Assembly: GCF_000687555.1 (NCBI RefSeq)
Contig: NZ_JHWJ01000003.1
Span: 248,001 to 312,000 of the forward strand
DNA length: 64,000 nt
Direction: 5' to 3'
Source: [Clostridium] aerotolerans DSM 5434
GTDB taxonomy: Bacteria; Bacillota; Clostridia; Lachnospirales; Lachnospiraceae
The notes below the pieces were generated by a model that was not told the origin of the DNA, searched no databases, and worked only from the letters and a program-made list of their open reading frames with translations. Position 1 is the first letter of the stretch. Each line of letters starts with the position of its first letter. This document shows, one piece after another, positions 1 through 64,000 of this stretch. The translations under genes were made by a program, and so were the position numbers.

Positions 1-14
1 AAATGTATCACTTT

Positions 15-42
15 TTGACACCTTTTTCTGATATACTATAAA
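15..42 (+). promoter_or_regulatory. Sigma-A-type promoter for the S51 peptidase gene
   Basis: TTGACA at 15-20 and TATAAA at 37-42, separated by 16 bases, lie 30 bases upstream of the start codon at 73. The Shine-Dalgarno AAAGGAG lies between them and the gene. The motif match is seen directly; promoter activity is inferred. Confidence 0.6.
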
Positions 43-72
43 AAAGACAGCAAAGAAAGGAGCTAACAGCTA

Positions 73-699
73 ATGAAAAAACTATTTCTGGCATCCTCAT
101 TTCAGGATGTGGCAGACCTGCTTCCAGATTTCGAAAAAAACTTAAAGGGGAAAACAATTACCTTTATTCCAACTGCAAGTATCGTGGAAACGGTTAATTT
201 TTATGTGAAATCAGGCAGAAAAGCATTGGAAGATATGGGACTTCTGGTTGATGAGCTGGAGATTTCCACTGCATCAGCAGAAGAAATCACTTCAAAACTC
301 AAGCAAAATGATTATATTTACGTGACCGGAGGCAATACATTTTTCCTGCTTCAGGAAATGAAGCGTACCGGTACTGATCAGTTAATAAAAGAGGAAGTAG
401 ATTCAGGAAAGCTTTATATTGGAGAATCTGCAGGAGCCATTGTTGCATCGGCTGATATTGAATATGCAAAAGGTATGGATTCTGTTGATGAGGCACCGGA
501 CCTTGAAAGCTTTAAGGCGCTTAGTCTTGTAGATTTCTACCCTGTCCCACACTATAACAATCCGCCTTTTCAGGAAGCCACGAAGCAAATTATAGATACT
601 TATTCCTCCACATTAAAGCTCTCTCCCATCAGCAATCAAGAGGCCATTCTGGTCAATCATGAAGAGATAAAAGTAAAGGCAAGCCAGCTCCATTCATAA
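73..699 (+). CDS. Peptidase S51 / dipeptidase E-like protein
   Basis: This 208-residue protein belongs to the type 1 glutamine amidotransferase-like fold used by peptidase family S51 (PepE, aspartyl dipeptidase; also cyanophycinase). The nucleophile elbow GESAGA places the probable catalytic Ser at residue 119, and YVTGGNT near residue 83 is the usual glycine-rich loop. PHYNN in the C-terminal third supplies a candidate catalytic His. Length is close to bacterial PepE. The start at 73 is preceded by AAAGGAG about 12 bases upstream. There is no signal peptide, so it is cytosolic. It stands alone, with its own promoter and a terminator behind it. The substrate could be alpha-aspartyl dipeptides, but S51-like homologues in Firmicutes are mostly untested. 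Confidence 0.8.
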   Translation: MKKLFLASSFQDVADLLPDFEKNLKGKTITFIPTASIVETVNFYVKSGRKALEDMGLLVDELEISTASAEEITSKLKQNDYIYVTGGNTFFLLQEMKRTGTDQLIKEEVDSGKLYIGESAGAIVASADIEYAKGMDSVDEAPDLESFKALSLVDFYPVPHYNNPPFQEATKQIIDTYSSTLKLSPISNQEAILVNHEEIKVKASQLHS

Positions 700-756
700 A
701 TACGGATTCTGTCCATTTACTGATTTTTGATATGGTATCATGGTTATCATGCCATA

Positions 757-806
757 AAAATACGCCTTGAAACGGGATTTATAAGACCGATCAAGGCATA
801 TTTTTT
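757..806 (+). terminator. Intrinsic terminator after the S51 peptidase gene
   Basis: A 14-bp stem with one mismatch (757-770 pairs with 791-804, arms containing GCCTTGA and TCAAGGC) ends in a T-run at 801-806. The left arm starts with an A-run, so it could also act on minus-strand transcripts from the Cys-rich peptide gene. Confidence 0.8.
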
Positions 807-841
807 ATCCTTTTTTCCACAGGGTGCTTGTAATAAGACTT

Positions 842-1027
842 CTAAAGCTCCTGCTTTTCCCTTTCCTGCTCATCAAAACAGTGAAAACAGCATCCGCTGC
901 ATCCAGAACAGTTTCCGCAGCAGTTACCCTTTTGCTTTGTCAATTTCTTTCCGGCAAGATACACCAGAACAATCAGAATCAGAGAAATAATAATCGTAGA
1001 TCCATTGGCGGAAAGCCACAACAGCAT
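842..1027 (-). CDS. FeoB-associated Cys-rich membrane protein
   Basis: A 61-residue protein with one hydrophobic segment (about residues 10-25) followed by a Lys-rich stretch and a cluster of seven Cys at residues 36, 37, 40, 43, 46, 47 and 50, in CxxC-like spacing with Gly and Ser. This is the architecture of the small FeoB-associated Cys-rich membrane protein family, normally encoded beside the ferrous iron transporter feoB. No feoA or feoB is present in this window, so here it is an orphan. AAGGAAGGAG sits at the right distance upstream of the ATG, supporting a real gene despite its size. Predicted membrane location with the Cys tail on one face. Metal binding is inferred, not shown. Confidence 0.75.
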   Translation of the reverse strand: MLLWLSANGSTIIISLILIVLVYLAGKKLTKQKGNCCGNCSGCSGCCFHCFDEQEREKQEL

Positions 1028-1057
1028 AAGAGGTCTCTCCTTCCTTTATTGTCCCCA

Positions 1058-1076
1058 TCTCTAAGTAGCTTAGAGA
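1058..1076. promoter_or_regulatory. Inverted repeat in the leader of the Cys-rich peptide gene
   Basis: A perfect 8-bp inverted repeat with a 3-base spacer (TCTCTAAG, TAG, CTTAGAGA) lies 31 bases upstream of the start of the Cys-rich peptide gene. It could be an operator or a 5' UTR hairpin. No regulator can be assigned from sequence alone. Confidence 0.4.
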
Positions 1077-1156
1077 ATCAGATACTTTTATATATAGAAT
1101 ATTCTCTCGCTCACGGATTGTAGCCAGGTTCCAGATAAATCATTGCATACCTGTCA

Positions 1157-2179
1157 TTATTTATTTACTCTGGACTTAATGAGTTTTCCGATTTCCTTTA
1201 CCGTCTCTGATGGCTGATAATCCTCTTCATCAAACAAAAACTGATGCAGGTGCTTGACACTGTCCACCATATCAATGGGCACAACGTAGTCCTTTACTTT
1301 CCCGATGGCAGCGTCTTTTACTTTATAGGGAAATCCCTCCGATACTGTCATGTGGAACCGCCTCACATTCTTTATCAGGGGCAGAAGATCCTTCATTCCA
1401 ATGCTGGTCGATATCTGGGGAAGAACGGTAGATACCAGCCTATTTAAGGTAGGCAGATCAGCTTCTCTGGCCTTCTTAAGCACCAGATTCGCAACCTCTC
1501 TCTGCCGTTCCGTCCGCTTAAAGTCAGTATCCGTTTTACGAAGCCTGGCATAAGCCACCGCCTGAACCCCATCTAAATGATTTAAGCCTTCCTTCTTTAG
1601 ATGATGGGAGCCTATGCCTGTAGATTCCACGGTCTCCGTAATAAAACCATTGATTAACCGAAACTCTTCATGGCTGATATCAACATCAATCCCGCCCAAA
1701 ATATTGATAGCCTCTGCAACCGCCTTCCAGCTAAATGCGGCATAATCATCAATGCTTAAATCAAGATTTTCTGTCAGAGCCTCCACTGCCTGTGCAGGAC
1801 CTCCAAAGAAGTAGGCATCGTTGATCTTCCCATACCGTCCTTTTTTATCAAGCTTTAAGTAAGTATCGCGGTATACAGAAACGACTCTCATTTCTCCGGT
1901 ACCCAGATTAATATTAAAGACCATCTGCATATCAGACCTGGTACTCTTTTTTAAATTGCCTTCTCTGGAATCCACACCGAAGACAGCAACGGTCCAATAG
2001 CCTTCCATCTTTTCCTGAGTCTCTATACTGATATTTGTATTCTGAACCGGGGGCCGATCCATCTCCGGCAGCTTCTGGGGCATATGAGCCATATTCCATG
2101 CAAATCCTGCCATCGTACCTATCATAGCCGCCCATACGGCTGCAATCGCTATAAAGCCCCATTTCAAGTTTTTAGCCAT
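1157..2179 (-). CDS. LytR-CpsA-Psr (LCP) family cell wall polymer ligase
   Basis: A 340-residue membrane-anchored LCP protein. Family members transfer undecaprenyl-pyrophosphate-linked glycopolymers (teichoic acid or capsule) onto peptidoglycan outside the cell. A single N-terminal transmembrane segment (about residues 5-25) is followed by the LCP domain from about residue 60. It includes the FGVDSR segment, the conserved Asp/Arg stretch around YRDTY, and YARLRKTDTDFKRTERQRE near residue 205, which holds the typical Arg residues. I chose the ATG at 2179 rather than the one 12 bases upstream because GGGAGGAATC directly precedes it; the upstream ATG overlaps that ribosome site. It is a single gene between a Cys-rich peptide and a HAD phosphatase. 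The polymer substrate is unknown. Confidence 0.9.
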   Translation of the reverse strand: MAKNLKWGFIAIAAVWAAMIGTMAGFAWNMAHMPQKLPEMDRPPVQNTNISIETQEKMEGYWTVAVFGVDSREGNLKKSTRSDMQMVFNINLGTGEMRVVSVYRDTYLKLDKKGRYGKINDAYFFGGPAQAVEALTENLDLSIDDYAAFSWKAVAEAINILGGIDVDISHEEFRLINGFITETVESTGIGSHHLKKEGLNHLDGVQAVAYARLRKTDTDFKRTERQREVANLVLKKAREADLPTLNRLVSTVLPQISTSIGMKDLLPLIKNVRRFHMTVSEGFPYKVKDAAIGKVKDYVVPIDMVDSVKHLHQFLFDEEDYQPSETVKEIGKLIKSRVNK

Positions 2180-2240
2180 GATTCCTCCCAAGTTAACAAT
2201 GCATTCTTATCTCTCCTTAATTTCCCTTTATTTTTAAATT

Positions 2241-2894
2241 TTATGCAAAAACATGTTTTATCTTTTCCGGGTGATCGATGATATAGTTGGGGTGAAATGT
2301 TTCAAGTTCTTTCTGATCTCTGAATCCCCATGTGACACCAACCGTGTCCATACCTGCATGGATTCCAGTCTTCATATCTGTGTTGGTATCTCCAAAATAC
2401 AGGCATTCCGAAGGCTTCACGTGAAAGGCTTCCGCCATAAATAAGGCACCGGCTGGATCAGGCTTTAAGGAAATTCCGTCTCCATCTCCTACAATCAGAT
2501 CGAAATATCCCCGTTCAAAGCAGGTCTCCACACATTCCACCGCTCTCACACGGTTTTTATTTGTCAGTATCCCTATTTTGATTTCCTTTTCCTTTAAAAA
2601 CCGAAGGAGCTCCGGGATTCCATCATACGGTTTTATCTCATAGAGGCAATTTTCCTCAAATATCTTTTCATATACAGAAAGAGCTTCCTCATAATGCACC
2701 AGAGCTTCATCTCCGGAATAAACCAGGGCCCGTTCCACCAGCTTTTTATATCCGTCTCCTACAAATTTCTTCGTATGGTCCTCATCCACCGGTCCATAGC
2801 CAAAATGAGCCATAGCCAAACTGACACTATGAGAAAGGGATGCGATGGTATCAAGGACGGTTCCATCAAGATCAAAAATACAGCATTTATACAT
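2241..2894 (-). CDS. HAD-superfamily hydrolase, phosphoglycolate phosphatase-like
   Basis: A 217-residue haloacid dehalogenase-type phosphatase. Motif I is FDLDGTVLDT near the N-terminus (both catalytic Asp present), motif II is the Thr in GILTNKN, the Lys of motif III is in SLKPDP, and motif IV is GDTNTDMKTG. The alpha-helical cap between motifs I and II matches the Gph/PgmB subfamily. AAGGAGGAG precedes the ATG. The physiological substrate cannot be told from sequence: Gph-type proteins act on phosphoglycolate, sugar phosphates or nucleotides. It lies 61 bases upstream of the LCP gene on the same strand, so cotranscription is possible. Confidence 0.85.
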   Translation of the reverse strand: MYKCCIFDLDGTVLDTIASLSHSVSLAMAHFGYGPVDEDHTKKFVGDGYKKLVERALVYSGDEALVHYEEALSVYEKIFEENCLYEIKPYDGIPELLRFLKEKEIKIGILTNKNRVRAVECVETCFERGYFDLIVGDGDGISLKPDPAGALFMAEAFHVKPSECLYFGDTNTDMKTGIHAGMDTVGVTWGFRDQKELETFHPNYIIDHPEKIKHVFA

Positions 2895-3033
2895 AATTCT
2901 CCTCCTTACGTAAATTCATAGTTCCATTATAGAGCATGGTGCATTTAAAATCCAGTATTCCCTGATTCTGCATAAGGTACTTATTTATGACCATAATAAA
3001 CATGTCTGTAAATAACAGATAAGGGAGAATGAT

Positions 3034-3759
3034 ATGAAAGAATATAGAAGATACTGGATCATCGCAGCCATGATAGGAGTTGCATTCCTTTTGATTGCCG
3101 CTTTTACCACAGCAAACTGGTATCATAGCAAAAGCAAAGCAGCAGACCAAAGCGCCATGACAAATGGCGTCCATGATTCATCGACAGCCCTATCCAATAA
3201 AAACCTGGACAATGTTTCCGCCGAGGATGCCGTAAACCGCTATCTCACCAGAGAACAAGAGCTTACAACAAATTTATTAAAGGAGCTTAAGCCTATGGAA
3301 GCCTCAGGAAATGGTTCCCTGGATTATGTAAAAGCAATGATTTCATTAAATGAAGCAACCACCCTCCTTTCAGAGTCCTATAAAACCTTTGGCGGTAATG
3401 ATGAAACATTTAAGCTCCTATCCCAGCAAACAGAAAAAAAGCTCCCGGCAGAAAATGAAACCATGAAGGAATTAATGGATAAATACGCCAGGGAAGAGCA
3501 CAAGAATGAGGATATGGAAAATGCTTATCTCACCGATTTCAATGCACTGGTGGCTGAATTTGAAAAAGCAGGAAAAACGGACTCTTCCAGCTTGGAACAT
3601 GCCTTTTCTCAGACCCTTATTCAGTATGATCAGTTAGCCGTAAATCTGTCCACCTCAATACTCGAATATACCGATTATAATGAAATCGTTACCATGGCTC
3701 AGAAAATTATAAACGATAGAAAACCCCAAATAGAGGAATTAAAAAAATTGACGCAATAG
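3034..3759 (+). CDS. Membrane-anchored protein with degenerate DUF305-like repeats
   Basis: A 241-residue protein with an N-terminal membrane anchor (about residues 8-26), a Ser/Asn-rich linker to about 60, then an all-alpha region. Two segments, about 97-150 and 188-240, resemble DUF305 (ferritin-like helical) units: AMISLNEATTLLSE and TLIQYDQLAVNLSTS align by eye with the DUF305 core MIPHHxxAxxMA, and the end AQKIINDRKPQIEELKKL resembles the family's closing helix. The His pair of DUF305 is absent from both copies, so metal binding is unlikely. AAGGGAG precedes the ATG. It is transcribed toward the fru operon and stops at a shared bidirectional terminator. Function is unknown; the family assignment is by pattern only. 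Confidence 0.5.
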   Translation: MKEYRRYWIIAAMIGVAFLLIAAFTTANWYHSKSKAADQSAMTNGVHDSSTALSNKNLDNVSAEDAVNRYLTREQELTTNLLKELKPMEASGNGSLDYVKAMISLNEATTLLSESYKTFGGNDETFKLLSQQTEKKLPAENETMKELMDKYAREEHKNEDMENAYLTDFNALVAEFEKAGKTDSSSLEHAFSQTLIQYDQLAVNLSTSILEYTDYNEIVTMAQKIINDRKPQIEELKKLTQ

Positions 3760-3770
3760 AATACAGCGTA

Positions 3771-3822
3771 CGAGAAAAACGCCTTGTCGGAATTTCATTG
3801 TTCCGGATCAAGGCGTTTTTGC
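3771..3822. terminator. Bidirectional terminator between the DUF305-like gene and fruA
   Basis: A 12-bp perfect stem (AAAAACGCCTTG at 3775-3786 with its complement at 3809-3820) has a further inner GG/CC stem and ends in T-runs on both strands. It sits between convergent genes and suits termination of both. Confidence 0.85.
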
Positions 3823-3851
3823 GTTATATATAAATCAGTCTGTGTGTATCC

Positions 3852-5750
3852 TTATTCTCTGTCCAGATTTTTCTTTAATAAAGCCAGAACCCCACAGCCA
3901 GCCACAGAACCGATCACAATGGCTGCAAGATACCCCAATGGGTTACCAATGGTAGGAAGTACAAAAATACCGCCATGTGGTGCTCTTAAGGTACATTGAA
4001 ATGCCATGGATAACGCTCCTGCCACGGCTGAACCGATCATACAGGAAGGAATGACACGAATAGGATCAGCGGCTGCAAATGGAATTGCTCCTTCGGAAAT
4101 AAAGGAAAGTCCCATAATATAATTTACCAGACCGGACTGACGCTCCTTTTCGGTAAATTTCTTCTTAAAGAAGGTGGTACAAAGGGCAATGGCGATTGGA
4201 GGAACCATACCGCCTGCCATGACTGCTGCCATGATATCAAAATTTCCTTCTGCAAGCTGAGCCGTACCGAATACATATGCAGCCTTGTTAACAGGACCAC
4301 CCATATCCACTGACATCATACCGCCTACAACAGCTCCTAATACAATTTTACTGGTGCCACCCATGCTGTTTAACAAACTGGTAATACCATCATTGATAGC
4401 TCCTACAAATGGATTAATAAAGGTAGTTGCCACGGCTGCCAGGAGAATACCGATTAAGGGGTATAACAGCACCGGCTTAATTCCCTCTAAGGATTTTGGA
4501 AGCTTGCTGAAAGCTTTCTTAAGCAGCAGTACAATATAACCTCCGATAAAACCAGCTAACAGAGCTCCTAAGAATCCAGAGTTCACTCCGCCGCCTGCAG
4601 GATTTGCAAAGGTAGATCCCATCTTTGCAATGAGTCCGGCTACGAAACCTACAGCTAATCCGGGACGGTCTGCAATGCTCATTGCAATGTATCCGGCTAA
4701 CACAGGAAGCATCATACCAAATGCCTGCTCACCAATGGTCTTTATATAAGCTGCAAAGGGTGTATTTTTACCAAAGTTTGAAGGATCAATGGAATAATCG
4801 TCAAATAAGAATGCCAGTGCAATTAAAATACCGCCGCCGATAACAAAGGGGAGCATGTGAGAAACACCATTCATTAAATGCTTGTAGATGGAATGGCCTA
4901 CACTTCCGCTTTCGCTGCTCTCCTGGGAAGAAGAACCGGAATAATGATAAACCGGAGTTTCCTTACTGACTGCCCGTTTGATCAGTTCCTCGCCTTTTTG
5001 AATGCCTTCTGAAACCGTAGCCATGACAACACGCTTTCCGTCAAACCGGGCCATATCTACATTTTTATCTGCGGCAATAATGATTCCTTCGGCAGCCTCA
5101 ATTTCTCCCCTGGTCAATGCATTGCCGATTCCCTCGGCTCCATTGGTCTCTGCCTTTAAAGGAATTCCCAGCTTCTTTCCGCTCTGTTCCAGATTTTCTG
5201 CTGCCATAAAGGTATGAGCAATTCCTGTGGGACATGCGGTAACCGCCAGGACACGATACCCTCTTGTTTCTTTCTCTTCTTTTTTCTGGTTCCCCGCTGA
5301 CTCTTTATCATCAATCACCTTTAAAAATTCTTCTTTTGATCCTGCATTCATTAAATCTTCTCTGAAATCCGGGTCCATAAGAAGAGTGGACAGCTTTGAT
5401 AACGCCTCTAAATGTAAATCAGCTCCGCCTTCCGGTGCAGCAATCATGAAAATCAGCCTGACAGGAGCTCCGTCAAACGCCTCATAATCCACGCCCTCAG
5501 GCACTACAATCGCTGCAAGACCTGCTTCCTTTACGGCATTCGTCTTTCCGTGAGGAATGGCAATTCCCTCGCCAACAGCCGTGCTTCCATGTGCTTCCCG
5601 CTTTAAGATTTCTTCTTTGTAAGCGGCCTTATCAAGCAGTCTGCCGCCCCGTCCCATTAAGTCTACCAACCGGTCAATGGCTGCTTCTTTTCCTGAGACC
5701 TTAACATCAAGCTCTACACTTTCTTTTTTCAGTAACTCTGTGATCTTCAT
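3852..5750 (-). CDS. fruA: PTS fructose transporter subunit IIABC
   Basis: A 632-residue enzyme II of the fructose family. It takes up fructose and delivers it as fructose 1-phosphate. Domain order is IIA (residues 1-145, phospho-His in AIPHGKT at about 67), a short Lys/Glu linker, IIB (about 165-265, phospho-Cys in VTACPTGIAHT at about 173), then IIC (about 285-630) with multiple membrane helices. The start is the ATG at 5750, which shares one base with the fruK stop (TGATG). AAAGGAGGGG lies 7 bases upstream, inside the end of fruK, so the two are translationally coupled. Phosphate comes from PEP through EI and HPr; an HPr gene is at 52.6 kb. The full IIABC length is intact. Confidence 0.95.
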   Translation of the reverse strand: MKITELLKKESVELDVKVSGKEAAIDRLVDLMGRGGRLLDKAAYKEEILKREAHGSTAVGEGIAIPHGKTNAVKEAGLAAIVVPEGVDYEAFDGAPVRLIFMIAAPEGGADLHLEALSKLSTLLMDPDFREDLMNAGSKEEFLKVIDDKESAGNQKKEEKETRGYRVLAVTACPTGIAHTFMAAENLEQSGKKLGIPLKAETNGAEGIGNALTRGEIEAAEGIIIAADKNVDMARFDGKRVVMATVSEGIQKGEELIKRAVSKETPVYHYSGSSSQESSESGSVGHSIYKHLMNGVSHMLPFVIGGGILIALAFLFDDYSIDPSNFGKNTPFAAYIKTIGEQAFGMMLPVLAGYIAMSIADRPGLAVGFVAGLIAKMGSTFANPAGGGVNSGFLGALLAGFIGGYIVLLLKKAFSKLPKSLEGIKPVLLYPLIGILLAAVATTFINPFVGAINDGITSLLNSMGGTSKIVLGAVVGGMMSVDMGGPVNKAAYVFGTAQLAEGNFDIMAAVMAGGMVPPIAIALCTTFFKKKFTEKERQSGLVNYIMGLSFISEGAIPFAAADPIRVIPSCMIGSAVAGALSMAFQCTLRAPHGGIFVLPTIGNPLGYLAAIVIGSVAGCGVLALLKKNLDRE

Positions 5751-6667
5751 CAAAACCCCTCCTTTGACAATTCATCATACTGCTTTCTTATCTCATCCCT
5801 GGTGGCAAGGCCCTCGGAAAAAGCGGTGGCGCTTCCTGCTGCACTGCCAAGCCTAAGGGCATGTTCATAACTGCCGTTTTCTAAATATCCTGCAAGAAAA
5901 CCTGCTACCATGGAATCTCCTGCTCCTACGGAATTTTTTACAATCCCCTTTGGAACGCCCATCTTGTAAACTTCCTGATCTGCTGTGATCAAAATCGCTC
6001 CATCACCAGCCATGGATATGAGAACATTCTGTGCTCCCATTTCCTGCAGCCTTTTTCCGTATTCAATGATCTCCTCTGTACTACTTAGAGTCACATGGAA
6101 CATCTCACCCAATTCATGGTTATTGGGCTTAATTAAAAATGGCTGGTAAGGAAGCACGTTAATCAGCAGATCCTTTGTTGCATCTACTGCAATGCGGACA
6201 CCCCTGTCTTTTAACCGGGCCATGATCCGCTCATAAATATCATCGTCAATGGTCTTTGGAATGCTTCCGGATAAGATCAGGACATCTCCCTCTGTTAGGC
6301 AGTCCAGCTTATCAAACAGGAGATTTATATCCTCACCCGTAATCTCAGGGCCCATTCCATTTAACTCAGTCTCTTCACTTGATTTTATCTTAACATTGAT
6401 TCTTGACATGCCTTTTTCCACCTGGATAAAGTCCGACCGAAATCCCATATTCATGACTCGTTTTAGAATCTCATGGCCGGTAAATCCTGCAACAAAGCCA
6501 AGGGCAGTACTTCCAAAACCTAATGCTGCCAGAACTGTAGATACATTCAGTCCTTTTCCCCCGCAATAGATGCCTTCCCAATCAGCTCTGTTAACAGTTC
6601 CCAGGGTGAAGTGATCAGCTTTTACCACATAATCCAAAGCAGGATTAAACGTAACTGTGTAAATCAT
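5750..6667 (-). CDS. fruK: 1-phosphofructokinase
   Basis: A 305-residue PfkB/ribokinase-family kinase that phosphorylates fructose 1-phosphate to fructose 1,6-bisphosphate. Seen are the N-terminal NPALDYVV, the GGKGLNV signature, and the C-terminal signature with catalytic Asp in NSVGAGDSMVAGF (near residue 250). First gene of a two-gene operon with fruA. AGGAGAGG precedes the ATG, and a strong promoter lies at 6717-6745. Adjacent to and divergent in function from the RpiR-type regulator upstream, which is the obvious candidate for control. Tagatose 6-phosphate kinase (LacC) is the close alternative, but the fruA partner decides for FruK. Confidence 0.95.
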   Translation of the reverse strand: MIYTVTFNPALDYVVKADHFTLGTVNRADWEGIYCGGKGLNVSTVLAALGFGSTALGFVAGFTGHEILKRVMNMGFRSDFIQVEKGMSRINVKIKSSEETELNGMGPEITGEDINLLFDKLDCLTEGDVLILSGSIPKTIDDDIYERIMARLKDRGVRIAVDATKDLLINVLPYQPFLIKPNNHELGEMFHVTLSSTEEIIEYGKRLQEMGAQNVLISMAGDGAILITADQEVYKMGVPKGIVKNSVGAGDSMVAGFLAGYLENGSYEHALRLGSAAGSATAFSEGLATRDEIRKQYDELSKEGF

Positions 6668-6716
6668 ATTTCACCTCTCCTTTTATGCGTAAAATTTTAT
6701 TTCATCCCTCACTAAT

Positions 6717-6745
6717 AATATAATACGATTGTTTTATTTCGTCAA
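6717..6745 (-). promoter_or_regulatory. Promoter of the fruKA operon
   Basis: On the minus strand, TTGACG (6740-6745) and TATATT (6717-6722) are spaced by exactly 17 bases, about 50 bases upstream of the fruK start. Confidence 0.75.
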
Positions 6746-6758
6746 TATAATTCCACAA

Positions 6759-6771
6759 GAAATAATATTTC
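6759..6771. promoter_or_regulatory. Candidate operator upstream of the fruKA promoter
   Basis: GAAATA, one base, TATTTC: a perfect 13-bp palindrome just upstream of the -35 element. Related TTATTTCA/TGAAATAA half-sites stand in front of the RpiR-type regulator gene (7839-7870), suggesting one regulator binds both. Binding is inferred. Confidence 0.45.
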
Positions 6772-6885
6772 TCAAATCTTTTCGTCGCTTTGCACAATTT
6801 TCTACAACTAGTCAAAGGTAACACCGATTTATTTTGTGCTTATTTACCTGTTTTTATCCAGATCGGAACATACTTATAAAATAAA

Positions 6886-6931
6886 ACAAAAAACGAAGGG
6901 ATACATGGCATACATGCATCTCTTCGTTTCT
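6886..6931 (-). terminator. Terminator of the RpiR-type regulator gene
   Basis: Arms AAACGAAG (6891-6898) and CTTCGTTT (6922-6929), with further pairing inside, form a hairpin. On the minus strand it runs into a T-rich tract (complement of 6880-6893). Confidence 0.7.
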
Positions 6932-6948
6932 TATTCATAGATACTTCT

Positions 6949-7814
6949 CTATTTTTTATCGTCTGATATGGCAATCTCATGACGTCTGATGTGGTCATGA
7001 GAATCTTTTATGCTCACTGACAGGAATAAATACAAAATCTCCATCACCGTAGTTGCCGAAACTCTGGAAAAACAGAATTCGCCCAGCAAAAGCTTCTCTC
7101 TGGTGGCCGTCGTAATATGATACTGGCAGGCCTGGCCCAAAGGTGATGACGGATTGTTCGTAATCGCAATGATTGGCGTATGATTCTCCTTTGCCACCGC
7201 GGCAAGGGTCATAAGACGCTTGGAAAAACCGGAATTGGAGATGATGATCACCGCATCCTCTTTCGTTAAATTACAGGTAAAAGCCATCTGAGTCTCCCAG
7301 ATGGTGCCGGATACTGCCCGGATACTGCCCGGATACCAAGCTGGTTAAACTTAAAAGATCCGTCCATGGCTACGGGTATGGTATTGCCTACCGCAACCAA
7401 CTGAACTGTTCTTGCATGTTCGATGATCTTTAAAATCTTATCAAGCTCCTCTGTATCCATCATGGTTATGGTCTGAGTCAGCTCTGCCACCTTATTTGCC
7501 AATATATTCTGTAGAGACTGAGAAAGATTCTCTCTGTTTATATCATTGGATACATGGGTGGAATTCCCTCTCTCCTCAGCAATTTCTTTTGCAAGATTGA
7601 TTTTTAAATGGTGAAAGCCGTTAAAACCACATCTTCTGCAGAATCTGGATACGGTCGCATCGCTGGTTCCGCTTGCCAGAGCCAGTTCTGCTACCGTCAT
7701 ATCGATCATTTCACTTTTATGAGCCAGAATATAGTCTGCTATCTTTTTCTCCGCTTCAAAAAAGGAATCATAAGACGAACAGAGTACTCCTGACACGCTG
7801 ATATTTTCCTGCAT
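6949..7814 (-). pseudogene. RpiR-family transcriptional regulator, broken by an 11-bp tandem duplication
   Basis: The N-terminal part carries the RpiR helix-turn-helix (TVAELALASGTSDATVSRFCRRCGF). The C-terminal part carries the SIS sugar-phosphate-binding domain (VIIISNSGFSKRL). They lie in different frames. The unit GGATACTGCCC occurs twice in tandem at 7309-7330, and the first frame ends at 7266 after a nonsense tail. Removing one copy joins the frames through NQLGIRAVSGTIWETQMAF, giving about 284 residues, the normal RpiR length. I used the ATG at 7814, after GAGGCGGG, rather than the one at 7832. Its position beside fruKA points to fructose-phosphate-responsive control. The break could be a real mutation, a reversible slippage state, or a sequence error. 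Confidence 0.85.
7309..7330. repeat. 11-bp tandem duplication inside the RpiR gene
   Basis: Two perfect adjacent copies of GGATACTGCCC (7309-7319 and 7320-7330), followed by a partial third copy GGATACC. The extra 11 bases shift the reading frame by two. One copy restores a full SIS domain. Confidence 0.95.
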
Positions 7815-7838
7815 ATGCAACCCGCCTCTCATGTAACA

Positions 7839-7870
7839 TTATTTCATAATTATATCATGATGTGAAATAA
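7839..7870. promoter_or_regulatory. Inverted TTATTTCA/TGAAATAA sites upstream of the RpiR gene
   Basis: TTATTTCA (7839-7846) and TGAAATAA (7863-7870) form an inverted repeat 25 bases and more upstream of the regulator start. They resemble the GAAATA-TATTTC palindrome at the fru promoter. Plausible autoregulatory operator. Confidence 0.4.
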
Positions 7871-7882
7871 AATGTAAAGAGG

Positions 7883-8797
7883 TTATCTTCTTTTCCCAAG
7901 GGTGAGTAAAAAGATGGTGGAAATAATACAAGCAAAACCAAGAAGATCCATGAGACCAAATCCCACCTTTAAAAGAAGGGCGGAAAACAACGTAGCCGAA
8001 ACAGGCTCCACGGAAGCAAACAAGCTCCCCCTCTTTGGTCCCACCCATTTGACACCTTCCAAATAGGCCACAAATGCAACAATGGTACCAAACAGGATGA
8101 TATAGGTAAGCCCCCCGATCACCCCTGCGTCTACGGTGACTGCCATGGTCCAGGGTCTGAAAAACAGACAAAGGAGAACTCCGCCAATGAGCATTCCCCA
8201 GCCGGTCACGATCATGGACCCATATTTTGTTAATATGGCCCCTGGCTGTACGGTATAGACTGCTAAAGCCACTGCCGAACAAAGTCCCCAGAACAATGCC
8301 TTATGTGATATGGCGAGGCTGTTTAACTTTCCATGAGTAGCCAGCAATACAGTGCCAAGGATTGCAAGTAAAACCGCAAGCACCTCAATTTTATCCGGTC
8401 TTTTCCCAGTCTTTAGGGAAACATAAATGACGATCAAAACAGGACCTATGTATTGAAGCACAGTGGCTGTTCCAGCGTTTGACTGGCTGATTGCCGTAAA
8501 ATAAGTATATTGGCACATGGACATTCCAAACATGCCGAAAATCAAAACATCAAGCCCATCCCTTGGAGTCTTAAAAATCTGAAATACCTTCTTCCCATCC
8601 TTAATAAAGCATATAGTCAGAAGAATAATTCCTGCCAAAAGAAGGCGTATGGGAATCAGCCAATCAGAGGTAAGCCCCTTGCTCTGCATCAGATACTGCC
8701 CACAGGTTCCTGAAAGCCCCCACAAAATTCCTCCGAACAAGGTTAAAATACAACCTTTTTTAAGATTGGGGACTGCTGTCATTTCCAATTCCGTCAT
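7883..8797 (-). CDS. EamA/DMT-family transporter
   Basis: A 304-residue polytopic membrane protein with about ten hydrophobic helices arranged as two EamA repeats. It is typical of drug/metabolite transporters such as RhaT- and YdcZ-type permeases. The sequence LFGGILWGLSGTCGQYL near the N-terminus is the usual first-helix pattern. The ATG at 8797 is chosen because GGGAGGAG lies just upstream; an ATG 24 bases further up lacks a ribosome site. Its 5' end overlaps the 3' end of the phosphoesterase gene by 38 bases, so the two are probably coupled. Substrate unknown; amino acids or metabolites are usual for the family. Confidence 0.85.
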   Translation of the reverse strand: MTELEMTAVPNLKKGCILTLFGGILWGLSGTCGQYLMQSKGLTSDWLIPIRLLLAGIILLTICFIKDGKKVFQIFKTPRDGLDVLIFGMFGMSMCQYTYFTAISQSNAGTATVLQYIGPVLIVIYVSLKTGKRPDKIEVLAVLLAILGTVLLATHGKLNSLAISHKALFWGLCSAVALAVYTVQPGAILTKYGSMIVTGWGMLIGGVLLCLFFRPWTMAVTVDAGVIGGLTYIILFGTIVAFVAYLEGVKWVGPKRGSLFASVEPVSATLFSALLLKVGFGLMDLLGFACIISTIFLLTLGKRR

Positions 8798-10325
8798 TTC
8801 TCCTCCCATATTCCAGGGCACATTCCCATGTATTAAAATCGTGTCCCGTATCTCTTATCATTTCATTCATTTCAGCAAAAAGCCTGCTGTCTGGTAAATT
8901 TCGTTCCCATAGCCGGTAAGCTTCTTCCGACTTGACCCAGGCGGCATCCACCGGTATACCAGCGCAGTAAGCCCGGTTAATATCTGAATAGAGCCCTGCC
9001 ATCTTATTTCTCTGCTCTTCGGGCAGATTTTTAAGCTTTTCATAGACCTGGCTGCTGACTATATCCATTAAGAAATCAGCTCCGTATTCTCTGAATTTAA
9101 GCAGATTATCATCGGTTACCTGCTGGTCTTTGGCCCATTTTCCTACATCAAGCTCTTTGGAGGTATAAAAAAGTCCATTGTTATCCGTCCATTTTAAGAC
9201 TCCATATTGGAAAGGGGAAATGGCCAGGGAATCTGCCACCACCTCACTGATATGATATCCCTCCTCAGGGGCTCCAGGCCTTGGCTTATGAGTTTTCGTC
9301 CTTTGTAAGTGCAGATGGCCGCTTATGTATAAAGGTACCCGGTAAGACTCTAAAAGCTGTATGACTTCCTCGCTGTTTTCCAGGGTACAATCAACCGGAT
9401 ATCGAATGCTTTCCTTTAAAAGATTGTGATGGGCGATGGTAATTACGTTGACCGAACGCTTCTTAGCCTCTAAAAGCTCAGTCTTCATCCAGGCCAGAGT
9501 CTTCTCCCTGATCCGTCCTCCCACCTTATTCTCAGGCTCATACTGGGCAGAATCCAGCATGAGGAGCCAGTTGTATTCATCAAGCTCATATACGTAGCTA
9601 AAGGAAGCCTCATCCTGGCTGATTGCCTGGTCATAACCAAAGCTCCTATAGATACGGTAAAAATCTTCTGGAGTTACAATGTCTGACGGTTCTCTTTCTT
9701 TCCCCATATAGGATGCTGAATTATAATTATTAATATCATGATTTCCTGGTATGACTAAGACCTTAACGCCTTTTTCCTCTAAAACTTCCAGCTTCTTAGC
9801 CAGTGCCTCATGCCCTCTCTTTTCCCCATTTAGGGTAAGATCCCCGCTTAAGACTACTACAGACGGCTTCAGTTCTTCCATATCCCTGGTAAAGGAATCC
9901 ATAAGCTCTGGTATATATTGAACTACCTTTCCATCATCCCCTTTTGCCATGGTCCAGAACGCCTGGCCATAATCTGTAAGGTCCGGGGAATAGTAATGCA
10001 CATCCGTTGCTATTACAATGGAAGGAGGCTTGTATACTTCCTCTGTTTCTGTTGTTTGGTCAGATGAAATCTCTGCTTTTGATTCTGCAATGCTTTCTTT
10101 GGTTTCTTCCTGTGTGGTCTGAGATTCCAAATCCGGCAGGGAAGGTTGTGTTTCGCTTTCTTTTGTCTCGCCTTCCGTCACTTCCATTATCACTGGTTCA
10201 GAAGTCTGGGTTTTATCAGGAGATGGCGAACTCAGTCTGCCAACCATGGTAACGATTCCAAAACATACGAAAAGCATCACCGAATAAATCAAAACCAGAA
10301 GGCTGTTTTTCTTTCGTTTATTCAT
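8760..10325 (-). CDS. Membrane-anchored calcineurin-like metallophosphoesterase
   Basis: A 521-residue protein with an N-terminal membrane segment (about residues 8-28) and a Glu/Ser/Thr-rich linker to about residue 95, so the enzyme faces outward. The metallophosphoesterase motifs follow in order: ATDVHYY (DxH), LSGDLTLNGE (GDxx), VIPGNHDINN (GNHD), ITIAHHN (H) and YISGHLHLQR (GHxH), giving a complete two-metal site. The C-terminal 150 residues form a helical extension without a named domain. The ribosome site before ATG 10325 is weak (AAAGGAT). Likely a cell-surface phosphatase or phosphodiesterase; the substrate is unknown. It shares a 38-base overlap with the downstream EamA gene. Confidence 0.85.
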   Translation of the reverse strand: MNKRKKNSLLVLIYSVMLFVCFGIVTMVGRLSSPSPDKTQTSEPVIMEVTEGETKESETQPSLPDLESQTTQEETKESIAESKAEISSDQTTETEEVYKPPSIVIATDVHYYSPDLTDYGQAFWTMAKGDDGKVVQYIPELMDSFTRDMEELKPSVVVLSGDLTLNGEKRGHEALAKKLEVLEEKGVKVLVIPGNHDINNYNSASYMGKEREPSDIVTPEDFYRIYRSFGYDQAISQDEASFSYVYELDEYNWLLMLDSAQYEPENKVGGRIREKTLAWMKTELLEAKKRSVNVITIAHHNLLKESIRYPVDCTLENSEEVIQLLESYRVPLYISGHLHLQRTKTHKPRPGAPEEGYHISEVVADSLAISPFQYGVLKWTDNNGLFYTSKELDVGKWAKDQQVTDDNLLKFREYGADFLMDIVSSQVYEKLKNLPEEQRNKMAGLYSDINRAYCAGIPVDAAWVKSEEAYRLWERNLPDSRLFAEMNEMIRDTGHDFNTWECALEYGRRNDGIGNDSSPQS

Positions 10326-10431
10326 TTTATTTCTTGATAATCCTTTTCTTTTCCATATATCCTAAGGAATCATATCACGCATTGAAGAATAGGGCAACCA
10401 TAGAATTGCAAAAGAAACCCTACAAGCAGGA

Positions 10432-10478
10432 AAGGTGCTGCGCCCATGGCTGAAATTCGGCCAAGAGTACAACACCTT
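10432..10478. terminator. Weak hairpin downstream of cfa
   Basis: Arms AAGGTGCTG (10432-10440) and CAACACCTT (10470-10478) pair with one mismatch around an inner TGGC/GCCA stem. No clear U-tract follows on the minus strand, so termination is uncertain. Confidence 0.35.
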
Positions 10479-10516
10479 CTTTATAAAACCTTATTTACAA
10501 ATCATATTCTATATCT

Positions 10517-11686
10517 TTAATACCACCGGGTCATTGGAATCTCATTATTCACACCCTTGGAAACAAGGATCTGGTGGAGGTCTATGATTCCGTTATGAAA
10601 GGTGGCTGCGCAGCCATTCAGATAAAGATCCCACATCCGGACAAATTCATTTCCCATCTTTTCCTGGATTTCCTGCCTGTGTTCGTTAAAATTCATATCC
10701 CAGCAGCGGAGGGTCTTATAGTAGTGCCTGCGAAGGCTCTCTACGTCCAGGGTATAAAACTGATGGTCACTTAAGATATGAATCATCTCTCTGAGGCTTG
10801 GAACCATGCCACCTGGGAAAATGTATTTCTTCATCCAGGGATCTCCCGGATATTCCTTTAAAGCACTGATATAATGTAGCAAGAACAGACCGCCCGGTTT
10901 TAAGACCGCTTCTGCATTTTTAATAAACAGCTCATAATGCTCTCTGCCCACATGCTCCACCATTCCAACACTGACTACCCGGTCAAAGGTCCTGCCACAC
11001 TTTTCCAAATCTCTGTAATCCATTAATTCGGAAGAAACCTTTCCAACAAGTCCCTCTGCCTCGATCCGTTCATCAAATTTCTTTTTCTGCTCTTTGCTGA
11101 GAGTAATGCCCACACCGTTCACTCCATACTCCTTGGCAGCCCGTATGAGTAAATAGCCCCAGCCACAGCCGATATCAAGAAGGGTCATATCCTTTTTCAG
11201 GCACAGCTTCTGTAAAATCCGTTCTACCTTATTGCACTGGGCCTCGTATAGGCTGTCTTCATCCGTTTTAAAGTATCCACAGGAATAGCTCATGGTATCG
11301 TCAAGCCAGAGGCTGTAAAAATCATTGCCGATATCGTAGTGTGAGGTTACTTCCTTTTCCTGATTCTTTTTGGACTGAGAAGAAAAAATAAGTTTCTTAA
11401 GCTTTGAATGGTCTGCGGAAAACTTCCCCATCTGACCGAGAAAATGATCCAGAGCCTGAAATAAATCTCCTTCGATCTCCAGATTTCCCTTCATATACGC
11501 TTCCCCTAAGGCAAGAGACGTACTTGTTAAAAGCTCCTGACTTCCGATATCTTCTTTTAGATTCACCAGAAATGTTGGATTTCCTTCTCCGATATGATGT
11601 TTTTTCCCATTGACGATCACATCAAAGGGGTGATCATCAAACTTCTGAAGAAAGGATATTAAAAAATTGTCTGTCATTAGTTTCAT
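10517..11686 (-). CDS. cfa: Cyclopropane-fatty-acyl-phospholipid synthase
   Basis: A 389-residue SAM-dependent methyltransferase that adds a methylene bridge to unsaturated acyl chains of membrane phospholipids. The N-terminal 100 residues are the lipid-binding part typical of Cfa. The Rossmann SAM motif is LLDIGCGWGYLL at about 170, followed by the family signature region GVGITLSKEQ and VSVGMVEHVG. YDIGNDFYSLWLDDTMSYSCGYF is the conserved active-site stretch; it is cited in pieces: DIGNDFY and MSYSCGYF. AGGAGG precedes the ATG. Full family length. Membrane-associated on the cytoplasmic side. It is divergent from the EamA gene at 11826, with the promoters of both in the 139-base gap. Confidence 0.95.
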   Translation of the reverse strand: MKLMTDNFLISFLQKFDDHPFDVIVNGKKHHIGEGNPTFLVNLKEDIGSQELLTSTSLALGEAYMKGNLEIEGDLFQALDHFLGQMGKFSADHSKLKKLIFSSQSKKNQEKEVTSHYDIGNDFYSLWLDDTMSYSCGYFKTDEDSLYEAQCNKVERILQKLCLKKDMTLLDIGCGWGYLLIRAAKEYGVNGVGITLSKEQKKKFDERIEAEGLVGKVSSELMDYRDLEKCGRTFDRVVSVGMVEHVGREHYELFIKNAEAVLKPGGLFLLHYISALKEYPGDPWMKKYIFPGGMVPSLREMIHILSDHQFYTLDVESLRRHYYKTLRCWDMNFNEHRQEIQEKMGNEFVRMWDLYLNGCAATFHNGIIDLHQILVSKGVNNEIPMTRWY

Positions 11687-11825
11687 GGCTTTTCCTCCTG
11701 TTCCTTATTTGTTATATCAGCATTTTTGCCATAATTTAGCTGTTTTATAAGACATTTTATATTTTCTGTGATAAAATCAGTACAGCCAACAATAAAATTA
11801 TCGTTTTAACAGGAGTACACACATC

Positions 11826-12725
11826 ATGAACAAACAAAATCATCTATACGGGCACCTCGCATCCGCCTTCTCTATCTTTGTATGGGGAACCACCTTTATT
11901 TCCACCAAAGTTCTGCTTCGGTCATTTACCCCTCTTGAAATCCTTGTTTTTCGTTTCATCATCGGTTATGCCGCCCTTTGGCTCGCTTTTCCCCATTTTA
12001 TGAAGACCAAAAGCTTAAAGGAAGAGATTTTATTTGCCTGTGCAGGCATATGCGGAGTTACCTTATATTTCCTCATGGAAAATTTTGCGCTTACCCTGAC
12101 CCTGACTTCTAATGTCAGCACGATTATAGCCGCTGCCCCATTTATCACCGCTTTATTTGACTGGTTCTTTTTAAAGGGAAAAAGACCGGGAATTCGCTTT
12201 ATAGCTGGATTTATTACTGCCATCGTGGGAATCGGACTGATCAGCTTTCAGGGAAACAGTACGCTAGAGCTGAATCCAAAAGGAGACTTACTTGCCCTCT
12301 TTGCAGCCATTACCTGGGCAGCATATTCCGTGTTCACAAAAAAAATAGGGGAGTACGGTCACGGAACCGTAGAAACAACAAGACGTATCTTTTTCTACGG
12401 CCTGTTGTTCATGATCCCAGTATTGACTGTTCTTCCCATTCGACTTGAGCTTCACCGGTTTAGCAATGCTGCTAACCTGTTAAATATTCTGTTTTTAGGT
12501 CTGGGTGCTTCTGCCCTGTGCTTTGCCACCTGGAACTTCGGTGTTAAAGTTCTTGGCACTGTAAAAACCAGCATCTACATCTATGCAGTACCAGTGATCA
12601 CCGTTATTACTTCCATGATTTTTCTTAAGGAGACCCTTTCCTTGCAGTCCTTCTTTGGAATCCTTTTGACACTGGCAGGGCTCATGCTCTCGGAGAGCAA
12701 ATTTAAAAAACAGGCTGAAACGTAA
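11826..12725 (+). CDS. EamA/DMT-family transporter
   Basis: A 299-residue membrane protein with about ten helices in two EamA repeats. The first begins SAFSIFVWGTTFISTKVLL, matching the canonical WGxxFxxxK pattern of the DMT superfamily. The second begins GDLLALFAAITWAAYSVF near residue 150. AGGAG lies 10 bases upstream of the ATG. Its last 23 bases overlap the end of the convergent PPTase gene. It is a paralogue of the gene at 7.9 kb but not closely similar. Substrate unknown. Confidence 0.85.
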   Translation: MNKQNHLYGHLASAFSIFVWGTTFISTKVLLRSFTPLEILVFRFIIGYAALWLAFPHFMKTKSLKEEILFACAGICGVTLYFLMENFALTLTLTSNVSTIIAAAPFITALFDWFFLKGKRPGIRFIAGFITAIVGIGLISFQGNSTLELNPKGDLLALFAAITWAAYSVFTKKIGEYGHGTVETTRRIFFYGLLFMIPVLTVLPIRLELHRFSNAANLLNILFLGLGASALCFATWNFGVKVLGTVKTSIYIYAVPVITVITSMIFLKETLSLQSFFGILLTLAGLMLSESKFKKQAET

Positions 12726-13296
12726 CCTGGAATGTTTCGTCCCCTTCCCTGCATGCGGAAAAAATATATCCCCCTGAGAGACGTTTCTGGTAAAAGGAAT
12801 AACCAGGAACCGAACAGAGGGGATTTTCTTTTTCCGTCTGGGTAAAGGAAATTTGGGATAAAGGCATGGCGATTCCGCAGCCAACTGCCTTCCCATAGCT
12901 TTCTTTTAAGGTCCATATCTTAAAAAAGTACTCTTCACGTTCCTTTTGGGGCAGCTCTGAAATAAAGCGGTTCTCTGATTCTGACAACACCTTTCTAAGA
13001 ATTCCCTCCCCATAAGGGCGCATCCGTTCCACATCCACCCCGATCTCCCTGTCTGAAAAACCGCAGATGACCATACCATCGGTATGGCTGATGTTATAGT
13101 GAATCTGAGGAAAATCCTTTAAGCACGGTTTTCCGTGAATTCCAGTTGTAAACTGGAGGTCAGCCAGTTCATGTTCCTCTATTCCGTACGATTCCTTTAA
13201 TCCCAAAATCAGAAGTTTTCGTCCCAGCTGGTGCTCCCACTCATGCTTTTTTACACCCTCTGGTATTTTATTTTCCGACAGATAGATTTCTATCAT
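12703..13296 (-). CDS. 4'-phosphopantetheinyl transferase, Sfp type
   Basis: A 197-residue Sfp/Gsp-family enzyme that moves phosphopantetheine from CoA to a Ser on carrier proteins. Motifs: IHYNISHTDG (near residue 70), IGVDVER with the Mg-binding Asp (near 105), and FFKIWTLKESYGKAVG (near 145). The WxxKEaxxK signature is intact. GAGGAT precedes the ATG. It may serve fatty acid ACP or a secondary-metabolite carrier; no carrier protein gene is nearby, so the target is open. It follows the MBL gene by 16 bases, suggesting a small operon. Confidence 0.9.
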   Translation of the reverse strand: MIEIYLSENKIPEGVKKHEWEHQLGRKLLILGLKESYGIEEHELADLQFTTGIHGKPCLKDFPQIHYNISHTDGMVICGFSDREIGVDVERMRPYGEGILRKVLSESENRFISELPQKEREEYFFKIWTLKESYGKAVGCGIAMPLSQISFTQTEKENPLCSVPGYSFYQKRLSGGYIFSACREGDETFQVTFQPVF

Positions 13297-13312
13297 TCTC
13301 TTTTATCCTCAT

Positions 13313-13960
13313 TTAAATTCCGGTCCGGCTCCATTCCCGGTTTTCCACCGGATTACCATGACCAAAATATATTTTTCTCTCTCCCAGAGCGCTGATTTTT
13401 AGTGCACTCTCTATCATTAATTCTCTATCCTGGTAAATCATGGACAAGCCTGGATAGAAAAGATTCATCAGGGCATCCCCGGCGATAAAATGCTCCTCTT
13501 CGATATCAAGTCCAATGGAGCCACTGGTATGTCCTGGAAGTTCCATGACTTTGGCATCGATTCCATATTCATGAAGGTGATCTCCTTCACGGAGGTAAAT
13601 ATCCGGGACAAATTCCGGAATCCGGTTCTTTTCCAAGTTTTTTTCCGCGACCTCTGCCACAAGCATCGCTAAAAGCCCCTGATGGTAGATGGGAACCTTT
13701 CGGTTATCCTTTAACAGGGGAACATCTGCCTGATGCATTGCTACCGGCACCTTTAGCATATCCGCCAGATATGCCGTATTCTGCACATGATCAAAATGTC
13801 CATGGGTCAGGAGGATCAGCTCCACCTTTGTCTTACGACACATGTCCAGTATCTTTTTCTCTGCCCCCATCCTTCCTGTATCCACCAGGATGGCTCTTCC
13901 CTGGTTTTCGATCAGATAGCTGTTCACACAGCCGCATCTGATTTGTTCTATTACTGCCAT
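13313..13960 (-). CDS. MBL-fold metallo-hydrolase
   Basis: A 215-residue metallo-beta-lactamase-fold protein. The metal motif LTHGHFDH (near residue 55), ELPGHTSGSIGL (near 140), GDAL with the bridging Asp (near 160) and a late His in GHGNP are all present, giving a complete dinuclear site of the glyoxalase II/RNase Z-like type. GGAGAGG precedes the ATG. It lies directly upstream of the PPTase on the same strand. Function could be thioester hydrolysis, which would fit a carrier-protein enzyme next to it, but this is inference. Confidence 0.85.
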   Translation of the reverse strand: MAVIEQIRCGCVNSYLIENQGRAILVDTGRMGAEKKILDMCRKTKVELILLTHGHFDHVQNTAYLADMLKVPVAMHQADVPLLKDNRKVPIYHQGLLAMLVAEVAEKNLEKNRIPEFVPDIYLREGDHLHEYGIDAKVMELPGHTSGSIGLDIEEEHFIAGDALMNLFYPGLSMIYQDRELMIESALKISALGERKIYFGHGNPVENREWSRTGI

Positions 13961-14060
13961 CGCTTTTTCCTCTCCAATACCTTTATCTCACATACCCCCG
14001 CCCCAAGCGGCACTCTGCTATTATCCATTGTATTGAAGGGAAGCCTTGCTTATTCCACCT

Positions 14061-15122
14061 TTAAAGGGATCTTTTCCGGTATATACAATCAACGACTCCA
14101 TTTTCTGACTGTAGGGAGACAAGTTTTAAAAGCTGCTCCTTTTCTCCTCCCTGAAACAGGGGAATTCCCTTTCCAAGAAGAACGGGCATAATGGTCAAAT
14201 GGTACTCATCAATCAGATTCTTTTCCATCAGCTGTCTGATCAGCTCAGCACCTCCACATACCCAGATTCCTTTTTTACACTCCTTTTTCAACCTTCCGAC
14301 CAGAGTCTCCAATGGTTCTTTTGTAAAATGAATTCCTTCCTTATCCTCAAGCTCCTTATGGGTTATTACATAAGTTTCCTTATCTGCATACACCCATTCC
14401 TCAGGCGATAGCTCTGAAACCACCTGGTCATACGTACGGTAACCCATTAAAACAGTATCCACCTGTTTTTCAAAAGCTCCATACCCATAATCTCCGGTGT
14501 AAGCATCATCCTGCCCCACAAGCCAGTCCACCTTACCATCGGCATCGGCAATGTAGCCATCCAGACTGATTCCTATATATAGTACGACCTTTCGCTCCAG
14601 AACATATTCCAGCTGACAGTCATAGGGCTCTCTTGTTACGTGGTCCTCATCGTATTCCTTTGCCTCTACACAGCCCATGGCTCTGTAAAATGCCTGCGTC
14701 TCCACAGAGGAGTGGGCAGAGATGTAAAGCTTTTCTGCGCCCTTAAGCCTGGCCCACTCAGAGGCCATATGAAACAGGCGGCGGCCTGTCCGCTTTCCCC
14801 GCACATCAAAGGATACGTGTATGTTGGATAAATCAAGATAATTCTTATGCTTACCAATGGGTACCCCTTCCACGGAAGCGAACCCCTTTAGCTCTCCATG
14901 GTGAAAGGCTCCAAACACAACGCCTCCCGTATGAATGGTGATTTTAAGACAGCGGATCAGCACATCATAATCCTCGTCCTTCCACTGCTCTGTAAATGGA
15001 TTCTTTACTGCTGACCAGATTCCATTTATCTTTCTCATACATTCATTCACTTCCTGATAGCGGTTAAACTGACAAAAGAGCTCTTTCTTTAACTCAGATT
15101 CCTTTAACTCCCTGTATTCCAT
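14061..15122 (-). CDS. GNAT acetyltransferase fused to a RibD C-terminal/DHFR-like domain
   Basis: A 353-residue two-domain protein. Residues about 1-170 form a GNAT fold: the acetyl-CoA loop RGKRTGRRLFHMA and the later AHSSVETQAFYRAMGC are typical. Residues about 178-353 match the RibD_C/dihydrofolate-reductase-like family: LYIGISLDGYIADADGKVDWL at the start, MGYRTYDQV in the NADP region, then CGGAELIRQL and PVLLGKGIPLF. Either half alone would be a normal stand-alone protein. The ATG at 15122 has CAGGAG 7 bases upstream; upstream ATGs lack one. Joined reading is uninterrupted. Function of either part is unknown; RibD_C-like stand-alone proteins are often annotated as dihydrofolate reductases without proof. 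Confidence 0.8.
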   Translation of the reverse strand: MEYRELKESELKKELFCQFNRYQEVNECMRKINGIWSAVKNPFTEQWKDEDYDVLIRCLKITIHTGGVVFGAFHHGELKGFASVEGVPIGKHKNYLDLSNIHVSFDVRGKRTGRRLFHMASEWARLKGAEKLYISAHSSVETQAFYRAMGCVEAKEYDEDHVTREPYDCQLEYVLERKVVLYIGISLDGYIADADGKVDWLVGQDDAYTGDYGYGAFEKQVDTVLMGYRTYDQVVSELSPEEWVYADKETYVITHKELEDKEGIHFTKEPLETLVGRLKKECKKGIWVCGGAELIRQLMEKNLIDEYHLTIMPVLLGKGIPLFQGGEKEQLLKLVSLQSENGVVDCIYRKRSL

Positions 15123-15231
15123 AGTCTTCTCCTGTATCATATGTTTCCTAAAGCATACCATTTTTCCACAGTTTCATCAATTCTTTTTCTCAAGCAGGTG
15201 GCGATAGACCCGCCTGCATATTTTTAACGCG

Positions 15232-15265
15232 AAAAAGCCTGTCAGATCTTAGACCTGACAGGCTT
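15232..15265 (-). terminator. Terminator of eno
   Basis: AAGCCTGTCAG (15235-15245) and CTGACAGGCTT (15255-15265) form a perfect 11-bp stem. It is followed on the minus strand by TTTTT. Confidence 0.9.
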
Positions 15266-15275
15266 GTGTTTATGA

Positions 15276-18231
<2,956 letters not shown>

Positions 18232-18243
18232 AATATCCCACCT

Positions 18244-18807
18244 TTACAGCAGTCCAACTAAATCAAGGCTGGGCTTTAATGTTTTTTCACCTGGTTTCCA
18301 GTTTGCTGGACAGACCTCATCTCCATGTTCAGCAACGAACTGGGAAGCCTGTACCCGGCGGAATAATTCTTCCGCATTTCTTCCTACATTTCCTGCAATG
18401 ACTTCATAGGCCACAATTTTACCCTCTGGATTTACCACAAAGGTTCCTCGCTCTGCCAATCCAGCGTCTTCAATCATGACATCAAAATCTCTTGCAAGTG
18501 CTCCGGTCGGATCCGCAAGCATGGGATAATTGATTTTCTTAATGGTCTTTGACACATCGTGCCATGCCTTGTGTACAAAATGGGTATCGCAGGATACACT
18601 GTAAATTTCACAACCAATCTTCTTAAAATCTTCGTATTTATCTGCAAGCTCTTCCAGCTCTGTGGGACAAACAAAGGTAAAATCTGCCGGATAGAAGAAG
18701 AATACTGACCATTTTCCCAGAACATCCTTCTTAGTCACTTCCTTAAATTCTCCGTTTATAAAACTCTGAACCTTAAAATCACTGATTTCTTTTCCAATAA
18801 ATGACAT
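18244..18807 (-). CDS. ahpC: Peroxiredoxin, alkyl hydroperoxide reductase subunit C
   Basis: A 187-residue typical 2-Cys peroxiredoxin reducing H2O2 and organic peroxides. The peroxidatic Cys is in FTFVCPTE (near residue 47) and the resolving Cys in EVCPANW (near residue 166). The C-terminal tail is full length. The ATG at 18807 follows AAAGGAG; an ATG 21 bases upstream lacks one. It is first in a likely operon with the AphF-like reductase and perhaps eno. The 150-base leader has several palindromes and a Fur/PerR-like box. Confidence 0.96.
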   Translation of the reverse strand: MSFIGKEISDFKVQSFINGEFKEVTKKDVLGKWSVFFFYPADFTFVCPTELEELADKYEDFKKIGCEIYSVSCDTHFVHKAWHDVSKTIKKINYPMLADPTGALARDFDVMIEDAGLAERGTFVVNPEGKIVAYEVIAGNVGRNAEELFRRVQASQFVAEHGDEVCPANWKPGEKTLKPSLDLVGLL

Positions 18808-18843
18808 ACCATCTATCTCCTTTCGCAATCGCTATACTAATTT

Positions 18844-18856
18844 AATATGGCATATT
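18844..18856. promoter_or_regulatory. Perfect palindrome in the ahpC leader
   Basis: AATATG, one base, CATATT: a perfect 13-bp palindrome 37 bases upstream of the ahpC start. Candidate operator. Confidence 0.4.
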
Positions 18857-18872
18857 TCTATGTTTTTATGAG

Positions 18873-18886
18873 TTAGTCAATACTAA
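18873..18886. promoter_or_regulatory. TTAGT/ACTAA inverted repeat in the ahpC promoter region
   Basis: TTAGT, CAAT, ACTAA on the plus strand. The minus strand reads TTGACT across the centre and could supply a -35 element; the matching -10 (AAATAT) is weak. Operator or promoter overlap is inferred. Confidence 0.4.
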
Positions 18887-18935
18887 TTCATGTATTAATA
18901 TTAGCACATATCTTCCAAAAGTTCAATAATGATAT

Positions 18936-18950
18936 TGATAATAATTATTG
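18936..18950. promoter_or_regulatory. Fur/PerR-like box upstream of ahpC
   Basis: TGATAATAATTATTG matches the 7-1-7 Fur-family consensus TGATAATNATTATCA at all but the last two positions, and the PerR form nearly as well. It lies 129 bases upstream of ahpC, a gene class commonly under PerR. Binding is inferred. Confidence 0.5.
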
Positions 18951-18956
18951 TTTTAT

Positions 18957-19012
18957 CAAAAACGCCGGAAAAGCTCAAAGGAACCCATTCCCTCAGTAAC
19001 TTTTCCGGCGTC
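18957..19012 (-). terminator. Terminator after the trpS-RDAC genes
   Basis: A perfect 12-bp stem ACGCCGGAAAAG (18962-18973) with CTTTTCCGGCGT (19000-19011), followed on the minus strand by TTTTT. Confidence 0.9.
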
Positions 19013-19023
19013 CCTTCTTCTGG

Positions 19024-19272
19024 TCAGGAATGAATCCAAAAATTCAACTTGTCTTCTCCATATTCCAATGTAAAACGAAACCTTGCAAAATATTCGTCCA
19101 AACTTTTATAAAGAGCCTGAAACTCAGCTTCTCCATTCTCTTCACTGAGGGATTCAATGCGGCACGACTGCCTTCCGCAGGCATCCCGCAGGTGTATCCG
19201 GAAGTTTAAGCCCTTTTCCTTTATCAGCTCATTGCATTCTAAAATCTGTTGGAAGGAAATGATATTCATCAT
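19024..19272 (-). CDS. RDAC family small protein
   Basis: An 82-residue protein with the motif [14 protein letters not shown] (residues about 28-41), which matches the small Firmicutes family named RDAC after these residues. It has an amphipathic second half rich in aromatic residues and Glu, with no membrane segment. Its start is two bases after the trpS stop, so it is translated from the same mRNA. Function is unknown. The family name is from memory of the motif and was not checked by a search. Confidence 0.6.
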
Positions 19273-19274
19273 CC

Positions 19275-20366
19275 TTATTCCTGACTCTGGTACTTCTTAG
19301 CCTGTTCTTCTATCAGCTCCAGATCATCAAAGTAATTGATCTTCATGGCATCTTTTACATCCTTTAAGGTTTTAGCCGCTGTGTCCGCTGCCTTCTTAGA
19401 GCCTTCCTTTAAAATCTGGAATACGTAAGGGATGTTCGCCTCATATTCCTTTCTTCTCTTTCGGATTGGCTCTAACTCAGCCTGTAGAATGCTGTTTAAA
19501 AATCTCTTGACCTTAACATCGCCCAGACCACCTCTTCTGTAGTGGTCCTTTAATTCATCAAGATTTTTGTATTCCGGTAAGTATTTTTCAAAATCATCTT
19601 CCTTACAGAATGCATCAAGATAGGTAAATACCGTATTTCCTTCCACTTCTCCCGGATCAGATACCTGTAAATGATTGGGATCTGTGAACATGCTCATTAC
19701 CTTCTTCTTTACTTCCTCTTCTGTATCCGATAAATAGATACAGTTACCCAGGGATTTGCTCATCTTTGCCTTGCCGTCAGTACCTGGAAGTCTTAAGCAG
19801 GCTTTGTTATCAGGAAGAAGGATATCCGGCTCTATCAGTGCTTCTCCATAAACGGAGTTGAATTTCCTTACGATTTCCCTGGTCTGCTCAATCATTGGCT
19901 CCTGATCCTCGCCCACTGGAACCGTGGTGGCCTTAAATGCCGTAATGTCAGCCGCCTGGCTGATGGGATAGGTAAAGAAGCCTACTGGTATACTGGTTTC
20001 AAAATTCCTCATGGCGATCTCAGACTTGACCGTTGGATTTCTCTGAAGTCTTGAGACAGTCACCAGGTTCATATAGTAAAAGGACAGCTCAGTCAGTTCC
20101 GCAATCTGGGACTGGATGAACAAGGTACACTTCTTGGGGTCCAGACCGCAGGCAAGATAATCCAGCGCGACCTCTATGATATTCTGACGAACCTTTTCGG
20201 GGTTGTCCGCATTGTCCGTCAATGCCTGGGCATCCGCAATCATAATATAAATCTCGTCAAATTCGCCGGAATTCTGCAGCTCCACTCTTCGTCTTAAGGA
20301 ACCTACGTAGTGGCCGATGTGCAGTTTTCCTGTGGGCCGGTCTCCCGTTAATATAATCTTTCCCAT
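19275..20366 (-). CDS. trpS: Tryptophan--tRNA ligase
   Basis: A 363-residue class I aminoacyl-tRNA synthetase charging tRNA-Trp. The HIGH-type motif is [16 protein letters not shown] and the KMSKS motif is [10 protein letters not shown] near residue 200. The ATG at 20366 is chosen because GGAGGTACAAAG precedes it; the longer frame to 20411 has none. The gap to metH is 68 bases, too short for a T-box leader, so it probably depends on read-through or a nearby promoter. The C-terminal Lys-rich helix is normal for the clostridial form. Confidence 0.96.
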
Positions 20367-20434
20367 CTTTGTACCTCCAGTTGTATTATCAAGTTTAATT
20401 GTACCATTCATTCCGCATTTGTCAATGAGGCACC

Positions 20435-22873
20435 TTATATTCCTTCAAATACTCCTTCGGCATAATTCACGGAAGCCATGGCGTCCCGGCAGTACTGGTC
20501 TGCGCCAATGGTCTTTGCATAATCAGCCGTTAAAACAGCACCTCCTACCATAACTTTTGTCTGAGGAGATTCCGCCCTCAGCTGTCTGATGGTTTCCTCC
20601 ATGCTGGGAACTGTGGTGGTCATCAGAGCGCTTAAGCCTACCAGTTTAACCTGTTTTTCCACAGCGGTCTTTACGATCAGCTCTACCGGTACATCTTTTC
20701 CAAGGTCGATGACATCGTAGCTGTAATTTTCAAGAAGTACCTTCACAATATTCTTTCCAATATCGTGGATATCTCCCCGTACCGTAGCAAGAATAACCGT
20801 GCCTTTTTTTCCTTCCTCCATGCCGTTTTTTGCCAGCTGTTCCTTTATAACTTCAAAGGCCGCCTTCGCCGCCTCCGCACTCATTAAAAGCTGGGGAAGG
20901 AACACTGTCCCCTTTTCAAATCCCTTTCCTACCCGGTCCAGGGCAGGAATCATCTCCTCATTGATGATAACGAGAGGTTCCTTGTCTTTCATAAGCTCTG
21001 TGACTGCCGCATGGGCTCTGTCCTTAAGTCCCTTTTCAATGCTTTCTGATAAGGAAAGCTCTTTCCCTGCACTGCTTCCTCCTCCTGATGCTGATCCTGG
21101 CCTTACGGTATCTCCAAGAGTCGCCACCTGTCCGCTGTACACCTGAATGTAGCGGCTGCACTGAGGATCTAAATCAGAAAGGGTGAGATAGCTTAAATAA
21201 GAACGCATCATTGCTTCTGAATTTGGATTTATGATAGCAGCGTTTAAACCATTTTGAAGAGCCATGGTAAAAAATGCAGCATTGATGATCTCTCTTTGAG
21301 GAAGTCCAAAGGAAATGTTGGATACTCCAAGAATCGTCTTTCCATGCAGCTCGTCTCTTACCTTTCTTAAGGTTTCCAGAGTGGTTAAGGCGCCTTTGCT
21401 GTCAGAGCTGACTGTCATGCACAGGGCATCAATGACAATGTCCTTTTTTTCGATTCCATACTCCATGGCTTTATGATAGATTTTTTCTGCGACTGCGATT
21501 CTGCCGTCTGCGGTCTCAGGAATCCCATCTTCATCAAGGGCAAGAGCTACAACAACACCTCCATACCGCTTGACCAGAGGAAAGATTGCTTCCATCACTT
21601 CCTGTTTTCCGTTTACGGAGTTAATGAGAGGTTTGCCGTTGTAAATTCTCATGGCCCGTTCCATAGCTTCAATATCAGAAGTGTCGATCTGTAAAGGCAG
21701 GTCAATAATGCTTTGAATCTCCTTAATTACCTCTACCATCATAGACGCTTCATCAATTTCCGGAAGACCTACATTGACATCAAGGACATGAGCCCCGTTG
21801 TCCTGCTGGGAGACTCCTTCTCTTAAAATGTATTCCAGGTTGTGATCCCGAAGGGCCTGCTTGAATTTTGATTTCCCGGTGGGATTAATTCTTTCACCAA
21901 TGATAACCGGTTCCTGGTCCATAACAACCGCCTGGGCATAGGAGGATATTACGGTGCGGTCCTTTTTATCCGGAAGCCTGACAGGAAAATCCTTACACAA
22001 TGCCACTGTTTTTTCAATATGCTCCGGAGTCGTGCCACAGCAGCCACCTACTACACATGCTCCCATTTCAACAATCTCTGCCATGACTCTGGCAAACTCA
22101 TCGGCATCAATATCGTAAACCGTTTTGCCTCCTTCACTTCTTGGAAGTCCGGCATTGGGATTGACAATGACAGGTATGGAGGTCACCTTCATAATGTCAG
22201 CCAGAATGCCTTTCATCTGAATGGGGCCTAATCCACAGTTGATTCCAAGGGCATCCACCCTCAGTCCTTCTAATAATGCAACGGTGGATTCTACATTACC
22301 GCCTGTCAGAAGCTTTCCTTTCTCATCAAAGATCATGGTCACGAATACGGGAAGGCTGGAATTTTCCTTTGCTGCCAGCACGGCCGCTTTTGTTTCATAG
22401 CTGTCGCTCATGGTTTCGATGAGTACTAAGTCTGCGCCCTCTTCTTCCCCGATTTTAACCACCTGGGAATACATGTTATAGGCGTCCTCAAAATCAAGGT
22501 CACCTAAGGGTTTTAAAAGCTTTCCGGTAGGTCCTAAATCCAGGGCAATGTAGCCGCGCTTCTTTCCTTCGGGGTAATTGGCTGTTTTAACCGCCTGTCT
22601 GGCATTATGAAGCGCTGCCCGCACTACCTCATCCAGATCAAATTCAGCTCCCTTATAAAACTTTAAACCATTGGCTCCAAAGGTATTGGTCTTTATAATA
22701 TCTGCGCCAGCTTCCAGATAGTCCCGGTGAAGCTTAGTCATAATATCCGGATACACCACGTTCCAGGTCTCCGGCAGCTCCCCTGGTTTTAAACCATTGG
22801 CCTGTAAAAGACTTCCGGTTCCTCCGTCAAAAAATACAATTCTTTTTCTGATCTCTTCTAAAATCCCTGTCAT
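20435..22873 (-). CDS. metH: Cobalamin-dependent methionine synthase lacking the reactivation domain
   Basis: An 812-residue enzyme transferring methyl from methyltetrahydrofolate to homocysteine by way of cobalamin. Order: homocysteine methyltransferase domain (1-300; Zn ligands in LGINCGLGP and [10 protein letters not shown]), pterin-binding domain (about 330-590; [21 protein letters not shown]), B12 cap domain (about 610-680), cobalamin domain with GDIHDIGKN (near 705). The roughly 300-residue SAM-binding reactivation domain of the E. coli enzyme is absent; the preceding gene encodes it separately. The ATG at 22873 has GGAGGAATAT before it; a longer frame would overlap the upstream gene. 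Confidence 0.96.
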
Positions 22874-22899
22874 ATATTCCTCCACTAAAATCTGTCCCT

Positions 22900-23544
22900 T
22901 TAATTTCTTCGGTATGCGCAATCTGTCTTTCCACAGGACTCGCATCCCTTGACCTCACACCGGTATGGTTTATCGCTGACTCCCATGATTGCTGTCACTG
23001 ATTTTGACGGTGTCATTAAGAGACTGTCCGTCAGCATAATTCCTACCCGCTTTGAGGTTTCCAAAACGGCTGTAATATTCTTCTGGCACTCTAAGGCAAA
23101 GTCACCGTATCCAGGGCTGAACCTTGGCCGTAAATAAAACCCCCTGGCTTCATATTCCTGTTTCAGCTTTATATTTTCCTGGTCGCAAAATTCCTCGATC
23201 ATGGCTGCCGCAGCCGCCTGCATGGTGACCGCCTTACTCATCTGAAGCTTTGTATATTTATGCAAAAGAACATCCACACCGGTCCCCAGTGTGGCTGCAA
23301 ACAATATGACCTGACTGCAGTCTTTTAAATTCTTACTTAAATGCCTGCTTTTCGTTTGAAAAACAGTAAAATCAATCTCTTCCTCAGGCAGGAGAGTTAA
23401 GGGGAACGTCCGGCTGACGCTCTTACATGTGGCGACAGCGGTAAGCTCCTTAATACACTCCTCAATCAACCCGTTTACCGCATCATCCCCATCCTGTATG
23501 CCATATCCCAAGTACCTGCGAACTTCTTTACGGCTGATTTCCAT
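22900..23544 (-). CDS. Stand-alone methionine synthase reactivation protein
   Basis: A 214-residue protein matching the vitamin B12-dependent methionine synthase activation domain, which binds SAM and remethylates inactive cob(II)alamin. The conserved RPRFSPGYGDFALECQKNI (residues about 135-153) and the SLLMTPSKSVTAIMGVS stretch are the family core. Residues 195-210 add a short Cys-rich tail (CEVKGCESCGKTDC). It sits between metF and metH, and MetH here lacks this domain, so the partner is clear. Weak ribosome site upstream. Confidence 0.9.
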   Translation of the reverse strand: MEISRKEVRRYLGYGIQDGDDAVNGLIEECIKELTAVATCKSVSRTFPLTLLPEEEIDFTVFQTKSRHLSKNLKDCSQVILFAATLGTGVDVLLHKYTKLQMSKAVTMQAAAAAMIEEFCDQENIKLKQEYEARGFYLRPRFSPGYGDFALECQKNITAVLETSKRVGIMLTDSLLMTPSKSVTAIMGVSDKPYRCEVKGCESCGKTDCAYRRN

Positions 23545-23577
23545 GAGCCTTCCTCCCTTATAAATCTGTGAAAGAAT

Positions 23578-23607
23578 GGGTCCGGTCCTGCAGCAGGCAC
23601 CGAACCC
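23578..23607 (-). other. Intercistronic hairpin between metF and the reactivation gene
   Basis: On the minus strand GGGTTCGGT and ACCGGACCC pair (one G-U) around an inner CCTG/CAGG stem. No U-tract follows, so it is more likely an mRNA processing or stability element than a terminator. Confidence 0.45.
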
Positions 23608-23619
23608 TAAATGGTATAA

Positions 23620-24477
23620 CTATAATATCTCTGATAAGTTTTCCTTAATTTTATATGCAATATCCGGCTTATTCATGGAATACACATGAATGGCATTGAC
23701 TCCGTTTGCGATGAGGTCAATGATCTGCTCTGTCGCATAAGCGATTCCCGCCTGCTTCATGGCTGCCGGATTATCTCCGAACCGGTCTACAATTGCCTTA
23801 AACCGGGATGGCAGATAGGTTCCGGAGAGCTGACAGCTTCGTATAATCTGTCTTACATTGGTTACAGGCATAATTCCTGCAACGACTGGGACTGTAATTC
23901 CTTTTTCCCGTATTCGGTATAAATAGTTATATAATATATTATTATCAAAAAACATCTGAGTGGTTACAAAATCGCAGCCAGCTTCTACCTTTTGTTTTAA
24001 ATAATCCATATCAATGGTCTTGCTGGCAGACTCTACATGGCCTTCCGGATAGCAAGCAGCACCGATACAGAAATCTCCTGCTTCCTTGATCTCACGGATC
24101 AGCTCAGAAGCATAGCTGTATTCCTTGGAAACTGCTCCGTCCTGAGGGATATCTCCCCTGAGAGCAAGCACATTCTCAATGCCAGCCTCCTTTAATTCAT
24201 GAAGAACCTCCCGAACCTTCTCCTTTGTAGAAGATACACAGGTTAAATGGGCTAGTGCCGTTACATGATGATTATGATGCAGTGCCGAGGCTATATCAAC
24301 CGTATATTTGCTGGTCCCTCCGCCTGCTCCATAGGTGACACTCATAAAAGCCGGGTTTAACTTCGCAATCTCTGCCGCCGCCCGCTCTACAGATTCATAT
24401 TTATCCTCTGTCTTAGGGGGGAAAACTTCAAAAGACAAGGTCGGCTTTCCCTGACTCAAAATGTCTTTAATCTTCAT
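23620..24477 (-). CDS. metF: Methylenetetrahydrofolate reductase
   Basis: A 285-residue FAD enzyme reducing 5,10-methylene- to 5-methyltetrahydrofolate for MetH. Recognisable are the N-terminal SFEVFPPKTED with the catalytic Glu, VTYGAGGGTS, ALRGDIPQDG and the later QMFFDN. Start at ATG 24477 with GGAG 9 bases upstream; a TTG 15 bases further up overlaps that ribosome site. First gene of the metF-reactivation-metH unit. In some acetogens and related clostridia the enzyme pairs with MetV; no metV is seen here. Confidence 0.95.
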   Translation of the reverse strand: MKIKDILSQGKPTLSFEVFPPKTEDKYESVERAAAEIAKLNPAFMSVTYGAGGGTSKYTVDIASALHHNHHVTALAHLTCVSSTKEKVREVLHELKEAGIENVLALRGDIPQDGAVSKEYSYASELIREIKEAGDFCIGAACYPEGHVESASKTIDMDYLKQKVEAGCDFVTTQMFFDNNILYNYLYRIREKGITVPVVAGIMPVTNVRQIIRSCQLSGTYLPSRFKAIVDRFGDNPAAMKQAGIAYATEQIIDLIANGVNAIHVYSMNKPDIAYKIKENLSEIL

Positions 24478-24531
24478 GCTGTCTGTCTCCAATCTTTCGT
24501 CTTTTTATCTTTTTAACACTTTACCACAAAA

Positions 24532-24551
24532 AATTGTTTCCTGCAACAATT
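24532..24551 (-). terminator. Short hairpin after hflC
   Basis: AATTGTT and AACAATT form a 7-bp stem around a 6-base loop; TTTTTT follows on the minus strand. It touches the hflC stop codon. AT-rich, so probably a weak terminator. Confidence 0.45.
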
Positions 24552-25422
24552 ACCGTCCCGTAAAAATTTGTGCGATCGGCGAATTTCCCGGAAGGATGAG
24601 GGTATTGTTTTCACCGGCAAGAGATGTTTTTGCTGCTTCCAGAGAACGGATAAAGGAATAAAAATCAGCTCTCTGGGGATTGCTGTAAGCCTCCGCCAGG
24701 ATTCTCATGTACTCTGCCTCTCCCTCTGCTGTAACTGATGCAGCCATTGCCTGGGCATCGGAAATACTGATAGCGATCTCCCTGTCTGTGGTATTTTGTA
24801 TTTTCTTTGCTTCTGCCTGCCCTTCTGCGGTATAGGTAGCTGCAATTTTATCACGTTCTGATATCATTCTTTCGTACACAGCTGCTTTATTATCCACCGG
24901 AAGGTCCAGACGTTTCGTCTCAACGGCCAGTAGCTTAATACCGTACTGGCTCATATTCTCACCCACATTCTTCATGATCGCCTGTGAAAGCTCTTCATCT
25001 CTGCTGCTGATGACATCGTTCTGGCTCATACTGCTGATTACATTTTTTACGGAGTTATAAACTACCGTATCAATTCTTCCTTCCGCATTGGCAATGGAAG
25101 AATTTAAGGACTGGGCGAACCTTAAGGGGTCTTCAATCTTCCATAACACATAACTGTCACTTAACATGGTCTTCTTATCCATGGTAATGACATCGGATGC
25201 TGCCAGATCGTAAATTAAAATCTGTCTTGGCAGCGTGTCTGCTGTCTGTATCAGGGGAATCTTCATGGTAACACCAGCTGTATTTATGACTCGTTCCACA
25301 CGGCCGAACTGACGTATTAATTTATATTCATTTTCATTGGTAACGACAATGGAACCAGACAATACGATGACCGCTAAAAGAGCGACAAATATCAGGACGG
25401 CTTTTTTTAGTTTCTTTTTCAT
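24550..25422 (-). CDS. hflC: SPFH-domain protein HflC
   Basis: A 290-residue membrane protein with an N-terminal anchor (about residues 7-26) and an SPFH/band-7 domain, including the conserved RLDLPVDNKAAVYERM stretch of HflC. HflC with HflK forms a large membrane ring regulating the FtsH protease. The start overlaps the hflK stop by 4 bases (ATGA), with AAGGAG upstream. The coiled-coil region after about residue 180 is rich in Glu and Ala. Topology puts the SPFH domain outside the cytoplasm. Confidence 0.9.
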   Translation of the reverse strand: MKKKLKKAVLIFVALLAVIVLSGSIVVTNENEYKLIRQFGRVERVINTAGVTMKIPLIQTADTLPRQILIYDLAASDVITMDKKTMLSDSYVLWKIEDPLRFAQSLNSSIANAEGRIDTVVYNSVKNVISSMSQNDVISSRDEELSQAIMKNVGENMSQYGIKLLAVETKRLDLPVDNKAAVYERMISERDKIAATYTAEGQAEAKKIQNTTDREIAISISDAQAMAASVTAEGEAEYMRILAEAYSNPQRADFYSFIRSLEAAKTSLAGENNTLILPGNSPIAQIFTGR

Positions 25423-26396
25423 TCTGCTTTCTCCTTTTCTTTGCTGTTTCCTCCACCGGTAAAGCTATCCAAAGGGAGGATGGTGCTGGTCTTATCGGTT
25501 CCGTCAATAATGACTTTCATATTTGGAAGGACTTTTTCCATGGTTTCATAGAACATCCTCTTTTTTGTGACCTCCGGATTCTTTTCATATTCCATGAACA
25601 TTGCATTGAATTTTGCAACCTCTGCATTGGCTTCATTGATCCTTTTTGCTTTTGTTGATTCTGCATCCTGTAATATCTTATCGGTCTGAGCGGTTGCCTC
25701 AGGAAGCTTTTCATTGCGGTATTTATTGGCATTGTTTATGGCAGTTTCTTTTCCCTGCTTTGCTGTTTCTACTGCCTTAAAGGCTTCCATGACCTCTTTG
25801 GTGGGCGGTTCAGAATCCTGAATGGTCACATTTACCACCGTAAGGCCTATTTCATGCCCTTCCAGCTTTTCCATGATCATCTGTTTGATTTTTGTCTGAA
25901 TCTCATTCTTTCCTGTGGTCAATACAGCATCCACATCATAGCCTCCAATTACGGTACGAATACAGCTTTTTGTAATGCTCTGTAAAACCTTTAAGGGGTC
26001 CTCTGAGCCATAGACTGCCTTCACCGGATCTGATACCTTATACTCTGTAAAAAAGTCTACGTTAACGAAATTATAATCCTTGGTGATCATCAGAGAATCT
26101 TCCTCCCTGCTTTCGTTATCGTCAGGATTATAGCCAATGGCAAATCCCTGAATGGTGGTGTTCACTTTCTTTACCTTCTGGACAAACGGCACTTTAAAGT
26201 GAAGCCCCGAATCTGTCACTGCCCTTGGCTTACCCATTGTCGTTACGACTGCCTGCTCCTGTTCCTGGATGTTGTATATGGAACCAAAACCAATCACTGG
26301 AATTGCCACCAATAAAACGGCCGCAGCTCCTGACCTCTTAAGGACTTTCTTTACCCTTTTCCATACCTCTCTTTTTTGAGGATCAAACGTTTCCAT
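25419..26396 (-). CDS. hflK: SPFH-domain protein HflK
   Basis: A 325-residue partner of HflC. A single membrane segment (about residues 23-43) is followed by the band-7 domain (about 60-240), with QEQEQAVVTTMGKPRAV at its start, and a helical Ala/Glu/Lys-rich region to about 290. Upstream AAAGGAG precedes the ATG. The order hflK-hflC with a 4-base overlap is the standard operon. The palindromic repeat at 26455-26588 lies 59 bases upstream, close to where the promoter should be. Confidence 0.9.
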   Translation of the reverse strand: METFDPQKREVWKRVKKVLKRSGAAAVLLVAIPVIGFGSIYNIQEQEQAVVTTMGKPRAVTDSGLHFKVPFVQKVKKVNTTIQGFAIGYNPDDNESREEDSLMITKDYNFVNVDFFTEYKVSDPVKAVYGSEDPLKVLQSITKSCIRTVIGGYDVDAVLTTGKNEIQTKIKQMIMEKLEGHEIGLTVVNVTIQDSEPPTKEVMEAFKAVETAKQGKETAINNANKYRNEKLPEATAQTDKILQDAESTKAKRINEANAEVAKFNAMFMEYEKNPEVTKKRMFYETMEKVLPNMKVIIDGTDKTSTILPLDSFTGGGNSKEKEKAE

Positions 26397-26454
26397 AATG
26401 TGCTCCTTTCTTTACTTACCCTCTATGTTTATGCTCTCGTAAAGGAAACAAGAA

Positions 26455-26588
26455 AGAGTCTGACTTGTCAGACTCTGGCACTGACGCGCTGTCACTTTAG
26501 TGACATCTTCCTCTTAAGCGTCATGTGCATCCTGCATGGAATGCTTTTTATTATATAGGGGGTGTAGACCCCCCCTATATAATAAAAA
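26455..26588. repeat. Dispersed palindromic intergenic repeat, copy A
   Basis: 134 bases holding three hairpins. Hairpin 1: AGAGTCTGAC (26455-26464) with GTCAGACTCT (26467-26476). Hairpin 2: TGACGC (26482-26487) with GCGTCA (26518-26523), enclosing GTCACT/AGTGAC (26491-26504). Hairpin 3: a perfect 18-bp stem (26545-26562 with 26571-26588) whose outer ends are T- and A-runs. Copy B at 41622-41754 has the same order and similar length. The right A-run is shared with the adjacent terminator. It carries no reading frame, so it resembles a REP- or MITE-like element. Confidence 0.85.
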
Positions 26589-26628
26589 AGACCTTTATTG
26601 ACACCTTTACGGTATCAATAAAAGTCTT
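26584..26628 (-). terminator. Terminator of the zinc-ribbon protein gene
   Basis: An 18-bp stem (26588-26605 with 26611-26628) with two G-U pairs and a 5-base loop. The U-tract on the minus strand is the A-run that also ends repeat copy A. Confidence 0.85.
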
Positions 26629-26782
26629 GCACATTTCATAAGGATGCGGATAAATCACTTTACCGTTCTGACGCAATCTTATCCAGCAAATGCTGGCAGC
26701 TACTCCCTTTTACGATTGAAGCTATTATATCAGATCCATAGCAGTGTGTCAAATGAAACCCTTAGTATATTGCTGGTAAGGA

Positions 26783-27877
26783 TCAGGTTTCCCCATGTTC
26801 TGTGGAAAGCAGGGAGTTATAGGATACCGTTACCTGAAGAGTGTCATCTTCTTCATATACATACAAGGAGAAAATTCCATCGGTAAAAATAGTTTCCTCT
26901 CCCTGTTCCAGCCCTCCCCTGACCTGCTCCATAATGACTGGAACACTGCTCTCCTCCAAAGGAATCTGAGCTGCTGTTTCTGTTGTCTTTAAAAACTGCT
27001 CCAGATAGGCCAAGGATGCTTCTTTATCTTTTATGGAAGAGATATAATCATGCATCTCTCCGGTGGCAGTGTCATAGTTGATCTCCACATACTGGTATAC
27101 ATATCCCTCATCCTCTGAAGTCAGCTTACTGGTCACTTCATCCTCCAGATAATAGCCTTCCACGGTATCATAATAAGATATGGATCCGGAATCTGTTTTC
27201 ATCTCATAATTATCCGAATAAACTGCCTGGGGTTTTAAGAGAAACCCATAGGAATTTGCATTTATATACTGACCCATGGAATCCATGATCTCTTTTCCAG
27301 ACACCGGAAAATGATTGTAACCATTGCAGGGGATTCCGGCTGCCTTTACATCCTCTTCCTTTAAGTCCTTAAAGCCGGAATCGTCAAATGGATATGATAC
27401 TTCATAATCATTTGACTTATCCAGAAACCGGTCCGCTTTTTTTGCAATATCAGGCAGAGAACCAGCTATGATAAAAAGGAAGGTAATAATTCCTGCTATG
27501 GAAACAGGAAATCTCCTGCCCACTTTTTTCTGGGGCGGTACTGAGGAGCCTGACGGTATGTAATCTCTGGGCGGCTGAGCGTCCACAGGAGGCGGTGTCG
27601 CTGTACGTGGTGGTATCATAGTTCTTGCTGGCTGTATGGTCTTAGCTGGCTGAGCTGACCCTGTCCTGGCCGGCTGAGAAGAGCCTGGGTGCTTAGGCTG
27701 CACAGCAGTTCCATTTGACGAAGAGCCGATTGATGCAATTTCCTTTGCAGGCGGCTTTTCATTTAAATAGTAATTCATTTCCCATATGACGGGACGGCGA
27801 ACAATCTTTTTACATCGGACACAGAAATTAGCCTCATTGACCGGAAGATCACAAACCGGGCATATCTTTCTTTTCAC
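26783..27877 (-). CDS. Zinc-ribbon membrane protein with a Pro-rich linker
   Basis: A 364-residue protein. Residues 6-23 form a zinc ribbon (Cys at about 6, 9, 20 and 23), followed by a Pro/Ala/Ser-rich low-complexity segment (about 45-115), one membrane helix (about 122-144), and an extracellular C-terminal half rich in Asp, Glu and Tyr with no domain I recognise. I chose the GTG at 27877, after GGGGGGAG; a TTG 21 bases upstream overlaps the previous gene. It sits behind a 108-residue protein and ftsZ. Function unknown; location behind ftsZ may hint at envelope work, but that is weak. Confidence 0.75.
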   Translation of the reverse strand: MKRKICPVCDLPVNEANFCVRCKKIVRRPVIWEMNYYLNEKPPAKEIASIGSSSNGTAVQPKHPGSSQPARTGSAQPAKTIQPARTMIPPRTATPPPVDAQPPRDYIPSGSSVPPQKKVGRRFPVSIAGIITFLFIIAGSLPDIAKKADRFLDKSNDYEVSYPFDDSGFKDLKEEDVKAAGIPCNGYNHFPVSGKEIMDSMGQYINANSYGFLLKPQAVYSDNYEMKTDSGSISYYDTVEGYYLEDEVTSKLTSEDEGYVYQYVEINYDTATGEMHDYISSIKDKEASLAYLEQFLKTTETAAQIPLEESSVPVIMEQVRGGLEQGEETIFTDGIFSLYVYEEDDTLQVTVSYNSLLSTEHGET

Positions 27878-27890
27878 TTTTGTCTCCCCC

Positions 27891-28217
27891 CTATCCAAGT
27901 ACCAGATGGGCCACAGCTATTTCATCATCTTCGTGGAAACCCTGGGCACAAACCTGGATATTATATACATATGTTTCCTCCAGGCCGGTAAGTGCAGATA
28001 TTTCTTTTATATTTTTCCCTTCACCAGCCAATGCCAGTACCTGATGAACGTCCTCAATGGTCTTTTTTAATAACTCATCAGAAGGACTGGGAGTCATAAG
28101 CTCTCCATGATCAAGATCTGATTCCAGAATAAAATCCTCCAGAGACATCTTTTTATCCTTCTCCTGACTGTCATAATAGTCCTCAGAAATTTCCCAATCA
28201 TTTAATTTATCAGACAT
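27891..28217 (-). CDS. Uncharacterised protein with a helix-turn-helix-like segment
   Basis: A 108-residue acidic protein. The segment GEGKNIKEISALTGLEETYVYNI (residues about 64-86), here named by its ends GEGKNIKEIS and EETYVYNI, resembles a helix-turn-helix of the RNA polymerase sigma or resolvase type. The N-terminal 45 residues are Asp/Glu/Ser-rich. ATG 28217 follows AAGGAG. It lies between ftsZ and the zinc-ribbon gene, with an 11-bp hairpin between it and ftsZ. No known family recognised. Confidence 0.7.
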   Translation of the reverse strand: MSDKLNDWEISEDYYDSQEKDKKMSLEDFILESDLDHGELMTPSPSDELLKKTIEDVHQVLALAGEGKNIKEISALTGLEETYVYNIQVCAQGFHEDDEIAVAHLVLG

Positions 28218-28237
28218 ACTGTCACTCCTTTCCAAAA

Positions 28238-28263
28238 CAGGCAGGTTCGTCGGAACCTGCCTG
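28238..28263 (-). terminator. Hairpin at the 3' end of ftsZ
   Basis: A perfect 11-bp stem CAGGCAGGTTC/GAACCTGCCTG with a 4-base loop; TTTT follows on the minus strand. It also comes just before the ribosome site of the 108-residue protein, so it may give partial read-through. Confidence 0.75.
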
Positions 28264-28282
28264 ATATGTAACATAATATGTT

Positions 28283-29638
28283 TTATCGTTTATTTCTTAA
28301 AAAATCTGGTATGTTGATCTGAACTTCTTTGTTCACAGTTGGACGGTAAGGTTGTCCATTGCCCTGGGAAGCTCCCTGTGGGTTGTTCTGTGGGTTGCTG
28401 TTCTGTGGCTGGTAGTTTGGCTTCTGATAATTATTGCCTGCATAGTTCTGGTTGCCATAATTCCCATTACCATTCTGGTAGTTCTGGTTGTTGTTATAAT
28501 TAGGAGCAGTATAATTGCTGTTATTATTATTGTTATAATTCTGGTTGAAGTTCGGATTAAATCCTGGATTTGCTGCTGTAGCTGCTGCTTCCTGGTTGCC
28601 AGTTCCGCTCTGAGGTGCTGCTGTCTTTGGCTGTTTAAAGTTTGGGTTGGAGAAATTCGTCATAACCTTGGATACCGGTGTTTCTGACTGCATATCAAGA
28701 CCGGTTGCAATCACAGTGATGCTTGCCTCATCCTGAGCGTTCTCATCATACATAGCACCAAAGATAATATTGGCATCATCTCCTGCCATCTCCTGAACGT
28801 AGCTGGCTGCTTCGTTTGCCTCAATCAGGCTGATATCACCGGAAATGTTAATGATTACATGGGAAGCACCTTCAATGGTTGTCTCAAGCAGAGGGCTTGA
28901 TACAGCCTGCTTCACTGCTTCTAAGGCCTTCTCATCACCCTTAGCACGTCCAATACCGATATGGGCAATACCCTTGTCTGTCATAACGGTCTGAACATCT
29001 GCAAAGTCTAAGTTAATAAGTCCTGGTACGTTGATTAAGTCAGTAATACCCTGTACTGCCTGCTGAAGAACCTCATCAGCCTTTTTTAATGCATCCGGCA
29101 TAGTTGTGCGTCTGTCCACGATTTCAAGAAGGCGGTCGTTTGGAATTACAATTAAGGTATCAACGCTTTCCTTTAAGCGTTCAATACCGTTAATAGCATT
29201 GCTCATACGGGTTCTTGCTTCGAAACGGAAAGGCTTTGTAACAACGCCGACCGTAAGAATGCCCATGTCTTTTGCGATCTTTGCAACAACAGGAGCTGCA
29301 CCGGTTCCGGTTCCGCCTCCCATACCGCAGGTAACGAATACCATATCAGCGCCCTTCATGGCCTGAGCCAGCTCGTCCGCATTCTCTTCCGCTGCCTTCT
29401 CACCCATCTCCGGCTTTGCACCTGCACCAAGTCCCTTGGTCAGTTTTTCTCCGATCTGCATAGCTGTTGGTGCCTTACAAAACTGTAACGCCTGCTTGTC
29501 CGTGTTGATGCCAAGAAATTCCACACCAGCGATATTCTCTTCGATCATGCGGTTCACCGCATTGTTTCCGGCACCGCCTACTCCGATAACCAGAATTCTT
29601 GCGGCATTGTCCGCCTCATTTATCTTAATCTCTAACAA
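28283..29638 (-). CDS. ftsZ: Cell division protein FtsZ
   Basis: A 451-residue tubulin-like GTPase that forms the division ring. The GTP loop [10 protein letters not shown], the T7 loop [11 protein letters not shown] and N-terminal [13 protein letters not shown] are intact. The folded core ends near residue 320. After it comes a long linker (about 340-435) rich in Asn, Gln, Tyr and Pro, then the C-terminal peptide [11 protein letters not shown] that binds FtsA, SepF or ZipA-like partners. No ftsA lies in this cluster. AAAGGAGG precedes the ATG, and it has its own promoter. The linker is unusually long for a Firmicute and very low in complexity. Confidence 0.97.
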
Positions 29639-29689
29639 GATTATATCCTCCTTTAACCATAAACAGCTTACTATATAAACCTAATTAAT

Positions 29690-29718
29690 ATAATATTTGA
29701 TTTTTACAAAAATATCAA
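29690..29718 (-). promoter_or_regulatory. Promoter of ftsZ
   Basis: Minus strand TTGATA (29713-29718) and TATTAT (29690-29695), spaced 17 bases, about 52 bases upstream of the ftsZ start. Confidence 0.6.
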
Positions 29719-29756
29719 CTATTTTTTGAACAAAATTGCTTGCAAATTATGTAAAT

Positions 29757-30485
29757 TCATTTATCCTTTACAAATCGATAAGATGTGACAGTTTCCGCCT
29801 CATCGTAAGTGTCCAGATATAATGTTCCCTTAAGCCCCTTTAAAACTGGCAGCTGATCATTCAACTCGGAGATCTTTCCATTCATCTGGTCATTGCTTCC
29901 AAGAAAGACCTTGATCCCTTCCATCATAAGGGTGGCATCCCCTCTGGTGTCATATTGAATCTGATCTACTGATATCCCATGAGTGGATAACAGCTGAGTC
30001 AGGGTCAGTATTTCATTAAATATCCTGCCATTTTCCACAGGAAGGGGCTGGTGCAGGGCAATATGCCCATACTTAAGCCCGACGATCTTCGGAATCCCAG
30101 GCAGTTCCCCGCTGGAGCTTTCCACGATGATCCCGTCCTTATCAAAATACATATAGCTTCCCATATAAGAAATATAGCCCACTACAGTTTTTTCATAGAT
30201 GATGACCTCGACCTTGACCGGGCTATGGAATACGATTTTATAGTCTTCTACAAACGGAATCTGTTCGTGTTTCTGAAAGCGGTCCTTGTAGAAACAATAA
30301 ATCGCATTCCGGTCCCAGCTGCCCTTGAAAATAAGGTTTACAATCTGCTCGGAAGTATATTTTTTATTGCCGGTCACCTTAATCTCTTTGATTTGAAAGG
30401 ATAAAAAGGCAATGGCAACCAACAAGATCACTGCCACGGCAATTCCAACTTTAATTTTTCCTCTGCTGCTTTTTAAATATCTCAT
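29757..30485 (-). CDS. ftsQ: Cell division protein FtsQ/DivIB
   Basis: A 242-residue bitopic membrane protein of the divisome. One N-terminal helix (about 13-30) is followed by a POTRA domain (FQIKEIKVTGNKKYTSEQI) and the FtsQ domain. The start overlaps the murA stop by 4 bases. It binds FtsL and FtsB outside the membrane; an ftsL gene is 9 kb upstream in this cluster. Confidence 0.9.
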   Translation of the reverse strand: MRYLKSSRGKIKVGIAVAVILLVAIAFLSFQIKEIKVTGNKKYTSEQIVNLIFKGSWDRNAIYCFYKDRFQKHEQIPFVEDYKIVFHSPVKVEVIIYEKTVVGYISYMGSYMYFDKDGIIVESSSGELPGIPKIVGLKYGHIALHQPLPVENGRIFNEILTLTQLLSTHGISVDQIQYDTRGDATLMMEGIKVFLGSNDQMNGKISELNDQLPVLKGLKGTLYLDTYDEAETVTSYRFVKDK

Positions 30486-31732
30486 TCCATCCCTCTGATT
30501 ACCGCACCAAGACTACTAAGATCCCGGCAGATGTCTTCGTATCCCCGTTCAATATGGTAGCATTCGTGAATTTCCGTGACGCCTTCGCATGCCAGACCTG
30601 CCACCACCAGTGCCGCACCGCCTCTTAAGTCGGGGGCTGTTACCCGGTTTCCTGACAGGGGATAAAGACCATGTACAATGGCACGCTTGCCATCTATCAT
30701 AATATCTGCTCCCAGTTTCCTTAGCTCTTTGGCAGTGGCAAACCGCCCTTCAAAAATAGTTTCCATAAGTCTTCCGGTCCCATGTCCAGATGCCATCACT
30801 GCCATGATCTGAGACTGAAGATCCGTGGGAAATCCAGGATAGGGTGAAGTCACTACGTCCATACAGTCAGGGCGTCCCTTCATGTACACCTCTAATCCGT
30901 CACGGTAGGTTTTAAGCTCTGCGCCCATGCGTTCTGCAAGTGTGGTAGCCGCAGATAATTCCTCTGGCCGGATTCCCTTGATAAAGATGTTCCCTTCTGC
31001 GGCCATAACTGCCGCTAAGTAAGTTCCTGCTACGATCCGGTCTCCTGCTACGATAAATTCAGAATCGTGGAGACTTTTTACACCCATGACCGTCAGCTTT
31101 GAGGTTCCGGCTCCTTCAATCTTCGCACCCATATTGTTTAAAAATTCACAAAGAGTGGTAATCTCCGGCTCTTTCGCCGCACCCCGGATTACAGTGGTTC
31201 CTTTGGCAAACACAGAAGCCAGCAGTGCATTCTCTGTTGCTCCCACACTGGGAAACCTGAATTCTATATCAGCACCTGTCAGTGTTCTTGCAGATACAAT
31301 AAGCTTTTCGGCCTTCTCCTCAACCACTGCTCCAAGTCTCTGAAATGCATACAAATGAAGATCAATCGGCCTCTGTCCAATGGAACAGCCTCCAGGAAAA
31401 CTTGTAACTGCAAGACCTGTTCTCCCAAGAAGGGGGCCGGACAAAATAATGGACGACCGCATGCTCTTTATATATTCTTCCGGAATCTCTGCCTGAGTAA
31501 TTGTTGATGCGTTTACGATCAGTGTAGTGCCGTCCAAGCGGCAATCACAGCCAATACGCTGAAGTATCCCCAGCATACAGAACACATCCTGTATCCTGGG
31601 GACGTTATGAATCACTGTTGTACCTTTATGGAGAACCGCCGCTGCCATCATGGGCAGAACAGCATTTTTGGAACCCTGAATCTTTATCTCACCTTTTAAG
31701 GATCGTAACCCCTGGACCTGTATGACTGACAA
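30482..31732 (-). CDS. murA: UDP-N-acetylglucosamine 1-carboxyvinyltransferase
   Basis: A 416-residue EPSP-synthase-fold enzyme for the first committed step of peptidoglycan synthesis. GSKNAVLPMMAA near the N-terminus holds the UDP-GlcNAc-binding Lys and Asn. I set the start at the TTG at 31732 because GGGAGGTACCGG precedes it; the ATG 15 bases upstream has no ribosome site. The usual PEP-binding Cys position is not clear here: around residue 115 the loop reads LGRTGLAVTSFPGGCSIG, which fits a Cys variant of the PGGCxxG loop. Overlap with ftsQ is 4 bases. Confidence 0.92.
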   Translation of the reverse strand: MSVIQVQGLRSLKGEIKIQGSKNAVLPMMAAAVLHKGTTVIHNVPRIQDVFCMLGILQRIGCDCRLDGTTLIVNASTITQAEIPEEYIKSMRSSIILSGPLLGRTGLAVTSFPGGCSIGQRPIDLHLYAFQRLGAVVEEKAEKLIVSARTLTGADIEFRFPSVGATENALLASVFAKGTTVIRGAAKEPEITTLCEFLNNMGAKIEGAGTSKLTVMGVKSLHDSEFIVAGDRIVAGTYLAAVMAAEGNIFIKGIRPEELSAATTLAERMGAELKTYRDGLEVYMKGRPDCMDVVTSPYPGFPTDLQSQIMAVMASGHGTGRLMETIFEGRFATAKELRKLGADIMIDGKRAIVHGLYPLSGNRVTAPDLRGGAALVVAGLACEGVTEIHECYHIERGYEDICRDLSSLGAVIRGME

Positions 31733-31800
31733 TCCGGTACCTCCCATGGCTTCTTATATACTATCCTATGTTAAAAGTGAGAGAATGGTATCAAATTTTA

Positions 31801-32952
31801 TCATTTTTCCAGTTTTATCTGGTTGGAAACACTTAAGACCATACCCATTTCCATCATAAGAAACATGACCGAGGTACCCCCGTAACTGATAAATGGCAGG
31901 GTAATACCGGTATTTGGTATGGTATTGGTAACTACTGCAATGTTAAGGATAACCTGTATGGCAATATGTCCCATGACTCCAACCACAAGAAGGGCACCAA
32001 ACAGATCCGGCGCATTGTCTGCAATCAGCATGAAACGGTATATCATGAAGAGAAAAATGAGAATGACTGATACCGCTCCAAAAAGCCCCAGCTCTTCGCA
32101 GATAATGGAAAAAATCATATCATTTTGCGCCTCAGGCACAAATCCCATCTTCTGTATGCTCTCTCCAAGGCCTCTTCCTACAAGGCCACCGGAACCAATG
32201 GCATATAAGCCCTGTAATACCTGATATCCACCGGTAGACGGGTATGCCTCCGGCTCCAGCCATACTAAGATACGGCCCAGCTGATAATCATGCAGTATGT
32301 TCATTTTTTGAAGAACGGTAGCCACAGGCCCTGCAAAAGCCAGAAGTGCTACTCCACCTAAACCACAGGCAAAAAACGGCCATTTCTTTTTACATGCAAC
32401 AAACAGCATGACAAAAGCAATTCCCATAATAATAATTCCGGAGCTTAAGTTATTTGCGGCAACGATACCAGCAATAGGAATGGTCGTAATGATAACCAGA
32501 ATGACTCCATTTCTTGTATTGATATTTTTACCCATCTGTACAATCATGAGAGCCAGCATTACAATCAAAGCGATTTTTACAAACTCTGTAGGCTGAAAGG
32601 AAAGAGAGCCGACTCCAAGCCATCTCTTTTTTCCGTTTGCCTCAATACCTACAAGAGAAACTGCAATCATAAGTATGTAGGAAAGCACATAAGCAAATAC
32701 TGCAAACTTTCCATACCAGTGATAATCCATTCTGGATATAATGATCATAATTACAAAGCCACCAAGTGCGATCTTTGCCTGCTTCATCATAAAAAAAGCC
32801 GCATTATTAAATTTAAGCTGAGCAGCGTAAGAACTGGAGCTGTATATCATGACAAGTCCAAAGACTGTCAGGAATATCACGGTAAACAAAAGGCTGTAAT
32901 CGTAAAAACGGCGTGGTTTATTCTTTTTCTTCACTGGCCTTTTTTCTGCCAT
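31801..32952 (-). CDS. FtsW/SpoVE/RodA-family SEDS protein
   Basis: A 383-residue polytopic protein with about ten helices, a SEDS-family peptidoglycan glycosyltransferase. Conserved LVGRGLGESIQKMGFVPEAQNDMIF and the FISYGGTS motif near the C-terminus are diagnostic. Its place between murD and murA is the ftsW/spoVE position. The ATG at 32952 has GAGGAGG upstream; a TTG 18 bases earlier overlaps that site. Which of FtsW and SpoVE it is cannot be decided from sequence alone. It works with the class B PBPs encoded upstream. Confidence 0.92.
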   Translation of the reverse strand: MAEKRPVKKKNKPRRFYDYSLLFTVIFLTVFGLVMIYSSSSYAAQLKFNNAAFFMMKQAKIALGGFVIMIIISRMDYHWYGKFAVFAYVLSYILMIAVSLVGIEANGKKRWLGVGSLSFQPTEFVKIALIVMLALMIVQMGKNINTRNGVILVIITTIPIAGIVAANNLSSGIIIMGIAFVMLFVACKKKWPFFACGLGGVALLAFAGPVATVLQKMNILHDYQLGRILVWLEPEAYPSTGGYQVLQGLYAIGSGGLVGRGLGESIQKMGFVPEAQNDMIFSIICEELGLFGAVSVILIFLFMIYRFMLIADNAPDLFGALLVVGVMGHIAIQVILNIAVVTNTIPNTGITLPFISYGGTSVMFLMMEMGMVLSVSNQIKLEK

Positions 32953-32994
32953 ATCATTCCTCCTCGCCAACCATACTTCTATGCAGAAATAACC

Positions 32995-34341
32995 TTACAG
33001 ATTGCGGACGCATTCTTTAAAGATTTCGCCGCGTTCCTCATAGCATTTGAACATGCCCCAGCTGGCACATGCCGGAGAGAGAAGTACATAATCTCCGTTA
33101 TTGGCATAGGAAGCACAGACACTGACAGCTTCCTGCATATCCTCCGCATACATCACATTGGTAAAGCCATGTCTTGCGGCACATTCGGCAATTTTTTCCC
33201 TGGTCTGTCCAAGCAGAACCATATATCTTACCTTACCGTCAAAGGACTCGATCCATTCATCATACTCCGACTGCTTATCGTACCCTCCTGCAATGAGAAT
33301 GGTAGGACCAGGCATAGCCTTAACCGCCTGAATGGCTGCATCCGGGTTGGTTCCCTTGGAATCGTTGTAATATTTAACTCCTGACTTCTCTGCCACATAT
33401 TCAATTCTATGCTCCACTGCCTTAAACTCACAGACTGCCTTTTTAATCACTTCCATGGGAACCTTTGCTTCTACAGCCATGGCAATAGCTGCCATAACAT
33501 TCTCATGATTATGACGTCCAAGAAGCTTTAATTCATGAACGGAAATGATATCTTCCCGCACACCTTCATGATTGCGGATAATCATGTCCCCATCAAGGCA
33601 ATACCCTTCGTTTAAGGCTTCCCGGCTGCTGAAAAATACAACCTTTGATTTTAAGGTACTACCAAACTCTCTTAAAACCGGGTCATCATAATTTAAAACG
33701 CAAGCATCCTCTGCTCCCTGGTTTTTTGTAATGCTTTCCTTTACTTTTATGTAACAATCCATTGTTTTATGACGATTTAAGTGATCCGGAGTAATATTAA
33801 GAATTGCACTGACATGGGGCTTAAAGTCTGTTATCGTCTCTAACTGAAAGCTGCTGATCTCTGCTACGGTCACAGAATCTTCCGTTGTTTTCAGCGCCTC
33901 CTCTGTATAAGGAATTCCAATGTTCCCTACCACAAAAACGTGATCATAAAAAGCCTTCATGATCTCCCCGGTGAGAGCCGTTGTGGTGGTCTTTCCATTG
34001 GTCCCGGTGATAGCAAGGAGCTTACCTCTGGCATGATGGTATGCCAGCTGAATCTCACTCCAGATTGGGATATTCTCCTCATTTAGAATCGCTACAAAAG
34101 GAGCCTCCAGAGAAATACCAGGACTGATGACACAAAGATCAATTCCCTTTAAATCTTCCTTTTTTAATTCTCCCAGCAAAACGGAGAAGGTTCCCTCTCC
34201 CTCAAACTGTTGTGACAGCTCATCCTTATTTAAGGCATCATTGCTGTCATAAAGTACAACTTCATCACCCGTTTTTAAAATCATCCTGGAGGCGGCGATA
34301 CCACTTTTCCCACTACCGGCTACTAAAATTTTCTGACTCAT
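32995..34341 (-). CDS. murD: UDP-N-acetylmuramoylalanine--D-glutamate ligase
   Basis: A 448-residue Mur ligase adding D-Glu to UDP-MurNAc-Ala in the cytosol. The ATP loop is AITGTNGKTTTTAL near residue 117, the middle domain HxxxxDxH is VSAILNITPDHLNRH, and the late GTNPDAA holds another nucleotide contact. GGAG precedes the ATG. It follows mraY by 12 bases. Confidence 0.96.
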   Translation of the reverse strand: MSQKILVAGSGKSGIAASRMILKTGDEVVLYDSNDALNKDELSQQFEGEGTFSVLLGELKKEDLKGIDLCVISPGISLEAPFVAILNEENIPIWSEIQLAYHHARGKLLAITGTNGKTTTTALTGEIMKAFYDHVFVVGNIGIPYTEEALKTTEDSVTVAEISSFQLETITDFKPHVSAILNITPDHLNRHKTMDCYIKVKESITKNQGAEDACVLNYDDPVLREFGSTLKSKVVFFSSREALNEGYCLDGDMIIRNHEGVREDIISVHELKLLGRHNHENVMAAIAMAVEAKVPMEVIKKAVCEFKAVEHRIEYVAEKSGVKYYNDSKGTNPDAAIQAVKAMPGPTILIAGGYDKQSEYDEWIESFDGKVRYMVLLGQTREKIAECAARHGFTNVMYAEDMQEAVSVCASYANNGDYVLLSPACASWGMFKCYEERGEIFKECVRNL

Positions 34342-34353
34342 ATGGTTTTTCTC

Positions 34354-35322
34354 CTATAATCCAAGGTATGCAAGCAGGCAAAGAACCGCTGTTATAATAG
34401 AAAATATAGCTACCACCCGTGTCTCCGACCAGCCACAAAGCTCAAAATGGTGATGGATGGGAGCCATCTTAAAAAATCTTTTACCGCCTGTTTTTTTAAA
34501 GTATGCTATCTGAATGATGTCCGATAAAACTTCTAACAAATAAATAAATCCGATGATAGCTATAAAAACCGGAATCTGCATCATAAATGCACTGGAAGCA
34601 ACAAAGCCGCCAAGCGCAAGGGAGCCGGTATCTCCCATAAACACTTTGGCCGGATAGACATTAAAAAGTAAAAATCCCAAAAGACTTCCGACTACAGCTC
34701 CAGTAATAGGGCTGATACCAGTCTTTTCTCCAATGGCTACCACAGTAAGGAAAGTGGCTACCAATATGGTGACACTGGTGCATAACCCATCTAAACCATC
34801 GGTAAAATTAACGCCGTTATCTGTCCCTATTACAATGAAAAACACAGCAGGCACAAAGAATATACCAAGATTTAGATATAGCCCTTTATCAAAACCTCCT
34901 GTAAAAGGGATCAACATTCCTGTGCCCACATCATTTGAATGAACCAGATAATAGGCAAAAACTCCTGTGATGATTAACTGCCCTATTATTTTCTGAAAAG
35001 GTTTAAGGCCTTCAGATCGCTTCAGCACTATCTTGATATAATCATCAAGAAATCCAACGATTCCAAAACCAACAGTCATAAAAAGCACAGGAAGAATCTT
35101 CGGATAATCCTTGATATAAAACAAGGACGTAATGATGACGCTGGTCAGAATAATGAGGCCGCCCATGGTGGGAGTCCCCTGTTTTTTCAAATGGCTTTCA
35201 GGACCTTCCTTACGGACCTCTTGGCCAAATTTTAGTCTGTGTAAAAATGGAATTACTATGGGACACAGCATGGCGCTGATGGCAAAAGCTATGATGATTG
35301 CCAGAATCGTTTCGTTAATCAT
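34354..35322 (-). CDS. mraY: Phospho-N-acetylmuramoyl-pentapeptide-transferase
   Basis: A 322-residue membrane enzyme with about ten helices making lipid I. Signature parts are GTPTMGGL, DDYIK near residue 92, FTDGLDGLC and the MAPIHHHFELCGWSE loop. ATG 35322 follows GAGGTG. No murE or murF lies before it, unlike B. subtilis. Confidence 0.96.
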   Translation of the reverse strand: MINETILAIIIAFAISAMLCPIVIPFLHRLKFGQEVRKEGPESHLKKQGTPTMGGLIILTSVIITSLFYIKDYPKILPVLFMTVGFGIVGFLDDYIKIVLKRSEGLKPFQKIIGQLIITGVFAYYLVHSNDVGTGMLIPFTGGFDKGLYLNLGIFFVPAVFFIVIGTDNGVNFTDGLDGLCTSVTILVATFLTVVAIGEKTGISPITGAVVGSLLGFLLFNVYPAKVFMGDTGSLALGGFVASSAFMMQIPVFIAIIGFIYLLEVLSDIIQIAYFKKTGGKRFFKMAPIHHHFELCGWSETRVVAIFSIITAVLCLLAYLGL

Positions 35323-35397
35323 GTCACACCTCAATATTTTATGTATTCGTATATCAAAAGTACACAGTAAGTAGTATACGTCTTTTTTTCCGAATAA

Positions 35398-37158
35398 TCA
35401 ACCACTGATTCGAAACGTAGAAACAGTTTTTTCCTCTGTTGGCTCTATTCCCATATAAGGAAGAATATTCTTAAAAATATCTGCGATTACCGGTGCCGCA
35501 ATGGTTCCTCCATAATAAATCCCCTGAGGTTCATCAATGGTAATAAGTGCAATTACCTCTGGATCATTAGCCGGCGCAAAGCCTACAAAAGAAGAAATAT
35601 ATTTCTTTAAGCTTCTTGGAAGCTTTTCTGATGTAGCTGTTTTACCACCAACTCGATAGCCGTCGAGTTTTGCCTTTTTACCACTTCCTTCTGCTACTAC
35701 TTCTTCCAGGATATAACGCATGGTCTCACTGGTTTGTGCGGATACAATCCCCTCTTTCATCGGATAGGTAAAAGTATGAGAGGACTCTCCGTCAGCAGTG
35801 GTTGCTTTCACACCAAAGTGAGGGGTTATGCGGTTTCCTCCGTTTACAATAGATGCTGCTGTTGTGATAAGCTGCAGTGGGGTTATCTGGAATGACTGGC
35901 CAAAGGACACGGTGGCAAGCTCTACCAGTCCCATATCCTGCTTTCTATGCATGATGGTAGACGCCTCACCTGGTACGTCGATTCCTGTCTTTCCTTTTAA
36001 ACCGAACTGCTCAAAATACTTATAATAATTGTCCACACCAAGACGCTGTCCTACATCGATTAAAACCGGGTTGCAGGAGTTCATCATTCCCTGAAGAAAG
36101 GTTTCTGAACCATGACCGCCCACCTTATGGCACCGTATCTTACGATCTTCCACCACCCGAAATCCCGGGCAGGAGAAATGATCATCAAGCTTAACTACTC
36201 CAGACTCAAGACCTGCTGCTGCCGTTATGATTTTAAAGGTGGAACCCGGCTCATACGTATCATTGATGCAGGGATTTCTCCACATCTGATTTAACAGATC
36301 CTGCTTTTCCTTAGCTGAGGCAGGGATTTCTGTATTGGTATTTAAGGTAAATGGATCGTTAAGATTGAACTCCGGAACATTTACCATTGCCTTGATCTCC
36401 CCGTTTTTAGGGTTCATTACAATGATAGATACTTTCTTTGCTCCCTTTTTCTCCATGACCTGATAGGCAGCCTGTTCGCAATATTTCTGAATATTTACAT
36501 CCAGGCTGATCTGCAGTGTCTGACCGGAAATGGGTTCAATCCTGTCTTCTGCTGCATTTTCAATTTCAATTCCTGCCGCATCAGACATGGTGAGGATCTT
36601 TCCATTCATTCCTTTTAAATACTGCTCGTATTTTACTTCCAGTCCGATAATTCCCTGATTATCTCCGCCAGTAAAGCCTAATACCTTGGAAGCCATGGTA
36701 TCGTAGGGATAATAACGCTTATAATCCTCATCCACCTTTACTCCAGCCAGATGATACGTACGGATCTGATCTCCCAGGGCCTTGTCTACATTGGTCTTAA
36801 TAATTTCCCTTGAACTGTACTTTTCTACCTTCTTACGTATTTCAGCTTCCTCAATACCCAACTCCTTTGACAGGACCGCTACCACTTCATCCGGCTTTTT
36901 CACCTGATTATGAATGACCGAAATGGTACAAACCGTCCGATTGGTTGCGATGACGGTACCATTGGCATCAATGATATTTCCCCTGGCAGCCTTTATGGTC
37001 CTCTCGCGTTCATGGAGATCCTCAGCCATGGCGCTGTAATGTTCGGATTGGAAGATCATTAGAAAAATAAGCCGACCCATCAGTCCTGTCATGGCGAGAA
37101 ACAACAGGAAAAACAGGAGGGCTATTTTCTCTCTGTGATGTGTTTTGTTTGAATTCAT
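35398..37158 (-). CDS. Class B penicillin-binding protein, SpoVD-like, with a KTA third motif
   Basis: A 586-residue transpeptidase with a membrane helix (about 10-32), PBP dimerisation domain to about 220, and a transpeptidase domain. The catalytic Ser is in GSTFK (SxxK), the second motif is SCN, but the third reads GGKTATSEK, giving KTA instead of the canonical KTG. There is no PASTA domain. ATG 37158 follows GGTGGAG. The paralogue beside it (37233-39488) has a standard KTG. Its order behind the other PBP matches spoVD after pbpB. It may act in sporulation cortex synthesis. Confidence 0.9.
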   Translation of the reverse strand: MNSNKTHHREKIALLFFLLFLAMTGLMGRLIFLMIFQSEHYSAMAEDLHERERTIKAARGNIIDANGTVIATNRTVCTISVIHNQVKKPDEVVAVLSKELGIEEAEIRKKVEKYSSREIIKTNVDKALGDQIRTYHLAGVKVDEDYKRYYPYDTMASKVLGFTGGDNQGIIGLEVKYEQYLKGMNGKILTMSDAAGIEIENAAEDRIEPISGQTLQISLDVNIQKYCEQAAYQVMEKKGAKKVSIIVMNPKNGEIKAMVNVPEFNLNDPFTLNTNTEIPASAKEKQDLLNQMWRNPCINDTYEPGSTFKIITAAAGLESGVVKLDDHFSCPGFRVVEDRKIRCHKVGGHGSETFLQGMMNSCNPVLIDVGQRLGVDNYYKYFEQFGLKGKTGIDVPGEASTIMHRKQDMGLVELATVSFGQSFQITPLQLITTAASIVNGGNRITPHFGVKATTADGESSHTFTYPMKEGIVSAQTSETMRYILEEVVAEGSGKKAKLDGYRVGGKTATSEKLPRSLKKYISSFVGFAPANDPEVIALITIDEPQGIYYGGTIAAPVIADIFKNILPYMGIEPTEEKTVSTFRISG

Positions 37159-37232
37159 ATGCTGCTCCACCGTCATTATTGTTACAGTATATGAATATCT
37201 GACTTTTTTATGAGCCCTCTAAGTTTCTTTTC

Positions 37233-39488
37233 TTATTGGGCAGTGGTTTCTCCCACAGACTCCGTTTCACCCTCAGTGGATTCTCCGGTATCTCCTGGTA
37301 TGGAGTCAGGAAGGTTAAAGTCTTCTCCCTCCTGCCTGTTATTGTATTCTTCTGAAGGATTTAAGTATTCATTGGGAATGGGCTGTCCATTTTCCATGGT
37401 TGGTGCTGGTGCCGTTGTTTCCTGAGTACCAGTCTCCTGAGTCGTCTCTTGTCCTTCCGTACCCGCTTGTGTCTCGCTGGTGATTCCTTCCTGTTCCGGA
37501 AGCTTTTCCCCTTCTCCTGATGGAGCACCACCGTTTGTATCAGTATCCGGGAAGATATTTAAATAAGGAAGAATATCCGTCATAATCTTCTGGAATATCT
37601 GACTTGCGTACGTACTGTGCGGCTGGTCTTCCACGTGAGGTTCATCCACCACCACATAAACCAGTACCTGGGGATTATCTGCTGGTGCGTATCCGCAGAA
37701 TGATACAACATAATTCGTCTTGTCACGAGGTATCTTTTCTGCCGTTCCCGTTTTACCAGCAACCTTATATCCTGCAACCTTGGCAGCACCGCCGGTGCCG
37801 CCTTCTGCGTTGACCGTCTTAAACAAGGCTTCATTAATAAATTTGGTGGTAGACTCTGATACTGTTTCCCGAACCAAAACAGGGTCCACCTTTTTTACAA
37901 TCGCTCCCTGCTCATTTAATATCTGTTTTACCACATGGGGTTCGTAATAGGAACCGCCGTTAATAACGGAACAATATGCAGCTGCCATCTGGATCATTGT
38001 AGAGTTGAAATTCTGTCCAAAGGAATTGGTAGCAAGATCCGTTGGACCTGCATTTTCAACGGTATAGATATTACTCTTATTATCTGCCTCACCAGGAAGA
38101 TCAATACCAGTTTTTGAACCAAAGCCAAACATCTGCTGATATTTATAGAATTTATCCTTACCCATCTGCTGGGCTATCCTCATCATGACCACGTTACAGG
38201 ATTTCATAAGTCCTTGTTCTACTGTAATTAGACCATGTCCATATCGGCTGACGCATTTGATTTTATGGCCCCCCACTTCCAGGAACCGATTGCATTCATA
38301 GGTCTCGTGTCCCGTAATCGCACCTTCCTCCATAGCGGCTGATACGGTAAATATCTTTTCTGTTGATCCTGGTTCATATCCATCACTAATGGTAAAATTA
38401 CGCCAGGTCTGGTTCCAGGCGACCTGAGTTCCCAGGGATATAATCTCCTGATCGCTGTAGTGCTGTGGTACGGTCTCGGGTGTCAGAGGCGCGGCGTCTT
38501 TATTCTTTCTCTTATAATCATCAATGGCTTCCTTGATTCCCAGCTCTCTTAACACTTCAGCAGTAAACTCCGGTCTCAGATCACGGGGATTGTTAAGATC
38601 AAAGGACTTATCATCTGCCATCGCCAGGACCTCAGCGTTGTTGGGATCCATGACTATGACTCCCACCTTTTTGCTGCCTGTCTGCTGCTCCCATTCGTTT
38701 ATGTATTTTTCAACGATTTTCTGTATGTTCACATCAATGGTGGATACGACTGTATTACCATTGGTGGAGGGTTTGATCACTCGCTCTAAATTGGAATCAT
38801 CGTTTAGATATCCGTACTCTCTTCCATTGATTCCCATAAGTGTGGTATTATAATACTGCTCAATTCCACCGGTTCCTCCCATTCCATCTCCATTGGCGAA
38901 TCCGATTACCTTGCTGCCCATGGAATTGTAGGGATACACTCTCTTATACTCATCTTCGAACCAGATACCCTTTATGGCCTTCTTTGATTTTTTCAGTTCT
39001 TTGGATTTGTCCGTTTTGTATTTATCATATTTATTTTTATCATCATAGGTAAGCTGCTTGGCATAGAGAACGTATTGTTTGCCCTTCTTCTCCTGAATCA
39101 GATTCATGATCTCTGTACGGTCATAACCAAAACATTCTGTAAGGGCTGTTACCGACGGCTCTAGAAATGCATCCGGGTCAGACATGATCTGTTTTGGATC
39201 GAGGATCAAGTTATAAACCTTCTCGCTTGCGGCAAGATACGTTCCATTCCGGTCCAGAATGTCACCTCGTTTAAAGGGAATCACCCTGCTGTCATATTCC
39301 TGCTGAGACAACACAATCTGATTATAATCTTCTTTTTTATGGGTCATCAGATTATAAAGGACCATAACCAATGCAAACAAAGCCAGCGTAATTACAAGCA
39401 CCGTAATCGCCAGCTTTTCCTGCATATAACGTGGGAATACTTTACTCTTATTATTCCTGCTTTTGTTAGTATTTCGGGATATCCTCAT
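37233..39488 (-). CDS. Class B penicillin-binding protein (FtsI/Pbp2B-like) with an acidic C-terminal tail
   Basis: A 751-residue division transpeptidase. One membrane helix (about 28-50), dimerisation domain to about 250, and transpeptidase domain to about 650. SxxK is in EPGSTEK, the second motif is KSCN and the third AGKTGTAEK, so all three are present. The final 100 residues are a Thr/Glu/Pro/Gly-rich tail that looks extended and extracellular. The start overlaps ftsL by 23 bases. It likely works with the SEDS protein and FtsL at the septum. Confidence 0.9.
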   Translation of the reverse strand: MRISRNTNKSRNNKSKVFPRYMQEKLAITVLVITLALFALVMVLYNLMTHKKEDYNQIVLSQQEYDSRVIPFKRGDILDRNGTYLAASEKVYNLILDPKQIMSDPDAFLEPSVTALTECFGYDRTEIMNLIQEKKGKQYVLYAKQLTYDDKNKYDKYKTDKSKELKKSKKAIKGIWFEDEYKRVYPYNSMGSKVIGFANGDGMGGTGGIEQYYNTTLMGINGREYGYLNDDSNLERVIKPSTNGNTVVSTIDVNIQKIVEKYINEWEQQTGSKKVGVIVMDPNNAEVLAMADDKSFDLNNPRDLRPEFTAEVLRELGIKEAIDDYKRKNKDAAPLTPETVPQHYSDQEIISLGTQVAWNQTWRNFTISDGYEPGSTEKIFTVSAAMEEGAITGHETYECNRFLEVGGHKIKCVSRYGHGLITVEQGLMKSCNVVMMRIAQQMGKDKFYKYQQMFGFGSKTGIDLPGEADNKSNIYTVENAGPTDLATNSFGQNFNSTMIQMAAAYCSVINGGSYYEPHVVKQILNEQGAIVKKVDPVLVRETVSESTTKFINEALFKTVNAEGGTGGAAKVAGYKVAGKTGTAEKIPRDKTNYVVSFCGYAPADNPQVLVYVVVDEPHVEDQPHSTYASQIFQKIMTDILPYLNIFPDTDTNGGAPSGEGEKLPEQEGITSETQAGTEGQETTQETGTQETTAPAPTMENGQPIPNEYLNPSEEYNNRQEGEDFNLPDSIPGDTGESTEGETESVGETTAQ

Positions 39489-39948
39489 TCTGTCTTACAT
39501 ACTCACTTTCCGTTTTATCATAGTGAAGGATCTGGTCTTTATTTGCATAGACCATACCAAGTTCTTCAGTGGCCACCTTATACACATGATCCAAATCAAC
39601 GGAAGTTTTAATACTCATCTCCAGTGCGTTGTTTTCAGTTCGTAGTTTTTCAAGCTTCGCTTCTTGTACCTCAATTCCGTGAATATTGGTTGTAATTGAT
39701 GACTGAATATGCAGATACTTAATGCAGATAAAGAGGGTGCAGACGACAGCAGCCGTCAGCATAAGAACATAGGGTAAATCCATTTGCAGAGCTTTTTCAC
39801 GATTTCGCCTTACTCTGTGATTGACAGATGTCCGGCGGACTTCATCTGGCGTACGGGCCGGCATAGATGCTGGCATGGCTTTACGGACAGTATTTCCGTG
39901 TACATAAGCAGTATTCCCGTAGGAACGCACATTTTTATTGGCAGCCAC
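39466..39948 (-). CDS. ftsL: FtsL-like cell division protein
   Basis: A 160-residue bitopic protein with a basic cytoplasmic N-terminus (about 50 residues), a membrane helix (about 52-71) and a short coiled coil (EAKLEKLRTENNALEMS). Position between rsmH and the class B PBP is that of ftsL in Firmicutes. FtsL sequences diverge strongly, so the call leans on topology and context. Confidence 0.8.
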   Translation of the reverse strand: MAANKNVRSYGNTAYVHGNTVRKAMPASMPARTPDEVRRTSVNHRVRRNREKALQMDLPYVLMLTAAVVCTLFICIKYLHIQSSITTNIHGIEVQEAKLEKLRTENNALEMSIKTSVDLDHVYKVATEELGMVYANKDQILHYDKTESEYVRQNEDIPKY

Positions 39949-39962
39949 TCGAATTTCCTCCC

Positions 39963-40904
39963 TTAATCTATACGCTCAAATACCCTAAGCTTGGAACTCT
40001 TTGAACGCTTATTCTCTTCGATCTCTTCCTCTGTTGGTATGACAGGTTTTCTTGTAATAACCTTACCTTTGCTTTTATTACCGCAGACACATACTGGAAA
40101 ACCCGGTGGACAAATACATGGATTTTCGTTTGTCTTAAATCTTGCTTTTACGATCCGATCTTCCAGAGAGTGGAACGTAATGATAGATAAACGTCCACCT
40201 GGATTTAGCAAATCGATCATGGTATCAAGGGACTGACTGAGTACCTCCAGTTCCTTATTGAGCTCAATTCGTATTGCCTGGAATGTGCGCTTGGAAGGAT
40301 GTCCTCCCACTGCTCTTATCTTTGCAGGAATCGCATTTTTAATAATCTCTGACAATTCGCCCGTTGTCTTTATAGGCTTTATTTGTCTTTCTCTCACAAT
40401 ATGTTTTGCAATATTTTTCGCAAACTTGTCCTCGCCATAATCTCTTATGATCCGGTATAAATCAAATTCGCTGTATTCGTTAATGATATCAGCGGCCGTC
40501 TGATCGTTCCTCTGATCCATACGCATATCAAGAGGTGCATCTTCTTCTCTATAAGTGAACCCTCTCTCCGGCACGTCAAGCTGATGTGAGGATACCCCCA
40601 GATCCAGATAGATACCGTCCACCTTTTCAATGCCAAGTTCCTTCAGCACTTCTTTTATATTTACATAATTGCTTCTTACAACTGTAACTTTATCTTTATG
40701 GTCCTTGAGCCGTTCCGTAGCCGCTGAAATGGCAGCTGCATCCTGGTCAATTCCGATTAATCTTCCGTGTTCTGACAGGCGTTCGCATACGAAAAGAGCA
40801 TGTCCTCCGCCTCCCAGGGTTCCGTCAACATAGATTCCATCTGGTTTTATATTCAGGCTGTCAATGGTCTCATTTAGCAGCACTGACTTGTGTTCAAATA
40901 TCAT
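39963..40904 (-). CDS. rsmH: 16S rRNA (cytosine-1402-N4)-methyltransferase
   Basis: A 313-residue SAM-dependent methyltransferase (MraW). Key motifs are [10 protein letters not shown] near the N-terminus, [30 protein letters not shown], and [10 protein letters not shown] near residue 230. ATG overlaps the mraZ stop by 4 bases. Confidence 0.96.
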
Positions 40905-41326
40905 ATTCCAAGTCCTTCCATAGCTTCCGCAATTTCTTCCATATCATCATAGGTATTGGCTGCTGTCCATGCATCCTTGCTCCAAATCTCGATTCGGCTT
41001 CCTACTCCCACTAAAACTGCATCCTTATCAATGCCTGCATGTTCTCTAAGCACGGCTGGAAGAAGAATTCTTCCCTGCTTGTCCACTTCACAGGAGGACG
41101 CTCCGGCGAGAAAGAATCTGGAGAACTTTCTTGCATTGGTATTGGTCAGCGGCAGGCTTTTTAACTTTTCTTCCAGGGCAGTCCATTCCTTATTATCATA
41201 CACAAATAAACAGCCATCTAAGCCCTTCGTCACAACGAATTCTTCTCCAAGCTGTTCTCTGAATTTCGATGGGACAATGAGACGTCCCTTGGCATCGACT
41301 GTATGATTGTATTCGCCCATGAACAT
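40901..41326 (-). CDS. mraZ: Transcriptional regulator MraZ
   Basis: A 141-residue protein with two SpoVT/AbrB-like repeats, beginning [19 protein letters not shown] and later [11 protein letters not shown]. MraZ represses its own dcw operon in several bacteria. I use the ATG at 41326 (AGGTGATTGG upstream), matching the conserved N-terminus; a frame 21 bases longer is unsupported. Four 10-bp repeats carrying the GTGG core lie just upstream. Confidence 0.95.
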
Positions 41327-41370
41327 ACCAATCACCTGCTTGTACAAGGTAGAGTGGATTAATTACTTTC

Positions 41371-41410
41371 CCACCATTTTCTACCACTTTGTACCACTTT
41401 CCTCCACTTG
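41371..41410 (-). promoter_or_regulatory. MraZ operator: four 10-bp direct repeats
   Basis: On the minus strand, units AAGTGGAGGA, AAGTGGTACA, AAGTGGTAGA and AAATGGTGGG run head to tail with an exact 10-base period. GTGG/TGG repeats at one helical turn are the known MraZ target pattern. They lie just downstream of the predicted transcription start. Confidence 0.85.
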
Positions 41411-41417
41411 TACTTTA

Positions 41418-41446
41418 ATTTTAGTACATTTACCTGGAAATAGCAA
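41418..41446 (-). promoter_or_regulatory. Promoter of the mraZ-dcw operon
   Basis: Minus strand TTGCTA (41441-41446) and TAAAAT (41418-41423), spaced 17 bases. The MraZ repeats begin about 8 bases downstream. Confidence 0.7.
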
Positions 41447-41621
41447 GGAGATTTTTGATTATTTTTCATTGATTTCGGTTACAAAGGGGCGGAAATACAA
41501 GCTTTACCATTTTTTCCCAAAATTTGACATGGCTTTTCCATACCACTCTCTTTATCAGAGTTTCTTCATATTATAATGAACATTCTCCTCTAAAATATCA
41601 TGGTAATTATTTGCATAATAA

Positions 41622-41754
41622 AGAGTCTGGCTCGCCAGACTCTAGCGCTGACGCGCTGGCACGTTAGTGACAATCTACATTTAGAGCGTCATGTGCATCC
41701 CGCCCGGCAGGTTTTTTTGTGTAATAGGGCGTAATTTCCTGTTACACAAAAAAA
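41622..41754. repeat. Dispersed palindromic intergenic repeat, copy B
   Basis: 133 bases with the same plan as copy A. Hairpin 1 is AGAGTCTGGC (41622-41631) with GCCAGACTCT (41634-41643). Hairpin 2 has TGACGC (41649-41654) with GCGTCA (41686-41691). GTCATGTGCATCC is shared with copy A. Hairpin 3 has T7-GTGTAA (41712-41724) with TTACAC-A7 (41742-41754). The A-run overlaps the U-tract of the terminator behind the Spo0E-like gene. Relative to copy A, an A-T pair in hairpin 1 is G-C here. Confidence 0.88.
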
Positions 41755-41782
41755 GTGGGAAGGCATCTGGCCTTCCCACTTT
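41752..41782 (-). terminator. Terminator of the lgt-spo0E-like operon
   Basis: A perfect 13-bp stem AAAGTGGGAAGGC (41752-41764) with GCCTTCCCACTTT (41770-41782) and a 5-base loop. The following U-tract on the minus strand is the A-run of repeat copy B. Confidence 0.9.
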
Positions 41783-41791
41783 CATATAAAA

Positions 41792-41944
41792 TTAATAACC
41801 CGCTTCTATATATTGCTCAATTAATTTATCCAGTTCTACACTCCTAAGATAAATAACATCTCCATCATCATGATCAATACTTTTATTCAGTCTTTCCCTA
41901 GCTTCTTCAATATTACGGATTAACTCTTCTTTTGAAATCATCAT
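41792..41944 (-). CDS. Spo0E-like aspartyl-phosphate phosphatase, 50 residues
   Basis: A 50-residue protein with the pattern of small Spo0E-family phosphatases: a first helix, then SIDHDDGDVIYLRSVELDKL (residues about 22-41), close to the family's SxELDxLIxxY. The family removes phosphate from Spo0A and delays sporulation. AAGGAG precedes the ATG by 9 bases. The start is one base from the lgt stop, so it is translationally coupled to lgt and ends at the 41.75-kb terminator. The second codon is also ATG. The call rests on the short motif. Confidence 0.75.
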   Translation of the reverse strand: MMISKEELIRNIEEARERLNKSIDHDDGDVIYLRSVELDKLIEQYIEAGY

Positions 41945-41945
41945 A

Positions 41946-42824
41946 TCATGTTTCTCCTTTGCTCTTTAATCTAATCTGTCTGTGTTGGAAGAAGAGCACA
42001 AGAGTAGATACCACTACCAGGATCAATGACAGTGCCTGAGACACCGGAATGCCAGTACCAAAGAATATTAGCTGGTCCGTACGGATTCCTTCTATCCATA
42101 CTCGTCCTAAGCCATAGCCAAGCAGGTAGATAAGAAACATCTCCCCATCAAACCGTTTGCGTTTACGGTACCAGAGCATAAAAACAAGCACGCAAAGGTT
42201 CCACACCGACTCATAAAGAAAAGTGGGATGCACCTGTATATACTCTACACCATTCTCAACGATTAAATGGTTTAACAGTTCCTTTGATATCATATTCTCG
42301 TTAACTAGCGCCCTTCTGATTCTCATAGCAAACAGGCCGTCTGTATATCCGCCAAACGCTTCGCAATTAAAGAAGTTTCCCCATCTTCCTATAATTTGCC
42401 CGGTTATCAGTCCAAGACATCCAGTGTCCGCCAAGGAAAAGAAGGAAAGTTTCTTCACCCTGGTATAGACGATCAGAGTTAAAGCTGCGCCAATGACACC
42501 GCCATAAATAGCCAGCCCCCCTGCTCTCAGGTTCAAAATTTGTAACAGGTCATTTTTATAATTAGCCCAATCGAAAATCACATAGTAAAGTCTGGCACTT
42601 ATAATAGAAACAACGATAGCATACAGGGCAAAATCCAGATAGATTTCCGGGTCTTGTCCTCTTCGTTTTGCGTCATTAGAAGCAATCCAGAGGCCTGTTA
42701 GAATTCCGATCCCAATGATAATCCCGTAGAATGCAATGCGGAACCCAAATATCGAGATACTGTTTCGCAAATGAGCAATGGTAATACCCAAATGCACAAA
42801 ACTAATATCCGCCGTATTTGCCAT
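41946..42824 (-). CDS. lgt: Prolipoprotein diacylglyceryl transferase
   Basis: A 292-residue membrane enzyme that transfers diacylglycerol to the lipobox Cys of prelipoproteins. It has about seven helices. The Lgt signature is GRWGNFFNCEAFGG (near residue 145), and the second conserved region is GRVWIEGIRTD (near 240). AAAGGAG precedes the ATG. Confidence 0.96.
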   Translation of the reverse strand: MANTADISFVHLGITIAHLRNSISIFGFRIAFYGIIIGIGILTGLWIASNDAKRRGQDPEIYLDFALYAIVVSIISARLYYVIFDWANYKNDLLQILNLRAGGLAIYGGVIGAALTLIVYTRVKKLSFFSLADTGCLGLITGQIIGRWGNFFNCEAFGGYTDGLFAMRIRRALVNENMISKELLNHLIVENGVEYIQVHPTFLYESVWNLCVLVFMLWYRKRKRFDGEMFLIYLLGYGLGRVWIEGIRTDQLIFFGTGIPVSQALSLILVVVSTLVLFFQHRQIRLKSKGET

Positions 42825-42850
42825 TCGTCTTCTCCTTTCGATTTTTCTTT

Positions 42851-42879
42851 ATTTTACCCCGTGAAAACACAAAAATCAA
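42851..42879 (-). promoter_or_regulatory. Promoter of lgt
   Basis: Minus strand TTGATT (42874-42879) and TAAAAT (42851-42856), spaced 17 bases, about 27 bases upstream of the lgt start. Confidence 0.65.
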
Positions 42880-42950
42880 ACAGATTCGCCCGACATATTC
42901 AACTATATTTCGACAACTGCAGGGAATCTTATGTTTTTTATCTTTTTTTT

Positions 42951-42978
42951 TTGCGGATAATATGTTATTCTATATTAG
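42951..42978 (+). promoter_or_regulatory. Possible promoter of ychF
   Basis: TTGCGG (42951-42956) and TATTAG (42973-42978) with a 16-base spacer. Weak match. Confidence 0.4.
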
Positions 42979-43030
42979 TTGTAAATAAAAATCAACCATG
43001 AATATTAACAATATTAGGAAGGTAATTGCT

Positions 43031-44128
43031 ATGAAATTAGGTATTGTCGGATTACCGAACGTAGGTAAAAGCACTTTGTTTAATTCTCTCACAAAGGCTG
43101 GGGCAGAATCTGCCAACTATCCGTTCTGTACTATTGATCCAAATGTAGGGGTCGTTCCCGTTCCGGATGCACGCCTGGGTCAGTTGGCTGAACTCTATAA
43201 TTCTCAGAAAATAATCCCAGCTGCCATTGAGTTTGTGGATATCGCAGGTCTTGTAAAAGGAGCATCAAAAGGAGAAGGTCTTGGAAACCAGTTCCTCTCC
43301 AACATAAGAGAGGTTGACGCCATCGTCCACGTGGTACGTTGTTTTGAAGACGGCAATGTGATTCACGTTGACGGAAGTGTAGATCCCTTGCGTGATATTG
43401 AGACCATTGATTTAGAACTTATCTTTTCCGATCTTGAGATTTTAGACCGCCGTATCTCAAAGTCCACCAAGGGGGCAATGAATGATAAGTCTCTTGCAAA
43501 GGAACTGGATATCTTAAAGAGAATCAAGGCCCACTTAGAAGACGGCAATCTGGCAAGAAGCATGGAAATTGACGATGCAGATGAACTGAATTTCGTCTCT
43601 ACCCTTAATCTTCTTACCTTTAAGCCTGTTATTTTTGCTGCCAACGTTTGCGAAGACGACCTGGCTGATGACGGTGCCACCAATGAGCACGTTGCCAAGG
43701 TCAGAGCTTTTGCAGCAGAAAACAACAGCGAGGTTTTTGTCATCTGCGCTCAGATCGAACAGGAAATTGCCGAACTGGAAGAGGATGAGAAAAAGATGTT
43801 CTTAGAGGATCTTGGTCTGACTGAGTCCGGACTTGAAAAGCTCATTGGCGCAAGCTACCATCTGCTTGGTCTTATCAGCTATTTAACTGCCGGTCCTATG
43901 GAAACAAGAGCCTGGACCATTGAGGAAGGCACAAAAGCACCTCAGGCTGCCGGTAAGATTCATTCTGATTTCGAACGCGGCTTTATCCGTGCAGAAGTCG
44001 TTAACTTCAAAGATCTTCTGGACTGCAAGAGCTACAATGCTGCAAAAGAAAAAGGACTTGTACGTTCCGAAGGGAAGGAATATGTGGTTAAGGACGGAGA
44101 TGTCATCCTCTTCCGCTTCAACGTTTAA
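43031..44128 (+). CDS. ychF: Redox-regulated ATPase YchF
   Basis: A 365-residue Obg-family NTPase that binds the ribosome and prefers ATP. The P-loop is GLPNVGKST, followed by the switch [14 protein letters not shown] and [16 protein letters not shown]. The C-terminal TGS domain ends with [15 protein letters not shown]. The ATG at 43031 follows AGGAAGG; an upstream ATG has no ribosome site. It is divergent from lgt. Confidence 0.96.
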
Positions 44129-44137
44129 AGCTTATCA

Positions 44138-44168
44138 GCCGGTGCCTGAAAGCACCGGCCTTTCTTTG
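44138..44168 (+). terminator. Terminator of ychF
   Basis: A perfect 8-bp stem GCCGGTGC/GCACCGGC (44138-44145 and 44152-44159) with a 6-base loop, then a T-rich tract. Confidence 0.85.
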
Positions 44169-44211
44169 CCCAAATTAAGATGATAATTTAATATCAAATG
44201 TATCTTTATTC

Positions 44212-44239
44212 TTGCAAACTGTTTCCATTATGCTATAAT
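44212..44239 (+). promoter_or_regulatory. Promoter of the FNT-family gene
   Basis: TTGCAA (44212-44217) and a perfect TATAAT (44234-44239), 16-base spacer, with an extended TGC just before the -10. Confidence 0.7.
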
Positions 44240-44305
44240 ATGACAGGGCAAAAAACCCCAACTAATTTAACGACATCAAGTGACAAAGGAGAAGGAGTAT
44301 TTAAA

Positions 44306-44932
44306 ATGAAAACAATTATTAAAGCAATTGCAGCAGGAGTCTGTATTGCCATGGGAGGAATTATCTATCTGACTCTTGAAAACCGGATTGCTGGTTCTTT
44401 TTTATTTTCCATCGGTTTATTTACGATTTATACGTTTGGTTTTAACCTGTATACCGGAAAAATCTGTTATATCGTTCACGAGGGTCCTGCATATTTAAAA
44501 GAAGTTCTGCTGGTCTACATAGGAAATCTGATCGGAACCCTTGGTTCCGGTATCATCTTCCGCAATACCAAACTGGAAAAATTAGTGGAGCATGCAACGG
44601 AAATCGTAGATTTAAAATTATCCGATACTTTATTCAGCACCTTTGTGATGGCTTTTATGTGCGGAGTGTTGATGTGCATCGCTGTCATCGGCTTTCAGAC
44701 GATTAAGGACGGCGTAGGCAAGCACCTGGCTCTCATTCTTCCTATCATGGTATTTATCCTTTCCGGTTTTGAACATAGCATCGCGGACATGTTTTATTTC
44801 ACAATGGCAGGAGCCTGGAGCACAAAGGCTGCCCTGTATATGCTTGTAATATCTCTCGGAAATCTGGTGGGAGCATGTATGATTCCTCTTTTAAAGAAAA
44901 CATTCAAGGAAGATTTTCCTTCTTTACACTAA
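44306..44932 (+). CDS. Formate/nitrite transporter (FNT) family protein
   Basis: A 208-residue protein with about six helices. HSIADMFYFTMAG matches the FNT helix motif, and GNLIGTLGSG and SLGNLVGACM are FNT repeats. Start at ATG 44306, after GGAGAAGGAG; a frame 108 bases longer has no ribosome site. FNT pores pass formate, nitrite, hydrosulfide or lactate; the substrate here is unclear. Confidence 0.85.
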   Translation: MKTIIKAIAAGVCIAMGGIIYLTLENRIAGSFLFSIGLFTIYTFGFNLYTGKICYIVHEGPAYLKEVLLVYIGNLIGTLGSGIIFRNTKLEKLVEHATEIVDLKLSDTLFSTFVMAFMCGVLMCIAVIGFQTIKDGVGKHLALILPIMVFILSGFEHSIADMFYFTMAGAWSTKAALYMLVISLGNLVGACMIPLLKKTFKEDFPSLH

Positions 44933-44947
44933 ATACGATACGAATCT

Positions 44948-44985
44948 AAAAAAGGAGCACAGCCATAAGGTTTGTGCTCTTTTTG
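44948..44985 (+). terminator. Terminator of the FNT-family gene
   Basis: GAGCACA (44955-44961) pairs with TGTGCTC (44973-44979) and TTTTT follows. Confidence 0.8.
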
Positions 44986-45055
44986 GTCATATTATGCATT
45001 TTTTATCCATATGCTGTATTTTTTTGTAATCTTAACTTTATTTTAACTCGTTTTA

Positions 45056-45064
45056 TGCTATAAT
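45056..45064 (+). promoter_or_regulatory. Extended -10 promoter of the MBL gene
   Basis: TGCTATAAT is an extended -10 element 33 bases upstream of the start. No good -35 stands at the right distance. Confidence 0.55.
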
Positions 45065-45097
45065 GAAGGCAATAAAACAGCCAGATCAGGAGTTCAT

Positions 45098-45904
45098 ATG
45101 TTAGTGAAAATAGTCGTAGACAACAATACTTTAGTAGACCAGTTTTATAAAGGGGAGCCTGCCGCAAGTTTTTACATCGAAATTGACGATTTAAGGATCC
45201 TATTTGATACCGGATTTTCTGACATAGTTCTTTCCAATGCAGAAAAGATGGGAATTGATTTGACCAAACTGACCCACATCGTACTTTCCCATGGACACAA
45301 CGATCATACCAATGGATTGAAATATCTGGATGAAGCCATAGATTTATCCAAGGTTACAATCATCTCTCATACTGGCTGCTTTCACCCGAAGAAAGCAGGA
45401 AACCAAAACATTGGCGCCCCATTTACCGAGGATGAACTATTTGAAAAGACCGAATACATTCCCTCTGACACCCCGTATTTCTTATCCGATCATTGTGTAT
45501 TTTTAGGTGAGATTCCAGAAAAGCATTCCTTTGAGCAGAGAAGTCCTTTCGGCAAAGTTATGAGAGAAGGTGAATGGCAGGATGATTATCTTATAGATGA
45601 TTCTGCCATCGCTTTAAAGACCTCCAAAGGACTGTTCCTTATCTCCTCCTGCTCTCACAGCGGTATCTGCAATGCTCTTGATTATGCAAAGGAAGTCTGC
45701 AAGGAAGATCACGTTGCCGGTGTTCTGGGAGGGTTTCACCTGTTAGATGTAGGCGAGCGTTTTGTACAGACTGTGAATCACTTAGAAAGCTGCCAGGTGG
45801 ATCAGATTTATCCATGTCACTGTATCTCTCTTCTTGCAAAAGCTAAGATGATGGACAAGTTACCGGTACACGAGGTAGGTGTCGGACTGACCATAGAGAT
45901 ATAA
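45098..45904 (+). CDS. MBL-fold metallo-hydrolase
   Basis: A 268-residue metallo-beta-lactamase-fold protein. The metal motif is VLSHGHNDHTNGL near residue 66; SSCSHSGICN and GGFHL follow. This pattern fits the family annotated as 7,8-dihydropterin-6-yl-methyl-4-(beta-D-ribofuranosyl)aminobenzene 5'-phosphate synthase-like. CAGGAG precedes the ATG by 5 bases. It is single and ends at a terminator shared with gltD. The true substrate is unknown. Confidence 0.8.
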   Translation: MLVKIVVDNNTLVDQFYKGEPAASFYIEIDDLRILFDTGFSDIVLSNAEKMGIDLTKLTHIVLSHGHNDHTNGLKYLDEAIDLSKVTIISHTGCFHPKKAGNQNIGAPFTEDELFEKTEYIPSDTPYFLSDHCVFLGEIPEKHSFEQRSPFGKVMREGEWQDDYLIDDSAIALKTSKGLFLISSCSHSGICNALDYAKEVCKEDHVAGVLGGFHLLDVGERFVQTVNHLESCQVDQIYPCHCISLLAKAKMMDKLPVHEVGVGLTIEI

Positions 45905-45914
45905 GAGTAAGCAC

Positions 45915-45948
45915 AAAAAAGGGAGACTCAATTGTCTCCCTTTTATTT
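45915..45948. terminator. Bidirectional terminator between the MBL gene and gltD
   Basis: GGGAGAC (45921-45927) and GTCTCCC (45934-45940) form a 7-bp stem, extended by A-runs and T-runs on both sides. It sits between convergent genes. Confidence 0.85.
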
Positions 45949-47434
45949 ATGCCAGATTGGAATATCCCATTAAGTTCTTATCCACCTCTTTGGCCACCTC
46001 TCGGCCTTCTCTGATTGCCCATACAACAAGCGACTGGCCTCTGTGCATATCTCCGGCCACGAATACCTTATCCACGTCCGTGCGGTATTTCCCTTTTGGA
46101 GTCTCCACATTGGTGCGTTCATTTAATTTAACTCCAAAGGCATCAGCCACATAGCTCTGGGCTCCAAGAAATCCAGCTGCAATGAGAACAAGATCTGCAG
46201 GCACTTCCTTTTCGCTTCCAGCTACCGGCTCCATCACGAGCCTTCCGGTCTTCTCATCTATCTTCTGTTCCAGCTTCATTAAGACAGCCTTTACAAGCTT
46301 ACCGGATTTATCTTTGATAAATTCCTTAACCGTTGTCTGATAGCTTCTTGGGTCCTTTCCAAACACCGCTATGGATTCCTCCTGGCCGTAATCGGTTTTT
46401 AACACCTTGGGCCACTGAGGCCAGCTATTGTCTGCAGCTCTCTTTTCCGGAAGCTTTGGCATCATCTCCAGCTGGGTAACGGAAGCACAGCCGTGACGTA
46501 TGGCAGTTCCCACACAGTCATTTCCAGTATCTCCGCCACCGATTACAATGACATGCTTGCCTTTCGCAGAGATATAAAGATTATCCTGAAGATCGGAATC
46601 AAGAAGACTTTTTGTGGTGGACTTTAAGAAATCCACTGCAAAGTATATTCCCTGAGCATCTCTTCCCGGTACCTTTAAATCTCTTGGATTGGAGGCTCCG
46701 CAAGCCAGAATAATGCGGTCAAAATCCTTTAATAAATCCTTTACCTTGTGATTCTTTCCCACATCTGCTCCCGTTACAAAGGTAATACCTTCCTCTTGCA
46801 TGATCTTTACCTTACGGTCGATGATATGTTTTTCCAGCTTCATATTGGGAATGCCATACATCAAGAGGCCACCAATACGATCCTCACGCTCAAATACAGT
46901 AACTTTGTGGCCTCTCTTATTTAACTGGTCTGCCGCCGATAAGCCGGCAGGGCCGGAGCCAATGACTGCAATCCGTTTGCCTGTGCGGATCTTCGGGGGA
47001 TTAGGGGCTGCAATCCCCACTTCATATGCCCGCTCAATAATGGCAAATTCATTTTCTTTGATGCTTACCGGATCACCGTTTAACCCACAGGTACACGCGG
47101 CCTCGCAAGGGGCCGGGCATACTCTGGCGGTGAACTCCGGAAAGCTGTTTGTCTTTTTCAGTCTTTTATAGGCCTGCTGCCAATTTCCGGTATAAACAAG
47201 CTCATTCCATTCCGGTATCAGATTGTTGATCGGACAGCCGGACACCATGCCTTTGATGATCACTCCGGATTGGCAGAAGGGAACGCCGCAATCCATGCAG
47301 CGTGCCCCCTGGCATCTCTGTTCTTTCTCAGAAAGAGGCAGATGGAACTCGTCGTAGTTCTTAATACGAGTCTTGGGGTCTACCGTTTTTCCTGTTTTTC
47401 TGTCATATTCTAAAAATCCTGTTGGCTTTCCCAT
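45947..47434 (-). CDS. gltD: Glutamate synthase small subunit
   Basis: A 495-residue FAD/iron-sulfur oxidoreductase that feeds NADPH electrons to GltB. N-terminal Cys clusters (RCMDCGVPFC, GCPINN, CPAPCEAACTCG) bind 4Fe-4S centres. The FAD motif is IGSGPAGLSAADQL near residue 155, and the NADPH motif is VIGGGDTGNDC near 290. It follows gltB by 13 bases. Confidence 0.95.
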   Translation of the reverse strand: MGKPTGFLEYDRKTGKTVDPKTRIKNYDEFHLPLSEKEQRCQGARCMDCGVPFCQSGVIIKGMVSGCPINNLIPEWNELVYTGNWQQAYKRLKKTNSFPEFTARVCPAPCEAACTCGLNGDPVSIKENEFAIIERAYEVGIAAPNPPKIRTGKRIAVIGSGPAGLSAADQLNKRGHKVTVFEREDRIGGLLMYGIPNMKLEKHIIDRKVKIMQEEGITFVTGADVGKNHKVKDLLKDFDRIILACGASNPRDLKVPGRDAQGIYFAVDFLKSTTKSLLDSDLQDNLYISAKGKHVIVIGGGDTGNDCVGTAIRHGCASVTQLEMMPKLPEKRAADNSWPQWPKVLKTDYGQEESIAVFGKDPRSYQTTVKEFIKDKSGKLVKAVLMKLEQKIDEKTGRLVMEPVAGSEKEVPADLVLIAAGFLGAQSYVADAFGVKLNERTNVETPKGKYRTDVDKVFVAGDMHRGQSLVVWAIREGREVAKEVDKNLMGYSNLA

Positions 47435-47447
47435 GTCCTACTCCTCC

Positions 47448-50400
47448 TCATCCTTTTGAATTGGCATAAAATGCTTCAATCTGTGCCTGTTCACTGCTTA
47501 AACCTTTTTCTTCCATCTGAACGATGGTATTCATCATGCGTCTGAAATCATGAGGCATGATCTTTTTGAATTTAGGCAGATACTCTCCAAAATTATCAAG
47601 GATTTCTTTTCCTTTTGCGGAATTGGTGTAAGCCACGTGCTCCTTGATCATCTCTTTCAGTTCCAGAACATCATATTTATTTGTAACCTCTTCAAAGGAA
47701 ACCATTTCCTTGTTAAGTCTCTTATAAAGATCTGTCTTTTCATCCAGAACATAAGCAATTCCACCGCTCATACCTGCTGCAAAGTTCTTTCCGGTAGAGC
47801 CAAGGACCACAACGCGGCCGCCTGTCATATATTCACAGCCATGGTCGCCTACGCCCTCTACTACGGCTGTTGCACCAGAGTTACGGACACAGAATCTCTC
47901 TCCTGCCACACCGCAGATAAAGGCTTTGCCGCTGGTCGCTCCATAAAGTGCCACATTACCGATTACGATATTGTCCTCTGCTTTAAACTTTACGCCTTGA
48001 GGAGGATACACCACCAGCTTACCGCCGGAAAGTCCCTTACCGAAATAATCGTTGCTGTCACCTATCAGCTCCAGGGTCAGACCCTTTGGTATGAATGCTC
48101 CAAAGCTCTGTCCGCCGCTGCCGGTACAGTTAATGGTAAAGGTGTCTTCTGCCAGCCCCTCCGGATACAGTCTGGTGATTTCTGAACCAAAGATAGTACC
48201 AAGGGCACGGTCTGTATTGGAAACATCAATTTGAAGTCCCTTTTTCTGACCCGCTAAAAGTGCCTGCTTTAATTTCTTTAAGATGGTCTTTTCATCCATG
48301 GTCTTATCCAGTTCAAAGTCATAGATTTGCTTACTGCTGTAAGCTGCGCGCTTCTGGTCTGCATATGGATTACCTAAAATAGCACTCAAATCCACCTTGC
48401 GGGCACGCTCTGATGGGAGAGCTTCTTTTTTCTTTAAAAGATCCGTTCTTCCTACCAGTTCATCTACTGTACGAACGCCAAGCTTTGCCATATACTCTCT
48501 CAGCTCTTTGGCTATAAAATACATGAAGTTAACGACATACTCCGGCTTCCCTTTAAACCGCTTGCGAAGTTCCGGATTCTGGGTAGCAACCCCTACCGGG
48601 CAGGTATCCAGATTGCAGACTCTCATCATAACGCAGCCAAGGGTCACAAGGGGCGCTGTTGCAAATCCAAATTCTTCCGCGCCTAACATACACGCAATGG
48701 CAACATCACGGCCGGTCATCAGCTTTCCGTCTGTCTCCAGAATTACTTTATCACGAAGCCCGTTCATAATCAGGGTCTGATGAGCCTCAGCCACACCAAG
48801 CTCCCATGGAAGTCCTGCATTGTAAATGGAGTTTCTTGGAGCTGCTCCCGTTCCTCCGTCAAAGCCTGAGATAAGAATTACCTGGGCACCTGCCTTGGCA
48901 ACACCAGCAGCAACCGTACCGACTCCTGCTTCTGAAACAAGCTTAACTGAGATTCTTGCTTCGGTATTGGAGTTTTTAAGGTCATAGATCAGCTGCGCCA
49001 AATCCTCAATGGAGTAAATGTCATGGTGAGGAGGCGGGGAGATCAGTCCCACACCGGTTGTGGAATGTCTTGTCTTTGCAACCCAGGGATATACCTTCTG
49101 TCCCGGAAGCTGTCCGCCCTCGCCTGGTTTCGCACCTTGGGCCATCTTAATCTGGATTTCTTTTGCACTTACCAAATATCTTGAGGTAACACCAAAACGA
49201 CCGGAGGCTACCTGCTTGATTGCAGAACAGCGGTTTACGCCATCAACGCCTGGATTTAACCGCTCAAGGCTCTCTCCGCCCTCACCACTGTTGGATTTTC
49301 CGTGAATGCGGTTCATGGCGATGGCCAGAGTCTCATGTGCCTCCTGAGAAATGGAGCCGTAAGACATAGCACCTGTCTTAAACCGTTTTACAATGGAGTC
49401 CTCACTCTCTACTTCTGCCAGCGGAATTTCTTTTGACTTGGAATAATCAAGATCCAAAAGACTTCTTAAATTCACCATCTGGCCTTCATCTGTAAGAGCA
49501 TGGGTGTATTCCTTAAATGTTTCATAGCTTCCTGTCCTGGTAGCTTCCTGAAGAAGATGTATGGTGAGAGGATTATATAAATGCTCCTCCTGTCCCGCTC
49601 TCTCCTTATGGCTTCCCACACTGTCAAGGGTGAGATCCACATCAAGTCCTAAGGGATCAAAGGCTGCTGAATGAAGATCATCTACATCATCTGCAATGTC
49701 TTCCAGAGTGATTCCCTCCACACGGCTTACGGTATCTGTAAAGTATTTATCGATCACATTCTTTGAAATACCAACCGCTTCAAAGATCTGGGCTCCCTGA
49801 TAAGACTGTATGGTGGAGATTCCCATTTTGGATGCGATCTTGACAATTCCGTGAAGAACGGCTGAATTGTAATCTTCCACAGCTGCATAATAATCTTTAT
49901 CAAGCATTCCGCTTTCAATGAGATAATGAATGGATTCCTGAGCCAGATATGGATTGATGGCACAGGCTCCATAGCCAAGGAGGGTCGCAAAATGATGGAC
50001 TTCTCTTGGCTCTCCGCTTTCTAAAATTAAGGCCACGGAGGTTCTCTTTTTTGTTTTCACCAAATGCTGCTGCAGCGCAGAAACCGCCAGCAGGGAAGGA
50101 ATCGGTACATGGTTCTCGTCAATATCACGGTCAGACAAGATGATGATATTTGCCCCATCCCTATGGGCCCGGTCCGCTTCCAGAAACAGTCTGTCAATGG
50201 CCTTTTCTAATGAAGTGTTCTTATAATATGTGATCGGGATCACTTCTACCTTAAAGCCAGGCTTCTTCATATGCTTGATCTTTAATAGATCGGTGCAGGT
50301 CAGAATCGGATTGCTCACCTTAAGTATCTTGCAGTTTTCTGCTTTTTCTTCCAGAATGTTGCCTTCCTCTCCTACGTAAACCGTAGTGGAGGTAACAATC

Positions 50401-52007
50401 TCTTCACGAATGGAGTCAATCGGAGGATTTGTAACCTGAGCAAACAGCTGCTTAAAGTAATTATATAAAGGCTGATGTTTTTTGCTGAGCACCGCCAGAG
50501 GACTGTCTGTACCCATAGCAGAAACTGCTTCCGCTCCATTTAAGGCCATAGGGAGAATCATGGTCTTATACTCTTCATAGGTGTAGCCATAGGTCTTCTG
50601 CATTTTGGCCCGTTCATCCCGGCTCAATACAGGAACTCCCTTATTAGGGATCTGAAGATTCTTAAGCTCGATGAGATTGGAATCCAGCCATTCCCCATAA
50701 GGCTTACGGGTTGCATAATATTCTTTTAACTGTTCATCTGTAATGAGACAGCCTTTCACCGTATCAATCAAAAGCATTTTACCAGGACGAAGACGTTCCT
50801 TTCTCACCACACGGCTCTGGTCAATATCAATGGCACCAACCTCAGAGGCCAGAATCATATGATCGTCATCCGTGATGTAATATCTGGAAGGACGCAGACC
50901 GTTACGGTCAAGGACAGCTCCTAAAAGATCACCATCACTAAAGACGATGGAAGCAGGACCGTCCCAAGGCTCCATCATGGTAGCGTAGTAACGGTAGAAA
51001 TCCTTGATTTCCTGAGGCATGGACTTATCATGCTCCCATGGCGCCGGAATTGTCACCATAACAGCGAGGGGAAGATCCATTCCGCTCATGGTCATAAATT
51101 CCAGTGCATTATCAAGCATGGCAGAATCGGAGCCTTCCTGATTAATAATAGGAAGTACTTTATGCATGTCGTTCTGAAAGTACTCTGATTCCATATTTTC
51201 TTCTCTGGCCATCATCTTATCTACATTTCCGCGAATGGTGTTAATCTCGCCGTTGTGTACGATCAGACGGTTGGGATGAGCTCTCATCCAGCTGGGGTTG
51301 GTGTTCGTACTGAAACGGGAATGAACCACAGCGATTGCTGATTCATAATCCTTATCCTGAAGATCCTGAAAGAACTTTCTAAGCTCTTTTACCAGGAACA
51401 TACCTTTATAAACGATGGTTCTGCTGCTCAAGGAAACCACATAAGTGTTATCATTGCTCTGCTCAAAAACTCTTCTGGACACATAGAGCTTCCGGTCAAA
51501 ATCCAGTCCTTTATTTACATCAGAAGGTTTTTTTACGAAGCCCTGAGCAAAGTAAGGCATGCAATCGACAGCCTTCTTTCCAATGAGTTCCGGATGAGTC
51601 GGTACTTCTCTCCAGCCTAAGAACTGAAGCCCTTCCTTCTCCACAATAATCTCGAACATCTTCTTGGCCTGATTTCTGGCGAGTTCATCCTGAGGAAAGA
51701 AGAACATACCAATTCCGTATTCTCTTTCTTCTCCGATTTCAATTCCCAGGGTCTTAGCTGCTTTCTTAAAAAACTTATGGGAGATCTGAAGCATGATTCC
51801 AACACCGTCGCCAGTCTTTCCTTCTGCATCCTTACCTGCTCTGTGTTCCAGATTTTCGACGATATGTAGTGCCTGTTCAACGGTCTTGTGGGTCTTTTCA
51901 CCTTTCATATTGGCAACAGCACCAATACCGCAGTTATCATGCTCAAAACGGGAATCATAAAGTCCCGGAGTCACTATTTTGTTTGGGGAGTATAAACTCT
52001 TATCCAT
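47448..52007 (-). CDS. gltB: Glutamate synthase large subunit
   Basis: A 1519-residue enzyme making two glutamate from glutamine and 2-oxoglutarate. Following a short propeptide (about 25 residues), the mature enzyme would begin at the Cys in NCGIGAV, the amidotransferase nucleophile. The central FMN-binding synthase domain holds the 3Fe-4S Cys in CVMMRVCNLDTCPVGVATQ near residue 1130, and the C-terminal beta-helix is intact. ATG 52007 follows GGGAAAGGATG. Full-length. Confidence 0.97.
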   Translation of the reverse strand: MDKSLYSPNKIVTPGLYDSRFEHDNCGIGAVANMKGEKTHKTVEQALHIVENLEHRAGKDAEGKTGDGVGIMLQISHKFFKKAAKTLGIEIGEEREYGIGMFFFPQDELARNQAKKMFEIIVEKEGLQFLGWREVPTHPELIGKKAVDCMPYFAQGFVKKPSDVNKGLDFDRKLYVSRRVFEQSNDNTYVVSLSSRTIVYKGMFLVKELRKFFQDLQDKDYESAIAVVHSRFSTNTNPSWMRAHPNRLIVHNGEINTIRGNVDKMMAREENMESEYFQNDMHKVLPIINQEGSDSAMLDNALEFMTMSGMDLPLAVMVTIPAPWEHDKSMPQEIKDFYRYYATMMEPWDGPASIVFSDGDLLGAVLDRNGLRPSRYYITDDDHMILASEVGAIDIDQSRVVRKERLRPGKMLLIDTVKGCLITDEQLKEYYATRKPYGEWLDSNLIELKNLQIPNKGVPVLSRDERAKMQKTYGYTYEEYKTMILPMALNGAEAVSAMGTDSPLAVLSKKHQPLYNYFKQLFAQVTNPPIDSIREEIVTSTTVYVGEEGNILEEKAENCKILKVSNPILTCTDLLKIKHMKKPGFKVEVIPITYYKNTSLEKAIDRLFLEADRAHRDGANIIILSDRDIDENHVPIPSLLAVSALQQHLVKTKKRTSVALILESGEPREVHHFATLLGYGACAINPYLAQESIHYLIESGMLDKDYYAAVEDYNSAVLHGIVKIASKMGISTIQSYQGAQIFEAVGISKNVIDKYFTDTVSRVEGITLEDIADDVDDLHSAAFDPLGLDVDLTLDSVGSHKERAGQEEHLYNPLTIHLLQEATRTGSYETFKEYTHALTDEGQMVNLRSLLDLDYSKSKEIPLAEVESEDSIVKRFKTGAMSYGSISQEAHETLAIAMNRIHGKSNSGEGGESLERLNPGVDGVNRCSAIKQVASGRFGVTSRYLVSAKEIQIKMAQGAKPGEGGQLPGQKVYPWVAKTRHSTTGVGLISPPPHHDIYSIEDLAQLIYDLKNSNTEARISVKLVSEAGVGTVAAGVAKAGAQVILISGFDGGTGAAPRNSIYNAGLPWELGVAEAHQTLIMNGLRDKVILETDGKLMTGRDVAIACMLGAEEFGFATAPLVTLGCVMMRVCNLDTCPVGVATQNPELRKRFKGKPEYVVNFMYFIAKELREYMAKLGVRTVDELVGRTDLLKKKEALPSERARKVDLSAILGNPYADQKRAAYSSKQIYDFELDKTMDEKTILKKLKQALLAGQKKGLQIDVSNTDRALGTIFGSEITRLYPEGLAEDTFTINCTGSGGQSFGAFIPKGLTLELIGDSNDYFGKGLSGGKLVVYPPQGVKFKAEDNIVIGNVALYGATSGKAFICGVAGERFCVRNSGATAVVEGVGDHGCEYMTGGRVVVLGSTGKNFAAGMSGGIAYVLDEKTDLYKRLNKEMVSFEEVTNKYDVLELKEMIKEHVAYTNSAKGKEILDNFGEYLPKFKKIMPHDFRRMMNTIVQMEEKGLSSEQAQIEAFYANSKG

Positions 52008-52043
52008 AATCTCATCCTTTCCCAACTGCCAGTTTTGCTTTCG

Positions 52044-52059
52044 AGTGTTACAGTGTTAC
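52044..52059. repeat. Tandem 8-bp repeat in the gltB leader
   Basis: Two perfect adjacent copies of AGTGTTAC (52044-52051 and 52052-52059), then AG, just downstream of the predicted gltB promoter. Possible operator; no regulator assigned. Confidence 0.5.
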
Positions 52060-52073
52060 AGTAATTTTAGTTG

Positions 52074-52102
52074 ATAATACTACATTTTTATCACTTTGTA
52101 AA
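52074..52102 (-). promoter_or_regulatory. Promoter of gltBD
   Basis: Minus strand TTTACA (52097-52102) and TATTAT (52074-52079), spaced 17 bases, 67 bases upstream of gltB. Confidence 0.6.
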
Positions 52103-52452
52103 TGTGTTTTATTTGCTAATTGTCAGATAATTAGACATTTTGGTATTTACAAAAAATTATGTCAGTTTATTTATATTTGTATCCTATTATTAATCCTTAT
52201 ACAAGTGCAATTAAGGCCTCCACAGAAGAAAATGGCTAAAATTCCTAATTAAATTAAGCTATAACTTTCCAAGTTTAAGAGAGCCTTTATTTTTTTATAG
52301 CCAAAGCCATGAAACAGGACAATCTACCCCCCATCTGTTCCCTATTTACGCAAGTACGAGCAATGTATGGCGGTACTTTACAACCGGCGGCATTTTATAT
52401 GCCGCCTGCGGAGGAGATACTTTATTTAATAAAGCATTTTATCTCATTGCCC
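52103..52452. other. AT-rich gene-free interval with three palindromes
   Basis: 350 bases upstream of gltB without a credible gene. Three palindromes stand in the right half: AAGTAC/GTACTT (52352-52378), GGCGGCAT with ATGCCGCC around TTTAT (52386-52406), and CTTTATTTAATAAAG (52420-52434). They lead into repeat copy C and may be its left part. The left half shows nothing. Confidence 0.6.
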
Positions 52453-52520
52453 ATCATGCATATCCTGCCCGGCAGAGCTTTTTTATGTAGCAGGGCGTAA
52501 TTCTAGAATACGTAAAAAAA
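52453..52520. repeat. Dispersed palindromic intergenic repeat, copy C (diverged right half)
   Basis: 68 bases match the right half of copies A and B: ATCATGCATATCCTGCCC, then GGCAG, a T-run, AGGGCGTAATT, and a closing A-run (52514-52520). The last hairpin is less regular; it includes the palindrome ATTCTAGAAT. Hairpins 1 and 2 of A and B are absent; other palindromes occupy their place. The A-run again touches a terminator. Confidence 0.75.
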
Positions 52521-52548
52521 GCCCTGGGAATATCTTCCCAGAGCTTTT
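52514..52548 (-). terminator. Terminator of the HPr gene
   Basis: CTGGGAA and TTCCCAG form the core stem around TATC, extended by AGC/GCT beyond one mismatch and A/T-runs. On the minus strand TTTTTTT follows, shared with repeat copy C. Confidence 0.85.
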
Positions 52549-52578
52549 GCCCGTTTCTTAATAAACCAAACGATACGA

Positions 52579-52845
52579 TTACATCTCGCCAAGGCCGCTT
52601 TCAATTGCCTCAGTCATAGTCTGCATAGCTGCTGCTTCATCTTCGCCATCACAGATTAAAGTGATTTCAGCACCACTTTTAATTCCTGCTGCCATAACGT
52701 TTAATACGCTCTTTGCAACAATTCTCTTCTCGCCATACTCAACAATTATATCAGATTTAAACTTCATAGCTGTCTGAGACAGAACTCCTGCTGGTCTTAA
52801 GTGAAGTCCGGATGGATTTATTACAGTCAGTGTTTTAGATAACAT
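52579..52845 (-). CDS. HPr family phosphocarrier protein
   Basis: An 88-residue HPr. The active-site His15 is in PSGLHLRPA, one residue different from the usual HARPA. Ser46, target of HPr kinase, is present in AKSVLNVM by counting from the start. It passes phosphate from enzyme I to enzymes II such as FruA at 3.9 kb. No enzyme I (ptsI) lies next to it. It has its own promoter and terminator, so it is a single-gene unit. Confidence 0.93.
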   Translation of the reverse strand: MLSKTLTVINPSGLHLRPAGVLSQTAMKFKSDIIVEYGEKRIVAKSVLNVMAAGIKSGAEITLICDGEDEAAAMQTMTEAIESGLGEM

Positions 52846-52890
52846 TTCGTTCTCTCCTTTATCCTCAATTTTATATACTCCTTGCTGTTA

Positions 52891-52919
52891 ATTTTATTAC
52901 AATATCAAGTTTGTGTCAA
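52891..52919 (-). promoter_or_regulatory. Promoter of the HPr gene
   Basis: Minus strand TTGACA (52914-52919) and TAAAAT (52891-52896), spaced 17 bases, about 45 bases upstream of the start. Confidence 0.8.
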
Positions 52920-52956
52920 GCCAAACCCGGCATGTCTTTTTTATTTTGCAAGGCGG

Positions 52957-53574
52957 TCAATCTTCCTTTCGCTGGGAAAATATGCAGCCGCAGTAATCCT
53001 GGCGGTACAGCCCGTGTTCCTTTGACAATTCCACCGAACGTTTATAACCATTCTTCTTTTTAAAGTCGGAAGGAAGGTAAGGAACCCGGTATTCCCTCGC
53101 AAGCTTTTCACCAATTTCATTTAACTTATCTGCATTCTTTAAAGGGCTGATGGACAGCGTGGTAGTGAAGTAATCAAAGTGCTCTGCCTGAGCGATTTTA
53201 GCCGCCTCCTGGAGGCGCAGCTCATAGCAGCGAAAACACCGCTCTCCACCCTCTGGCTCCTTCTCATAGCCCTTTATGATCTGGTAGAACTCCTGAGGCT
53301 CATAGGCGCCATTTACGATTGTTACCGGGTGTATAAAGTCCATACCGGCAACAAGACGCTCCTGTTCCTCTACCCGCCTGCCATATTCCTCCGGTGGGTA
53401 AATATTGGGATTATAAAAATAAATCGTTATAGCAAAATACTGGGATAAATATTCCAGTACATAACTGCTGCAGGGTGCACAGCAGCTGTGTATCAAAAGT
53501 CTTGGAACTTTCTTTTCCTCTTCCAGTCCCGCAATGATCTGATCAAGTTCCTTCTGATAATTTCTACGGTTCAT
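52957..53574 (-). CDS. queH: Epoxyqueuosine reductase QueH
   Basis: A 205-residue non-cobalamin enzyme that performs the last step of queuosine tRNA modification. The Cys pairs LLIHSCCAPCS (near residue 28) and the later CFRCYELR and DYCGC supply the iron-sulfur and metal ligands of the family. ATG 53574 has GGGAGACATC upstream; a longer frame runs into the rpoD terminator. Confidence 0.88.
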   Translation of the reverse strand: MNRRNYQKELDQIIAGLEEEKKVPRLLIHSCCAPCSSYVLEYLSQYFAITIYFYNPNIYPPEEYGRRVEEQERLVAGMDFIHPVTIVNGAYEPQEFYQIIKGYEKEPEGGERCFRCYELRLQEAAKIAQAEHFDYFTTTLSISPLKNADKLNEIGEKLAREYRVPYLPSDFKKKNGYKRSVELSKEHGLYRQDYCGCIFSQRKED

Positions 53575-53616
53575 GATGTCTCCCTTCGCCATACGAAAAC
53601 AATGTACGAAAAAATG

Positions 53617-53652
53617 CAAAAAAGGCGTAGAATCTTTCTGCTACGCCTTTTG
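53617..53652 (-). terminator. Terminator of rpoD
   Basis: AAAAGGCGTAG pairs with CTACGCCTTTT (11 bp; core 53624-53630 with 53641-53647), followed on the minus strand by TTTTTT. Confidence 0.9.
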
Positions 53653-53656
53653 CTTC

Positions 53657-54799
53657 TTATAAGAAGTCCCGGATACGCTTGCTGCGTACAGGATTCCTTA
53701 ACTTTCTAAGTGCCTTTGCCTCAATCTGCCTGATACGCTCTCGGGTAACATTAAATTCTTTTCCCACTTCTTCCAATGTACGTGGATGGCCGTCTTCCAG
53801 ACCAAAACGAAGCACAATAACCTGACGCTCTCTCTCTTTCAAATCGCCGAGAAGGGCATCGATATGTTCTCTTAACATCACGGATTCTACGTTGCCTTCC
53901 GGAGTTACCACATTGTTGTCCGCTACAAAATCCCCAAGGTTTGAATCGTCCTCTTCACCAATTGGTGTTTCCAGGGAAGCAGGTTCTCTGGCGATCTGCA
54001 TGATCTCCATGACCTTGTCCTCAGTCATGTCCAAAGCTTCCGCAAGTTCAGCCACCGATGGTTCATATCCCAGTTCCAGAGTAAGTTTTCTCTGCATCTT
54101 GGACATTTTATTAATGGTCTCAACCATATGCACAGGCACACGGATCGTTCTTGCCTGGTCTGCAAGCGCTCGGGTCACAGACTGACGTATCCACCAAGTA
54201 GCATATGTACTTAATTTATAACCTTTGGTATAGTCAAACTTTTCAACGCCCTTAATAAGACCCAGGTTTCCTTCCTGAACCAAATCAAGAAAACTCATTC
54301 CGCGGCCGGTATAGCGTTTTGCAATACTGACCACAAGACGTAAATTTGCTTCGATTAAACGTTCTTTGGCGTCATCGTCGCCATCTGCTTTTCTCTTAGC
54401 AAGGCGCAGTTCTTCCTCTGCGTTTAAAAGTGGTACTGTACCGATTTCCTTTAAATACATGCGGACAGGGTCCTCTGTGCCGATGCCTTCAAGCAAATCA
54501 ATAGCGTCAAGATCGATATCTTCTTCATCGATGTCCTTTATGAAGCCATCATCAATATCATCGTCTAAAAGAAGATCTTCTGACATGAGCACATCATCAG
54601 CCAAAACGGAATCGTCAATGACCGGGACCACGTCAACGCCGCGGTTCTCCAGGTACGTATAAATCTGATCCATCTGCTCTGCAGTCAACTCTTCTCCTAT
54701 GAAGAAGTTATTAATCTCCGTTACGTCCAAAGCATTCTGCTTTGTTTTTGCAAGATCGACAAGCTTACCCAGCTTCTCTAAAAAATTTTCCTTTTCCAC
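53657..54799 (-). CDS. rpoD: RNA polymerase primary sigma factor
   Basis: A 380-residue sigma-70 (SigA) directing housekeeping transcription. Region 2 ([31 protein letters not shown]) and region 4 ([34 protein letters not shown]) are complete. The N-terminal part has region 1.1-like sequence followed by an acidic Asp/Glu stretch. The start is GTG at 54799, with AAAGGA upstream. In many Firmicutes dnaG precedes it; here dnaG is not adjacent. Confidence 0.97.
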
Positions 54800-54850
54800 T
54801 TAATAACGTCCTTTCGCTAAGAAGTATACATAAAGCCCACACAACATTTC

Positions 54851-54879
54851 ATTATATACTACCATGCTTCATATTTCAA
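54851..54879 (-). promoter_or_regulatory. Promoter of rpoD
   Basis: Minus strand TTGAAA (54874-54879) and TATAAT (54851-54856), spaced 17 bases, 51 bases upstream of the start. Confidence 0.8.
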
Positions 54880-54903
54880 CATATTTCTTTTGTAAAAGCA
54901 GAA

Positions 54904-55806
54904 TTATTGCTTTTTTTGCGGATTTCTCAAAATCCGGATTTGTTTCTTCAAATTAAAAATTTCAACTTCCCTTCTGGATCCTCCAAACTCACCATCAAGG
55001 ACCCAGTCGATGGGCTCTTCAGGGAATATCTTGATGCAACTAGTCCGTAGCTTGTGGACGTATTCGTTAGGTTCTTCTTTGAGAAACATATAATTAATGA
55101 TATTGGTAAAGTCAAGAGGTGTTTTGGGAGTTCGGATCAGGAGGACCTCAAACTCTCCGTCATTTAAAGCAACATCCTGGGTGACCAGCCCTTTAAAGCC
55201 TCCAACGCTTATGGTGTTGGTGATCATGCCGAAGATAAAATTCCCTTCTAAAACAACAGAATCGCATTCGACACGAAGTACATAAGACTTGATGGAAGCA
55301 AGGCTTTTCATCCCCTCCATGATATATGCCTGATGTCCCAGAACATTTTTAAAATCCTGAGGCGTTAAATAAGCAACTTCAGTAAACGCTCCGAAGGCTG
55401 CGATGTATACAAAGTGCCTGTCCCTGCAGAAGCAGCCAATATCAATGGGGTAAGGTACACCTGATACAACCGTTCTGGCAGCCGTTATCATATTCTTTGA
55501 TATCTTAAGACTGGAAGCAAAATCATTGGTGGAACCAGCAGGAATATAACCAAGCCTTGGGATTTTATCAAGCCTCATCAGTCCGTTGATGGTCTCATTT
55601 AAAGTGCCATCCCCTCCGCTGCAAACCACCAGATCCATTGATTCTCCAAAGGCAGCTGCCGCCTCGGAGGCATCTTTCGGCCCCTGGGTCACATGCACAT
55701 GAAGCTCATACCCTGCTTTCGTAAAGATATCAAGAATTTCCATTAACTTGTTTTTGATCTGCGCCTTGCCGGATCGCGGATTAAATATAAAAAGCATCTT
55801 TTTCAT
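54904..55806 (-). CDS. Diacylglycerol kinase family lipid kinase
   Basis: A 300-residue YegS/DagK-type lipid kinase. FIFNPRSGKA at the N-terminus and CSGGDGTLNETING near residue 60 are the nucleotide-binding motifs. The rest fits the family's second lobe. ATG 55806 follows AGGTG; the mutY stop overlaps this region, so the genes are coupled. Diacylglycerol or another lipid could be the substrate. Confidence 0.9.
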   Translation of the reverse strand: MKKMLFIFNPRSGKAQIKNKLMEILDIFTKAGYELHVHVTQGPKDASEAAAAFGESMDLVVCSGGDGTLNETINGLMRLDKIPRLGYIPAGSTNDFASSLKISKNMITAARTVVSGVPYPIDIGCFCRDRHFVYIAAFGAFTEVAYLTPQDFKNVLGHQAYIMEGMKSLASIKSYVLRVECDSVVLEGNFIFGMITNTISVGGFKGLVTQDVALNDGEFEVLLIRTPKTPLDFTNIINYMFLKEEPNEYVHKLRTSCIKIFPEEPIDWVLDGEFGGSRREVEIFNLKKQIRILRNPQKKQ

Positions 55807-55811
55807 TATAA

Positions 55812-56906
55812 TCACCTGACCAACTTTGTATACGCCTTAAAAGCACCTGGCAGAGAATAAGTTTTTTTGATTTCTTCCGGAGTGACCCATAAATAGTCAC
55901 CGCCCGGCATTTCTTCTAACTCAACACGGTATGCCGTCATATTCCATTCCACGTGGCTGAATATATGTCTGGAAGGAGGAAGCTCTTCAATGTTCCCTTC
56001 CTTTACTTGCAAAAAGGAAAGAAGCTGAGCTTCATCAAGGTGACCCTCTGCATTAGGGAATTCATACAGAGAAGCCAAAAGCCCGGTTCCCTCTCGTTTC
56101 CTTATGGCAACCCGGCCTTTTAGCCACAGCAGCATAACAGTTTTATCCTCAGATTTCCTTGGCTTCTTCGGTGTCTTCACTGGTATCACTCCAGTTAGAT
56201 CCTTCTCTCTTGCAACGCAAAGTGAGCTTAAAGGACACCGGTCACAAAGAGGAGCGCCATTGGGAATGCAGACCACTGCACCGATCTCAATCAGGCCCTG
56301 ATTATAAGAACTGGCTGCCTCCTTTGGCATTACTGCTTTTAGTTTTTCTTCTATGCCAGACTTAACTGACTGCTTTAGAATATCTTCCCTGCTTCCTGTG
56401 ACCCTAGAAATCACCCGAAGCACATTCCCATCCACAGCAGGAACCGGAATTCCAAAGGCTATGGAGGCAATGGCTCCAGCTGTATAGGATCCGATTCCAG
56501 GAAGCTTTTTTAGCTCCTCATAGGAGGCAGGGAGTTCTCCCCCATACTGTTCTACGAGAAGCCTGGCTGCTTTCTTTAAATTCTTCGCCCTGCTGTAATA
56601 GCCAAGGCCTTCCCACAGCTTTAAAAGTTCGTCCTCCGAAACCTCTGAAAGATCGCCAATGTGCGGAAGCGCTTCCATAAAACGGGCGAAGTAAGGCTTT
56701 ACCGCCTCCACCCGGGTCTGCTGCAGCATAATTTCGGAAATCCACACCCGATAGGGCCTCGGGTCTTCCCTCCAGGGAAGAATCCTTCGATGTTCCTCAT
56801 ACCAGGAAAGAAGGGGACGTTCCATTGCTTTTAAACGGTTTTGATCATCTAGTGCAACACCCTGTGGTTCCAGGGTCTGCAGCTTGTCATATAGCGATTG
56901 CTTCAT
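55812..56906 (-). CDS. mutY: A/G-specific adenine glycosylase
   Basis: A 364-residue DNA repair enzyme removing adenine opposite 8-oxoguanine. SEIMLQQTRVEAV and the helix-hairpin-helix LPGIGSYTAGAIASI with the downstream catalytic Asp (VPAVDGNV) are intact. The iron-sulfur Cys cluster is CIPNGAPLCDRCPLSSLC. The C-terminal NUDIX-like domain holds the 8-oxoG-recognition part. It overlaps neither neighbour by more than a few bases. Confidence 0.95.
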   Translation of the reverse strand: MKQSLYDKLQTLEPQGVALDDQNRLKAMERPLLSWYEEHRRILPWREDPRPYRVWISEIMLQQTRVEAVKPYFARFMEALPHIGDLSEVSEDELLKLWEGLGYYSRAKNLKKAARLLVEQYGGELPASYEELKKLPGIGSYTAGAIASIAFGIPVPAVDGNVLRVISRVTGSREDILKQSVKSGIEEKLKAVMPKEAASSYNQGLIEIGAVVCIPNGAPLCDRCPLSSLCVAREKDLTGVIPVKTPKKPRKSEDKTVMLLWLKGRVAIRKREGTGLLASLYEFPNAEGHLDEAQLLSFLQVKEGNIEELPPSRHIFSHVEWNMTAYRVELEEMPGGDYLWVTPEEIKKTYSLPGAFKAYTKLVR

Positions 56907-56908
56907 TT

Positions 56909-57886
56909 CTATACATATCCATAGAGTCCCCGGACAGATACTTCACCGGAGATCACATGTTTTACCTCTCCTGACTGCATTTCAACAAGAAGCTCTCCCT
57001 TCTCGTTAATTCCCAAAGCTTTTCCAGTATAATCACCGGCATGATCCAGAATCTTTACCTCTTTGCCTGCATTGATCATACAGCTATTATAGACACTTAT
57101 CAGCCCGGATAAATCACCCTGGCTGATAAATTCTTCATAATACCGTTCAAAAGCTTCTAAAACGGAGGCGATCAGAGAACTTCTTCTCACCTTTTTTCCA
57201 GTTTCCAGATATAGAGAAGTTGCCATAGAAGAAACCTCCTGGGGAAATTCCTCCATATTTACATTAATGCCAATGCCTGCTACCACGTAATGGATTCCTT
57301 CCAGCTCTGCACTCATCTCGGTCAGAATTCCGCACAGCTTTTTCCCGTTGGCAACAATATCATTGGGCCATTTGATGAAAGCTTCCAATCCGGTCTCTTG
57401 TCTGATTCCTTCATGAACCGCCAAAGCAGCCACCAAAGTAAGCATGGAAGCAGATCCCGGCAGAATGTCTGGTCTTAGGATCAAGCTCATAAACACATTG
57501 GTTCCAGAAGGAGAAACCCATTCCCTTCCTCTTCTGCCTCTTCCTGCTATCTGACAGTCCGAAACCACAAGCGTTCCGGACTGCGCGCCTTCCTCAGCCA
57601 GACGCTTGGCTCTTATATTGGTGGAATCAATGGCATCGTGGTATTCCACCACTCTGCCAAATTTCCCCCGGATACAACTTTCAATCTCCGTTTTCGTCAT
57701 TATATCACAGGAATCGATGAAATGGTACCCTTTATTTCGAACCGCTTCAATTTTATAGCCTTCTTCCTCCAGCTGACGGATCACTTTCCATATGGCTGTT
57801 CTGGAAACACCAAAGCGTTCGCAAAGCTCCTGTCCTGAAAGATAGCCTTCACTTTCCTTCAGAAGTTTTAATATTTCTGTTTTCAA
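56909..57886 (-). CDS. birA: Biotin--acetyl-CoA-carboxylase ligase with HTH domain
   Basis: A 325-residue bifunctional BirA. An N-terminal helix-turn-helix (SGQELCERFGVSRTAIWKVI) is followed by the ligase core (CQIAGRGRRGREWVSP holds the biotinyl-AMP loop; FIKWPNDI; GIGINVN) and a C-terminal SH3-like part. I chose TTG 57886: GGGGGTGA lies 5 bases before it and it gives the usual MKTEIL-type N-terminus. An ATG at 57904 has no ribosome site. Confidence 0.93.
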   Translation of the reverse strand: MKTEILKLLKESEGYLSGQELCERFGVSRTAIWKVIRQLEEEGYKIEAVRNKGYHFIDSCDIMTKTEIESCIRGKFGRVVEYHDAIDSTNIRAKRLAEEGAQSGTLVVSDCQIAGRGRRGREWVSPSGTNVFMSLILRPDILPGSASMLTLVAALAVHEGIRQETGLEAFIKWPNDIVANGKKLCGILTEMSAELEGIHYVVAGIGINVNMEEFPQEVSSMATSLYLETGKKVRRSSLIASVLEAFERYYEEFISQGDLSGLISVYNSCMINAGKEVKILDHAGDYTGKALGINEKGELLVEMQSGEVKHVISGEVSVRGLYGYV

Positions 57887-57891
57887 ACTCC

Positions 57892-58200
57892 TCACCCCCG
57901 CCATATACTTACTGCACTGACAACGGAAAGAGCAAAAAGGCAAACTCCGAAAAGAGTTGCTGCAATGGCCGCTGCTTTTTTCTTTTTCTCTCTGCCGCTT
58001 AACCGAATCTTGTAGATTCCATGAATGAGGTTAAGCGCTCCGGCAAGAAAAAAGATGACCGGCAGCAATACCATATGTTCTTCTGGGTTTAAAAATGAAA
58101 TAACTGACAGCACTACAATCAGGATACCAACTACAATGTGGACAAGATCCACGATCATGGAGGCATTTCTTAAGTTTCTTCCTCGTTCCTGTATATACAT
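57892..58200 (-). CDS. Small three-helix membrane protein
   Basis: A 102-residue protein with three hydrophobic segments (about 15-37, 42-63 and 76-99) and a Lys-rich loop between the second and third. TTAGGAG precedes the ATG, one base after the argF stop. No family recognised with confidence; related small proteins are common in Lachnospiraceae. Its stop overlaps the ribosome site of birA, so the two are coupled. Confidence 0.75.
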   Translation of the reverse strand: MYIQERGRNLRNASMIVDLVHIVVGILIVVLSVISFLNPEEHMVLLPVIFFLAGALNLIHGIYKIRLSGREKKKKAAAIAATLFGVCLFALSVVSAVSIWRG

Positions 58201-58201
58201 C

Positions 58202-59137
58202 TTACTCTCCTAAGGTTGCAACCATAACCGCCTTAATGGTATGCATTCTATTTTCTGCTTCGTCAAATACTACCGATGCGCCGGATTCAAATACATCCTC
58301 TGTCACTTCATATCCCTTGACAGCCGGCAGGCAGTGCATAAAGATGGTAGTATCCTTGCCTGTTTGTTTCATAAGTTCCTGGTTTACCTGATAAGGCTTT
58401 AAAATGGCAATTCTCTCGGCTGCCTTATCTTCTTCTCCCATAGAGCACCACACATCCGTGTAAATAACGTCTCCATCTTTTGCAGCGGCACAATCCTCTG
58501 TTATGGTGATCGTGCTTCCGCTTTCCTTTGCATATCCCTGGCACAGCTCCACCAGTTCTTCCTCTGGCCACAGACTTTTCGGTGCAAGGATGGTAAAATG
58601 AACTCCCATCTTACTCATTCCTATCATCAGACTGTTTGCCATATTATTACGTCCATCACCTGCATATACAAAATGAAGGCCTTTTAAATATCCAAAATGT
58701 TCTTTCATGGTGAGAAGATCTGCAAGTATCTGGGTCGGATGATCATCATCTGTCAGTCCGTTCCAAACAGGTACGCCTGCATATTTAGCCAGATCTTCTA
58801 CTGTTTTATGCTTAAATCCACGAAACTCAATGCCGTCAAAAATCCGTCCAAGGACTCTTGCTGTATCCTCCACACTTTCCTTATGTCCGAGCTGGATATC
58901 ATCCTTACCTAAATATTCCGGATGGGCACCTTCATCAACGGCAGCCACTACAAAGGAACATCTGGTGCGGGTAGAGGGCTTTTCAAAGATCAAAGCAATG
59001 TTCTTTCCTTTTAAGGAGCTTCCTGTGATGCCCTGCTTCTTTTTTGCCTTTAAATCCGCTGACAGATCCAATAAATATGCGATCTCCTCCGGTGTATAAT
59101 CTTTTAATGTGATAAAACTTCTTCCCTTTAAGTTCAT
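58202..59137 (-). CDS. argF: Ornithine carbamoyltransferase
   Basis: A 311-residue enzyme of arginine synthesis (or of the arginine deiminase route). The carbamoyl-phosphate motif is [11 protein letters not shown] near residue 50; FMHCLPAV near 260 is the ornithine loop. ATG 59137 follows GGAGGAAG. No other arg gene is adjacent; the promoter has two ArgR-type boxes, which favours the biosynthetic role. Confidence 0.94.
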
Positions 59138-59156
59138 AGCGCTTCCTCCGTGATAT

Positions 59157-59174
59157 GTTGTATTTTTATACATC
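59157..59174. promoter_or_regulatory. ArgR/AhrC box 1, between the argF promoter and start
   Basis: On the minus strand GATGTATAAAAATACAAC matches the AhrC box consensus CATGAATAAAAATKCAAK at 14 of 18 positions and has the perfect inverted core TGTAT-AAAA-ATACA. It overlaps the likely transcription start. Confidence 0.65.
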
Positions 59175-59203
59175 ATTATAGTATATTATGCATAAACATG
59201 CAA
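59175..59203 (-). promoter_or_regulatory. Promoter of argF
   Basis: Minus strand TTGCAT (59198-59203) and TATAAT (59175-59180), spaced 17 bases. Confidence 0.8.
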
Positions 59204-59204
59204 C
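59187..59204. promoter_or_regulatory. ArgR/AhrC box 2, over the argF -35
   Basis: On the plus strand TATGCATAAACATGCAAC matches the AhrC box consensus at 14 of 18 positions. It covers the -35 element of argF. Confidence 0.6.
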
Positions 59205-59222
59205 ATCTTTTTATAAAAGAGG

Positions 59223-60380
59223 TTATAAAATGGGATTTTGTTCTTCCTGGAGTTTTATTTTTCTTTTTATTTCATCAAAAAGGCTTTCCACGGTATAGAT
59301 CTGGAACCGTTTTACCTTCAGCCGTCTGGCCATGTCCTCTAAAAGTGCAAGGTACATGTCCTTATAATCCCAATCCGTTTTCAGTTTAAAATCAGCTGCC
59401 AGCTTGGGAAACAGCTTCTCTGTAAAAGCTCTGTATCCGGTTAAGGTTTCCAGCCCCTCTTCGGTCACAATATCCTTAATATAGTATTTTAACAGCTCCA
59501 GCTCAGACATCATACGGTCAAAATAATAAGGCTCTGAATTAGGTGCGTCAATGTAATAGACCTTGCCGCAAAGCCCGTACAAAAGTCTCTGGGCGTCATA
59601 ATAACCTAATGTCATGTTTTTTCTGGCAAGCCGTTTATCAAACTCAAGGATTCCTCCTAAGTCCTGCCTGGGAGCGATGTGGGCCACGGTTACATTTTCC
59701 GGTATTTTGACCACCCGTTCCTTATCAAAGCCCCAGCCATAGATACGGATGACAATAATGTTCTGATATCCATGATCCAAAAGAACGTTGATTGGAACAT
59801 TGTTAAAGCCGCCGCCATCTATATATTTCTTTCCATTCAGCTTCTCATTTTTAAAGGCAAGAAAATTGGCGCTGGCAAGCAGCATATCCTTTACCGTGCC
59901 AATCTCGCTGGTCCTGACATCGACAGCCAGCTCTTTTCTGTCTGATACCGAATAAGTCACCGCAAAAAGCTCTCTGCAGGAGTTGCGGATCTCCCCCTCG
60001 TCTCCTACTACCTCTGAAATCAGATTCTTTAAAGGTGTAACATCAAATCCTCCGTCCTTAAAAAACTGCAGTCCGCTGTTGATCAGTTCGGAGAGACCTA
60101 ATGATTTGAAATTCTTGTTCTTTAGTGCTTTTATGGTATCGTCGCTGACTGCCATGACCTTGGAATAATCAATGTTCTTCCAGATCTCTTCCGCACGCTC
60201 TAGGTTATCCATACAAATCAGTGCGCCATTTAATGCGCCTACGGATACCCCTGCGATACCTTTTATCTTTACTCCGGCTTCTTTCAGTGCCTTCCAGGCT
60301 CCAATCTGATAAGCACCCTTAGCGCCGCCGCCTTCCAGTACAAGTCCATACTCCTTATCCAAATCCAGTTTCAGTTCCAT
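59223..60380 (-). CDS. Patatin-like phospholipase
   Basis: A 385-residue patatin-fold hydrolase. The oxyanion loop GGGAKGAYQIG and nucleophile GVSVGALNG are near residues 18 and 45; the catalytic Asp is in DGGGFNNVP near 188. The C-terminal 130 residues are a helical extension. AAGGAGGTC precedes the ATG. No signal peptide is seen, so it acts inside the cell or on the inner membrane face. Likely lipid acyl hydrolase; true substrate unknown. Confidence 0.9.
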   Translation of the reverse strand: MELKLDLDKEYGLVLEGGGAKGAYQIGAWKALKEAGVKIKGIAGVSVGALNGALICMDNLERAEEIWKNIDYSKVMAVSDDTIKALKNKNFKSLGLSELINSGLQFFKDGGFDVTPLKNLISEVVGDEGEIRNSCRELFAVTYSVSDRKELAVDVRTSEIGTVKDMLLASANFLAFKNEKLNGKKYIDGGGFNNVPINVLLDHGYQNIIVIRIYGWGFDKERVVKIPENVTVAHIAPRQDLGGILEFDKRLARKNMTLGYYDAQRLLYGLCGKVYYIDAPNSEPYYFDRMMSELELLKYYIKDIVTEEGLETLTGYRAFTEKLFPKLAADFKLKTDWDYKDMYLALLEDMARRLKVKRFQIYTVESLFDEIKRKIKLQEEQNPIL

Positions 60381-60410
60381 AAGACCTCCTTAAAACCTTC
60401 CTGTGACTGA

Positions 60411-60445
60411 AAAACGCAGCAAGAAGCATTACGCCCCCTGCTGCG
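60411..60445 (-). terminator. Terminator of the NfeD-SPFH operon
   Basis: CGCAGCA (60415-60421) pairs with TGCTGCG (60439-60445); TTTTT follows on the minus strand. Confidence 0.7.
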
Positions 60446-60462
60446 GTAGTCTAAAAATCCAA

Positions 60463-61392
60463 TTATTCCATATCCTTAGGAATCTCTGTAATGGAAGAAA
60501 CAAGTCCTGCCAATCCCTGAATCTCAGACGGGATAATGATTTTCGTTGCCTTTCCGTCAGCAGCTGCCTTAAATGCCTCCAGGCTCTTTAACACAAGAAC
60601 AGACCGGTCAGCTCCTGCTTCTTTGATCATGCGGATACCGTCTGCAGTGGCTTGCTGTACTTTTAAGATTGCTTCTGCCTCACCCTCTGCTTCACGAACC
60701 CTCTTTTCTCTTTCCGCTTCTGCTTTCAAAATTGCTGCCTGCTTTTCAGCCTCAGCATAGAGAATCGAAGATTCCTTATTACCCTCTGCAACTAAGACAG
60801 TAGATTTCTTTTCACCTTCTGCTCTTAAGATCGCTTCACGACGCTCACGCTCTGCCTTCATCTGCTTTTCCATGGCATCCTGAATGGCAGCCGGAGGCAT
60901 GATGTTCTTAAGCTCTACACGGTTTACTTTAATACCCCAGGGGTCAGTAGCAATATCAAGGGTTTCTCTCATCTTTGCATTGATGGTTTCTCTGGAAGTC
61001 AGAGTCTGGTCAAGCTCTAAATCACCAATGATATTACGAAGGGTGGTAGCTGTCAGATTTTCAATGGCCATAATAGGATTTTCCACACCATAAGCATAAA
61101 GCTTAGGATCTGTAATCTGGAAGAATACTACCGTATCAATTCTCATGGTAACATTATCCTTTGTGATTACAGGCTGCGGTGGGAAATCAGCTACCTGCTC
61201 CTTTAAATTCACACGCTTTGCTACGCGGTCAATGATTGGCAGCTTAATGTGCACACCTACTGACCATGTCTCTAAAAATGCTCCCAAACGTTCTACAACT
61301 AAAGCCTGAGCCTGTGGCACGATACGCACACATGAGGCCAGTAATACCAGAATAATAATCAGCACAATAATTACTAACGCAAAACCCAACAT
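60463..61392 (-). CDS. SPFH-domain stomatin-like protein
   Basis: A 309-residue protein with an N-terminal membrane segment (about 2-22), SPFH domain (about 25-190) containing IVPQAQALVVERLGAF, and a long Glu/Ala/Lys helix (about 190-280). It is a paraslipin/QmcA-type scaffold, distinct from HflK/HflC at 25 kb. It is 2 bases downstream of the NfeD gene, the usual partner. Confidence 0.92.
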   Translation of the reverse strand: MLGFALVIIVLIIILVLLASCVRIVPQAQALVVERLGAFLETWSVGVHIKLPIIDRVAKRVNLKEQVADFPPQPVITKDNVTMRIDTVVFFQITDPKLYAYGVENPIMAIENLTATTLRNIIGDLELDQTLTSRETINAKMRETLDIATDPWGIKVNRVELKNIMPPAAIQDAMEKQMKAERERREAILRAEGEKKSTVLVAEGNKESSILYAEAEKQAAILKAEAEREKRVREAEGEAEAILKVQQATADGIRMIKEAGADRSVLVLKSLEAFKAAADGKATKIIIPSEIQGLAGLVSSITEIPKDME

Positions 61393-61394
61393 AC

Positions 61395-61835
61395 TTATGT
61401 TTCCTCCTCTTCCTTACTTACAATCAACTTAACACCTCGGATATCCTTTACTTCCACCATTGTGCCTACAGGATAAATACTATCATCCTTAAGCGCCCTT
61501 GCAGTCCATTCCTGACCGTTAAGTAAAACAGCCCCTTTTGCCTCCACGTTATTGATTTCGGCTGTGACTCTTGCATGCTTACCGATAAGGCTGTCAATAT
61601 TCGTCTTTACGGTGTTTTTGTTTACATACCGGAGTGCAAATGGTCTGGTGAAAAACAAAAGAACAAAGGACACGATTACAAATGCTGCCAGCTGTACCTG
61701 TACGTTCACACCGAATAAGGCCAGCAAAAATGCAATCAATGCTCCCCCTGCAAACCAGATGGTGGTAAGAGCCATGGTAACTGCTTCTATTCCTAAAAGC
61801 ACCACGAAGGCAATCAACCAATAGATCGCTTCCAT
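61395..61835 (-). CDS. NfeD family membrane protein
   Basis: A 146-residue protein with three to four hydrophobic segments (residues about 3-75) and a C-terminal OB-fold domain (about 85-145) with GKHARVTAEINNVEAKGAVLLNGQEW, cited in part as VTAEINNVEAKG. It partners with the SPFH protein directly downstream. It lacks the protease domain of long NfeD forms. Confidence 0.9.
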   Translation of the reverse strand: MEAIYWLIAFVVLLGIEAVTMALTTIWFAGGALIAFLLALFGVNVQVQLAAFVIVSFVLLFFTRPFALRYVNKNTVKTNIDSLIGKHARVTAEINNVEAKGAVLLNGQEWTARALKDDSIYPVGTMVEVKDIRGVKLIVSKEEEET

Positions 61836-61950
61836 ATTATCATTCCCCTTCCCTGCCGGTTACGGCAAATCTGTCTGTGTCACTATCATACTATATGTTT
61901 CAATATTTCTCAATATTTACGCCAATAAAAGCCTTACATTTTTCTGACGC

Positions 61951-62730
61951 TTATTGTCTTCGCTGTCTTGCGGCCTCGAACATAAGTACAGATGCAGCGA
62001 CTGCTGCATTTAAGGATTCCACACGTCCCATCATAGGAATCCTTACCAGGGCGTCTGCCATAGCGGTGATTTCATCTGTAAGGCCGTTCCCTTCATTTCC
62101 AATTAAAAAGCCTGTATCAACAGTATAATCCTCTTTTTCATAATTATTCCTGCCTTCCAGATGAGCTGCATAAAGTCTTACTCCCTGGGCTTTTAAATTC
62201 TTTAACGTGCCGGGAAGGTCACTGGTGTAGAGAAACGGCACCCGGCAGACAGAACCCATAGTAGAACGGATCACCTTTGGATTGTAGATATCTGCCGTGG
62301 TATCATCCATAATAATGCCGGTGATCCCTGCACCTTCTCCTGCCCTTATTATGGTGCCTAAGTTTCCAGGATCCTGAATATTTTCAAGTATCATAAGGAA
62401 TGCAGGAGAAGTGACGGATTGCAGATCCCCAACTTCATAGGAATACTGACGGACAAGAGCTAAAATGCCTTGAGGCGTCTGGGTATCAGACATAACAGAA
62501 AATACATCGTCCGCTACCGTTTCAAAGGGAAGTCCTTCTACCAGCTTCCGGCGGGATTCATCCTTTATAAAGCTTTCGGATACATAAACGCTGTCAATTC
62601 TGTCTCTTGGAATCTCCCGAAACATCCGTAAGCCTTCCGCTACAAAAAGTCCCGAAAGCTTCCTTGCCTTCGCTTTTTTTGCCAGATTCATTACCTGTTT
62701 TACTTTTGCATTGGCACTGCTGGTAATCAT
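61951..62730 (-). CDS. TrmH/SpoU-family RNA methyltransferase
   Basis: A 259-residue SPOUT-fold methyltransferase. N-terminal substrate-binding part (about 1-95) and a SpoU domain with the motifs LENIQDPGNLGTIIRAGEGAG (cited as QDPGNLGTIIR), IGNEGNGL and MGRVESLNAAVAASV. It could modify rRNA or tRNA 2'-O positions. It lies 13 bases after the nadE stop, so the two may be cotranscribed. Confidence 0.92.
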   Translation of the reverse strand: MITSSANAKVKQVMNLAKKAKARKLSGLFVAEGLRMFREIPRDRIDSVYVSESFIKDESRRKLVEGLPFETVADDVFSVMSDTQTPQGILALVRQYSYEVGDLQSVTSPAFLMILENIQDPGNLGTIIRAGEGAGITGIIMDDTTADIYNPKVIRSTMGSVCRVPFLYTSDLPGTLKNLKAQGVRLYAAHLEGRNNYEKEDYTVDTGFLIGNEGNGLTDEITAMADALVRIPMMGRVESLNAAVAASVLMFEAARQRRQ

Positions 62731-62743
62731 AACATACCTCTTT

Positions 62744-64000
62744 CTATAAATGATCCAATTCTTCCAGCCACAGACGACTTACTGCATCGCTTGGCATTCT
62801 TAAATCTCCCCTTGGTGATACCGCTACAGATCCAACCTTTGGACCATCCGGCATACAGGAGCGCTTGAACTGCTGGCTAAAGAATCGTTTGTAAAAGACC
62901 TTGAGCCATTTTAAAATAATCTCGTCCTCGTACTGGCCCTGAAATGCGTAAACTGCCATCCGATAGATTTTTTCCGGATGGTAGCCAAACCTTAGAATCT
63001 GGTACAGGAAGAAATCGTGAAGCTCGTAAGGCCCTACAAGGTCCTCTGTTTTCTGGGCGATTTCTCCGTCTTTTGGCGGCAGAAGCTCAGGACTGACCGG
63101 GGTATCAAGGACATCTAACAGTACCTCTTTTAAGGTCTCTTCCTCGCAGGTATCTGCATAATACCGCACCAGATGGCGCACCAAAGTCTTTGGTACCGAC
63201 GCATTGACGCCATACATGGACATATGGTCACCGTTATAGGTGGCCCAGCCCAAGGCCAGCTCAGACATATCTCCCGTTCCGACTACCAGACCATTGAACT
63301 GGTTAGCCATGTCCATAAGGATCTGTGTTCTCTCCCTGGCCTGGGAGTTTTCGTACGTCACATCATGAACGTCAGGATCGTGTCCAATATCCCTGAAATG
63401 AATGGTAACCGCTTCTTTTATATTGACCTCAGTGAGCTCAGCCCCCAGTTCTTTTGTCAGCTGACAGGCATTCTGATACGTTCTGTCCGTAGTTCCAAAG
63501 CAGGGCATGGTCACCGCATGAATCTGATTTCTGGGTATCTCAAGCATATCAAAGGCTCTTGCTGTGATAAGAAGGGCAAGGGTAGAATCCAGACCTCCGG
63601 AAATACCGATGACCGCATTGCGGCATCCAGTATGAGAAAGTCTCTTTTTTAGCCCCATAGCCTGAATGGCAATGATTTCTTCACAGCGTCTACTTCTCTC
63701 CGCTTCATTATCCGGGACAAAGGGCCTTGGATCAATATGGCGTTTTAGATGAAGCTCTTCTTTTTTCATGCGGAAGGAAATGACGGTGTAATCGTTTCTG
63801 TCCGCAGGAGGAAATGTTGTCATCCGCCGTCTCTCATGATTGATGCGCTCTAAATCCATGTCTCCATATACGGTCTCGTTGCCAAACCGTTTGGATTCTG
63901 CCAGCAGCGTTCCATTTTCCGCAATGAGATTCTGGCCGCCAAACACGAGATCCTGCGTAGATTCCCCTTCTCCTGCATTGGAATAGATGTAGCCGCACAC
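62744..64000 (-). CDS. nadE: Glutamine-dependent NAD+ synthetase (partial)
   Basis: 418 residues seen; the gene runs off the window's right end, so its N-terminus is missing. What is visible is the tail of the amidase domain (YIYSNAGEGESTQDLVFGG) and the whole synthetase domain: the P-loop GISGGLDSTLALL near visible residue 150, then GTGDMSELALGW. It converts deamido-NAD to NAD using glutamine. Complete genes of this class are about 640 residues, so about a third is absent. Confidence 0.93.
   Translation of the reverse strand: MCGYIYSNAGEGESTQDLVFGGQNLIAENGTLLAESKRFGNETVYGDMDLERINHERRRMTTFPPADRNDYTVISFRMKKEELHLKRHIDPRPFVPDNEAERSRRCEEIIAIQAMGLKKRLSHTGCRNAVIGISGGLDSTLALLITARAFDMLEIPRNQIHAVTMPCFGTTDRTYQNACQLTKELGAELTEVNIKEAVTIHFRDIGHDPDVHDVTYENSQARERTQILMDMANQFNGLVVGTGDMSELALGWATYNGDHMSMYGVNASVPKTLVRHLVRYYADTCEEETLKEVLLDVLDTPVSPELLPPKDGEIAQKTEDLVGPYELHDFFLYQILRFGYHPEKIYRMAVYAFQGQYEDEIILKWLKVFYKRFFSQQFKRSCMPDGPKVGSVAVSPRGDLRMPSDAVSRLWLEELDHL

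Follow-up and report, generated by a model that had tools for sequence, protein, structure and literature searches.

MITEs are defined by terminal inverted repeats and target-site duplication, and REP systems are expected to have a partner transposase. Palindrome-associated transposable elements (PATEs) are of the IS200/IS605 kind (PMC3119063), and in IS200/IS605 elements the guides lie 5' of the palindrome (PMC5934647, PMC8266576), as the consulted passages of these sources describe. In the solved group IIC intron complex, a DNA stem-loop is bound and EBS1 AAAG is set against target CTTT (PMC10190682), and mobile attenuators are treated in a further source consulted in part (PMC2965389). Here we analyzed a repeat found in three intergenic places of a 64-kb stretch of DNA (the window), which a sequence-only reading had likened to a mobile element preferring terminators. 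In the portions of the literature that were searched, no description of this repeat was found.

Results

Copies and boundaries

Copies A and B aligned over their full length (26455..26588 and 41622..41754), and copy C had only the terminator-side half in common with them, as the sequence-only reading had it. All three share one orientation, each behind a minus-strand gene, and contain no gene, the open frames that cross them being 63 aa or less. The gene preceding A (26783..27898, minus strand), earlier called a zinc-ribbon gene, encodes a 371-aa protein that bears a pair of CxxC motifs close to its N terminus and has no Pfam hit. The Spo0E-like gene ahead of B (41792..41944, minus strand; PF09388, E = 3.1e-5) and the HPr gene ahead of C (52579..52845, minus strand; PF00381, E = 1.3e-28) had been named correctly.

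The repeat unit as first drawn was corrected: the T-run/A-run beside the terminator was reassigned to the target and now lies outside the repeat, because empty sites already carry this U-tract. The element proper spans ~131-134 bp, on the minus strand, and is read below 5' to 3' from the terminator side, with left and right used in that sense. Copy A is a full element of 134 bp (26449..26582) and copy B one of 131 bp (41616..41746), while C is a terminator-side fragment (about 52453..52512) that matches the model weakly (E = 0.6); the boundaries of B come from its own empty site in relatives, and those of A and C from analogy with filled/empty pairs. All further features of the three sites are likewise on the minus strand. 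At A the target bases are the U-tract TTTTTTA of the upstream gene's terminator (26583..26589), which pairs with the element's inner arm, and the terminator hairpin serving as target (26588..26628) has an 18-pair stem followed by a T-run. The target bases at B, TTTTTTTG (41747..41754), pre-date the insertion in relatives (empty site ...CCCACTTTTTTTGTGCAAATAATTACC), and the terminator hairpin there (41751..41783) has a 14-pair stem. At C the target U-tract is TTTTTTTA (52513..52520). Right-end hairpins, themselves terminator-like, lie at 26455..26476 in A and 41622..41643 in B. The left hairpin of B (41712..41754) draws its outer arm partly from the target (T7G), and its inner arm CACAAAAAAA is within the element.

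BLASTN with A, B and C as queries revealed seven near-full and at least six partial copies in the own genome (G000; G, C and L followed by a number denote genomes, contigs and loci). The own genome is that of a Lacrimispora-type member of the Lachnospiraceae, the genus being judged from named relatives. The near-full copies are at C3:274450 (A), C3:289618 (B), C4:56267, C19:61426, C5:304012, C2:11689 and C8:122865, and the partial ones (E below 1e-4) at C21:23408, C11:17558, C8:53731, C3:300453 (copy C), C1:520582 and C5:221694. Query A matched the C19 copy at 91% (E = 3.5e-48) and B at 78% (E = 3.7e-19), query B matched a fourth copy at 92% (E = 8.2e-52), and query C one more partial copy at 79% (E = 4.4e-8). 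In body sequence A is close to the C19 copy (94%) and B to the C4 copy (95%), the remaining pairs of own-genome copies sharing 65-80%.

Distribution

A covariance model of 99 positions (R1), running from the A-run to the right end, was used for wider searches. It was restricted to this right part because the first consensus fold on the MAFFT alignment had misplaced the left arms; since the T-run and the outer part of the left hairpin are excluded from it, the upstream target features reported below are independent observations that were not selected for. R1 recovered the same seven near-full copies in the own genome (E = 8.5e-20 to 7.2e-12) and matched 12 of 25 genomes of the genus at E ≤ 0.01, some of these carriers through a single weak match. 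At the same threshold G001 had 26 copies, G009 20, G023 11, G022 10 and the own genome nine. Across the wider family, matches at E ≤ 1e-7 occurred in at least 33 of 397 sampled genomes, representing at least 28 of 334 genera with the own genus included; these counts are lower bounds, as the scan used stricter filters and scored ten candidates per genome. Among named genomes, a pattern scan yielded 66 stretches; they came from Lacrimispora, Anaerocolumna, a Hungatella MAG, strains labeled Clostridium sp. and unclassified MAGs.

Copy B had no relative in plasmid and phage collections at the sensitivity used, and the sole viral contig match lies, by eye, among chromosomal-looking frames, so that carriage of copy B by plasmids or phages was not retained. 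The window was without an Rfam match at gathering score, in agreement with the earlier remark that it was not recognized as a described family: 29 matches at copy B all fell under their thresholds, with no intron RNA with domain V near its own, and on 17 loci only the neighboring T-box and FMN leaders passed. BLASTN and the covariance model together thus yielded more than a handful of copies, linked to terminators and outside any Rfam family.

Mobility and insertion junctions

The repeat is a dispersed mobile element. Among the loci compared, eight distinct insertions have an empty counterpart in relatives (L002, L021, which is copy B, L106, L111, L126, L136, L146 and L148). They remain from 14 filled/empty comparisons after two of L028 (diverged flanks) and that of L115 with L273 (an internally deleted copy) were dropped, and repeats of counted sites (second comparisons of L002 and L021, and L160/L115) were not counted again. 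A genus-wide search around B found its site empty in relatives: the empty form reads ...CCTTCCCACTTTTTTTGTGCAAATAATTACC, and the filled one ...CCTTCCCACTTTTTTTG, then the element, then TGCAAATAATTACC; in G001 the site is also empty, with the same GTG behind the T-run. None of the eight pairs requires a target duplication, the flanks joining at equal length in L021, L111, L136 and L148 and being off by about one base in the other four. The target sequence is a T-run plus A or G, the first base of the element is T in these eight cases, and its end is mostly CTTG or CTTA in the A-like subfamily. G196, from another genus, holds four copies (L388-L391) at sites unrelated to one another, and their 96-base bodies are the same. 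L391 is an exception at the junction, which is without a T-run: a hairpin with TTTT lies upstream, and about eleven other bases precede the element.

Eight tandem arrays were found among the modeled loci, all in one orientation and with a period of 124-137 bases, and L416 holds a further two-copy array. At orthologous sites of two close relatives (L121/L139, L110/L137, L113/L131), the copies belong to different subfamilies and sometimes have only the right part in common, which may reflect replacement by conversion or repeated insertion. Other copies are incomplete: L312, L313, L315 and L316 keep the left hairpin at the terminator and have lost the right part to differing lengths, and L120, L125 and L229 are without the left hairpin and, by eye, also without a terminator T-run ahead.

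Intrinsic terminators as targets

Insertion takes place immediately 3' of an intrinsic terminator's U-tract; the terminator is on one side of the element only, and the polarity is fixed. The preference for terminators noticed in the window held across genomes: a terminator-like structure was present upstream of 114 of 173 copies compared with 43 of 865 control positions in the same loci, and a run of at least four T preceded 125 of 173 copies compared with 205 of 865 controls. The 173 copies are the 190 rows of alignments A4-A6 minus duplicates and copies with under 140 bases upstream; they include orthologous copies and are not all independent. The 59 that fail the terminator criterion include truncated copies, weak model hits and long hairpins missed by the test. 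A terminator pointing at the right end was found in eight of 166 cases, with an interval that differs from the upstream one. By a folding criterion on anchored sites, a hairpin abutted the T-run in 73 of 87 sites compared with 178 of 600 other runs of five or more T; this set descends from 136 model matches, through 130 distinct copies and 94 with an anchored hairpin, to 88 distinct upstream sequences.

Some of these terminators belong to leaders. In 17 loci picked for looking like leaders, the region upstream of the element matched Rfam T-box leaders in nine cases and FMN riboswitches in two. In the ileS leader, assigned by eye from the protein start, the element is present in G000, G001, G009, G011, G018, G022 and G023 with matched flanks (L024, L121, L139, L140, L141, L144, L154), the copies being of different subfamilies; one of the six loci given to Rfam (L140) exceeded the T-box threshold. 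An internally deleted copy lies between the FMN riboswitch and ribD in the own genome and G022 (L032 and L325). The right ends of A and B themselves score as terminators, and no promoter-like site was found around A and B. Stem letters gave no signal of reading the right flank: 378 matches were observed against 375 expected at 86 sites, and 150 of 500 shuffles were as high.

Anatomy and fold

Read in the direction of the upstream gene, the outer arm of the left hairpin consists of the target T-run and the first ~nine bases of the element (..TNNNATAGG), and the inner arm of CCTATNNNA-TAAAAAG(C), so that the inner left arm base-pairs with the target T-run. A small CCTGCCGGGCGGG hairpin follows, then a long stem GCACATGACGC/GCGTCAGTGC around GTCACTAAAGTGAC, and at the right end the hairpin GAGTCTGACAAGTCAGACTC and TTTCTTR. 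At this end no guide was recognized by eye. The left and right hairpins differ in sequence; there are palindromes near both ends and no terminal inverted repeats. The left arm pair was present in most of the 130 copies, 94 of them anchorable. On the plus strand, A and B folded far better than their shuffles (z = -7.8 and -5.7), and C no better (z = 0.1).

Covariation was weak among the seven seed copies of the own genome, with both-side changes in three pairs and a pairing percentage matched by 85 of 500 shuffles. In other genera the hairpin sequences are rewritten and the pairing is kept. Alignment A6 (44 distinct rows) showed both-side changes in 24 of 30 pairs; its covariation amounted to 171 cells against 57 ± 7 in shuffles, and 89% of its cells paired against 35-47% when slid, figures in which structure is favored, since A6 was aligned to the model, and in which the shuffles ignore relatedness. 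At the position three bases before AGG in the left hairpin, 86 of 88 sites were paired (30 expected) by four pair types; because left hairpins entered this set by virtue of their pairing, the information lies in the diversity of pair types and not in the count. If this strand were under selection as a folded RNA, G-U pairs would be expected to be favored. The mismatches in A4-A6 comprised 243 A-C and 178 G-T cells, beside 4,225 Watson-Crick cells and 399 others, the A-C excess coming partly from one stem region. Because G-T is no commoner than A-C despite the covarying stems, the base counts suggest that the stem constraint acts on a DNA-level fold.

Several hairpins bear traces of local rearrangement. 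In the left-hairpin loops of L108, L132 and L133 compared with L104, a three-base loop occurs in both orientations (TAC/GTA, TAT/ATA), a possible sign of template switching or hairpin inversion, and an arm has been perfected in place at an orthologous site (L107 compared with L127). Together, the loop inversions and the in-place perfection suggest that template switching also acts in the hairpins. At L321 (~3231-3251; G010:C14:174230), a solitary right-end hairpin stands at the center of a perfect palindrome with 30 bp per arm, which extends into the flanking bases, suggestive of an inverted copying of the flank. At L198 (~7720-7790; Anaerocolumna sp. MB42-C2), a sequence that we take to be like group II intron domain V/VI ends inside the element's left hairpin, apparently an intron inserted into the repeat.

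Search for a mobilizing enzyme and a longer version

The own genome has a single match to a Y1 transposase (L057, G000:C15:57189-57545), which lies in an IS200-like element; its ends are unrelated to those of the repeat, and it was rejected as a partner. Y1 genes occur in 20 of 25 genomes of the genus with no evident relation to copy number, including the copy-free relatives G005 and G008, and in 12 of 17 carriers (16 outside the genus plus G001), being absent from G271, G072, G106, G172 and G305. In G196, which holds the freshest copies, Y1 is broken. In 40 of 41 Y1 loci taken with up to 1.5 kb of flank, no element was found nearby (no match beyond 15 bases). At L416 an array lies ~0.8 kb from a broken Y1 gene, with a glyoxalase-like frame between them. 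The RAYT-sized loci L417 and L418, among these 41, which are part of all Y1 matches, were without element copies. This distribution lowers the claim that the repeat derives from IS200/IS605, and it does not lower that of an IS200/IS605-like way of working. A search of five genomes for the left hairpin did not bring up any longer element that carries it; its seven matches outside the model hits were truncated copies or solo hairpins. A search of eight genomes with the right hairpin gave further matches, some of which were inspected.

Discussion

Our main reading, to which we assign a probability of roughly 0.55, is that the repeat is a non-autonomous mobile DNA element of ~131-140 bp that inserts 3' of a U-tract without duplication, as a folded HUH-type single strand, the terminator mimicking its right end. 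The reading builds on the observed mobility, the terminator targeting with fixed polarity, the boundaries, the conserved hairpins and the pairing of the inner arm with the T-run. From these we infer that the mobile form may be a folded single DNA strand, moved by an enzyme of HUH type, or a similar one, provided in trans. Such an enzyme would read a hairpin, a T-rich tail and R at the right end (GAGTCTGACAAGTCAGACTC-TTTCTTR) and the same signal in the target (terminator hairpin-TTTTTR), and the terminator would be chosen since it mimics the element's own right end. We propose terminators as mimics because the right ends score as terminators and because tandem arrays run on the same strand. Arrays of one orientation are what is expected if the element's own end can be a target; their inner arms are not all matched to the flank, so tandem duplication may also occur. 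The upstream gene would retain its terminator, and insertion should therefore be nearly harmless. Against this reading stand the Y1 comparisons, which tied no enzyme to the element, and the place of the A-run 3' of the left hairpin, where IS200/IS605 guides are 5'. Further points against it are the 59 copies that fail the terminator criterion, the junction of L391, the unmatched inner arms in some arrays and the outcome of the search for a longer element in five genomes.

The A-run of the left inner arm may additionally act as a guide by pairing with the target T-run, a part of the model that is weaker than the mimicry. The T-run deviates at 15 sites; in seven of them (L225, L190 twice, L169, L126, L136 and L329, the last probably spurious) the pairing of the inner arm is better than AAAA, the standard, would give, and in the other eight it is not. 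The strongest example is L126: its T-run is interrupted in the empty relative as well, and its inner arm has a change that matches. An inner arm obligately templated by the target was rejected: eight of the 15 deviating targets are not better matched, and the identical bodies in G196 keep one inner arm beside different flanks, so that the arm is not copied from the target at insertion. A choice of target by two signals, in which the target hairpin mimics the right end and the A-run 3' of the left hairpin pairs with the T-run, through an enzyme not yet connected with such elements, is a tentative proposal that we consider rather unlikely as a whole. If true, it would parallel, in a natural element, the longer target pairing that was engineered into IS608.

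It is improbable, in our judgment, that the arms came to match only once the element had inserted, through template switching in imperfect palindromes, with the A-run no guide and the shape of the terminator alone recognized. This would account for the loop inversions, the arms perfected in place, the right hairpin enlarged to a palindrome in one relative and the identical inner arms beside different flanks in four copies; recent copies, however, already have the A-run, and its partner T-run pre-existed in the targets.

Group IIC introns have the same polarity relative to the terminator. The repeat could be pictured as an RNA-mediated (retro) element: a group IIC intron reverse transcriptase, acting in trans, would place the transcript of the repeat behind terminators, and the A-run would take the role of EBS1 on the U-tract. 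These introns are documented in the consulted part of the source as terminator-targeting elements (PMC4424553), and their EBS1 AAAG against target CTTT (PMC10190682) resembles the AAAAAG of the repeat. The window nevertheless has no Rfam intron match, G-U pairs are not favored over A-C, and the left-truncated copies L120, L125 and L229 (judged by eye) also have no target T-run, unlike aborted reverse transcripts, all of which makes this origin quite improbable. Small size, many copies, absence of genes and intergenic dispersal would suit an ordinary MITE moved by a DDE transposase with a T-run preference, but terminal inverted repeats are absent, the eight filled/empty pairs need no target duplication and T-runs with an upstream hairpin are preferred over others, and we hold this to be very unlikely. 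Hardly credible is an immobile module kept by inheritance, a regulatory RNA or double terminator serving to strengthen termination or to insulate neighboring genes, for which the covarying stems, the position behind the ileS leader terminator in seven relatives (own genome included) and the terminator look of the right end could be cited, since empty orthologous sites contradict it as sole explanation, identical copies occupy unrelated sites, A and B have no promoter-like site and there is no G-U excess.

A mobile DNA element that inserts at terminators remains our preferred reading. In the parts of the literature consulted, group IIC introns alone are said to use intrinsic terminators as landing sites, and terminator targeting by a transposase-free DNA repeat is, as far as these searches go, undescribed. 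A DNA element with this habit in at least 28 of 334 sampled family genera would represent a second, independent way of safe intergenic insertion. Where it has inserted behind T-box or riboswitch terminators, it adds a structured segment inside the ileS and ribD leaders and may thereby also alter regulation. If the self-mimicry model is true, the reading of DNA shape by a transposase becomes directly testable.

The comparison with known systems, drawn from the consulted passages of each source, separates the repeat from several of them. The earlier label of REP/MITE type holds for a dispersed mobile repeat, but as a class it is not established, the MITE hallmarks being absent and no partner transposase linked. 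REPs moved by TnpAREP are likewise palindromic and extragenic and are presumed to be mobilized in trans in single-stranded form (PMC8266576), but they consist of a single hairpin with a GTAG motif beside tnpAREP genes, whereas the repeat has several hairpins and no linked gene was found. Pneumococcus likewise has small, structured repeats dispersed in its genome, namely SPRITE, BOX and RUP; one copy of BOX is found between T-boxes, and SPRITE is similar to a terminator (PMC3049150). By the description compared, however, SPRITE is itself terminator-like and is not described there as inserting behind terminators (PMC3049150). Group IIC introns share insertion at intrinsic terminators, recognition of the stem-loop as DNA and A-rich letters on the T-run (PMC4424553, PMC10190682), but comprise a catalytic RNA and usually a reverse transcriptase, whereas the repeat measures ~135 bp and intron features were not found in it. 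In IS608 and its engineered long-target versions, as in the repeat, a transposon end base-pairs with the target strand (PMC5934647); the guide of IS608 precedes the hairpin on its 5' side, and TnpA is its dedicated transposase, whereas in the repeat the pairing lies inside one continuous stem, the pairing A-run is 3' of the left hairpin and no linked protein was found. PATEs differ in having a string of 4-6 bases as target instead of a hairpin plus T-run, and the searches for the repeat revealed no IS605-type parent with ends like its own, Y1 being absent from some carriers. Nevertheless, PATEs are short and gene-free, with palindromes near both ends and neither terminal inverted repeats nor target duplication (PMC3119063), and a short target string is kept at their left flank, as the T-run plus R is here. 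In these respects, the repeat behaves more like the palindrome-ended, duplication-free PATE kind than like a REP or MITE.
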